From Flavobacteriales bacterium (lineage in GTDB: Bacteria; Bacteroidota; Bacteroidia; Flavobacteriales_D; Sanyastnellaceae): a stretch of 34,650 bases of DNA. The translations under genes and the position numbers were made by a program. Under the pieces are notes generated by a model that saw only the letters and a program-made list of their open reading frames with translations, did no database searches and was not told where the DNA came from. Position 1 is the stretch's first letter. Each line of letters starts with the position of its first letter. The DNA lies in assembly GCA_027491215.1 (NCBI GenBank), contig JAIXWP010000045.1:1-34650 (forward strand), read 5' to 3'. Shown piece after piece: positions 1-34,650 of this stretch.

Positions 1-295
1 ATTTTGTGGAGAATGTTGACTCACTTTCCCACCGAGATTCCCAATTGTTTTCTTGCGAGTATTCTTTTCTGCTGTGCTGATTGTCGGTCCATTGCTCTTC
101 ATCTGAAAAGCTTCGGAGTGAATCGAAAAGTTGTTGAATAATCTCTATTTCGATTTTTACTTTGGGCTTAAATAATAGAACGGGTAAGGTCCAATGAATT
201 ATTCCCACGAGCATTATTACGATTAAAAAGAGGACAACGCCTTTTCTTTCTCTCTTGGAAAAAGAGAAAAGATCTTTTAGTTCTTCACGTTTCAT
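1..295 (-). CDS. Membrane-anchored protein, N-terminal part only (possibly a helix-hairpin-helix ComEA-like protein)
   Basis: This minus-strand reading frame starts at an ATG complementary to 293-295, stays open for 98 codons and runs off the left edge. The protein begins MKREELKDLFSFSKRERKG, followed by one hydrophobic segment (about residues 19-43) and then a charged region rich in Glu, Ser, Gln and Asn. A short basic FSFSKRER-type leader before a single transmembrane helix is familiar from Bacteroidota proteins that carry ComEA-like helix-hairpin-helix DNA-binding domains further along. Those domains would lie outside the window, so the family assignment is a guess from the N terminus alone. 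It lies 52 bases downstream of the symporter gene on the same strand, so the two could be co-transcribed. No terminator is visible between them. Confidence 0.45.
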   Translation of the reverse strand, partial: MKREELKDLFSFSKRERKGVVLFLIVIMLVGIIHWTLPVLLFKPKVKIEIEIIQQLFDSLRSFSDEEQWTDNQHSRKEYSQENNWESRWESESTFSTK

Positions 296-347
296 AGCAC
301 AAAGCTATGTCACAAGAACCTGCATAATTCGTATATTCTATTCGTGT

Positions 348-2150
348 TTATACCTTGGCACGCAGATCAATCCAGTAAGCCTTTAGGTCTCTCTTAACCT
401 CTCCACTCATGATAAGAAGTCCGATGACGTTTGGAAAGGCCATTCCTAGAATCATCATGTCTGAGAAGTCCATCACAGCTCCTTTTCCGCTGCTTGTTCC
501 CACAATGGTGCAAAGTAAGAAAATGACTTTGTATATCATTTGAGCTCTCGGCGTTTCTCCAACCAAGTATGCCCAAGATTTCATACCGTAATATGACCAA
601 GAAATCATAGTACTAAATGCAAAAAGGAAAATTGCAATTGTAAGAACAATATCAAACCAGCTAAATTGAGACTTGAATGCAGCAGTAGTCAATGCAACAC
701 CATCGAGACCTTGCGGATTTTGCGCATACCCTGTGAAAATCAAAACTAATGCTGTCATGGTACAAATGACTACCGTATCAATGAAAGGTTCGAGCAAGGA
801 CACAATTCCTTCACTAATTGGTTTGTTTGTTTTTGAAGCGCTGTGAGCAATCGATGCGCTACCTACTCCAGCTTCATTACTGAATGCAGCTCTGCGGAAA
901 CCCATGATCATTACCCCAAGAAATCCTCCCTTTGCAGCGTCCGCATTAAATGCGCCGTTGAAAATATCCGCAAAAGCTTGCCCAATAAAATTATAATTCA
1001 TGCCTATGATTAATAGAGCAGACCCGACATAGAGCAGAATCATCAAGGGAACAATTTTGTCAGTGACTTTTGCAATGCTCTTTATTCCACCGATAATAAC
1101 TAAACCCGTCATCAAAGCCAATCCAATTCCAACTGCAATACTGTGATTGGAAAGAGCTGGAATTACGCTCGAAAGCTGAGAAAATGTTTGATTGGCCTGG
1201 TACATGTTTCCTCCACCAATCGATCCACCGACGCAGAGTATTGCAAATGTGAAAGCCAATACTTTTCCGAATTTTCCCATTCCTCTTATTGCAAGGCCTT
1301 TTGATAAATAGTACATCGGACCTCCGCTTACTTCGCCTTTTTCATTGATGTTGCGATACTTTACACCAAGCGTACACTCAACGAATTTACTAGACATACC
1401 CAGCAATCCGGCAACAATCATCCAAAAGGTAGCTCCAGGCCCACCTACAGCCATTGCAGTGGCAACTCCGGCAATATTTCCCATACCAACTGTTCCCGAT
1501 AGTGCAGTTGCAAGCGCCTGAAAATGGCTTACTTCTCCTTTGTCTTCAGGGTTATCAAATTTTCCTCGTGCAAGTTGTATCGCATGTTTGAAGCCTCTTA
1601 GGTTGATGAATCCCATTCTAAATGTGAAGAAGATCGCTCCAAGAATAAGCCACACAACTACTAAAGGCATGCTGATGGTCTTGTAATCACCGTTCGGATG
1701 TAAGACGAATTTTCCATGCTCATCCTGAATTCTTGGATCATACATTCCCAAGGCGGCAAAGGGATCTGAAAAGAGAACCAGACTGACTGCATCAACGAAT
1801 GGCGTGAAAATCGCGTTGACTTTTTCTTGGCCACTGAGCGAGGGGATAGTGAAGACAGCTTGCTGCTCGTTTCCACTTCCATCAGATATTAGGACGGAAT
1901 ATTCCTTTCCTTCCTCAAGTCCACTGCTCTCAATACTCCCAAGTGTTGTCTCTTGCTTGCTCCATTTAATAGTGTACTGCGAGTTATCTGATCCAGCATG
2001 GGATGTCCCCCAAATAATTTTAGCTGTTCCATCCTTAATTTCAGGGGTTGGATTCGCTGTTTCAATCGTAAAATTGATATTATCAGAGGCGTGAGCATTT
2101 GAAATGCAGACCATTACTATTACACCGAGTAAAAAAAGACGTTTTCTCAT
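348..2150 (-). CDS. AGCS-family alanine/amino-acid:cation symporter with N-terminal SprB-repeat-like domain
   Basis: This 600-residue inner-membrane protein belongs to the AGCS family, which takes up alanine or glycine with Na+ or H+. The family signature is clear: ALSGTVGMGNIAGVA followed by GGPGATFWM (about residues 212-242), then GMSSKFVECTLGVKYR and many hydrophobic helices. Before the transporter core there is a signal peptide (about 1-21) and a beta-rich segment (about 28-104) with the pattern PTPEIKDGTA, YTIKWS, GLEEGKEYSVLISDGSG. That pattern resembles a cysteine-free SprB repeat and would sit in the periplasm. AGCS proteins outside this phylum are usually 450-500 residues and lack it. 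The ATG at 2148-2150 is followed by a good signal peptide. The gene is divergent from dnaX. The exact substrate cannot be read from the sequence. Confidence 0.9.
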   Translation of the reverse strand: MRKRLFLLGVIVMVCISNAHASDNINFTIETANPTPEIKDGTAKIIWGTSHAGSDNSQYTIKWSKQETTLGSIESSGLEEGKEYSVLISDGSGNEQQAVFTIPSLSGQEKVNAIFTPFVDAVSLVLFSDPFAALGMYDPRIQDEHGKFVLHPNGDYKTISMPLVVVWLILGAIFFTFRMGFINLRGFKHAIQLARGKFDNPEDKGEVSHFQALATALSGTVGMGNIAGVATAMAVGGPGATFWMIVAGLLGMSSKFVECTLGVKYRNINEKGEVSGGPMYYLSKGLAIRGMGKFGKVLAFTFAILCVGGSIGGGNMYQANQTFSQLSSVIPALSNHSIAVGIGLALMTGLVIIGGIKSIAKVTDKIVPLMILLYVGSALLIIGMNYNFIGQAFADIFNGAFNADAAKGGFLGVMIMGFRRAAFSNEAGVGSASIAHSASKTNKPISEGIVSLLEPFIDTVVICTMTALVLIFTGYAQNPQGLDGVALTTAAFKSQFSWFDIVLTIAIFLFAFSTMISWSYYGMKSWAYLVGETPRAQMIYKVIFLLCTIVGTSSGKGAVMDFSDMMILGMAFPNVIGLLIMSGEVKRDLKAYWIDLRAKV

Positions 2151-2207
2151 GGCGGCAAATTAAGTCATTGAGGGTCCATTGTGTATATCGTGTGGATATT
2201 CTGTTAA

Positions 2208-2237
2208 TTGTTATTACTTTCTATCATCGCATCTTTG
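2208..2237 (+). promoter_or_regulatory. Candidate dnaX promoter (TTG - 19 nt - CATCTTTG)
   Basis: A TTG at 2208-2210 is followed 19 bases later by CATCTTTG at 2230-2237, one mismatch from the Bacteroidota -7 consensus TAnnTTTG. The ATG of dnaX begins only seven bases after the box, so the transcript would have almost no leader. This placement also supports the start at 2245 rather than the longer frame from 2179. Confidence 0.5.
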
Positions 2238-2244
2238 CGCTGTT

Positions 2245-3327
2245 ATGGCAGAGAATTTCATTGTTTCAGCACGAAAGTATCGTCCGGATACATGGGAGTC
2301 GGTGGTAGGGCAAAAGCACATTACCGCTACTCTCCAGAATGCTATTGCCAATAACCAAATCGCTCAAGCTTATTTATTTACAGGACCTAGAGGAGTGGGT
2401 AAAACTACTTGTGCCCGCATTTTCGCAAAGGCCGTAAATGGAATGTTGAGCGAGAATATTCAAGATCTTCAGTTCAGTATTTTCGAACTCGATGCCGCTT
2501 CTAATAACTCGGTAGAGGATATTAGAACGATTGTAGATTCTGTAAGAATACCTCCTCAAGTTGGAAAATACAAAGTTTATATCATAGATGAGGTGCACAT
2601 GCTGTCATCTGCGGCTTTCAATGCTTTTTTGAAAACATTGGAGGAGCCACCAGCACATGCTATTTTCATTCTTGCGACCACTGAAAAACACAAGATTCTC
2701 CCAACTATCTTGAGCCGTTGTCAAATTTTTGATTTTAATAGAATTAAAGTCAAGGATATGACGGAGCACTTGGCTTACATTGCTTCAAAAGAAGGAATTA
2801 CAGCCGAGCCTGATGCTTTGCACGTGATTGCACAAAAGGCAGATGGAGCAATGCGTGACGCATTGTCTATTTTCGACCAAGTGGTGGCTTTCTGCGGAAG
2901 AAACTTGACCTACCAAGATGTAATTCAGAACTTAAATGTTCTCGACTACGAATACTATTTTAAACTCACAGATTTCATCATCAAGGAGGACATTCCTTCT
3001 GCGTTGATGTTATTCAATGATGTTTTGAACAAAGGATTTGATGGACACCATTTCATTACTGGACTAGGTGCACATTTCAGAAATCTTCTTGTTTGCAAAG
3101 ACCCTATCACGCTCCAACTATTGGAAGTGAGTGAAAATGTTGCTGCTAAATATGGCGAGCAAGCGCAGGCTGCGGACCTCCGTCTTTTAATTAAGGCAAT
3201 GGATCTTGTCAATGAGTGCGACGGTCAGTATAGGATGAGTAAACATCCTAGGCTGCTGGTAGAACTTACTATCATGCAAGCTTGCAGCATTCTCTACAAT
3301 CAAAGAGAAGGCGAAAAAAAAAATTGA
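2245..3327 (+). CDS. dnaX: DNA polymerase III subunit gamma/tau, gamma-like zero-frame product (tau tail in the -1 frame)
   Basis: This is the ATPase subunit of the clamp loader, which opens the beta clamp and organises the replisome. The zero frame gives 360 residues. Walker A GPRGVGKT is at 47-54, Walker B with DEVH near 115-118, the sensor LATTE at 143-147 and the SRC arginine-finger motif at 157-159. The four-cysteine zinc module that follows Walker A in E. coli is missing: AKAVNG runs on to FELDAASNNS with no cysteines, as in flavobacterial DnaX. The frame stops at TGA 3325-3327, directly after ten A residues, and the rest of the protein continues in the -1 frame to 3965. I chose the ATG at 2245 because homologues start M-x-x-F-x-V-S-A-R-K-Y-R-P. 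A joined product would be about 573 residues. Confidence 0.93.
   Translation: MAENFIVSARKYRPDTWESVVGQKHITATLQNAIANNQIAQAYLFTGPRGVGKTTCARIFAKAVNGMLSENIQDLQFSIFELDAASNNSVEDIRTIVDSVRIPPQVGKYKVYIIDEVHMLSSAAFNAFLKTLEEPPAHAIFILATTEKHKILPTILSRCQIFDFNRIKVKDMTEHLAYIASKEGITAEPDALHVIAQKADGAMRDALSIFDQVVAFCGRNLTYQDVIQNLNVLDYEYYFKLTDFIIKEDIPSALMLFNDVLNKGFDGHHFITGLGAHFRNLLVCKDPITLQLLEVSENVAAKYGEQAQAADLRLLIKAMDLVNECDGQYRMSKHPRLLVELTIMQACSILYNQREGEKKN
3314..3323 (+). promoter_or_regulatory. dnaX: A10 slippery run in dnaX (putative frameshift or transcriptional slippage site)
   Basis: Ten consecutive A residues are read in the zero frame as gaa aaa aaa aat tga, which ends the gamma-like protein. One extra A in the mRNA, two fewer, or a -1 ribosomal shift continues into the conserved tail. 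The purine-rich AGAAGG at 3306-3311 lies two bases before the run and could act as an internal Shine-Dalgarno-like stimulator, although its spacing is short. An assembly error in the homopolymer is the main alternative. Confidence 0.6.
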
Positions 3328-3965
3328 AAATTAAACCGTTTAGAAGTTCTCCGTCCCCAATAACTTCTAGCGTTCCTCCTGTAAGCACTGTAAAACCAGC
3401 TACTACAGAAACTCCGGCTATGGTGGTGCAAAATGCCATCTCTCAGCCTAGCATTAAACCTTCAGCAGAAAACAGATCGAAAATATTTAGTAGTCCTGAT
3501 TTTATTTCGATAAAAACAATCACTTCCAATGCCGCAAAAGAGGCGAGAGGTGAAGGTAAATCAGAGGATACTGCGGTTGAGGATACTGCTCCAACAAGAG
3601 ACTTCACACTTTCGGAGTTACAGGAAGCATGGATGAGATTTGCTGATACTCGCTTGAGTTCAAATATGCAGGTTCAGATGGCTTTTAAAGTTGCCTCACT
3701 TGAAATGGTGGATCATTTGAAAATTCGTGTGGCATTCCCGAGTGAAACACAGCAGATGTATTTCAATGATCATCGAAATTCACTTGCAGAATATTTAAGG
3801 ATAGAGCACCAGATCTCAGGTATTGTTTATGAGCTAGATACTTTAAAACACACTGAGATTAGGCTTTCTACAATGTCTGATAAAGAAAAATTTGAGGCCA
3901 TGCGCGACCGCAACCCTGCGCTAGAAGAGCTTCGTAAGAAATTTAATTTGCAAGTAGATTTTTAA
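3321..3965 (+). CDS. dnaX: DnaX tau-specific C-terminal region (-1 frame continuation of dnaX)
   Basis: About 214 residues continue DnaX in the -1 frame from the A10 run. A Pro/Ser/Thr-rich linker (KIKPFRSSPSPI onward) leads to a folded domain beginning near FTLSELQEAWMRFAD. The end, EKFEAMRDRNPALEELRKKF, matches the C-terminal pattern of flavobacterial DnaX proteins, in which this region is fused in frame. It has no plausible start codon or independent role, so it should be produced only by slippage on the A run, giving the long tau-like subunit that links the clamp loader to the polymerase. Its preserved coding quality argues against a decayed pseudogene. The stop TAA at 3963-3965 overlaps the stop of the convergent glycosyltransferase gene. 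Confidence 0.8.
   Translation, partial: KLKIKPFRSSPSPITSSVPPVSTVKPATTETPAMVVQNAISQPSIKPSAENRSKIFSSPDFISIKTITSNAAKEARGEGKSEDTAVEDTAPTRDFTLSELQEAWMRFADTRLSSNMQVQMAFKVASLEMVDHLKIRVAFPSETQQMYFNDHRNSLAEYLRIEHQISGIVYELDTLKHTEIRLSTMSDKEKFEAMRDRNPALEELRKKFNLQVDF
3341..3369 (+). other. Perfect 8-bp hairpin downstream of the dnaX slip site
   Basis: TAGAAGTT at 3341-3348 pairs perfectly with AACTTCTA at 3362-3369, with a T-G pair possible at 3340/3370 and a loop of 13 bases. It begins 17 bases after the A10 run. Hairpins after slip sites stimulate frameshifting in E. coli dnaX, but at a shorter distance (about 5-6 bases), so a role here is inferred, and an 8-bp stem could arise by chance. Confidence 0.4.
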
Positions 3966-5077
3966 AGCTTCGCGAACTCTAAAATACTTTGAGCAAAAGC
4001 TTCCCAGCTCAATGCATCTTTCTTTTTTCGTATTTCTAACTTCCAATTTTCTGCTGGTAGTTGATAGAAATTTTGAACTGAGTTTGCAATTAAATTTGAT
4101 TCTGGTTTGTCGATAATTAAGCCTGTTTTTCCATGCTCAATAATCTCTTTTAATCCACCAACATCTGTTGCGATGATAGGGATTTCAAAATGATATGCAA
4201 TGGCTGAAATTCCGCTCTGAGTGGCGCTTTTATAAGGCAGCACTACCACGTCTGAAGCACCAAAAAATAGAGGTACTTCAAAATCATCAATGTATCTTAC
4301 AAAAGGAAAGCAATTAGCTTTATTCGGCAATGCTTCTATTTGATTTTGGTACTCCTCAAATGAGCCATAGCTCTCACCAGCAATTACCAATTGATAAGAA
4401 TCGTCTAATTGTTTGAATGCCTCAATCAATAGATCAAGGCCTTTATAATCCCGAATAAACCCAAAGAACAAGAGTGTCTTTTTATCCGGATGTAAACCCA
4501 ATTTTTTGCGAGCCTCTTGTGTGGGAACGATTGCTCCAAAATGATCATATAACGGATGCTCCTTAAGCAAGACCTGAGCGTCAGGTCGGATCGAAAGGAT
4601 ATCATTTTTTACTGAATCGCTCATGGCCACAAATTTGTGATTGCGGTTCATGAAATAACGAGCAAAGGCTTTATCAAAAAACTTCTTTTCGTGCGGTATC
4701 GCATTATCGACTACCGTCATCACTGTCGTATGCTTAGACTTTACAGAGCCGGCTACATAGCCCAGGCTAGGCGCCATATAGGACATCCAATATTTCATCA
4801 ATAGCACATCGGGCTGCGTCTTTTTTATGGCTTGTGCTGTATGATACCATGATATTGGATTGATGGTATCTAACATACGCACACTTGCGATGGGATCAGC
4901 AATATCTGCTTCTGTGACTAACTGTGTTTTTCCAGGAAATAAAAAATCAGGATACTGTCTGGTGAATGTATAAGCAGTCACCAAGTGATCCTTTTCTATC
5001 GCACGATACAAATTGGCATTGAACTGTGCAATACCGCCTCTATAAGGGTAGAAAGTACTTAGATAGGCAATATTCAT
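3962..5077 (-). CDS. Glycosyltransferase family 4 (GT-B fold)
   Basis: This 371-residue GT-B glycosyltransferase probably builds cell-surface polysaccharide or LPS from nucleotide sugars. The N terminus MNIAYLSTFYPYRGGIAQF has the glycine-rich loop of family 4. The donor-binding half contains LLFFGFIRDYKGLDLLIEAF and LPYKSATQSGISAIAYHFE, then PIIATDVGGLKE. The usual E-x7-E motif is altered at its first part, with TQSGIS where many members have an acidic residue; this variant recurs in a recognised subgroup, so I still expect activity. It is the second gene of a minus-strand pair: its ATG overlaps the GT9 stop by four bases (5074-5077). Its own stop TAA shares the TTAA at 3962-3965 with dnaX. 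The sugar specificity cannot be read. Confidence 0.87.
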   Translation of the reverse strand: MNIAYLSTFYPYRGGIAQFNANLYRAIEKDHLVTAYTFTRQYPDFLFPGKTQLVTEADIADPIASVRMLDTINPISWYHTAQAIKKTQPDVLLMKYWMSYMAPSLGYVAGSVKSKHTTVMTVVDNAIPHEKKFFDKAFARYFMNRNHKFVAMSDSVKNDILSIRPDAQVLLKEHPLYDHFGAIVPTQEARKKLGLHPDKKTLLFFGFIRDYKGLDLLIEAFKQLDDSYQLVIAGESYGSFEEYQNQIEALPNKANCFPFVRYIDDFEVPLFFGASDVVVLPYKSATQSGISAIAYHFEIPIIATDVGGLKEIIEHGKTGLIIDKPESNLIANSVQNFYQLPAENWKLEIRKKKDALSWEAFAQSILEFAKL

Positions 5078-6168
5078 GCGTCAGCCCATTTTTTGATTTC
5101 ATTGAAAACTTGCGCTACCGAGAGATCCTTCATGCAATGTTTTTCACGACTGCAAGTGTTTCCGTAATAGCAATCACAACCAGTAGATGGTTCAATGATC
5201 GATCCTTGGCCGTATAATTCAAATTCATATTTATTGAAAATGTTATTGAATAATACCATCTTCTTATTCAAACCAAGCGCAATATGCATCATCATGCTCA
5301 CAGCAGTCACAATCACATCGCAATGACTCACTAGTGCAATAAACTCATCAAGTTGAAAGTGTCCTGGGTAGAAACATCCCGTGGCTTGAACGTAATAAGA
5401 ATTTACATCATCCTCATCTTTACCACCAAGAACAATCGGATAGTAGCCATCATTCTGAAGTTGCTTGATAAGCTCAATCCAATTTTCTTGAGGCCATAAT
5501 CTTGTTTGCCAACGAACCCCGCATCCTGTATTCAAACCAATGATTTTTTTACCATTGGCTTCTTCGCGAATAGAATTCCATTTCTTCGCAAGGTTTTGAT
5601 TGTAGTTGAGTTTGTATGGCTCTCCTTGAAAATCCAAGTGACAGATTTCAAAAATTTCTTCTAAGTAGTTTTTAGTATTTGTCTTTGAAATATTGTCGAA
5701 TAATCCCGTAACCAACTTATGCTCTGCGGCAGGTGTTGCGGCTTCGATGTGATTGTTTTTCCATGTAAAACCGAACTTTCGTTCGCTTTCTACTTCGGCC
5801 AATAAAGCACAAGCTTCTACTTCTTTATCCAAGTTGATTGCAATGTCATATTTGTATTGCTTGATTTTATAGATAGATAAAAAATCTGGGGTATAAATCT
5901 CATCTACCAAATCTTTCGGAAGCACTGCTGGGCTTTGAGTGATCCAACTGATGTGGCAGTTTGGATATTCTTTTCTGAATCTCGTTAAAAGTGGTGTAGT
6001 GCGAATAACATCGCCAATAGCACCAAGCTTAATGATTAAAATTCTAGTTTGAATCGGCGCATATTCAGTGCAAGTGGAGCAAACTTGGTTACTTGTTTTA
6101 TTTGGTTTGCAAGGAATTCCACCTCGGAAAAAACGACAATCGTACTTAATTGATCCATATTCACTCAT
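5074..6168 (-). CDS. Glycosyltransferase family 9 (heptosyltransferase-like) with N-terminal four-Cys motif
   Basis: This 364-residue GT9 protein resembles ADP-heptose:LPS heptosyltransferases that extend the LPS core on the cytoplasmic face of the inner membrane. IIKLGAIGDVIRTTPLL (about residues 45-61) is the family's N-terminal motif, with GLNTGCGVRWQTRLWP and SHCDVIVTAVSMMMHIALGL in the second half. Before the fold are four cysteines (C11, C20, C30, C33) in the order C-x8-C-x9-C-x2-C, and near the end another cysteine cluster (CDCYYGNTCSREKHC). Both suggest bound metal or disulfides and mark a subgroup distinct from E. coli WaaC/WaaF. It leads the minus-strand glycosyltransferase operon and shares a 71-base divergent region with the TonB receptor gene. 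Heptose as the substrate is an inference. Confidence 0.85.
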   Translation of the reverse strand: MSEYGSIKYDCRFFRGGIPCKPNKTSNQVCSTCTEYAPIQTRILIIKLGAIGDVIRTTPLLTRFRKEYPNCHISWITQSPAVLPKDLVDEIYTPDFLSIYKIKQYKYDIAINLDKEVEACALLAEVESERKFGFTWKNNHIEAATPAAEHKLVTGLFDNISKTNTKNYLEEIFEICHLDFQGEPYKLNYNQNLAKKWNSIREEANGKKIIGLNTGCGVRWQTRLWPQENWIELIKQLQNDGYYPIVLGGKDEDDVNSYYVQATGCFYPGHFQLDEFIALVSHCDVIVTAVSMMMHIALGLNKKMVLFNNIFNKYEFELYGQGSIIEPSTGCDCYYGNTCSREKHCMKDLSVAQVFNEIKKWADA

Positions 6169-6173
6169 GTTGG

Positions 6174-6205
6174 CGAAAATAATAGGGAAGTGGTGAACTT
6201 TCCAA
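6174..6205 (-). promoter_or_regulatory. Candidate promoter of the GT9-GT4 operon
   Basis: On the minus strand a TTG (complement of 6203-6205) precedes TATTTTCG (complement of 6174-6181) by 21 bases. The second element differs from TAnnTTTG at one base. It ends five bases before the ATG at 6168, which implies a leaderless or very short leader transcript. Confidence 0.45.
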
Positions 6206-6212
6206 TTAGTTA

Positions 6213-6220
6213 TAAGTTTG
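6213..6220 (+). promoter_or_regulatory. Candidate -7 box of the TonB receptor gene
   Basis: TAAGTTTG matches the Bacteroidota -7 consensus TAnnTTTG exactly and lies 19 bases before the ATG at 6240. No clear TTG is present at the -33 position (a TGG at 6191-6193 has the right spacing), so this is a partial promoter call. Confidence 0.4.
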
Positions 6221-6239
6221 AAACTGTGAATTTTGAACT

Positions 6240-8639
6240 ATGAGATACATCATCACTTTACTCGTCAGTGTATTAATCGCTGTTTCTGCGGCGGCCCAAT
6301 CAGGAAGAATTTCTGGAAAAGTAGTAGATAAGGAAACCAACGAGTCTCTTCCTTTTGCCTCTGTGGTTATCCAAGGAACCACAACAGGAGCATTGACGGA
6401 TGACAATGGAGATTTTGCAATAGAAAATTTGAAGCCAGGACTTTATAATCTCCAAGCTTCTTTTATCAACTATAAGCAACAAGTAATATTTGAAATAGAG
6501 GTGACCAATGACCGTCCTGCAGAGGTGTTTATCAAAATGGAGCCTGCTGTTACAGACACTAAAGTGATCAACATTATTGGCTCAACGCTTTCAAATAAGG
6601 AAGAATCTCCCATATCAGCACGAACTATAGGTACAAATGAGATCAAACGAAACCCTGGAGGAAACCGTGATATTTCTCGTGCTATTCGATCTCTCCCTGG
6701 TGTTGCTGCAATTCCTAGTTTCAGAAATGATATTGTAATAAGAGGGGGTGCTGCGAATGAAAACAGATTTTATATTGACGGAATTGAAATCCCTAATATC
6801 AACCACTTCGCTACACAAGGAGCAAGCGGAGGTCCTGTAGGTCTTATTAATGTTGACTTGATCCGTGAAGTGGAATTCTATTCAGGTGCGTTTCCATCTG
6901 CTCGAGGCAATGCATTGAGCAGTGTGTTGGAGTTCGAATTCAAAGAGGCACGAAAAGATAAATATACAGCAAACTTCGTGGTCGGAAGTTCTGATATAGG
7001 AGTCACTGTTGAAGGGCCTACTGGAGATAAATCAGGCCTGATTATTTCCGCTCGCAGAAGCTATTTGCAAGGTCTGTTTTCGATTTTGGGATTGCCGTTC
7101 TTGCCTACTTATAATGACTTCAACTTAAAGTGGAAGTATAACATCAATGAGAAAAATCAATTTACTGTAATTGCTCTTGGCGCGCTCGACCAATTTGTTC
7201 TCAATACCAAATTGGTTTCGGATACCACAAGCGAAGATTTTCTTTCTAATAAATACCTTATCGATAATTTACCGATTAATAATCAGTGGAATTATACAGT
7301 GGGTACAAAGTGGGATCATTTCGGAGAAAAGGGAAGAACCTCATTTTTCTTAAGCAGAAACATGCTCAATAATGGTGCTTACAAATATCCCGGCAATGAT
7401 GAGTCTCTCACTAGAATACTTGATTATTCTAGTACTGAAGCAGAGAATAAATTCCGTTTAGAACATAAAAGAACTTTTGCAAACGATCTAAAAGTATTGA
7501 TTGGCGCAGGAGGAGAATACGCAAAGTACAGATTGGAAAATGATGCATTCTTCTTTAACAATGCGTTTGATACAACAATCAGAGTGAGCGAACGCTCTGG
7601 ACTAGATCTTTGGAAGTATAGTGGATTCGTTCAAGCAAGTAAAGCTATCTTTAATAATTCAGTAGTTCTTTCAGGTGGTATAAGAATGGATGGGAATCTA
7701 TTCAATACAACCATGTCTAACCCATTGGAACAACTTTCTCCTCGCATCTCTTTGAAGTACAGATTGAAGAATGGATGGAGCTTAAATGCGAACACAGGGA
7801 TTTACAATCAATTACCTGCATATACTATTCTTGGCAATATTCGCAATGGTGTGCTTCAAAATAAAGATGCACGTTACATTACTAATTCGCAAGTTGTTGC
7901 AGGATTGGAATATGATTGGAGTGCTCGTAACTCCCTTATCACCCTTGAAGCTTTCAGCAAACAATATAAAAACTATCCAATCAGCGTAGCAAAAGGTGTT
8001 AGCCTTGCTAATCTCGGTGCGGATTTCGGAGTGATTGGAAATGAGGATGTAATTTTCTCTGGACTAGGAAGAGCTTACGGATTGGAGTTTCTTTTCCAAC
8101 AAAGATTCTTTGCTGGTTGGTATGGAATTTTCAGCTATACATTTGTTAGAAGTGAGTTCACTGGGGCTGATCAAAAATACAATCCATCTAGCTGGGATAG
8201 CCGACACCTTGTGAGTGTGACTGGTGGTCGAAAGTTTGGTAAAGATTGGGAAATTGGAGGTCGATTCCAATTTAGTGGAGGATTACCTTATACACCAGAC
8301 AATGTCGCATCTTCTTTGCTGATTGCCAATTGGGATAACTTCGGTGCAGCACAAACAGATTGGTCTCAAATTAATTCGAAAAGAATCAACGCATTTCATC
8401 AACTCGATGTCAGAGTCGATAAGAAATATTTCTTCCAAAAATGGTCACTCAATCTATTCTTAGATATTCAAAATATTTATGGTTTTGAAGCATTGTTGAA
8501 GCCAATCCTAGATGTAAAGCGTGACACACAAGGCAATCCAGTGGTGGATCCAAATGACCCAACACGTTATCAAGCTCAATTCTTGGATAACACCAATGGA
8601 ACAATTCTTCCATCGATTGGAATCATCATTGAGTTGTAA
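6240..8639 (+). CDS. TonB-dependent outer-membrane receptor with CarboxypepD_reg-like N-terminal domain
   Basis: This 799-residue outer-membrane protein should import a bulky ligand using TonB energy. A signal peptide (about 1-20, ending AAAQS) is followed by a carboxypeptidase-regulatory-like beta domain (about 22-105, GRISGKVVDKETNESLPFAS), typical of Bacteroidota TonB receptors. The plug follows (about 125-240; RAIRSLPGVAAIPSF, IVIRGGAANENRFYIDGIEI), then a long aromatic-rich region consistent with a 22-strand barrel. It is shorter than the roughly 1000-residue SusC class and no SusD-like lipoprotein is nearby, so a glycan-uptake pair is not supported and the ligand is unknown. The last residues are IGIIIEL rather than the common terminal Phe. 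The start follows an exact -7 box. Confidence 0.92.
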   Translation: MRYIITLLVSVLIAVSAAAQSGRISGKVVDKETNESLPFASVVIQGTTTGALTDDNGDFAIENLKPGLYNLQASFINYKQQVIFEIEVTNDRPAEVFIKMEPAVTDTKVINIIGSTLSNKEESPISARTIGTNEIKRNPGGNRDISRAIRSLPGVAAIPSFRNDIVIRGGAANENRFYIDGIEIPNINHFATQGASGGPVGLINVDLIREVEFYSGAFPSARGNALSSVLEFEFKEARKDKYTANFVVGSSDIGVTVEGPTGDKSGLIISARRSYLQGLFSILGLPFLPTYNDFNLKWKYNINEKNQFTVIALGALDQFVLNTKLVSDTTSEDFLSNKYLIDNLPINNQWNYTVGTKWDHFGEKGRTSFFLSRNMLNNGAYKYPGNDESLTRILDYSSTEAENKFRLEHKRTFANDLKVLIGAGGEYAKYRLENDAFFFNNAFDTTIRVSERSGLDLWKYSGFVQASKAIFNNSVVLSGGIRMDGNLFNTTMSNPLEQLSPRISLKYRLKNGWSLNANTGIYNQLPAYTILGNIRNGVLQNKDARYITNSQVVAGLEYDWSARNSLITLEAFSKQYKNYPISVAKGVSLANLGADFGVIGNEDVIFSGLGRAYGLEFLFQQRFFAGWYGIFSYTFVRSEFTGADQKYNPSSWDSRHLVSVTGGRKFGKDWEIGGRFQFSGGLPYTPDNVASSLLIANWDNFGAAQTDWSQINSKRINAFHQLDVRVDKKYFFQKWSLNLFLDIQNIYGFEALLKPILDVKRDTQGNPVVDPNDPTRYQAQFLDNTNGTILPSIGIIIEL

Positions 8640-8644
8640 CTTTG
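8617..8644 (+). promoter_or_regulatory. Promoter for the Hsp15-like gene, embedded in the receptor stop codon
   Basis: TTG at 8617-8619 and TAACTTTG at 8637-8644 (exact TAnnTTTG) are separated by 17 bases. The TAA of the -7 box is also the stop codon of the receptor gene. The next ATG begins four bases after the box, so a transcript starting here would be leaderless or nearly so. Confidence 0.55.
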
Positions 8645-8648
8645 CTAA

Positions 8649-9044
8649 ATGCGAGTAGATAAATATTTGTGGTGTATTCGTGTTTTCAAAACTAGAACGC
8701 TAGCAGCTACCAACTGCAAAGCAGAAAAGATTTGGATCAACGGAGAACTTGTAAAAGCCTCACGCGAAGTAAAGGTTGGTGATGTAGTAAAAGTGAGGAA
8801 AGGCCCTATTCATTTCAGCTTTCAAGTAATCGCATTTCCTACAAGCAGAATAGGAGCCAAGCTTGTAATGACATATACTAAAGATGTCACTGATCCTATT
8901 GAGCTCGAAAAGATGGAGCGTATTCGATTGCAAAATCAAGTGGATCGACCCAGAGGCCTTGGTCGTCCAACCAAGCGCGACAGAAGAGACCTGGACAGCT
9001 TTTTCGATTATGATGAAAATGACGAACTATGGACGTCCGAATAA
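8649..9044 (+). CDS. hslR: RNA-binding S4 domain protein, Hsp15-like
   Basis: This 131-residue protein has an S4 RNA-binding domain at its N terminus: MRVDKYLWCIRVFKTRTLA, then CKAEKIWINGELVKASREVKVGDVVKVRKG (about residues 1-60). The order and length match Hsp15 (HslR), which binds 50S subunits carrying a stranded nascent peptidyl-tRNA and helps recycle them after heat shock. The C-terminal part is basic (RPRGLGRPTKRDRRDLDSF), typical of the family. It starts nine bases after the receptor stop, behind its own predicted promoter, and overlaps the following acetyltransferase gene by 16 bases. The ribosome-rescue role is inferred from family membership. Confidence 0.85.
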   Translation: MRVDKYLWCIRVFKTRTLAATNCKAEKIWINGELVKASREVKVGDVVKVRKGPIHFSFQVIAFPTSRIGAKLVMTYTKDVTDPIELEKMERIRLQNQVDRPRGLGRPTKRDRRDLDSFFDYDENDELWTSE

Positions 9045-9472
9045 TATCCTCATTGCAGACACGCGACCTACGCTTTCGTGTTCTTTGGCCTCACAAAGAA
9101 TCTATAGATCACTGTTTCATTGATATCGATGATCGCGAAGATGCATTTCACCTCGCGACTTTTGATGGAGATCGAATAGTAAGTGTAGGTTCATTTTTTC
9201 AAATGCCAACAGATAAAATCGATTCAAGAAGTTTTTACCGATTGCGAGCTATGGCTACCGATCCAGAATACCGTGGTAAAGGGACTGGACGATTGCTTAT
9301 TGAAAAAGCCAAGCAAATTTTACAAGAAAAAAATATCGATTTTCTTTGGTGCGATGCGAGAGTCGTGGCTACGGGATTCTACAGCAGTCTCGGTTTTCAA
9401 ATGCTTCCTGAGCCATATGAAATTCCTATTATAGGAACTCATTATTTCATGTGGTTACCATTGGACGTATAA
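9029..9472 (+). CDS. GNAT-family N-acetyltransferase
   Basis: This 147-residue GNAT protein transfers an acetyl group from acetyl-CoA to an amine. The acetyl-CoA pyrophosphate loop is RGKGTG at 82-87, preceded by the strand RLRAMATDPEY and followed by the helix RLLIEKAKQILQEK. The late motif ARVVATGFYSSLGFQM corresponds to GNAT motif B. The substrate is not identifiable. Its ATG at 9029 lies inside the end of the Hsp15-like gene (16-base overlap, another frame), so it is probably translated by coupling from the same mRNA. An imperfect hairpin lies after the stop. Confidence 0.87.
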   Translation: MDVRIISSLQTRDLRFRVLWPHKESIDHCFIDIDDREDAFHLATFDGDRIVSVGSFFQMPTDKIDSRSFYRLRAMATDPEYRGKGTGRLLIEKAKQILQEKNIDFLWCDARVVATGFYSSLGFQMLPEPYEIPIIGTHYFMWLPLDV

Positions 9473-9486
9473 GGTCTTTTAAAGAT

Positions 9487-9518
9487 GGACTTTTGGAAAA
9501 GATGGCACCCCAAAGTCC
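9487..9518. terminator. Weak hairpin between convergent genes
   Basis: GGACTTT at 9487-9493 pairs with AAAGTCC at 9512-9518, and the stem can extend by GG/CC past one mismatch. It lies between the GNAT and CAP genes, with its 3' arm touching the CAP stop codon. There is no T-run after it, so it is at best a weak 3'-end structure. Confidence 0.25.
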
Positions 9519-10090
9519 TAGATGAAGTCCAACACAGCTACATATTGGTGCTTACTATGATTTCCAATCGAAACTCCTGCTTTTGAATAGGATGGTGAAA
9601 GCACAATTTTTCGGTGTCCTAAACTAGTCACTTGGTAATCGACTAATAGTCTTTTTACGATTTCTCTTCCTTCTTGAAAGCCATAATCGCAGCACTCTGC
9701 AAAATATCCGCCAGTACATTTTTTTCTTCCATGACCAACTTTACCAGTAGGACCTTGCTCTTCGGCAAAACATTTTGCAAGTTCGTACATACTATTATCA
9801 AAAGTGATTACTCCAACAGGCTTCATCTTTTTCATAGTTTGAATGAGTGATCGTTCAAACGTATTGAGCTTATTACTTTTCTGTTCTTCAAATAGTTCAA
9901 TTGCTATATAATCTTTTGGGAAAAGTCGAGCTAAGTTCATGTAGAGAAAAATGTTTTTTTCTTCATCAGTTAATCGTTCTTCATTTCGATTAACATCGGC
10001 TGCTGCAATTTGCTCTTTCGTCCATTCTTTTTTTTGAGAAAAAATAGTGGTGGAACACAATAAAAAACAGAGTATAATGGGCCATTTCAT
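9518..10090 (-). CDS. Secreted CAP (SCP/PR1)-domain protein
   Basis: This 190-residue protein has an N-terminal signal peptide (about 1-19, ending IFSQ) and a compact CAP-like domain. Supporting motifs are IFLYMNLARLFPKDYIAIEL near the start of the domain and, at the end, REIVKRLLVDYQVTSLGHRKIVLSPSYSKAGVSI followed by YVAVLDFI. The two blocks match the LGHR-x3-L and alternating beta-strand pattern of small Bacteroidota CAP proteins. Three cysteines (in KKCTGG and AECCDYG) may form a disulfide in the periplasm. The biochemical role of bacterial CAP proteins is poorly defined. The gene stands alone, convergent with the GNAT gene and divergent from the aminotransferase gene. Confidence 0.72.
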   Translation of the reverse strand: MKWPIILCFLLCSTTIFSQKKEWTKEQIAAADVNRNEERLTDEEKNIFLYMNLARLFPKDYIAIELFEEQKSNKLNTFERSLIQTMKKMKPVGVITFDNSMYELAKCFAEEQGPTGKVGHGRKKCTGGYFAECCDYGFQEGREIVKRLLVDYQVTSLGHRKIVLSPSYSKAGVSIGNHSKHQYVAVLDFI

Positions 10091-10142
10091 GCACTTTCAA
10101 CATTCATTTTAGAAAAATATTGTGAATGAATATGAAATATTG

Positions 10143-10171
10143 TTTGATGCAGCGCACCGGTTGTATCTTGC
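10143..10171 (+). promoter_or_regulatory. Candidate promoter of the aminotransferase gene
   Basis: TTTG at 10143-10146 is followed after 17 bases by TATCTTGC at 10164-10171, which keeps TAnnTT of the -7 consensus but ends GC instead of TG. The ATG follows at 10193, leaving a leader of roughly 15 bases. Confidence 0.35.
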
Positions 10172-10192
10172 GCCCGCAAACAAGAATTAGCT

Positions 10193-11392
10193 ATGCCAAC
10201 AATCAGCAGCAAAGCGGTGAATATGCCCGCTTCACCTATTCGCAAATTAGTACCATTTTCAGAGGCCGCAAAAAAGCAAGGACGTAAAGTCTACCACCTC
10301 AATATCGGTCAGCCTGATATTGAAACACCTGAAGTGGTAATGAATAGCATTCGTGCGACTGATTTAAAGGTAATTGAGTATAGCAACTCGGAAGGTATGG
10401 CAGCATATCGCCAAGGCCTTACGGCTTATTATAAGTCGAAGGATATCCAATTGGATGTAGCTGACATCATGATTACGACAGGCGGCTCCGAAGCGCTTGT
10501 TTTTGCTTTTATGACTTGTCTAAATCCAGGCGACGAAGTAATTATTCCAGAACCATTCTATGCAAACTACAATGGTTTTGCTGTAATGGCCGGTGTAAAA
10601 GTGGTTCCTGTGACTGCTAACATCGACAATGGTTTTGCACTTCCTCCAATTGCTGATTTTGAGAAAAAAATTACTGCAAATACAAAAGGAATTTTGATTT
10701 GTAATCCTGGAAACCCAACAGGTTATTTATATACAAAAGAGGAGTTGGAGCAATTGAGAGAGTTGGTAATCAAACACAATCTTTTCTTGTTTGCTGATGA
10801 AGTTTACAGAGAGTTTATGTATGACGGTGCTATTCCACATTCAGTTATGAATTTAGAAGGCTTAGAGCAGCACGCAGTTATGATCGATAGTATTTCGAAA
10901 AGATACAGCATGTGTGGCGCTCGAATAGGGGCAATGGTTTCCCGTAATAAGGAAGTTATGTCCGCAGCGTTGAAGTTTGCTCAAGCAAGACTTTCTCCAC
11001 CAACTTTCGGACAATTAGCTGGAATTGCAGCATTAGATACCCCGCAGGAATACTTTGATGGAGTCGTAAATGAGTATGTGAAAAGAAGAGATATTTTGGT
11101 AAAAGGACTCAACAGCATTGATGGGGTAATATGTCCAAATCCACAAGGTGCATTCTATTGCATAGCCGAATTACCTATTGATGATTCGGATGCTTTTTGC
11201 CAATGGATTCTTGAAAAATTTGAATACAATAATCAAACAGTAATGATGGCACCTGCAACTGGATTCTATGCAACTCCTGGTTTAGGTAAAAATCAAGTTC
11301 GTTTGGCTTATGTGTTGAACGAAGAATCTTTGCACAATGCATTGATCTGCCTGGAACATGCTTTAAAGGCATATCCTGGCCGAACCAATTAA
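10193..11392 (+). CDS. Class I PLP-dependent aminotransferase (aspartate aminotransferase-like)
   Basis: This 399-residue fold-type I enzyme moves an amino group between an amino acid and a 2-oxo acid using pyridoxal phosphate. The PLP lysine is K236 in SISKRYSMCGARIG, which fits the class I pattern S-x-S-K-x(2)-x-M-x-G-x-R-x-G. NPGNPTG (171-177) holds the conserved Asn and ADEVYREF (about 201-208) the Asp that contacts the pyridine nitrogen. The C-terminal Arg for the substrate carboxylate is probably in NQVRLAYV. The sequence is of the AspC/AspB type found widely in Bacteroidota, but aspartate is not proven as the donor. It is a single-gene unit whose stop TAA shares a TTAA with the convergent Crp/Fnr gene. 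Confidence 0.9.
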   Translation: MPTISSKAVNMPASPIRKLVPFSEAAKKQGRKVYHLNIGQPDIETPEVVMNSIRATDLKVIEYSNSEGMAAYRQGLTAYYKSKDIQLDVADIMITTGGSEALVFAFMTCLNPGDEVIIPEPFYANYNGFAVMAGVKVVPVTANIDNGFALPPIADFEKKITANTKGILICNPGNPTGYLYTKEELEQLRELVIKHNLFLFADEVYREFMYDGAIPHSVMNLEGLEQHAVMIDSISKRYSMCGARIGAMVSRNKEVMSAALKFAQARLSPPTFGQLAGIAALDTPQEYFDGVVNEYVKRRDILVKGLNSIDGVICPNPQGAFYCIAELPIDDSDAFCQWILEKFEYNNQTVMMAPATGFYATPGLGKNQVRLAYVLNEESLHNALICLEHALKAYPGRTN

Positions 11393-11976
11393 TGCCTCTG
11401 CTTTTCAATAATTGATTTCTTTATTCTACTTAGCGCTTCTGGTGTGATACCTAAATACGAAGCTATGTGGTGTTGCGCTATGCGTAATTCAAGCTGTGGA
11501 TATTTTGTAATCAACTCGGTATAGCGCTGCTCAGCACTGCGACTCATGTTAGCAATCATTCGATGTTGTAAAGCTACCAGTGCATTTTGGATTAGAATTC
11601 TGAAGCTTCGCTCTAGCTTCGGTACTGAAGCATATAGAAATTCCATTTCGCAGCGATCAAACATAAAGAGCTCTGTATCCTCTAGTGCTTCAATGGTATA
11701 GTCTGCCGGTCCTCCGGTAATGAAGCTCATCAAATCGCCCAACCACCAATCTTCAAAACCTATCTGAACCACATGTTCATGGCCTTTTTCATCTGTGTAA
11801 AAAGTTCTGGTACATCCGAAATTGATGTACCCTTGATATTGACAAACTTCTCCAGCCTTCGCGATTATCTCTTTCTTCTTGAATTTCTTGGTGATGATTT
11901 TTTTTGAAATCATTTCAAATTCATCATCACGCAATGAAATGCGCCGCTCTAAATGTTTGCGAAGATTCTGGTACAT
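11389..11976 (-). CDS. Crp/Fnr-family transcriptional regulator
   Basis: This 195-residue regulator has an N-terminal cyclic-nucleotide-binding-like beta barrel (about 20-125, including IIAKAGEVCQYQGYINFGCT and VVQIGFEDWWLGDLMSFITG), a dimer helix, and a short C-terminal helix-turn-helix (about 165-190, AQHHIASYLGITPEALSRIKK). The cAMP phosphate-binding motif of E. coli Crp is not present, and there is no N-terminal cysteine set for an Fnr-type iron-sulfur cluster, so the signal is unknown. Such ligand-unknown regulators are common in Bacteroidota. Its ATG overlaps the stop of the PNGase F-like gene as TAATG (11974-11978 on the minus strand), so the two genes are probably co-translated. Its 3' end meets the aminotransferase gene tail to tail with a four-base overlap. 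Confidence 0.87.
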   Translation of the reverse strand: MYQNLRKHLERRISLRDDEFEMISKKIITKKFKKKEIIAKAGEVCQYQGYINFGCTRTFYTDEKGHEHVVQIGFEDWWLGDLMSFITGGPADYTIEALEDTELFMFDRCEMEFLYASVPKLERSFRILIQNALVALQHRMIANMSRSAEQRYTELITKYPQLELRIAQHHIASYLGITPEALSRIKKSIIEKQRH

Positions 11977-14900
11977 TAATGTTTCATGAGTTTGAGTGAA
12001 TATACAACTTCTTTATTTTGAAGTGTAATCACATACATTCCAGACTCCCACTCATTTGTATCGAGTTGTATTTCGTTTTCAGTTCCTTTCTTCCAGATGT
12101 CCTGATAAATGACTTTTCCTAATGCATCCATTGCTTGAATAGTGTAAGACCCTCCAGCACCATTAAAGCGCATAGTGGCAGTATTGTCTACTGGATTTGG
12201 ATAAACAATAGGAGCAGGAGCGCTTGATGCGATTTCTTCAGTGCTTACAAGGTTTGTATTGAAATGAAAATAGTAGTTAATTTCTTTACCAAAATCAGGA
12301 TTGAATGATCTAAAGTCAGGACCATTTACACGATCTATTTTCACTTGTCCTGCACCATCGGAGTTTGCGAAAAATTCAAGTCCGTCACCGTCAGTATCTT
12401 CTATATGAAAGCGATAGCAGCCTTGGTTTAATTGAAGTGTGTCTCTGTAAAAAGTATTTGCTGCACTGAAGTTATCGCGTTGGAAAATCACATTGTCATT
12501 GATGTCGTAAAGCTTATATGAAGTTTCTTGAAAGGCATTATTAGTCTTCAAAATAATAATGATTCGATTGTCATCAAGGTTATTGTATTCAAAGATCGTC
12601 GGTCGCAAGAACTTGCTTTCAGCGTGATTATTAGCATTGTTTTCATCCCCGCTGATATCTACAATGAAGTTCATCAGTTCATCATCAGCACCAGTCCAAA
12701 GAATGGGATCACTATAGCTTAATGTTACCGCTTCCGATTCCATAAAGCCTAGGTTTCCTGTCCAGTTGTATGTTTGACTTGCTCCGCCAGCTACGCGATA
12801 CGTAAGAGTTAATGCGGTAAGAGGTTGTGATCCTTTGTTTCTAATTACGACCATGGGCTCATCACACATGGGATTCATTCTACTGTGAATCTTCCAATCA
12901 CTTGGTGCGAGTACTCGCTCTATTTCAGCATCGTTACTAAATGCAATCGGACCATAATAGACAGCTTGTGATTCTGTCACGTAGTTTCCGAATGGATCAT
13001 ATGTGATGTCATAATCAACACTGACTTCATTATTTTGGATAAATGGCGTTAGTTCAAATTCCTGAGTAGTTCCTTCCTTTCCAGGACACCATCCTGCACG
13101 AGCGTAAATCCATGTTCCTCCTTGTGGGTAAAGAGGATTTTTATCACAATCTTCCATTATTTCCCAGCTGAACTGCTCACTGCCATTGACATCCAAGGAG
13201 TGAGTATTGTAGCAGAACTCACCACAATTGTTATTATCAAATCCAAAACCATGTCCCGTTACGGTAGTACGGAGTTTCAATCCTACTTCACCTTCTTCCA
13301 AACCGAGCGTTTGTTCGGTTACAGCAGCATCAAAATTGTTAAGGTTGTAATTGCCGTTCCAAACATTTTCAATACGCTTCACTTCACGTGTTTCTGGTCC
13401 TTCGATAAACACAAATTTGAGGTCTAGAAGTTCTTGCCAATTACCGCATTCGAGATCTACAGTACCGTGAAGAAGCGGTTCAAAGTCTGTGACATCATAC
13501 ACCCATGTCCAGCCTGTCTGACCTAGGCTTAGATTAATTCCATATGGTGTAATGTATCTACCAATTTCATAGCGCTCTGTGATTTCAAATGGTGCTTGAT
13601 AGTAATCAAGGATTTCATTGGTTTGCAAGAAATCCGTAGTTACCAATGTTGAGTCTAACTTCTCGCCATCAGCTGAATAGGTATACGCGTAGCCTCCAAG
13701 ATAATAGTAGGAGAGGTCGGTCATTACTGGAGCGTTGTTTTCAATGCTGTAGGTCGCAAAAGAAGTGAGAGGTCTCGTTATGGCTTGAGAAACTGTTGCG
13801 TCTTCTAAATGAGTAACGTGATCATGCTGCACTAATGAGAGTAGTGGTCTCCAATCAGTCGTAGCAGCATTTTTAAATACATCACCACCAACTACTAAGT
13901 CTCGTGAAATACTTCCTAAAAACGTACTTTCCAATTCAGAAAAGAAATCATCATTTGACGAATAGTTAGGATCATTGAAGTTATGATTCAATAAAACGGA
14001 AGAAGAATAAGAAGCAGTGGCGTGATTACTTGTACGCATCATTTCTGTCACACCAGCAGCGTCGAGCGCGGTATTGAGAATCGTAAAATCATCAATCGAA
14101 CCGTTGTAGAAATTAGTCCAAGAAGAAGCGCTACCAATCGTAAAACGAACAAGGTCTTCAATTGTGTTATTCATTCCTGTAGCAGCATGCCATGATGTTC
14201 CATTAATATAAATTCTCATGATGCCTGTGGTCGTGTTTTTAGTGAATGCAAAGTGATTCCACTTGCCTTCATATTGGGTTGCCGCAGCGAGTTTATCGAT
14301 ACGATCATACGTGCCATCTTGCCAGCCAGCATCCCAATAAATACGGCCATTGCTCCATGGAAGGTGAGAGTTTAATACACGTTGATTCTGTGAATTTACT
14401 CCTTCGAAAATAGTTCCGTCGATGGGTTGAAAATCTTCATCTCCATTTACCCAGAAGCCAATCGTGATTTGATCTGCGATCTGATTAGCCCAGTCAATAT
14501 GTGTTACAATTTGATCGGTGCCATTAATTTTGGCGATGTAATCAGCACCGTTGTAAATAAGGCCAGTGTTTGACTCTGCTATAGATCCAAGAATTGGGAT
14601 AGGAGCCGATTCTTCGTAGTTTGTGTAGGAAAAATCAATCAGTAAATTAGATGTTCCATTCCAGTTGAATGGGCTAGTGAAATATAGCATTTGCTCCCCA
14701 ATACTTGCAAAGTCGCGATCTTGCTGATACACTAAAGTCCAGCCATCATTGTTCCACGCAGCAAGATTGGAAGTAGTAATAGTCTTGATTCGAATAGTCA
14801 AGTTTTTAACTAAACCAAGACCATCTGTCATCATTTTCAACCCATCGAGTTCACCTGCTGTTAGACCTGCTCCTTGAAGCTCAGTTGCGGTCCAAATAAA

Positions 14901-15413
14901 TTGAGATCTTCCTTGTTTAGCACCACCTAATAAATCTGTAGAATAATCGCTTCCTGTTCCTAAAGAAATAGCTGTTTCTGAATTGAACTGGTCAATTACT
15001 AAATGAGATTGATTAAATTGGTAGATATCAAAAACGGGAGTTTCACTTAATCGAACAGAAGTGAAGTTTTGATTATTCCATAAATGTAGAGGATGAGTTG
15101 CAGCTATTGAATCGAAAACTCCTGTATGCTTATATAAGTAGTTGTAGCTCAAATAATCCCATTCTCCACAAGGAAAACCAAGGTTTCCAGCAGTCCCATC
15201 TTCAAAACACTTTAATGTGTGATACATTAAAATCTTTTGGTAACTCACCTCATCGTTTGGAAATTCAAAAGTTCTTCTGCCGGGATTATCGTAGGCGGTG
15301 TTTGGATTATTCTGTTCTTCAAACGTATAGGTTTGAACTATGGTGGTATCACCGGGCTCTGCAAAAGCAAAAAGACTAGAGAGTGCAAGAAGCAGGGTAA
15401 AAGTCGAACGCAT
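11976..15413 (-). CDS. Secreted PNGase F-related protein with inserted LamG-like domain and T9SS sorting domain
   Basis: From the ATG at 15413 this is a 1145-residue exported protein with a signal peptide (1-18). Blocks match the deglycosylating amidase PNGase F: CGEWDYL (82-88, D86 equals catalytic D60), GRYITPYG and VYDVTDFEPLLHG (618-650), CGEFC (730-734, E732 equals E206) and RAGWCPG (772-778). PNGase F has about 20 residues between the first two blocks; here there are about 530, including a LamG-like beta sandwich (about 300-460). The equivalent of E118 is unclear near LECGNWQ (654-660). After the enzyme come a CARDB-like module (about 845-935), a module with GCYRFHIEDTDGDGL (about 940-1050), and a T9SS type A sorting domain (1068-1145, IVYPNPVDN). 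The longer frame to 15488 is less likely because it puts 25 non-signal residues ahead of the signal peptide. Confidence 0.85.
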   Translation of the reverse strand: MRSTFTLLLALSSLFAFAEPGDTTIVQTYTFEEQNNPNTAYDNPGRRTFEFPNDEVSYQKILMYHTLKCFEDGTAGNLGFPCGEWDYLSYNYLYKHTGVFDSIAATHPLHLWNNQNFTSVRLSETPVFDIYQFNQSHLVIDQFNSETAISLGTGSDYSTDLLGGAKQGRSQFIWTATELQGAGLTAGELDGLKMMTDGLGLVKNLTIRIKTITTSNLAAWNNDGWTLVYQQDRDFASIGEQMLYFTSPFNWNGTSNLLIDFSYTNYEESAPIPILGSIAESNTGLIYNGADYIAKINGTDQIVTHIDWANQIADQITIGFWVNGDEDFQPIDGTIFEGVNSQNQRVLNSHLPWSNGRIYWDAGWQDGTYDRIDKLAAATQYEGKWNHFAFTKNTTTGIMRIYINGTSWHAATGMNNTIEDLVRFTIGSASSWTNFYNGSIDDFTILNTALDAAGVTEMMRTSNHATASYSSSVLLNHNFNDPNYSSNDDFFSELESTFLGSISRDLVVGGDVFKNAATTDWRPLLSLVQHDHVTHLEDATVSQAITRPLTSFATYSIENNAPVMTDLSYYYLGGYAYTYSADGEKLDSTLVTTDFLQTNEILDYYQAPFEITERYEIGRYITPYGINLSLGQTGWTWVYDVTDFEPLLHGTVDLECGNWQELLDLKFVFIEGPETREVKRIENVWNGNYNLNNFDAAVTEQTLGLEEGEVGLKLRTTVTGHGFGFDNNNCGEFCYNTHSLDVNGSEQFSWEIMEDCDKNPLYPQGGTWIYARAGWCPGKEGTTQEFELTPFIQNNEVSVDYDITYDPFGNYVTESQAVYYGPIAFSNDAEIERVLAPSDWKIHSRMNPMCDEPMVVIRNKGSQPLTALTLTYRVAGGASQTYNWTGNLGFMESEAVTLSYSDPILWTGADDELMNFIVDISGDENNANNHAESKFLRPTIFEYNNLDDNRIIIILKTNNAFQETSYKLYDINDNVIFQRDNFSAANTFYRDTLQLNQGCYRFHIEDTDGDGLEFFANSDGAGQVKIDRVNGPDFRSFNPDFGKEINYYFHFNTNLVSTEEIASSAPAPIVYPNPVDNTATMRFNGAGGSYTIQAMDALGKVIYQDIWKKGTENEIQLDTNEWESGMYVITLQNKEVVYSLKLMKH

Positions 15414-15415
15414 AA

Positions 15416-15446
15416 AAAAAGGTTTTTCCAAAGAAAAAACCTTTTT
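15416..15446 (-). promoter_or_regulatory. Perfect 12-bp hairpin just before the PNGase F-like start codon
   Basis: AAAAAGGTTTTT at 15416-15427 and AAAAACCTTTTT at 15435-15446 form a perfect 12-bp stem with a 7-base loop. On the coding (minus) strand the stem ends two bases before the ATG and runs into a stretch of U, so it could be an attenuator or hide the ribosome-binding region. No upstream minus-strand gene needs a terminator here. Confidence 0.5.
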
Positions 15447-15865
15447 AACAGAACTGCAGATATTTTTTTCTACAAAATATGAAGCCAAATCTCTTTTTCT
15501 GAGCGTTATAATATTTGTATAGCTTATATTTTATCAGAACTAATTCAAAAAAGAATATTCTGACTTTTACTTCTGCCAGGTCAGTATTGGTAGCCAAGAC
15601 ATATGCAATTTTGGATAGATCTATATCGATTCTTTAGGTAATGGCATCAGTTGCGTTTACCTTTATAATAGCTGGGATTGTCGTGAAAAATTTTTGTCAA
15701 AAAAAAATCTCAAAACTTCATAAAGATCGTGTGTAGCAATAACCGCCGGAAGTCATTAGGTTGAGTTCATTCAGCTGAATATTAACGGTTTGTATATGGA
15801 GCAGTATAGAATATATGGGGTATGCGCTAAAAAGATTCGGTGATTTGCTTCATAACTGATAGGCT
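15447..15865. other. Divergent intergenic region, about 420 bases, no gene recognised
   Basis: This AT-rich stretch separates the PNGase F-like gene (minus) and the DUF2851 gene (plus) and should hold both promoters, but I could not find an exact TAnnTTTG box with a spaced TTG for either. The only small open frame of note is 15641-15736 (31 codons, MASVAFTFIIAGIVVK at its start), which I do not call as a gene. No tRNA or repeat is visible. Confidence 0.5.
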
Positions 15866-17170
15866 ATGACTGAATTTTTTCTCCATTATCTCTGGCGTTT
15901 TAAATCCTTTGAAACAAAAAATCTAAAAACGCTCGCTGGTGAGAGTATAGAAATTTTATTTCCAGGAACATATAATACCGGAGGAGGACCTGATTTTTTT
16001 AATGCACGGTTGCGCATTGGTAGCACTTTATGGGTTGGACATGTCGAAATACATACTCGCTCTAGCGACTGGAACAGACATCGACACCAGTTTGATGATC
16101 ATTACAAAAATGTGATTCTGCATGTGGTACAAACGAACGACGTGAATATTTTCTTGAATGTTGAAGGAGATCTTCCTGTGTTGGAATTGAATGGTAAATA
16201 TGACAATTCTCTTTGGGAAACTTATCAGCGTTGGATGAAAGATGAGGGAAGGGAAATCATTTGTGATCTGCAGCCCGATCAGTTGGAAAAGGTAGTATGG
16301 CTAGGATGGAAGGACCGTTTGTTGGTAGAGCGACTCGAGGAAAAAAGCAAAGTGATTTGGAAGCTTGTGGAGGATGTGAATGGCTATTGGCCAGAGGCTT
16401 TTTATCGAAGGTTGACCGCTAATTTTGGTTTTTCGAGGAATAATGAAGCATTTGAAATGCTTGCGAGATCTATACCATTGAGATTGTTGAAGCGATATCG
16501 AGAAGATTTGTTTGTGCTAGAAGCGTTGCTTTTCGGTCAGGCTGGTTGGCTTTCTAGAGATTTTGAAGATGCATATCCGAGAAGACTGAAGGTGGAGTAT
16601 CAATTTTTGTGTCGGAAACATTCGCTTACACCTTTACCACCGAGTATCTGGAACTTTGGAGGGGTGCGCCCCTCCAATTTTCCGACTATTCGCATGGCGC
16701 AGCTAGCTTTTCTCATTCACCAATCGGAAAACTTGTTTGCAAAAGTGTTAGATATTCAAGCAATTGAGGATTTTTACAAAATATTTAATTGCCAAACGTC
16801 AGAATATTGGAGGACACATTTCAGGTTTGATAATGAGTCTACTATTTTAAAGGACAATATTTTGGGGAAAGGGGCAGTTGAAAGTATACTGATTAATACA
16901 GTTGGTGTAATGCTATTTGCTTTCGGGAGATTTCATCAACAAGAGCATCACATTCGCATGGCTTTGCGTATTTTTGAATATTGCAAACCTGAAGACAACC
17001 AAATTACCCGGAAATGGTCTAATAGAGGACCAGGTAATCATTCAAGCGCAGATAGCCAAGCTTTAGTGCAACTGTATAATAAATATTGTAGCTGCAAAAA
17101 ATGTTTGGATTGCGTTATTGGACACCAACTTTTAAAACCAGAAAAAATAAATGATTCAAGCAATTCTTAA
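15866..17170 (+). CDS. DUF2851 family protein
   Basis: This 434-residue protein matches the Bacteroidota-typical DUF2851 family: MTEFFLHYLWRFKSFETKNL at the start, then PGTYNTGGGPDFFNARLRIG and WVGHVEIHTRSSDWNRHRH. The middle includes AFYRRLTANFGFSRNNEAF. At the C terminus the cysteine cluster CSCKKCLDCVIGHQLL (C-x-C-x2-C-x2-C) could hold zinc or an iron-sulfur cluster. The conserved GGGPDFF and GHVEIH blocks look like the metal-dependent core of a nuclease-like fold, but that is only an impression and no function is established. It overlaps the PspC-like gene by 20 bases, so the two form an operon. Confidence 0.87.
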   Translation: MTEFFLHYLWRFKSFETKNLKTLAGESIEILFPGTYNTGGGPDFFNARLRIGSTLWVGHVEIHTRSSDWNRHRHQFDDHYKNVILHVVQTNDVNIFLNVEGDLPVLELNGKYDNSLWETYQRWMKDEGREIICDLQPDQLEKVVWLGWKDRLLVERLEEKSKVIWKLVEDVNGYWPEAFYRRLTANFGFSRNNEAFEMLARSIPLRLLKRYREDLFVLEALLFGQAGWLSRDFEDAYPRRLKVEYQFLCRKHSLTPLPPSIWNFGGVRPSNFPTIRMAQLAFLIHQSENLFAKVLDIQAIEDFYKIFNCQTSEYWRTHFRFDNESTILKDNILGKGAVESILINTVGVMLFAFGRFHQQEHHIRMALRIFEYCKPEDNQITRKWSNRGPGNHSSADSQALVQLYNKYCSCKKCLDCVIGHQLLKPEKINDSSNS

Positions 17171-17381
17171 TTTCTTTGAGAAACAAGCATTCGGCGTTTG
17201 CGCATATCTGGCAGACCGTATGAATGTTCGTGCACAGAGGGTTCGATTGTCATTTATTTATCTCTCTTTTTTGACATTTGGATCTCCTATCTTCGTTTAT
17301 CTTGTGTTGAAGTTCTGGAAACAAAACTCCCATATTTTCAAGCCTTGGAAGTGGGGAATGAATCAGCGAGATATCGTTTAA
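17151..17381 (+). CDS. Small PspC-domain membrane protein
   Basis: This 76-residue protein has the PspC fold pattern: FEKQAFGVCAYLADRMNVRAQRVRLSFIYLSFLTFGSPIFVYLVLKFW, meaning a short amphipathic N-terminal part, the R-x-R-L-x-F-I-Y junction and one long membrane segment (about residues 33-57). In enterobacteria PspC senses inner-membrane stress with PspB. In Bacteroidota these short stand-alone versions are common and of unknown role. Translation is probably coupled to the DUF2851 gene, whose last 20 bases it overlaps. An alternative frame at 17198-17455 covers part of the same DNA but shows no family resemblance. Confidence 0.75.
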   Translation: MIQAILNFFEKQAFGVCAYLADRMNVRAQRVRLSFIYLSFLTFGSPIFVYLVLKFWKQNSHIFKPWKWGMNQRDIV

Positions 17382-17457
17382 TCTATTTGTTTTCAGGCTT
17401 TTTGCCGCTAAACTCAATCTTTTTGCTTGGAATGGTTTTCTATTTGAAAAAATAGAC

Positions 17458-17465
17458 TATCTTTG
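17458..17465 (+). promoter_or_regulatory. -7 box of the rpsF-rpsR-rplI operon
   Basis: TATCTTTG matches TAnnTTTG exactly and lies 36 bases before the rpsF ATG. The leader that follows is very AT-rich and lacks a Shine-Dalgarno sequence. No TTG sits at the ideal distance; the nearest, at 17443-17445, is only 12 bases away. Confidence 0.5.
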
Positions 17466-17501
17466 CCGTCCCAAATTTTAATTATAAATAATTCAAAATC
17501 A

Positions 17502-17864
17502 ATGAACCGTTACGAGACTGTTTTCATCATGACCCCCGTGCTGTCAGAAGAGCAGGCAGCGGAAACAGTAGAAAAGTTCAAGAAGTTTTTGAAAGGAAAA
17601 GGCGCTAAAATCAAGCATGAGGAAAACTGGGGCTTGAGAAAATTAGCTTACCCAATCCAGAAGAAAACAACTGGTTTCTACTTTCTAGTGGAGTTCGAAG
17701 CAAATGGCGAAGTTATTACTCCTTTTGAAACGGAGTTCCGCCGCGACGAGCGCATCCTACGCTTCCTCACTACTCACATGGACAAGTACCATGTAGAATA
17801 TGCTGAAAGCCGCAGAACAAAGGCAAAAAAGGAAGAGGCTCCTAAAGCGAAAGCTGAAGCCTAA
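17502..17864 (+). CDS. rpsF: 30S ribosomal protein bS6
   Basis: This 120-residue protein is ribosomal protein S6, which binds the central domain of 16S rRNA as a dimer with S18. [18 protein letters not shown] is the conserved start, and the body contains [22 protein letters not shown] and [19 protein letters not shown]. The C terminus is an Ala/Lys/Glu-rich tail ([11 protein letters not shown]), common in Bacteroidota. I chose the ATG at 17502, not the upstream ATG at 17463, because family members start at MNRYET and the longer frame adds 13 unrelated residues next to the promoter box. It leads the operon with rpsR and rplI; ssb, which sits between rpsF and rpsR in many other bacteria, is absent. 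Confidence 0.97.
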
Positions 17865-17890
17865 GGTTTAACCTTTAAAAAACTCTTGAC

Positions 17891-18157
17891 ATGAGCGACA
17901 ATTCAGAAATTAGATATCTCAATCCAATTGAGATCGAAACGAAGCAAGCTAAGTACTGCCGTTTCAAAAAGTCAGGTATCAAGTATATCGACTATAAAGA
18001 CGCAGATTTCCTTTTGAAACTCTGTAACGAACAAGGAAAAATTCTTCCTCGTCGTCTTACAGGTACTTCATTGAAATACCAGCGTAAAGTAGCACAAGCA
18101 ATCAAAAAAGCACGTCACTTGGCTCTTATGCCTTATGTTGGCGATATGCTTAAATAA
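17891..18157 (+). CDS. rpsR: 30S ribosomal protein bS18
   Basis: This 88-residue protein is ribosomal protein S18, the partner of S6 on the 30S platform. [53 protein letters not shown] contains the family core with the conserved G-K-I-x-P-R-R-x-T-G-x-x-x-K-x-Q-R block. The length is normal. It begins 26 bases after rpsF and ends 17 bases before rplI in the same operon. No Shine-Dalgarno sequence is seen before its ATG, in contrast to rplI. Confidence 0.97.
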
Positions 18158-18161
18158 TCTC

Positions 18162-18166
18162 GGAGG
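18162..18166 (+). promoter_or_regulatory. Strong Shine-Dalgarno sequence before rplI
   Basis: GGAGG lies eight bases before the rplI ATG at 18175. Canonical Shine-Dalgarno sequences are scarce in Bacteroidota, where ribosomes largely ignore them, and I see none before the other two genes of this operon. Confidence 0.65.
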
Positions 18167-18174
18167 GCAACAAA

Positions 18175-18621
18175 ATGGAAGTAATTCTTAAAGCGAACAT
18201 CGAAAAACTAGGTGCAAAGGACGAAATCGTTACTGTAAAACCTGGTTACGCGCGCAATTACCTCATCCCTCGCGGATATGCAATTGCTGCTACTGAATCT
18301 GCAAGAAAAGTTCTTGCTGAAAACCTAAAGCAACGTGCTCACAAGGAAACTAAAATCCTTGCTGAAGCGCAAAGCACTGCTGAAAAGCTTGCTGCTCTTG
18401 AAGTAAAAATTGGTACTAAAGCTTCTGACACTGGAAAGATTTTCGGTAGCGTTAATACTATCCAACTTTCTGAAGCACTTACAAAAGCAGGTTTCAACAT
18501 CGACCGTAAAAGCATTAGCATCAGCGAAGAGCACATCAAAATGCTCGGAGCATATGAGGCTAAGGTGAAACTTCACAAAGAAGTATCTGCGGTTATCAAG
18601 TTTGAAGTTGTTGCTGAATAA
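18175..18621 (+). CDS. rplI: 50S ribosomal protein bL9
   Basis: This 148-residue protein is ribosomal protein L9, an elongated two-domain protein that binds 23S rRNA near L1 and helps keep the reading frame. The N-terminal domain has MEVILKANIEKLGAKDEIVTVKPGYARNYLIPRGYA, followed by a long lysine/alanine-rich connecting helix and the C-terminal domain (GKIFGSVNTIQLSEAL, then VKLHKEVSAVIKFEVVAE). Length and start are normal. It closes the rpsF-rpsR-rplI operon and is followed by a strong intrinsic terminator. Confidence 0.97.
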   Translation: MEVILKANIEKLGAKDEIVTVKPGYARNYLIPRGYAIAATESARKVLAENLKQRAHKETKILAEAQSTAEKLAALEVKIGTKASDTGKIFGSVNTIQLSEALTKAGFNIDRKSISISEEHIKMLGAYEAKVKLHKEVSAVIKFEVVAE

Positions 18622-18644
18622 TATTTAGCACAAAAAATAACTCC

Positions 18645-18677
18645 AAAAAGGTCCTGATTTCTCAGGACCTTTTTTTT
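18645..18677 (+). terminator. Intrinsic terminator after rplI
   Basis: AAAAAGGTCCTGA at 18645-18657 pairs perfectly with TCAGGACCTTTTT at 18662-18674 (13 bp) around a TTTC loop, and eight T follow the GC core (18670-18677). It ends the ribosomal operon just before uvrB. Confidence 0.92.
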
Positions 18678-18697
18678 ATTACCAACGCTTACAGTTA

Positions 18698-18705
18698 TAC
18701 CTTCG
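18698..18705 (+). promoter_or_regulatory. Candidate -7 box of uvrB
   Basis: TACCTTCG differs from TAnnTTTG at one base and ends four bases before the uvrB ATG. The T-run of the rplI terminator lies where the -33 element would be, but no TTG is seen there. The same TTCG variant precedes the GT9 gene. Confidence 0.4.
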
Positions 18706-18709
18706 TGCC

Positions 18710-20740
18710 ATGCGTTTCGAATTACACTCAGATTATACCCCTAGCGGCGATCAGCCCACTGCCATCAAACAACTGACGGAAGGGGTTGAAAGAGGTGATC
18801 AATATCAAACCCTGCTCGGTGTGACAGGTAGCGGTAAAACTTTTACTATCGCCAATGTAATTGCAAATACACAGCGACCAACTCTTGTGTTAAGTCACAA
18901 TAAAACACTTGCCGCGCAGCTATACTCGGAGTTCAAACATTTTTTTCCGGATAACTTGGTAGAATATTTCGTTAGCTATTACGATTACTATCAGCCTGAG
19001 GCTTTTCTTCCAACTACAGGAACTTACATCGAGAAAGATCTTTCCATTAATGATGAAATTGAAAAACTTCGGCTTTCAGCAACATCAGCTTTATTAAGCG
19101 GAAGACGTGATGTGATTGTGGTAGCAAGTATCTCCTGTATATACGGTATTGGAAACCCAACTGAGTTTCATAAAAGTGTAATCTCTATCAAGAAAGGTGA
19201 ATCCATTTCAAGACAAGGTTTATTACACCGACTAGTGGATAGTTTATATAGCCGCAGCATGAAGGATTTTACACGCGGTACTTTTCGTGTGAACGGCGAT
19301 ACCGTAGATATCTTCTTGGCATATGCTGATTACGCTGTGCGCGTTGGATTTTGGGGCAATGAAATAGAAAGCATTGAAACTATTTATCCTGATACAGGAA
19401 AGGTAATTATGCCTTTTGAATCCATCAGTATTTATCCTGCAAACCTATTCGTAACAAGCAAAGCAACATTGAATGAAGCAATCTGGGAAATTCAACAAGA
19501 TATGGTGCGCCAAGTGGAAGCATTCAATAAGGATGGTAAATTCATAGAGGCAAAACGTTTGGAAGAGCGAGTCAATTACGACGTTGAGATGATGAAGGAA
19601 CTTGGCTATTGCTCTGGAATTGAAAACTACTCCCGCTACTTTGATCGTCGACAACCCGGACAAAGGCCATTCTGCTTGCTTGATTATTTCCCAGAAGATT
19701 ACCTTATGGTTATTGACGAAAGTCACGTCACGGTATCACAAGTAGGAGCTATGTATGGGGGTGATAGATCGAGAAAGGTAAATTTGGTAGATTATGGATT
19801 CCGCCTCATTAGTGCGATGGATAATAGACCTCTCACTTTTGATGAATGGGAAGGGATGCAACGCCAGACCCTATTCGTATCGGCAACTCCCGCAGATTAC
19901 GAACTCAATAAATGCGAAGGAGTGGTGGTAGAGCAAGTCGTGCGACCAACTGGGCTGCTTGACCCACCTATCGAAGTTCGTCCTTCGCTTAATCAAATCG
20001 ACGATCTCATCGCTGAAATCAGAGTGACCATTGATAAGCAGGAACGCATCTTGGTGACTACTTTGACCAAGAGAATGGCTGAGGAATTAGCGAAATACCT
20101 CGACCGCTTGAGCATTAGTTGTAGATACATTCACAGTGAAGTAGATACGTTAGACCGTATTGAAATTCTTCGCGATTTGCGTGAAGGAAAATTTGATGTA
20201 TTAGTAGGAGTCAACCTCCTCCGAGAGGGGCTTGATTTGCCGGAGGTATCCCTTGTGGCTATCATGGATGCTGACAAAGAAGGCTTCCTCAGAAGTAATC
20301 GATCGCTCACCCAAACAGCAGGTCGTGCGGCACGTAACGTGAATGGAAGGGTCATTATGTACGCGGATAAAATCACCGACTCGATGCAACAAACCATCGA
20401 TGAAACGCAACGCCGCCGTGAAAAACAAGTGATTTATAACGAAAAACACGGTATCACACCACAACAAGTGAAGAAAGGAAATAAAACCATCTTCGAACAA
20501 AGTGGCGTACTTGACAATAGAAAGAAAGGAATTTATGTGGAGAATGAAGGAAACGCAATTGACTCGATTGCTGCAGACCCTGTAATGAAAGTACTTTCAG
20601 TTGATCAAATCAAAAAGTCTATTGAGCAAACAAAAAAGAAAATGGAAAAGGCCGCTCGCGATATGGAATTCATGGAAGCAGCAAGACTGCGCGACGAAAT
20701 GTTTGGATTGCAAAAGCTTTTGGAAGAAAAATCGAAATAG
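18710..20740 (+). CDS. uvrB: Excinuclease ABC subunit UvrB
   Basis: UvrB (676 residues) is the damage-verifying helicase-like subunit of nucleotide excision repair; it receives DNA from UvrA and recruits UvrC. Walker A GVTGSGKT is at 37-44. The beta-hairpin that inserts between DNA strands is in YYDYYQPEAFLPTTGTYIEKD (90-110). Helicase motif II is in MVIDESHVT, and later motifs are in TTLTKRMAEELAKYL and GVNLLREGLDLPEVSLV. The C-terminal UVR domain that contacts UvrC is near 635-670 (KMEKAARDMEFMEAARLRDEM). All expected parts are present. It has its own predicted -7 box after the ribosomal operon terminator; uvrA and uvrC are not in the window. Confidence 0.98.
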   Translation: MRFELHSDYTPSGDQPTAIKQLTEGVERGDQYQTLLGVTGSGKTFTIANVIANTQRPTLVLSHNKTLAAQLYSEFKHFFPDNLVEYFVSYYDYYQPEAFLPTTGTYIEKDLSINDEIEKLRLSATSALLSGRRDVIVVASISCIYGIGNPTEFHKSVISIKKGESISRQGLLHRLVDSLYSRSMKDFTRGTFRVNGDTVDIFLAYADYAVRVGFWGNEIESIETIYPDTGKVIMPFESISIYPANLFVTSKATLNEAIWEIQQDMVRQVEAFNKDGKFIEAKRLEERVNYDVEMMKELGYCSGIENYSRYFDRRQPGQRPFCLLDYFPEDYLMVIDESHVTVSQVGAMYGGDRSRKVNLVDYGFRLISAMDNRPLTFDEWEGMQRQTLFVSATPADYELNKCEGVVVEQVVRPTGLLDPPIEVRPSLNQIDDLIAEIRVTIDKQERILVTTLTKRMAEELAKYLDRLSISCRYIHSEVDTLDRIEILRDLREGKFDVLVGVNLLREGLDLPEVSLVAIMDADKEGFLRSNRSLTQTAGRAARNVNGRVIMYADKITDSMQQTIDETQRRREKQVIYNEKHGITPQQVKKGNKTIFEQSGVLDNRKKGIYVENEGNAIDSIAADPVMKVLSVDQIKKSIEQTKKKMEKAARDMEFMEAARLRDEMFGLQKLLEEKSK

Positions 20741-20779
20741 TGGCATAATTATTAATCTTTGCCAAACAAAGAATGTGAT

Positions 20780-21265
20780 ATGAAAAATCTATTGTATTGT
20801 CTTTTGCTAGCTGCCTGTGTTGCAGCTGTCGGATGCAAAAAGAAAAAAGAAATAGCTTCTACATCTGCAGTAAGGATGGAAGAAAAAAAGGAGGTCGCCG
20901 AAGCTCCAAAAAATTTGACTGTAAACCCTCTTGTGGTCGATGGTAATTATACCCCCGGTGAAAAAAATGATCAATTCAAGATTCTGGATGCTAAGATCGA
21001 AGGAGACTCACTAATCCTGAATGTTCAATATGGCGGTGGATGTGAGAATCATACATTCTCTCTTTTTTCCAATAATATGTATATGAAGAGTTTGCCTATG
21101 CAGCTAAATCTATTCCTTGAGCACAAGGGTAACAACGACATGTGTAGAGCATTACTAACACATCGTATTGCATTTGACATTAAAGCTTGCAGACCGCCTT
21201 CTGGAAATCAGCTAAGAATCTCCATCAATGGTGATCGAGAGAAAATGCTTGACTATAAGTTTTAA
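20780..21265 (+). CDS. Conserved hypothetical lipoprotein
   Basis: From the ATG at 20780 this is a 161-residue lipoprotein: a hydrophobic signal peptide ends in AVGC, with the lipidated cysteine at 19 followed by KKKKE. I chose this start over the ATG at 20759 because it gives a normal signal peptide. The mature part has a charged linker and then a small beta-rich domain with ILDAKIEGDSLILNVQYGGGCENHTFSL and a second conserved-looking cysteine (NNDMCRALLTHRIAFDIKAC). The GGC-x2-H pattern recurs in uncharacterised Bacteroidota lipoproteins, but I know no function. The residues after the cysteine do not resemble the acidic surface-export signal, so it more likely faces the periplasm. It is followed at once by a strong terminator. 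Confidence 0.75.
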   Translation: MKNLLYCLLLAACVAAVGCKKKKEIASTSAVRMEEKKEVAEAPKNLTVNPLVVDGNYTPGEKNDQFKILDAKIEGDSLILNVQYGGGCENHTFSLFSNNMYMKSLPMQLNLFLEHKGNNDMCRALLTHRIAFDIKACRPPSGNQLRISINGDREKMLDYKF

Positions 21266-21298
21266 AAAAAAGCCGAAATTTATTTCGGCTTTTTTTTT
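21264..21298 (+). terminator. Intrinsic terminator after the lipoprotein gene
   Basis: A run of A and GCCGAAA (21264-21278) pairs with TTTCGGC and a run of T (21283-21297), 15 bp in all around a TTTA loop. The A-run begins within the stop codon. The A and T tracts on both sides suggest it can act in either direction. Confidence 0.9.
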
Positions 21299-21360
21299 CG
21301 TTTCTAGTAGGGGCACTATATTCGTCTTTGTAAAGTGAATGCCACAATAAATCTGCAAAA

Positions 21361-23631
21361 ATGAAATTGAAATTTTTACCAATTCTATACATGTGTATTG
21401 GCCTATCTCTCTCGGGTTTTGCGCAAGTATCTCAAGGAGGTCAGCCAAAAAATTGGGCTGACAAGCATATTCCAACCGAAATTCCGGTGGTAGAGATGCC
21501 AACATTGGATTTTCAAGCCCTCGCAAACGAGGATGCTGTTGTTGATCTAGTGAAAGAGGCCCCATACCGCTTTGGAGTTGAAGTTCCTGTAAATTATACC
21601 ATGCAAAACTCAGGAAACTGGTCGATTGATGGTAACTCTGACATTGCTATTTGGCAGCTCGGAGTGTACTGTCCTGATGGAATGAATATCAGTTTTATCC
21701 TCGATAAATTTGACATTCCACAAGGTGCTAAACTATTTGTTTGGAACGAAGACCGCTCTCAGTTTTTGGGGTCTTTTACGAAACAAAATACAAATAATGA
21801 AAAGACCTTAGGTATTGGGATTCTTGAAGGAAACAAAGTTTACCTAGAATATCAAGTACCTGTTCATAGCAAGACATGGGGCGAAATCGAAATTGGAACA
21901 GTCGTTCATGGATACCGCTCAATCTTGAGATCAGACGAAAGCGCGGATGAAAACAGAGGGCCATTCGGAAACAGCGGTGCTTGCAATAACAATGTTAACT
22001 GTCCAGTTGGGGCAGATTGGCAAGTAGAAAAAAGAAGCGTTGCTATGATAGTCGAAGGTGGAAACGCAATTTGCACTGGTTCGCTTGTCAATAATACAGC
22101 GCAAGATGGGACACCATATTTCCTAACAGCAAATCACTGTCTTGGCGGAAACCTAAACAATTGGGTCTTCTATTTCAATCATGAATCAGCAAACTGCAAT
22201 GGCACAACAGGTCCAACAAACCAAAGTGTTTCAGGGGCTGTCCTTCGCGCAAGTAATGCAGCGAGCGATTTCGCATTACTTGAACTCAATTCTGATCCCC
22301 CCGCATCATACAATGTACAATTCGCAGGATGGGATAATTCAGATAGCGAAAGTGCAGTTGCAAGTGCAGTGGGTATTCACCACCCTTCAGGGGACTTAAA
22401 GAAAATCTCATTTGAAGAAGATGCACCATATCATGCGAATGCAGCTGGTGCTCAAGTGTGGTATGTTGACAATTGGGAGGATGGAATTACTGAAGGTGGA
22501 TCTAGTGGCTCTCCATTATTCAATCAAGACCACAGAATTATCGGTCAACTCTATGGAGGGCTTTCAGCTTGCAATGGATCAGTAGAAAATAATCAATTCG
22601 ATTACTATGGTCGTTTCGGCGTAAGTTGGGATAATGGATCAACTAATTCTACTAGACTGTCAAACTGGTTAGACCCACTAGGAACAGGTCAAACAATACT
22701 TGACGGATATCCTGAAGGATTTGTTGTTGCACAGTATGATGCTGGAGTTTCTACCATTTCTGGGATAGCTGCTAACATTTGTGGTTCACAAGGCACACCT
22801 TCATTTGTCCTTAGAAACCAGGGTTCTGCAACGCTTACTTCATGCACTATCGTGGCTTCTTATAACGGTACAGCACAGCCAACCATCAATTGGACTGGAA
22901 GCCTTGCTCAAAATGCTCAAGTAGTATTGAATCTGCCTGTTATGACCTTTGTAAATGGTGCTAACAACATCACTGTGACTGTTTCTAATCCAAATAACAA
23001 TCCTGATGCTGTTGCTAATAACAATTCGGTTTCATACGCATTTACTGCTGCTACTGGTGATACGCAGAATTTGAATATTGAAATTGAGTTAGACAGTTAT
23101 CCTGATGAAACTTCATGGGAACTTACGAATGCGCAAGGATCTATTGTAGCCTCATCAAATGGTACTTATGCCAACCAAAATGGTGGTGATGTTATTTCAG
23201 TGAGCGTTTGCCTTGCGGAAGGTTGTTATGACTTCACCATTTTTGACGAATACGGCGATGGTTTATGCTTTTTCGGTCAGTGTGGTAGCTACACTGTAAC
23301 GAATGAAGCGGGTGATGTCTTGGCATCAGGAGCTGATTTCAATGACTCAGAAACAACTGAAGTTTGCCTCCTTCCAATTATCAATGTGAAAGAGTCTGAA
23401 AAGACTGATGTGACGATTTATCCAAACCCTGCGGCTGGATTCGTAAGAATCGAAGGAGTGAAAGGAACCAATAAAATCACACTTTTCGACATGACGGGTA
23501 AATTGCTTCTTCAGGAAGCAGGCTCAGACCGAGTGACTTTTGACACGTCAAAATTGGCGGATGGCTGCTACTTCGTGAGAGTAGAAGGACAGCACGCTGT
23601 GAAAACACAGAAACTCATTGTGAAAAAATAA
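21361..23631 (+). CDS. Secreted lysyl-endopeptidase-like serine protease with T9SS sorting domain
   Basis: This 756-residue protease has a signal peptide (1-21), a propeptide (about 22-202) and an S1-fold domain closely resembling Achromobacter protease I (API). The mature N terminus probably lies near SGACNNNVNCPVGAD (205-219). The catalytic triad is H259 (TANHC), D303 (SDFALLEL) and S382 (GGSSGSP). D414 in FDYYGR aligns with API D225, the residue that selects lysine at P1, so cleavage after Lys is predicted. API H210, which tunes activity, is Tyr here (GQLYGG, Y398). After the protease come a CARDB-like module (about 472-560), a module with GCYDFTIFDEYGDGL (about 568-672) and a type A T9SS sorting domain (about 684-756, VTIYPNPAAG). 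It is a single gene flanked by terminators. Confidence 0.92.
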   Translation: MKLKFLPILYMCIGLSLSGFAQVSQGGQPKNWADKHIPTEIPVVEMPTLDFQALANEDAVVDLVKEAPYRFGVEVPVNYTMQNSGNWSIDGNSDIAIWQLGVYCPDGMNISFILDKFDIPQGAKLFVWNEDRSQFLGSFTKQNTNNEKTLGIGILEGNKVYLEYQVPVHSKTWGEIEIGTVVHGYRSILRSDESADENRGPFGNSGACNNNVNCPVGADWQVEKRSVAMIVEGGNAICTGSLVNNTAQDGTPYFLTANHCLGGNLNNWVFYFNHESANCNGTTGPTNQSVSGAVLRASNAASDFALLELNSDPPASYNVQFAGWDNSDSESAVASAVGIHHPSGDLKKISFEEDAPYHANAAGAQVWYVDNWEDGITEGGSSGSPLFNQDHRIIGQLYGGLSACNGSVENNQFDYYGRFGVSWDNGSTNSTRLSNWLDPLGTGQTILDGYPEGFVVAQYDAGVSTISGIAANICGSQGTPSFVLRNQGSATLTSCTIVASYNGTAQPTINWTGSLAQNAQVVLNLPVMTFVNGANNITVTVSNPNNNPDAVANNNSVSYAFTAATGDTQNLNIEIELDSYPDETSWELTNAQGSIVASSNGTYANQNGGDVISVSVCLAEGCYDFTIFDEYGDGLCFFGQCGSYTVTNEAGDVLASGADFNDSETTEVCLLPIINVKESEKTDVTIYPNPAAGFVRIEGVKGTNKITLFDMTGKLLLQEAGSDRVTFDTSKLADGCYFVRVEGQHAVKTQKLIVKK

Positions 23632-23650
23632 TTCAACATAGGTTGTTTAT

Positions 23651-23677
23651 AAAAGGGCTGCTTCGGCAGCCCTTTTT
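23651..23677 (+). terminator. Intrinsic terminator with UUCG tetraloop after the protease gene
   Basis: AAAAGGGCTGC at 23651-23661 pairs with GCAGCCCTTTT at 23666-23676 around a TTCG loop closed by C-G, the very stable C(UUCG)G tetraloop. Five T follow the GC core. Confidence 0.92.
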
Positions 23678-23741
23678 CATTGGGAACCATGCTGCTTAGA
23701 GATATTTTCGCAGGCGCATTTGTGCGCAAGAAAATTATAGT

Positions 23742-24875
23742 ATGCAAGACTTTTTCGAGTGGAATTATTGGGGGCTGAGTTTCTTAGGTCTGTTCATTAT
23801 TATGTGGGCAGTGCAACTCTATTATTTTCTTTATTATTTCCTTCGAATCGGTGGAGCAAAAATGACGGAGTTTAAAAAACACCACCGTCCAGTGTCTATC
23901 ATCATTGCCGCGCGAAATGAAGAGAAGAATTTGATGGAGCATATTCCGCTCATCATGGATCAAGATCACACTGAATTTGAGGTAATCGTTGTAAATGATA
24001 GCAGTTGGGACGATACCGAGGCCATTCTTAAAGCACTGCATATACAATTCCCAAACATGCACATCATCAATCTTGATGAGGAAAAACAAAATATGCAAGG
24101 GAAGAAGTTTGCTTTAACACTTGGAATCAAAGCAGCGAAATACGATACAATTCTATTGACAGATGCTGATTGCATGCCGTTGGATAACACTTGGATTACT
24201 CGAATGACTTCCGATTTAGAAGATCCGAAACAATTGGTGATAGGATTCAGTCCTTATAAAAAATATCCAGGTTGGCTGAACAAAATCATCCGCTTCGACA
24301 CTATGATTATCGGGCTGCAATATTTGAGTCAAGCAAAATTGGGGACTCCCTATATGGGTGTTGGTCGAAATTTGGCTTACAATCGCTCTTTATTCTTTAG
24401 CGTTGGTGGATTCAAAAGTCATTACAGTATTGCTTCTGGAGATGATGATCTTTTTGTAAATCAAGTCGGAAACAAACGCAATACAGCCGTTCAATTTGTA
24501 CCGGAAAGCCAAACGAGTTCAGAGCCGAAGAAGAGTTGGAAGGATTGGTTCACTCAAAAGAGAAGACATTTTAGCACTGCACCGTACTACAAATCAAGCG
24601 ATAAGAGCTTCTTGGGGCTATGGCCATTCAGTTTCTTGTTCATGTTTGTTGGCTTTGCGGGGTCTATGGTTTTGAAGAATGGAATGTTCGTAGTTGGTGG
24701 AATGCTACTAGTCAGATACATTGTTCAATTAGCTACTTTGCACGGGTCTGCCAAAAGATTGGGGCTAAGTAAGGATATCGTATGGTTATCACCATTTCTC
24801 GAAATCCATCTCCATGTCTTGAACGCAGGGCTATACCTTACTAACCTCTTGAGGAAACAGCAAAAATGGAACTAA
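23742..24875 (+). CDS. Membrane-associated glycosyltransferase family 2
   Basis: This 377-residue GT-A enzyme should transfer a sugar from a nucleotide donor at the inner membrane. One N-terminal membrane segment (about 11-34) precedes the catalytic domain: PVSIIIAARNEEKNL (50-64), a nucleotide-binding Asp in VIVVNDSSWDDT (D86), the metal-binding DAD at 141-143, and a QKRRHFST motif in the place of the Q/R-x-x-R-W acceptor motif. Two or more hydrophobic segments follow (FLGLWPFSFLFMFVGFAG, then MFVVGGMLLVRYIVQLA). The architecture resembles processive or polyprenyl-linked GT2 enzymes, but the product is unknown. It overlaps the sigma-factor gene by 10 bases, so it leads a compact operon with that gene and rsmG. 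Confidence 0.88.
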   Translation: MQDFFEWNYWGLSFLGLFIIMWAVQLYYFLYYFLRIGGAKMTEFKKHHRPVSIIIAARNEEKNLMEHIPLIMDQDHTEFEVIVVNDSSWDDTEAILKALHIQFPNMHIINLDEEKQNMQGKKFALTLGIKAAKYDTILLTDADCMPLDNTWITRMTSDLEDPKQLVIGFSPYKKYPGWLNKIIRFDTMIIGLQYLSQAKLGTPYMGVGRNLAYNRSLFFSVGGFKSHYSIASGDDDLFVNQVGNKRNTAVQFVPESQTSSEPKKSWKDWFTQKRRHFSTAPYYKSSDKSFLGLWPFSFLFMFVGFAGSMVLKNGMFVVGGMLLVRYIVQLATLHGSAKRLGLSKDIVWLSPFLEIHLHVLNAGLYLTNLLRKQQKWN

Positions 24876-25474
24876 TTGCACACCTGTCAGAAAAAGGCCA
24901 ACATGATTATCATCTCGTTCAGAAAGCGCTGACGGATAAGGATCAGAAAGCATTCGCGGAACTCATGGAGAGATACCGTGAGCCGATATATTTCATGCTG
25001 CTCAAAATGGTCAATAATAAGGATGATGCTGAGGATTTGACCATTGAGGCATTTGGAAAGGCCTTCAGAAGAATGCACCAATACACTCCTCAATTTGCCT
25101 TTTCTACATGGTTGTTCAAAATTGCAACCAACAACGCCATCGACTTTATCCGTAAGAAAAGAATTCGTGCTATCTCTATTGATCAAGGTTTTACCTCAGA
25201 TGACGGAGAAACCATCGAAATAAGCATCAAAGACGCTGTACTTGATCCGGCTGAAGCTATGCAGAAAGAGGAACGAATCAAGAAAATGCGCGAAATCGTA
25301 GACAAGCTGAAGCCTCGCTACCGCAAATTAGTAGAAATGAGATATTTCGATGAATTGGCCTACGAGGAAATAGCTGAGGAACTTAAACTTCCGCTAGGAA
25401 CAGTGAAAGCACAGCTCTTCAGAGCACGTGAATTCCTCTTCCAAATGATGCAAAACTCTAAGGATAGCTATTAA
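24866..25474 (+). CDS. ECF-like sigma-70 family RNA polymerase sigma factor
   Basis: This 202-residue sigma factor has only regions 2 and 4. Region 2 (about 28-97) includes ELMERYREPIYFMLLKM, then DAEDLTIEAFGKAF and FSTWLFKIATNNAIDFIRKKR, which bind core polymerase and melt the -10 element. Region 4 (about 143-195) has KLKPRYRKLVEMRYFDELAYEEIAEELKLPLGTVKAQLFRAREFLF, the helix-turn-helix that reads the -35 element. No anti-sigma gene is next to it. Translation is probably coupled to the upstream glycosyltransferase (10-base overlap), and rsmG begins two bases after its stop. The target genes cannot be inferred from this window. Confidence 0.92.
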   Translation: MELIAHLSEKGQHDYHLVQKALTDKDQKAFAELMERYREPIYFMLLKMVNNKDDAEDLTIEAFGKAFRRMHQYTPQFAFSTWLFKIATNNAIDFIRKKRIRAISIDQGFTSDDGETIEISIKDAVLDPAEAMQKEERIKKMREIVDKLKPRYRKLVEMRYFDELAYEEIAEELKLPLGTVKAQLFRAREFLFQMMQNSKDSY

Positions 25475-25476
25475 TA

Positions 25477-26100
25477 GTGGAGATTATTCTCAAATACTTC
25501 CCACATCTCACGGAGCAACAAAAGTCCCAATTTGGGGCTTTGCAGGACCTCTATGCCGATTGGAATCAAAAAATAAATGTCATTTCTCGAAAAGACATCG
25601 AAGAACTTTACGAAAGGCATATTCTTCACAGTTTGGCTATTTATAAATTCTTGCCTTTCCAACCAGGATCGCACATTTTAGACTTGGGAACGGGTGGGGG
25701 ATTCCCTGGAATTCCTCTCGCGATAATGATGCCGCAGGTTAAGTTTCACTTGGTAGATTCTATCGGTAAAAAGATTAAAGTGGTGCAAGAGGTTGCAGAA
25801 GCTATCGGATTGACTAACATAGAAGCTACACACGCCCGTGCTGAAGAAGTAAAAGGCAAGTATGACTTTGTGGTGAGCAGAGCTGTAGCAGAACTTCAAC
25901 AGCTCTTGGTTTGGTCCAATGGCAAGATACAAAAGGTTGAACAAAACGGTTTACCAAACGGGCTTATCTGCTTGAAAGGAGGGGATTTAAAGGAAGAGCT
26001 TGCGGCAGTGAAAAGGTATAAGGAAGTGCACGATCTAACCTCATTTTTTACAGAACCTTTCTTTGAGACGAAGAAATTGGTTTACGTAACACTTAACTAG
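25477..26100 (+). CDS. rsmG: 16S rRNA (guanine-N7)-methyltransferase RsmG
   Basis: RsmG (207 residues, formerly GidB) methylates N7 of G527 in 16S rRNA using S-adenosylmethionine; its loss gives low-level streptomycin resistance in other bacteria. The SAM-binding motif is ILDLGTGGGFPGIPLAI (about 68-84), preceded by the family block WNQKINVISRKDIEELYERHILHSL and followed by FVVSRAVAELQQLL. The start is a GTG at 25477, two bases after the sigma-factor stop, which fits coupled translation. Length and motifs are normal. Confidence 0.95.
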   Translation: MEIILKYFPHLTEQQKSQFGALQDLYADWNQKINVISRKDIEELYERHILHSLAIYKFLPFQPGSHILDLGTGGGFPGIPLAIMMPQVKFHLVDSIGKKIKVVQEVAEAIGLTNIEATHARAEEVKGKYDFVVSRAVAELQQLLVWSNGKIQKVEQNGLPNGLICLKGGDLKEELAAVKRYKEVHDLTSFFTEPFFETKKLVYVTLN

Positions 26101-26140
26101 TCGTAGGTTAAAGGGTTTTAAATGAAGAGGTTATAAAACA

Positions 26141-26166
26141 AAAAAGAGTCCATCGGACCCCTTTTT
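26141..26166. terminator. Imperfect terminator between rsmG and the response-regulator gene
   Basis: AAAAAG at 26141-26146 and GTCC at 26148-26151 pair with GGAC at 26155-26158 and CTTTTT at 26161-26166, with a small internal loop and a three-base ATC loop. The A and T tracts let it act on both converging transcripts. Confidence 0.65.
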
Positions 26167-26195
26167 GTAAACCTGCAAGGAAAATTTTGAAACCA

Positions 26196-26217
26196 ACGCA
26201 ATCCTGGAAGATTGCGT
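26196..26217. repeat. Perfect 8-bp inverted repeat
   Basis: ACGCAATC at 26196-26203 and GATTGCGT at 26210-26217 are perfect inverted copies around CTGGAA. It lies between two convergent genes and could be a 3' stabilising hairpin or a second terminator stem for the minus-strand gene; no T-run follows directly on either strand. Confidence 0.35.
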
Positions 26218-26260
26218 AACCATCTTAAAGACGGCTGAATATCTTTGGGGTTGCCTTTAA

Positions 26261-26980
26261 TCAGAAACTTTTTTCTAGAGAAGGTGCCGTAAATCGATAT
26301 CCTACTCCTCTGACGGAGTGAAAGTAGATTGGTTGCCTGCTGTCAGGCTCAAAATATTTTCGAAAAGCCAAAATATAGTTGTCAATCGTACGCGTGCTAG
26401 GGAAAACATCATATCCCCAAACTTTTTCCAAAATCTCCTCTCGACTGACTACTTCACCCTCACGCTGGATTAATAATTTCAGAAGCATAATCTCCTTTTT
26501 AGAAATTTCATGCTGAACACCCTCTTTGTCTTTAATAGTGAAATGGAGAAAATTCACATAATTAGGACCAAAGGAATAATCGTCTTGCTCCGATAAATGC
26601 TTCTGACCAGAGTCGTGTCTTATGATTAACTTACTCACACGAAGCAATAATTCTTCGAGATCAAATGGTTTAGCCAAGTAATCATCGCCTCCCAACTTCA
26701 ATCCTTCGATCTTATCTTTTCCCGTACCTTTTGCTGATAAAAATAGAATCGGAGTCTTATTCCCTTCTAATCGCACCGTTTGACAAACTGCGAATCCATC
26801 CAACTCAGGCAGCATCACATCTAAAATGGCCAAGTCGAACGCTTGATTTCGAAACTTATCCAAAGCCATGTGCCCATCTATTGCCAACACTACATGATAG
26901 CCTTCGAGTTCGAGGTTTAATTTTACCATCGACGACAGGCTTTCTTCATCCTCCACAAGTAATATGCGATATGCACTCAT
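26261..26980 (-). CDS. OmpR/PhoB-family response regulator
   Basis: This 239-residue two-component response regulator has a receiver domain (about 3-120) with the acidic pocket E10-D11, phospho-accepting D54 (LAILDVMLPELDGF), S82 and K104 (LAKPFD). A C-terminal winged helix follows (about 135-233), with SKKEIMLLKLLIQREGEVVSREEILEKVWGYDVFPSTRTIDNYI and YFHSVRGVGYRFTAP. All phosphotransfer residues are present, so it should respond to a histidine kinase, but none is encoded next to it here. It is divergent from the men operon across a 67-base gap, which invites the untested idea that it controls that operon. Confidence 0.94.
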   Translation of the reverse strand: MSAYRILLVEDEESLSSMVKLNLELEGYHVVLAIDGHMALDKFRNQAFDLAILDVMLPELDGFAVCQTVRLEGNKTPILFLSAKGTGKDKIEGLKLGGDDYLAKPFDLEELLLRVSKLIIRHDSGQKHLSEQDDYSFGPNYVNFLHFTIKDKEGVQHEISKKEIMLLKLLIQREGEVVSREEILEKVWGYDVFPSTRTIDNYILAFRKYFEPDSRQPIYFHSVRGVGYRFTAPSLEKSF

Positions 26981-27047
26981 TTCTTTCTAGTTTGAATTGC
27001 AAATATCCAAAGGTTATAGCTTTATTTTGCCATATAACTTTTGAATT

Positions 27048-27467
27048 ATGACCGAACAGGAAAGAGTAGAAGCAGTCAACGCTTTGCGCACTACCACATT
27101 GATGGGAGCGCTTGGAATGGAAATCACGGTGATTAAAGAAGGCTATATAGAGGCTACAATGCCAGTGGACGCAAGAACGCATCAACCTTACGGATTGCTG
27201 CACGGAGGAGCATCTGCTGCACTCGCTGAAACAATTGGAAGCTTTGGATCTCACATCCTTGTTGAAAAGGATGGCGGTATAGCTGTTGGCGTAGAATTGA
27301 ATATCAATCACCTGAAAAGTAAGAGACATGGCCTTGTAACAGGTAAGGGCACAATTATCCATCAAGGCAGATCTTCGCATGTTTGGAATATTGAAATTTG
27401 CGATGAAAACGGCGGACTTCTAGCCGTAAGTCGTTTAACAGTAATGGTGAAAAGAAAGGGTGAGTAA
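27048..27467 (+). CDS. menI: Hotdog-fold thioesterase, probable DHNA-CoA hydrolase of menaquinone synthesis
   Basis: This 139-residue protein has a PaaI/YdiI-type hotdog fold. The catalytic region is YGLLHGGASAALAETIGSFGS, with H52 and E61 as the expected active residues, followed by GVELNINHLKSKRHGLVTGKG. The YdiI (MenI) subgroup hydrolyses 1,4-dihydroxy-2-naphthoyl-CoA, the step between MenB and MenA. Both of those genes lie in the same operon, which strongly supports that role here. The motif alone cannot exclude another acyl-CoA thioesterase. It is the first gene of the cluster, and its stop lies one base before the ATG I chose for menF. Confidence 0.8.
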   Translation: MTEQERVEAVNALRTTTLMGALGMEITVIKEGYIEATMPVDARTHQPYGLLHGGASAALAETIGSFGSHILVEKDGGIAVGVELNINHLKSKRHGLVTGKGTIIHQGRSSHVWNIEICDENGGLLAVSRLTVMVKRKGE

Positions 27468-27468
27468 C

Positions 27469-28452
27469 ATGTGGAATCGCATTGCTCAAGCTTGGAACAA
27501 TCAAGAATCCTTCGCCATTGGGCGATTGCCCCATGCTTCAAAGACTGAGTTTTTTTTTCATGGAAAAAGTAATGAGCTAATCAGTGCCGATGGCGATTGC
27601 TGGTTTACCATTCCTTTTGATCCAACACGAGCGGGGTCTCATGATAATGGCCCAACGCTTCGCGAGGAGCACGAGCAGTCAGTTAAAATGGCGATTCAAG
27701 AGCTCCGGTCAGGAGTTGCAGAAAAGGTGGTGATTAGTAAAATCAAGGTAGTGCCGTTTGATCTCATTCAAAATGGAAGCGACATCGAACGTATTTTCGT
27801 TTCTCTCAGTGAAAAATTTCCATCGGCTTTCACATTTTTCTACAGTATTAAAAATGAAGCGTGGATAGGAGCGACCCCTGAAGTTTTATTTGAAAAGAAA
27901 GAGCACCAAATCAAAACAGTGTCGCTTGCGGGAACTCGTCTCGCTACTGGATCGAACGAAGAATGGGGTCAAAAAGAAAAGCGCGAACAACAAGTAGTAA
28001 CCGATTTTATTACAAATACAATAAATGAAATAAATGGTAAGTCGCTCCAAATCAATGGTCCATTTACAGCACAAGCCGCTCATTTAGAGCATCTCAAATC
28101 AGAATTATCTTTCGAGTCAGAGCTTGATATTTTTTCTCTGGTCAAAGCTTTTCATCCCACACCTGCAGTTTGTGGACTTCCGCGCGGGGCTGGATTTCAA
28201 CTTATTAATCGATTGGAAAAACATGAGAGAGGAAATTATGCGGGAGTTGTTGGTTGGACGAGTGCACAAAGCGCCCACTTGTTTGTTCAATTGAGGTGCG
28301 CACGAATAGATGCAACTGCAAATAAAGCCTACATCTTTTCAGGAGGAGGAATCATGAAAGATTCAATACCAGAAAAAGAATGGGAGGAAGCAGAAAACAA
28401 AGCGAATGTGATGTTGAATTTGTTTTCTGAATTAGCTTCGCAACGCAAATGA
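27469..28452 (+). CDS. menF: Isochorismate synthase
   Basis: This enzyme turns chorismate into isochorismate, the first step of menaquinone synthesis. The C-terminal chorismate-binding fold is present: WIGATPEVLFEKK, then TVSLAGTRLA, FHPTPAVCGLPRG and HERGNYAGVVGW, ending with FSGGGIMKDSIPEKEWEEAENK. It is 327 residues from the ATG at 27469, shorter than E. coli MenF or EntC because the N-terminal part is reduced, as is usual in Bacteroidota. A GTG at 27460 would add three residues and overlap the thioesterase gene by eight bases; I prefer the ATG one base after the stop. Its end overlaps menD by four bases (ATGA). Confidence 0.93.
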   Translation: MWNRIAQAWNNQESFAIGRLPHASKTEFFFHGKSNELISADGDCWFTIPFDPTRAGSHDNGPTLREEHEQSVKMAIQELRSGVAEKVVISKIKVVPFDLIQNGSDIERIFVSLSEKFPSAFTFFYSIKNEAWIGATPEVLFEKKEHQIKTVSLAGTRLATGSNEEWGQKEKREQQVVTDFITNTINEINGKSLQINGPFTAQAAHLEHLKSELSFESELDIFSLVKAFHPTPAVCGLPRGAGFQLINRLEKHERGNYAGVVGWTSAQSAHLFVQLRCARIDATANKAYIFSGGGIMKDSIPEKEWEEAENKANVMLNLFSELASQRK

Positions 28453-30140
28453 TCTCAGATAAAAAAGCCATTCAAGATATAGTAGCTCTTCTCGAAAAAA
28501 AGGGAGTCACTCATGTGATTATCACCCCAGGATCGAGAAACGCTCCTTTTTCTCTTTCACTTTATAAGCATCCATCATTTCAAGTGATGAGCGTAGTGGA
28601 CGAGCGCTCAGCTGCATTTATCGCCCTTGGAATCGCTCAGCAGTCAGATAAACCTGTAGCACTCATTTGTACTAGCGGAACCGCTGCACTCAACTATGCA
28701 CCTGCGATTGCGGAAGCATTCTATCAAGAAGTCCCACTGATTGTCATCACAGCTGACCGCCCAATGGAATGGGTAAATCAAGGAGAAGGACAAACGATCA
28801 ATCAGTCAGGAGTTTTCAAAAATTTTGTTAGAGCTTCTTTCGATATCATTCAAGATATGGATGATAAAGATTTCGAATGGTACAATGCACGCGTGATGAA
28901 CGAAGCTATTGATCGTGCTATGAGCCCTGTTCGCGGCCCTATACACTTGAATTTTCCGTTGCGAGAAAGCTTATATAAAAAGGTGGATCATCCCAAAGCT
29001 GAGGTGAAGGTAATTACCACAGTGAGGAAAGAGATTGCTCTGCCATTGAGCGTATTGCATGAATTAGGTACTTCCATTTCTTCGAAAAGGAAGGTCATTA
29101 TTTTAGTTGGACAGTTTCATACATGTGAAACTACTAAGTCACTATTGAAAAAATGGTCGGAGTTTCCAAATGTCTTAGTTCTTACAGAATCTCATTCTGG
29201 CCTTGAAGATGATGCATTTATCGGATGCATTGATCGCATGTTGAATACACTTCGTGAAGAAGAAATGGAACAGTTTAGGCCTGAACTGGTAATCGCAATT
29301 GGTAAAAATATTATTTCAAGAAAAATAAAAGCACTACTTCGCCATGATGAAGTAGAGCATTGGTATGTTTCAGAGGATGCCCAATTGTTAGATACTTTCC
29401 AACGATTGACGCGCATTGTACCTGTCACTCCAGAGCGTTTCTTCGAAGATGTAATCACGTTTGTTCAAACGCCACCCACAAATTATCGGGAGCGTTTTAT
29501 GTCGCTGAACGCATCCAAGAAGAATGTAGGAAATAATTTTGCTAGCAAAGCTGCTTTCTCAGATTTAAAGGCAAGCTTTGAAATTATGCAACACCTTCCA
29601 GCAAACTCGCTCATTCAAATGGGCAATAGTAGCGTTGCCAGATATATTCAACTATTTGATCGACCTGAGCATTTGAGGTTTTCTGGAAACCGCGGTGTAA
29701 GCGGAATTGATGGTTGTACAAGTACTGCTATCGGCGCGGCTATGATGTCAGATAAAGTGACAACGCTAATTAGTGGAGACGTAAGTTTTTTATATGATAG
29801 CAATGCGTTTTGGAATAAATATGTTCCAGATAACTTAAAGGTAATTGTGATCAATAATGGAGGTGGAGGTATTTTCAGAATCATTGATGGGCCATCTTCT
29901 ACAGATGCTCTAGAAGAATTCTTCGAGACACATCATGATCGTTCCGCAGGTGATATCGCGCAGCTTTATAAACTTCCATTTTATCAAGCCACTGATGAGT
30001 CAACCTTGAAAGTAGGACTTAAATGGTTGTATGCACAACAACATTGCGCAGTGCTTGAAGTCATCACACCACGATTAGAGAATGATAAAATATTGAAAGA
30101 ATATTTTAAAACGATAAAAGAGAATACAACATTATCATAA
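28449..30140 (+). CDS. menD: SEPHCHC synthase (2-succinyl-5-enolpyruvyl-6-hydroxy-3-cyclohexene-1-carboxylate synthase)
   Basis: MenD (563 residues) is a thiamine-diphosphate enzyme that joins 2-oxoglutarate and isochorismate with loss of CO2. The N-terminal domain has [18 protein letters not shown] and the ThDP-activating glutamate E52 in [13 protein letters not shown]. The C-terminal ThDP/Mg2+-binding block (about 438-477) reads [16 protein letters not shown] and then [12 protein letters not shown], a textbook MenD motif. Length is normal. It starts inside the last codons of menF and is followed after seven bases by menB. Confidence 0.97.
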
Positions 30141-30147
30141 CAAGAAT

Positions 30148-30963
30148 ATGAGACAGTGGATAACCATCAAGGAATACAGTGATATTCTGTTTGAATATTA
30201 CGAAGGAATCGCGAAGATTACCATTAATAGACCCCAGGTTTATAATGCGTTTCGTCCGGAAACGAATTTGCAAATGATCGACGCGATGGACATTTGTCGT
30301 GAGCGTCAAGACATTGCTGTGGTAGTTCTTACAGGAACTGGTGATAAAGCGTTTTGCAGCGGTGGCGATCAGAATGTGAAGGGTGTTGGTGGTTACATCG
30401 GTGAAGATGGAGTGCCACGTTTGAATGTGTTAGATCTTCATAAACGTATCCGCGAATTACCTAAGCCAGTTATTGCAATGGTCAATGGCTATGCCATTGG
30501 AGGAGGTCACGTATTGCACGTGGTATGCGATCTCACGATCGCATCTGACAATGCTCGCTTTGGTCAAACAGGTCCTAAGGTTGGAAGCTTTGACGCAGGA
30601 TTTGGATCGAGCTACCTGGCTCGCCACGTTGGTCAAAAGAAGGCAAGAGAGATTTGGTTCCTTTGTGAGCAATACACTGCAAAAGAAGCAGAGGATATGG
30701 GAATGGTCAATAAAGTTGTTCCTCTTGCTGATCTCGAAGAAACAACCGTTCAATGGTGTAAAACCATCATGAAAAGAAGTCCACTTGCAGTGCGTATGAT
30801 CAAGCGGGGCTTGAACGCTGAGTTGGATGGTCAGCGTGGATTAATGGAGTTTGCAGGAGATGCAACATTGCTTTATTACTTGACTGAAGAAGCACAAGAA
30901 GGTAAGAAAGCCTTTCTCGAAAAGAGAGACCCAGACTTCCAGAAATTTCCAAAATTCCCATAA
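30148..30963 (+). CDS. menB: 1,4-dihydroxy-2-naphthoyl-CoA synthase
   Basis: MenB (271 residues) is a crotonase-fold enzyme that closes the second ring of the naphthoquinone from O-succinylbenzoyl-CoA. The oxyanion-hole segments are [13 protein letters not shown] and [44 protein letters not shown], the second being diagnostic for MenB. The C-terminal [17 protein letters not shown] and the [16 protein letters not shown] ending are also typical. It lies seven bases after menD and eight before menA. Confidence 0.97.
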
Positions 30964-30971
30964 GGGTAGAA

Positions 30972-31880
30972 ATGGCAACAACAAATCATTGGCTAGGGGC
31001 TATGCGTCTTCGCACGCTGCCTCTGGCTCTTTCCAGTATAGTAGCTGGTATAGCTATTTCTATGGAGCGAGCTTCAGTTGAATTGCTTCCTGCAATACTT
31101 ATCGTTCTCACTACGATTTTTCTACAGATACTTTCAAATTTTGCCAACGATTATGGCGACTTCAAAAATGGTGCGGACAACACGGAGCGAATAGGGCCGA
31201 AACGGGCTGTTCAAAGCGGTGTCATTTCAGCGTCACAAATGAAGAATGCAATTATTCTATTAGTCGTCTTATCACTTGTTTCTGGTTTTTCATTGCTTTG
31301 GTTGACGCTAGGAAATAGAGGCCTATTTCTTGAAGCACTGAGTCTATTGGTTATTGGCCTTGGCGCAATCGCTGCGGCAATCAAATACACTGCTGGAAAA
31401 AACCCATACGGATATAAGGGTTGGGGAGACTTCTTTGTCTTTTTGTTTTTCGGTATTGTCGGAATAGGCGGCACCACTTTTTTGCTCGCAGGTAATATCA
31501 CATGGTCAGATGGACTTTTGATGCTCACTGTTGGCTGTCTCAGCACCGCAGTCTTAAATCTGAATAACTTAAGGGATCATATCAATGATGCAAAAACAGG
31601 TAAGAAAACATTGGTTGTGAAATGGGGATTTGAAGATGGGAAGTTCTACCATTATGTATTGATTATTACAGCACTCGTATCTGCTGCGATGTTTGCTCTT
31701 TTAATGAATAATCTGCTATTTTTTATACCATTGATTGTGGGAGTCATTTTAGTTAAAAACATAGTCTTTGTCGCCAAGTGTAATGTACCACAAGCATTGG
31801 ATAGTGAATTAAAGAAAGTGGCGCTTTCAGCATTTTTATATTCACTCATACTACTTATATGTGTGAGTGTAAGCGTTTGA
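30972..31880 (+). CDS. menA: 1,4-dihydroxy-2-naphthoate polyprenyltransferase
   Basis: MenA (302 residues) is a UbiA-family membrane enzyme that attaches the prenyl tail to 1,4-dihydroxy-2-naphthoate, giving demethylmenaquinone. The first Asp-rich motif is NDYGDFKNGAD (59-69), which binds the Mg2+-diphosphate, and the second is NLRDHINDAKTGKKTL in the middle of the protein. Eight or nine hydrophobic segments are visible. The DNTERIGPKRAVQSG stretch is typical of MenA. It follows menB directly and precedes an unexpected membrane-protein gene by 31 bases. Confidence 0.95.
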   Translation: MATTNHWLGAMRLRTLPLALSSIVAGIAISMERASVELLPAILIVLTTIFLQILSNFANDYGDFKNGADNTERIGPKRAVQSGVISASQMKNAIILLVVLSLVSGFSLLWLTLGNRGLFLEALSLLVIGLGAIAAAIKYTAGKNPYGYKGWGDFFVFLFFGIVGIGGTTFLLAGNITWSDGLLMLTVGCLSTAVLNLNNLRDHINDAKTGKKTLVVKWGFEDGKFYHYVLIITALVSAAMFALLMNNLLFFIPLIVGVILVKNIVFVAKCNVPQALDSELKKVALSAFLYSLILLICVSVSV

Positions 31881-31911
31881 CGTATTATCTTCACGCCCTA
31901 AACCTTCCAAC

Positions 31912-32973
31912 ATGTCACGTTCTAATGGGTTAATCGGTATTGACATTGCATATATTATTGCTCTTATCGGCTGCTTGTTTGCAAGCATCATTTTCGGTAT
32001 TGGTGGACGATTGCATATGTTGAGTCACGATCACTACTACTTGATCATGGATTTTTTTCCTGCATTGTTTTTCTTTTTAAATGGCTTGACCGTCACTCTT
32101 ACGATGAGAGACCGTCGTATTTCCTCGCGCAGATTGCTTTCATACCTAGGAAAAAGAGGGATGATTTTGGTGTTGGTTGGCTTGTTGTTTATCAAAGTAT
32201 GGCCCCTCAATTTACTATTTGCCTCTGGAATATTTTATCTTATTGCACCATTCTTCGCACAGTGGAACAATATCATACTACGATCACTACTTGTAGTTGT
32301 TTGGTTATTATCTATTGTATTGATCAACTTTGATGTACCGACTACAACATTGTACTCTGGTATTCACCTCGGGGGTGCAAACTTCAAGCATCTTTTTTCG
32401 TTTTTGCTTTTCAATGGTCACTATTCACCGCTACCGTGGTTTATGTTTTTTGTTGCTGGTTTAATATACGGGAGGTCTGATTTAAGACCACGCGGAATCA
32501 TGCCTCCATCAAGCCTTGTAGCTATTTTGTTCATGCTTGCTGCTGTTGGTTTAGAAGGGTATAGTACGAAGGTGTACGGTGTAAAAGACAAAGAAGACAT
32601 CTTATCACTAGTGGGTTTGAATATCAAATTTTACCTACCAGCATTTTTAATTTTTGCTACTGCGTTATGTTTTTTGGTGATGAATGTTGTCAATTATCTC
32701 TTCAGATCATCACTCTCCAAATCGCGATTAGCGCTCATTCACTCCGTATCAGGATCGAAGTACTCTATTTATTTCTTCGTAATGTTTTTTGGAAGCATTA
32801 TAGCTTCAATCACTAATACTATCATTTTTCGAGATAAATGGGTGATATTCTTTTTCGCTTTAGCTCTCATTTCATTCAGCCTTTATATCAGTTACATTTG
32901 GAGAAAGCGTATTTCACAAACAACACCAATTGAATGGATGATCAAGAAAGTATCCAGTTCCACCAAGAAGTAA
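31912..32973 (+). CDS. DUF418/acyltransferase-like multi-pass membrane protein inside the men operon
   Basis: This 353-residue protein has about nine or ten hydrophobic segments and resembles the DUF418 / heparan-alpha-glucosaminide N-acetyltransferase-like group. The N terminus has GIDIAYIIALIGCLFASIIFG, then HDHYYLIMDFFPALFFFLNG. The C terminus SYIWRKRISQTTPIEWMIKK resembles the G-P-x-E-W-x-x-R ending of DUF418 proteins. That group includes proteins that move acetyl groups across the membrane to sugars, but no reaction can be assigned here. It is placed between menA and menC, and its last 40 bases overlap the menC start, so it belongs to the operon transcriptionally. It has no known step in menaquinone synthesis. 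Confidence 0.7.
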   Translation: MSRSNGLIGIDIAYIIALIGCLFASIIFGIGGRLHMLSHDHYYLIMDFFPALFFFLNGLTVTLTMRDRRISSRRLLSYLGKRGMILVLVGLLFIKVWPLNLLFASGIFYLIAPFFAQWNNIILRSLLVVVWLLSIVLINFDVPTTTLYSGIHLGGANFKHLFSFLLFNGHYSPLPWFMFFVAGLIYGRSDLRPRGIMPPSSLVAILFMLAAVGLEGYSTKVYGVKDKEDILSLVGLNIKFYLPAFLIFATALCFLVMNVVNYLFRSSLSKSRLALIHSVSGSKYSIYFFVMFFGSIIASITNTIIFRDKWVIFFFALALISFSLYISYIWRKRISQTTPIEWMIKKVSSSTKK

Positions 32974-33998
32974 CTTGGAGTTATTCGAAGTATCGGCTGC
33001 AATTTTACAAGCCTGCAAAGACTTCGCGTGATACGCTGACAGAGCGCTTGATTTTTATTTTGAAAGCTTCTTCTAATAATCTTTCCGACATTTCAGGGAT
33101 AGGAGAGTGCGCCCCAATCTATGGACTTAGCGTTGAGCCTGCCGCAGAAATTGAATCAATGGTTCAAGCAGCTATTGACGGTTTAAATCGAGGAACTATT
33201 CAAAAACCATCGGATATCAGCAGCCCTGCCATTCGCTTCGCAGTAGAGTCGGCTTGGTTGGATTTTACACATGGAGGAAAAAGACTCATTGTAAATCAGA
33301 AAAACAATAGCATTTCTATTAATGGACTGGTATGGATGAACGAGAAAGAGGCTATGCTTAATGAAGCCTTTGAAAAAATAGCGAATGGATATTCGGTTAT
33401 AAAACTTAAGATTGGAGGGTTGAATTTCGATGATGAACTTTCGATCCTCCATACGCTGAGACAGAAATATGAAAACCGAATCATCATTCGGTTGGATGCT
33501 AATGGAGCTTTCTCTTTTGAGACAGCGATGGAGAAACTAAATGCCTTGGCAGAGTTCGGCATTCATTCCATTGAGCAACCTATTAAAAGCGGTCAATGGG
33601 ATGCTATGAGAATGCTCTGCGAATCTTCTCCGATACCCATAGCCTTAGATGAGGAATTGATAGGCGTGGAGAAAAAAGAAGAAAAAATAGCCTTGCTTGA
33701 TACCATTAGACCACAATACATTATTCTAAAACCTACACTACATGGCGGTCTTTATGGTAGTGATGAGTGGATAAGATTGGCTGAAGAGAGAGACATCCAG
33801 TGGTGGGCTACCAGTGCCTTAGAATCCAATATCGGATTGAATGTCATTGCACAATGGGTTCAAAAATGGAATCCACAATTACCCCAAGGACTGGGCACCG
33901 GAGGTTTATACATCAACAATTTTCCTGCAGCTTGGCAAACAAATGCAGGCCAGTTGAATTTTATCAGTACCGCAGACCTTGCAGCAATTGAGTTTTAA
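32934..33998 (+). CDS. menC: o-Succinylbenzoate synthase
   Basis: MenC (354 residues) is an enolase-superfamily enzyme that dehydrates SHCHC to o-succinylbenzoate. The N-terminal capping domain (about 15-125) includes SGIGECAPIYGLSVEP. The barrel holds the catalytic pair K157-x-K159 (VIKLKIG), metal ligands D188 (RLDANGAF), E214 (SIEQPI) and D239 (IALDEEL), and the second lysine K266 (ILKPTLHGG). All are in the order expected for MenC. The only in-frame ATG is at 32934, which makes a 40-base overlap with the membrane-protein gene; the first ten or so residues may be an extension. Its stop overlaps menE as TAATG. Confidence 0.95.
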   Translation: MDDQESIQFHQEVTWSYSKYRLQFYKPAKTSRDTLTERLIFILKASSNNLSDISGIGECAPIYGLSVEPAAEIESMVQAAIDGLNRGTIQKPSDISSPAIRFAVESAWLDFTHGGKRLIVNQKNNSISINGLVWMNEKEAMLNEAFEKIANGYSVIKLKIGGLNFDDELSILHTLRQKYENRIIIRLDANGAFSFETAMEKLNALAEFGIHSIEQPIKSGQWDAMRMLCESSPIPIALDEELIGVEKKEEKIALLDTIRPQYIILKPTLHGGLYGSDEWIRLAEERDIQWWATSALESNIGLNVIAQWVQKWNPQLPQGLGTGGLYINNFPAAWQTNAGQLNFISTADLAAIEF

Positions 33999-34650
33999 TG
34001 CAATCAGTACTTCAAATAAATCACACTAGTATTGATTTCCATCAAGCTGATTGGGAACAAATGTTACGTGTATCTCTAAATGACCATAAAGAGCAAGAAG
34101 GGTTTGTTTCCTTTTTGAAAGAATGGTTTAATGATTCAGATTTTATCACCGCTCACTCTAGCGGCTCGACTGGTGAGCCAAAGCCCATTCAATTAAAGAA
34201 AGAATGGATGAAGAGAAGTGCCGAGCTCACGAGAGATTTTTTTCAAATTCCTAGCGGGTCAGTTGCATTACTTAAACTTCCCATTTCTTTCATTGCAGGA
34301 AAAATGATGGTTGTCCGTGCAATTGAAAACAATTGGCACCTGATTACTGCAACGCCTAATTCACTAGCTGACTGGGAAAATAGTGATATCACTTTTGCAG
34401 CCTTTACTCCGATGCAGGTAGATTCATTTTTACAAGAAAATAAAGAGAAGTATCAGAAGATAGAAACGGTCATCATAGGTGGAGGAAAGACGTCTGATGC
34501 ATTATGGAATGTTCTTTCAACATGTTCAAATTCCAATTACTTGACCTATGGAATGACAGAAACCTGTACCCATGTTGCTGTGCAGGAAGTGTCTTCCAAA
34601 AATCAAAATGGATTTTTCAGAGCGCTCCCTGGTGTTCGGTTTTCTATTGA
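33998..34650 (+). CDS. menE: o-Succinylbenzoate-CoA ligase, N-terminal part (cut by the right edge)
   Basis: The first 217 codons of an ANL-superfamily adenylating enzyme are present; the rest lies beyond the window. The ATP-binding loop is AHSSGSTGEPKP (52-63), and a second adenylation motif, YGMTETCTHVAV, lies near 184-195. MenE activates o-succinylbenzoate to its CoA thioester between MenC and MenB. The N-terminal region before the loop is short, as in Bacteroidota MenE. The ATG overlaps the menC stop by one base. Placement right after menC makes the assignment firm despite truncation. Confidence 0.9.
   Translation, partial: MQSVLQINHTSIDFHQADWEQMLRVSLNDHKEQEGFVSFLKEWFNDSDFITAHSSGSTGEPKPIQLKKEWMKRSAELTRDFFQIPSGSVALLKLPISFIAGKMMVVRAIENNWHLITATPNSLADWENSDITFAAFTPMQVDSFLQENKEKYQKIETVIIGGGKTSDALWNVLSTCSNSNYLTYGMTETCTHVAVQEVSSKNQNGFFRALPGVRFSI

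Follow-up and report, generated by a model that had tools for sequence, protein, structure and literature searches.

Why does a gene for a membrane protein lie in the middle of a menaquinone gene cluster, in a pathway whose early steps (MenF, MenD, MenC, MenE and MenB) are regarded as soluble and complete? The open reading frame in question, here called X, was found in a 34,650-nucleotide stretch of Flavobacteriales DNA (contig JAIXWP010000045.1, assembly GCA_027491215.1), referred to below as the window. The initial annotation had described its product as DUF418/acyltransferase-like and proposed that it might modify a quinone, move an intermediate, or simply be a passenger supplying translational coupling.

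X overlaps menC within the menaquinone gene cluster

The position of X between menA and menC and its 40-base overlap with menC are as the initial annotation gave them, and family models (Pfam and NCBIfam) confirm the neighbours as belonging to a men operon (Table 1). The genes run in the order thioesterase, menF, menD, menB, menA, X, menC and menE. On inspection of the sequence no later in-frame ATG, GTG or TTG was found in menC before its conserved TSRDTL region, so that the overlapping ATG is the only plausible menC start. No menH was found among the genes of the cluster by Pfam, which raised the idea that X stands in for MenH; MenH, however, is a soluble hydrolase, whereas X is a membrane protein. 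A search of the window's own genome with X returned one match at E values up to 1, X itself. Between positions 26900 and 34650 we counted 16 promoter-like and 7 terminator-like sites, compared to 18.8 and 5.3 in shuffled sequences, which is no better than chance in either case.

Table 1. Genes of the menaquinone cluster in the window and the evidence on which each assignment is based
Feature	Position	Strand	Evidence
Hotdog thioesterase opening the cluster; probable DHNA-CoA hydrolase	27048-27467	+	PF03061
menF, isochorismate synthase	27460-28452	+	PF00425, chorismate-binding
menD	28449-30140	+	TPP_enzyme_N and TPP_enzyme_M_2
menB	30148-30963	+	ECH_1 (enoyl-CoA hydratase); homologues in the same cluster of many relatives
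menA, DHNA polyprenyltransferase	30972-31880	+	UbiA; TIGR00751, 230.9 bits (cut-off 102.15)
X, membrane protein with predicted TmAT fold, 353 aa, ATG start	31912-32973	+	Open reading frame, structural model, fold match, orthologues
X/menC overlap, 40 nt, different frames	32934-32973	+	Open reading frame coordinates
menC, o-succinylbenzoate synthase, 354 aa, ATG start	32934-33998	+	TIGR01927, 136.4 bits (cut-off 130.55); MR_MLE_C; sub-threshold MenC_N
menE, OSB-CoA ligase, truncated at the end of the window	33998-34648	+	AMP-binding; best NCBIfam match TIGR01923 (menE), the fragment scoring below cut-off

X is constantly linked to menC within the family

Using X as the query we obtained matches in 28 of 100 genomes (its own counted), all of them from the window's family (f1). 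A profile built from 25 X orthologues (A1; identities of 20-56 percent, motifs conserved) matched 40 of 114 genomes of this family. One match (G126, 5.0e-7) was dropped because it lies on a different contig from menC, and the 39 genomes left come from 13 of the family's 21 genera and include all three genomes examined from the window's own genus. For reference, menC was found in 102 and menA in 100 of the 114 genomes. Wherever menC is on the same contig as X, X is directly upstream of it and on the same strand (38 of 38 genomes); in the 39th (G105) X ends at the contig edge. The initial annotation had reasoned that absence from nearly all close relatives would point to chance placement, which the distribution found here within the family does not bear out.

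The distance between X and menC ranges from −37 to +44 and is negative, that is overlapping, in 22 of the 38 genomes, where distances are those between aligned ends and not gene ends (in G042 the open reading frames overlap by 4 nt while the aligned ends are 29 apart). From menA to menC the distance is 1056-1201 bp in the 24 X genomes with menA upstream on the same contig and 11-98 bp in 61 genomes of the family without X, identifying X as a presence/absence gene at one junction. In three loci of genus g9 (L035, L036 and L040) and one of genus g8 (L038) X is preceded by a gene other than menA, and X, menC and menE are still together, followed by an open reading frame resembling the Ham1 one of locus L031 (Ham1 was tested in L031 only). 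In G009 menA is located past menC, on the side away from X.

In the three g9 loci menA is replaced, 1-2.5 kb upstream of X, by an MBOAT gene and an open reading frame with no Pfam match (Pfam was run on L036 and L040; the L035 contig has an MBOAT match). A general link between X and extracellular O-acylation by way of this neighbour was considered and dropped, since MBOAT genes occur in 106 of the 114 family genomes, with and without X.

No linkage to menC was seen in the samples outside the family

The initial annotation had called for a survey of men operons across Bacteroidota. In a sample of the order, at least 39 of 249 genomes match profile A1 at 1e-4, of which 36 are from family f1 (G126 included) and three from family f9. 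In a sample of the phylum at least 10 of 395 match at 1e-8, eight of them outside family f1. At most eight candidates per genome were scored in the order and at most five in the phylum, so that misses are possible in both counts. The A1 matches of two f9 genomes (G208 and G256) are ordinary DUF418 proteins, and in none of the three f9 genomes is the homologue beside menC: in G208 and G247 the DUF418/HGSNAT homologue and menC are on separate contigs, and in G256 one homologue is on a different contig from menC and the second lies about 43 kb away from it. All 30 genomes examined from 12 further families have menC. Reading 29 of the 30 loci (the 30th was a distant match) together with the three from f9, we find menA directly upstream of menC in 20 of 32 and no X match at 1e-4 in any of the 32. 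At the eight phylum-sample loci outside family f1, the roughly 1.5 kb of flank examined contains no men match. Thus X was not seen linked to menC in any genome sampled from the order or phylum outside family f1, and the arrangement is a family-level feature rather than a general one of Bacteroidota.

In genomes of families f1, f4 and f5 we noted, beside menA and divergent from it, a gene for a small DUF7793 protein; all six tested match PF25056 (L100:2090-2473 −, L101:3242-3625 −, L109:3564-3965 +, L115:3579-3977 +, L125:48-455 − and L126:2712-3104 +).

The tree fits a single gain of X, which is under purifying selection

A tree of MenA and MenC (63 rows) places two state changes on the history of X, or 2-3 over 200 bootstrap trees. 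On this tree X was gained after genus g18 branched off and lost in one clade, made up of genera g3, g5, g10, g11, g13 and g14 (support 100/100); the deep branches have supports of 91/94, 94/91 and 91/77. The tree samples 26 of the 39 X genomes and 20 of the 75 other family genomes, with 17 of 20 outgroup loci with menA (18 in the variant including ogL129), MenA being available for 58 of 64 rows. The outgroup row ogL129 fell inside family f1; there are two changes when it is omitted and three when it is included. The co-location of X with men genes is constant without amounting to 38 independent events, since all of it descends from one gain. The clade that lost X retains menA and menC, so the pathway does not need X there.

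X is a selected protein. Its dN/dS is 0.024-0.085 over six close pairs (a seventh was saturated), compared to 0.012-0.147 for menA and 0.072-0.148 for menC (seven close pairs each). The X ratios are rough, with dS over 1 in four of the six usable pairs; the two pairs with dS under 0.4 give 0.029 and 0.043. Pairwise distances of X co-vary weakly with those of MenC (partial r of 0.49 given MenA, compared to 0.15 for X and MenA given MenC; 21 genomes, no resampling), which is suggestive only, as neighbouring genes can share mutation rates.

X is predicted to have the TmAT fold

The DUF418/acyltransferase likeness proposed at the outset does not appear for the window protein itself, which matches no Pfam or NCBIfam family (0 families); it emerges from the orthologues and from the predicted fold. 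Judged by the Pfam gathering score, the window protein falls outside DUF418, whereas three orthologues (G008, G013 and G032) pass PF04235 with 45.6, 38.4 and 35.3 bits against a cut-off of 23.6; two more have weaker, sub-threshold matches of the DUF418/acyltransferase type. Among the 25 X orthologues, at E values up to 1, HGSNAT_cat is matched by six (best 1.6e-8), DUF418 by five (best 6.3e-11) and Acyl_transf_3 by three (best 1.6e-4), and NCBIfam YeiB (NF008093) is matched by three at E values up to 0.01 (best 1.2e-5). Neither profile A1 nor a canonical DUF418 protein found a match among the sequences of solved structures, and X is thus placed by fold comparison only.

The best AF2 model of X, built from 11 sequences, is of middling confidence (pLDDT 69.7, pTM 0.78), and the five models range from that pLDDT down to 37.5, two being under 40. 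It has ten spans if 158-188 and 270-300 are each counted as one broken helix, the ninth being broken near 281-283. The top 16 Foldseek chains against this model are HGSNAT, GWT1 or entries titled 'membrane proteins' (8jl4 and 8jkv, the latter being HGSNAT according to PMC12423673), with E values of 5.5e-4 to 1.8e-2 and TM-scores by query length of up to 0.58. VIA-align gives Z scores of 17.5-21.1 for the HGSNAT group and 15.5-16.1 for GWT1, these groups making up the 11 best entries (two of them bearing only the title 'membrane proteins'), and 5.4 for the next entry. The human lysosomal N-acetyltransferase HGSNAT is matched over the whole length (8vlv_A, Z 21.1, rmsd 4.2, 297 residues aligned), and the GPI inositol acyltransferase GWT1, compared by fold alone, reaches Z 16.1 (8xik). 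The model of X thus has the transmembrane acyltransferase (TmAT) fold, a predicted ten-helix core with a bent helix 9; X also carries a C-terminal PxEW motif.

The putative acyl-CoA site of X is partly dismantled

The TmAT signature, as given in PMC12423673, comprises DxxR in TMH1, with Asn (HGSNAT) or His (AT3) further along that helix, FxxxxG in TMH2, the first Arg of RxxR in TMH3, a Gly in TMH6 and a Tyr in TMH9; the same paper reports the helix-1 Arg to be essential in HGSNAT, OafB and OacB. For HGSNAT, PMC11199644 assigns contacts with the CoA diphosphate to Arg275 and Arg345, stabilisation of the acetyl carbonyl to Asn286 and the dyad to His297-Asp307. We compared 31 of the 39 X proteins (omitting G001, G018, G022, G026, G101, G105, G106 and G107, mostly cut by contig ends) with 12 canonical controls, namely 9 of 13 PF04235 places (of the others, three are X and one is a fragment) and the three f9 homologues; two controls lack the N-terminus owing to the choice of start. 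In a separate alignment of X with DUF418 proteins, the own-genome rows L106 (a neighbouring open reading frame) and L105 (cut short) were not used.

The TMH1 Arg is present in none of the 31 X proteins and in 10 of the 12 canonical DUF418 proteins, the other two being gaps, while the Asp of the same motif is found in 20/31 and 10/12 (again two gaps); on alignment, the DxxR signature is lacking in X. The putative equivalent of HGSNAT Asn286, Asn25, occurs in 7/31 X proteins (the window protein has Ser25) compared to 12/12 controls. All 12 controls also have Asp or Glu at position 100 and Tyr105, neither of which is seen in any X (position 100 is Asn in 28), as well as the TMH9 Tyr and His/Gln290, kept in 11 and 10 of the 31 respectively; the window protein has Y287, but the TMH9 signature does not hold for the X family as a whole.

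Other elements are retained. These include the TMH2 FxxxxG motif (F53 in 27/31, with two Tyr, and G58 in 28/31), the first Arg of TMH3, whose equivalence is read from the alignment (R82 in 20/31, Lys in 8 and another residue in 3), and the TMH6 Gly (G183 in all X proteins and all 12 controls), together with W97 (28/31), P339 (31/31) and E341 (30/31). Gly83 (31/31), Lys283 (29/31, plus two Arg), Tyr284 (28/31) and Asp47 (27/31) are found in X and in none of the controls, and F245 in 31/31 compared to 3/12. Asp47 may be the equivalent of HGSNAT Asp307, as in both proteins the Asp is six residues from the TMH2 Phe. His39 is present in 11 of the 31, the window protein among them.

Judged by these residues, X is a coherent subfamily in which the predicted fold is kept and the CoA site appears partly dismantled, from which we infer that acyltransferase activity has probably been lost. 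Compared to DUF418/YeiB proteins (PF04235, NF008093), X shares the C-terminal PxE motif and fold elements but lacks the helix-1 Arg, Asp/Glu100 and Tyr105 and has invariants of its own; moreover, canonical DUF418 loci have no men gene in the fetched flank (0/12), unlike X. Compared to HGSNAT, whose residues we take from PMC11199644 and equate by motif spacing, X would have lost the counterpart of Arg275 and, mostly, that of Asn286, and the family has no conserved His at 39 or 41. Like X, GWT1 departs from the DxxR motif, and it acylates although it has neither the Asp of DxxR nor the catalytic His of HGSNAT (PMC12423673). Since GWT1 is an active enzyme, some residual acyl transfer by X may persist, and the retained helix-3 Arg/Lys and Asp47 would leave room for some catalysis. 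Among the open-licence PMC papers listed, judged by title and the start of the abstract, we saw none linking DUF418, YeiB or HGSNAT proteins to menaquinone genes. The fold and superfamily of X are thus familiar ones, and its residue state and genomic role are unusual.

Possible roles of X

The fixed place of X beside menC, the gene overlap and the selection acting on the protein favour a role in the menaquinone pathway, which we regard as plausible. The reading we prefer, tentatively and with somewhat less than even confidence, is that X serves the MenC-MenE step as a membrane accessory and not as an acyltransferase, having been recruited once with its TmAT fold repurposed. A gene for a protein with the TmAT/DUF418 fold would have entered the junction of menA and menC a single time, at an early stage of family f1, and its product would then have been repurposed, part of the acyl-CoA site being lost and new conserved residues (Gly83, Lys283-Tyr284, Asp47 and Asn100) being gained. 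We infer that X, made together with MenC, would keep either the soluble MenC/MenE or their aromatic carboxylate intermediate (OSB or DHNA) close to MenA at the membrane. A bolder and rather doubtful proposal is that the acyl-CoA pore itself has been reused to hold or pass the carboxylate of naphthoate or succinylbenzoate between MenC/MenE and the membrane, making X a pathway-dedicated pseudo-acyltransferase and adding an unrecognised membrane step to the textbook menaquinone pathway.

A menC-locked, selected protein with the TmAT fold but without the CoA-binding Arg would be either a hitherto unknown membrane organiser or carrier of the pathway, or an acyltransferase fold turned to another task. 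Family f1 offers a natural experiment, in which lineages with X can be set against one clade without it, where menA and menC lie side by side.

The strongest rival, unlikely in our judgement but a serious one, is that X is hitchhiking cargo, a working membrane protein with a non-quinone role (in the cell envelope, for instance) whose gene came by a single event into an essential operon with steady expression and was kept by descent. The single gain would account for the whole distribution of X, menA and menC persist in the clade from which X was lost, and in genus g9 X is preceded by an MBOAT gene and an unassigned gene; TmAT proteins, moreover, are best known as modifiers of extracytosolic glycans (PMC12423673). 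Against this, X remains with menC and menE in loci where it is preceded by a gene other than menA, MBOAT genes do not track X, and part of the common TmAT acyl-CoA site is lost.

It is improbable, in our view, that X is still an acyltransferase, with a changed donor site, that acylates, at the inner membrane's outer face, either a compound of the quinone pathway or some other acceptor. To our knowledge no acylated menaquinone has been described, and Asn25 and the helix-9 Tyr are found in a minority of X proteins (7/31 and 11/31). In favour of this reading, most X proteins retain the FxxxxG motif of helix 2, the Arg/Lys of helix 3 and the Gly of helix 6, 27/31 have an Asp with the spacing of HGSNAT Asp307 and 11/31 have His39, and the activity of GWT1 speaks for tolerance of motif loss; however, the helix-1 Arg reported to be essential in HGSNAT, OafB and OacB is missing in 31/31, which also weakens the initial proposal that X modifies a quinone by acyl-CoA transfer.

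We give little credence to the idea that X exports, imports or flips a carboxylate of the pathway (such as DHNA or OSB) through the old acyl-CoA pore, and we know of no export phenotype. The near-invariant basic residue 283, at the break in the ninth helix, could pair with a carboxylate, and the TmAT fold includes a pore for acyl-CoA that spans the membrane (PMC12423673), but HGSNAT is described in PMC11199644 as not physically transporting its donor, so that it provides no transporter precedent for the fold.

That the open reading frame merely supplies a translating ribosome upstream of menC, the passenger of the initial annotation, is very improbable: the genes do overlap or nearly abut, but coupling alone does not need purifying selection on the protein, motifs are conserved across 20-56 percent identity, and menC follows menA without X in 61 genomes of the family.

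Other variation in the cluster within the family

One genome of genus g15 (G016), 96 percent complete, has neither a menC nor a menA match. In an X-bearing cluster a Ham1/RdgB-like gene and accA follow menE (L031:10097-11693). In genus g14 a single open reading frame of 882 aa (L104:4676-7324, G033) combines MenC, AMP-binding (MenE) and Ham1/RdgB-like domains, and further fusions are suggested by the length of the frames open at menC in this genus (543-896 aa).
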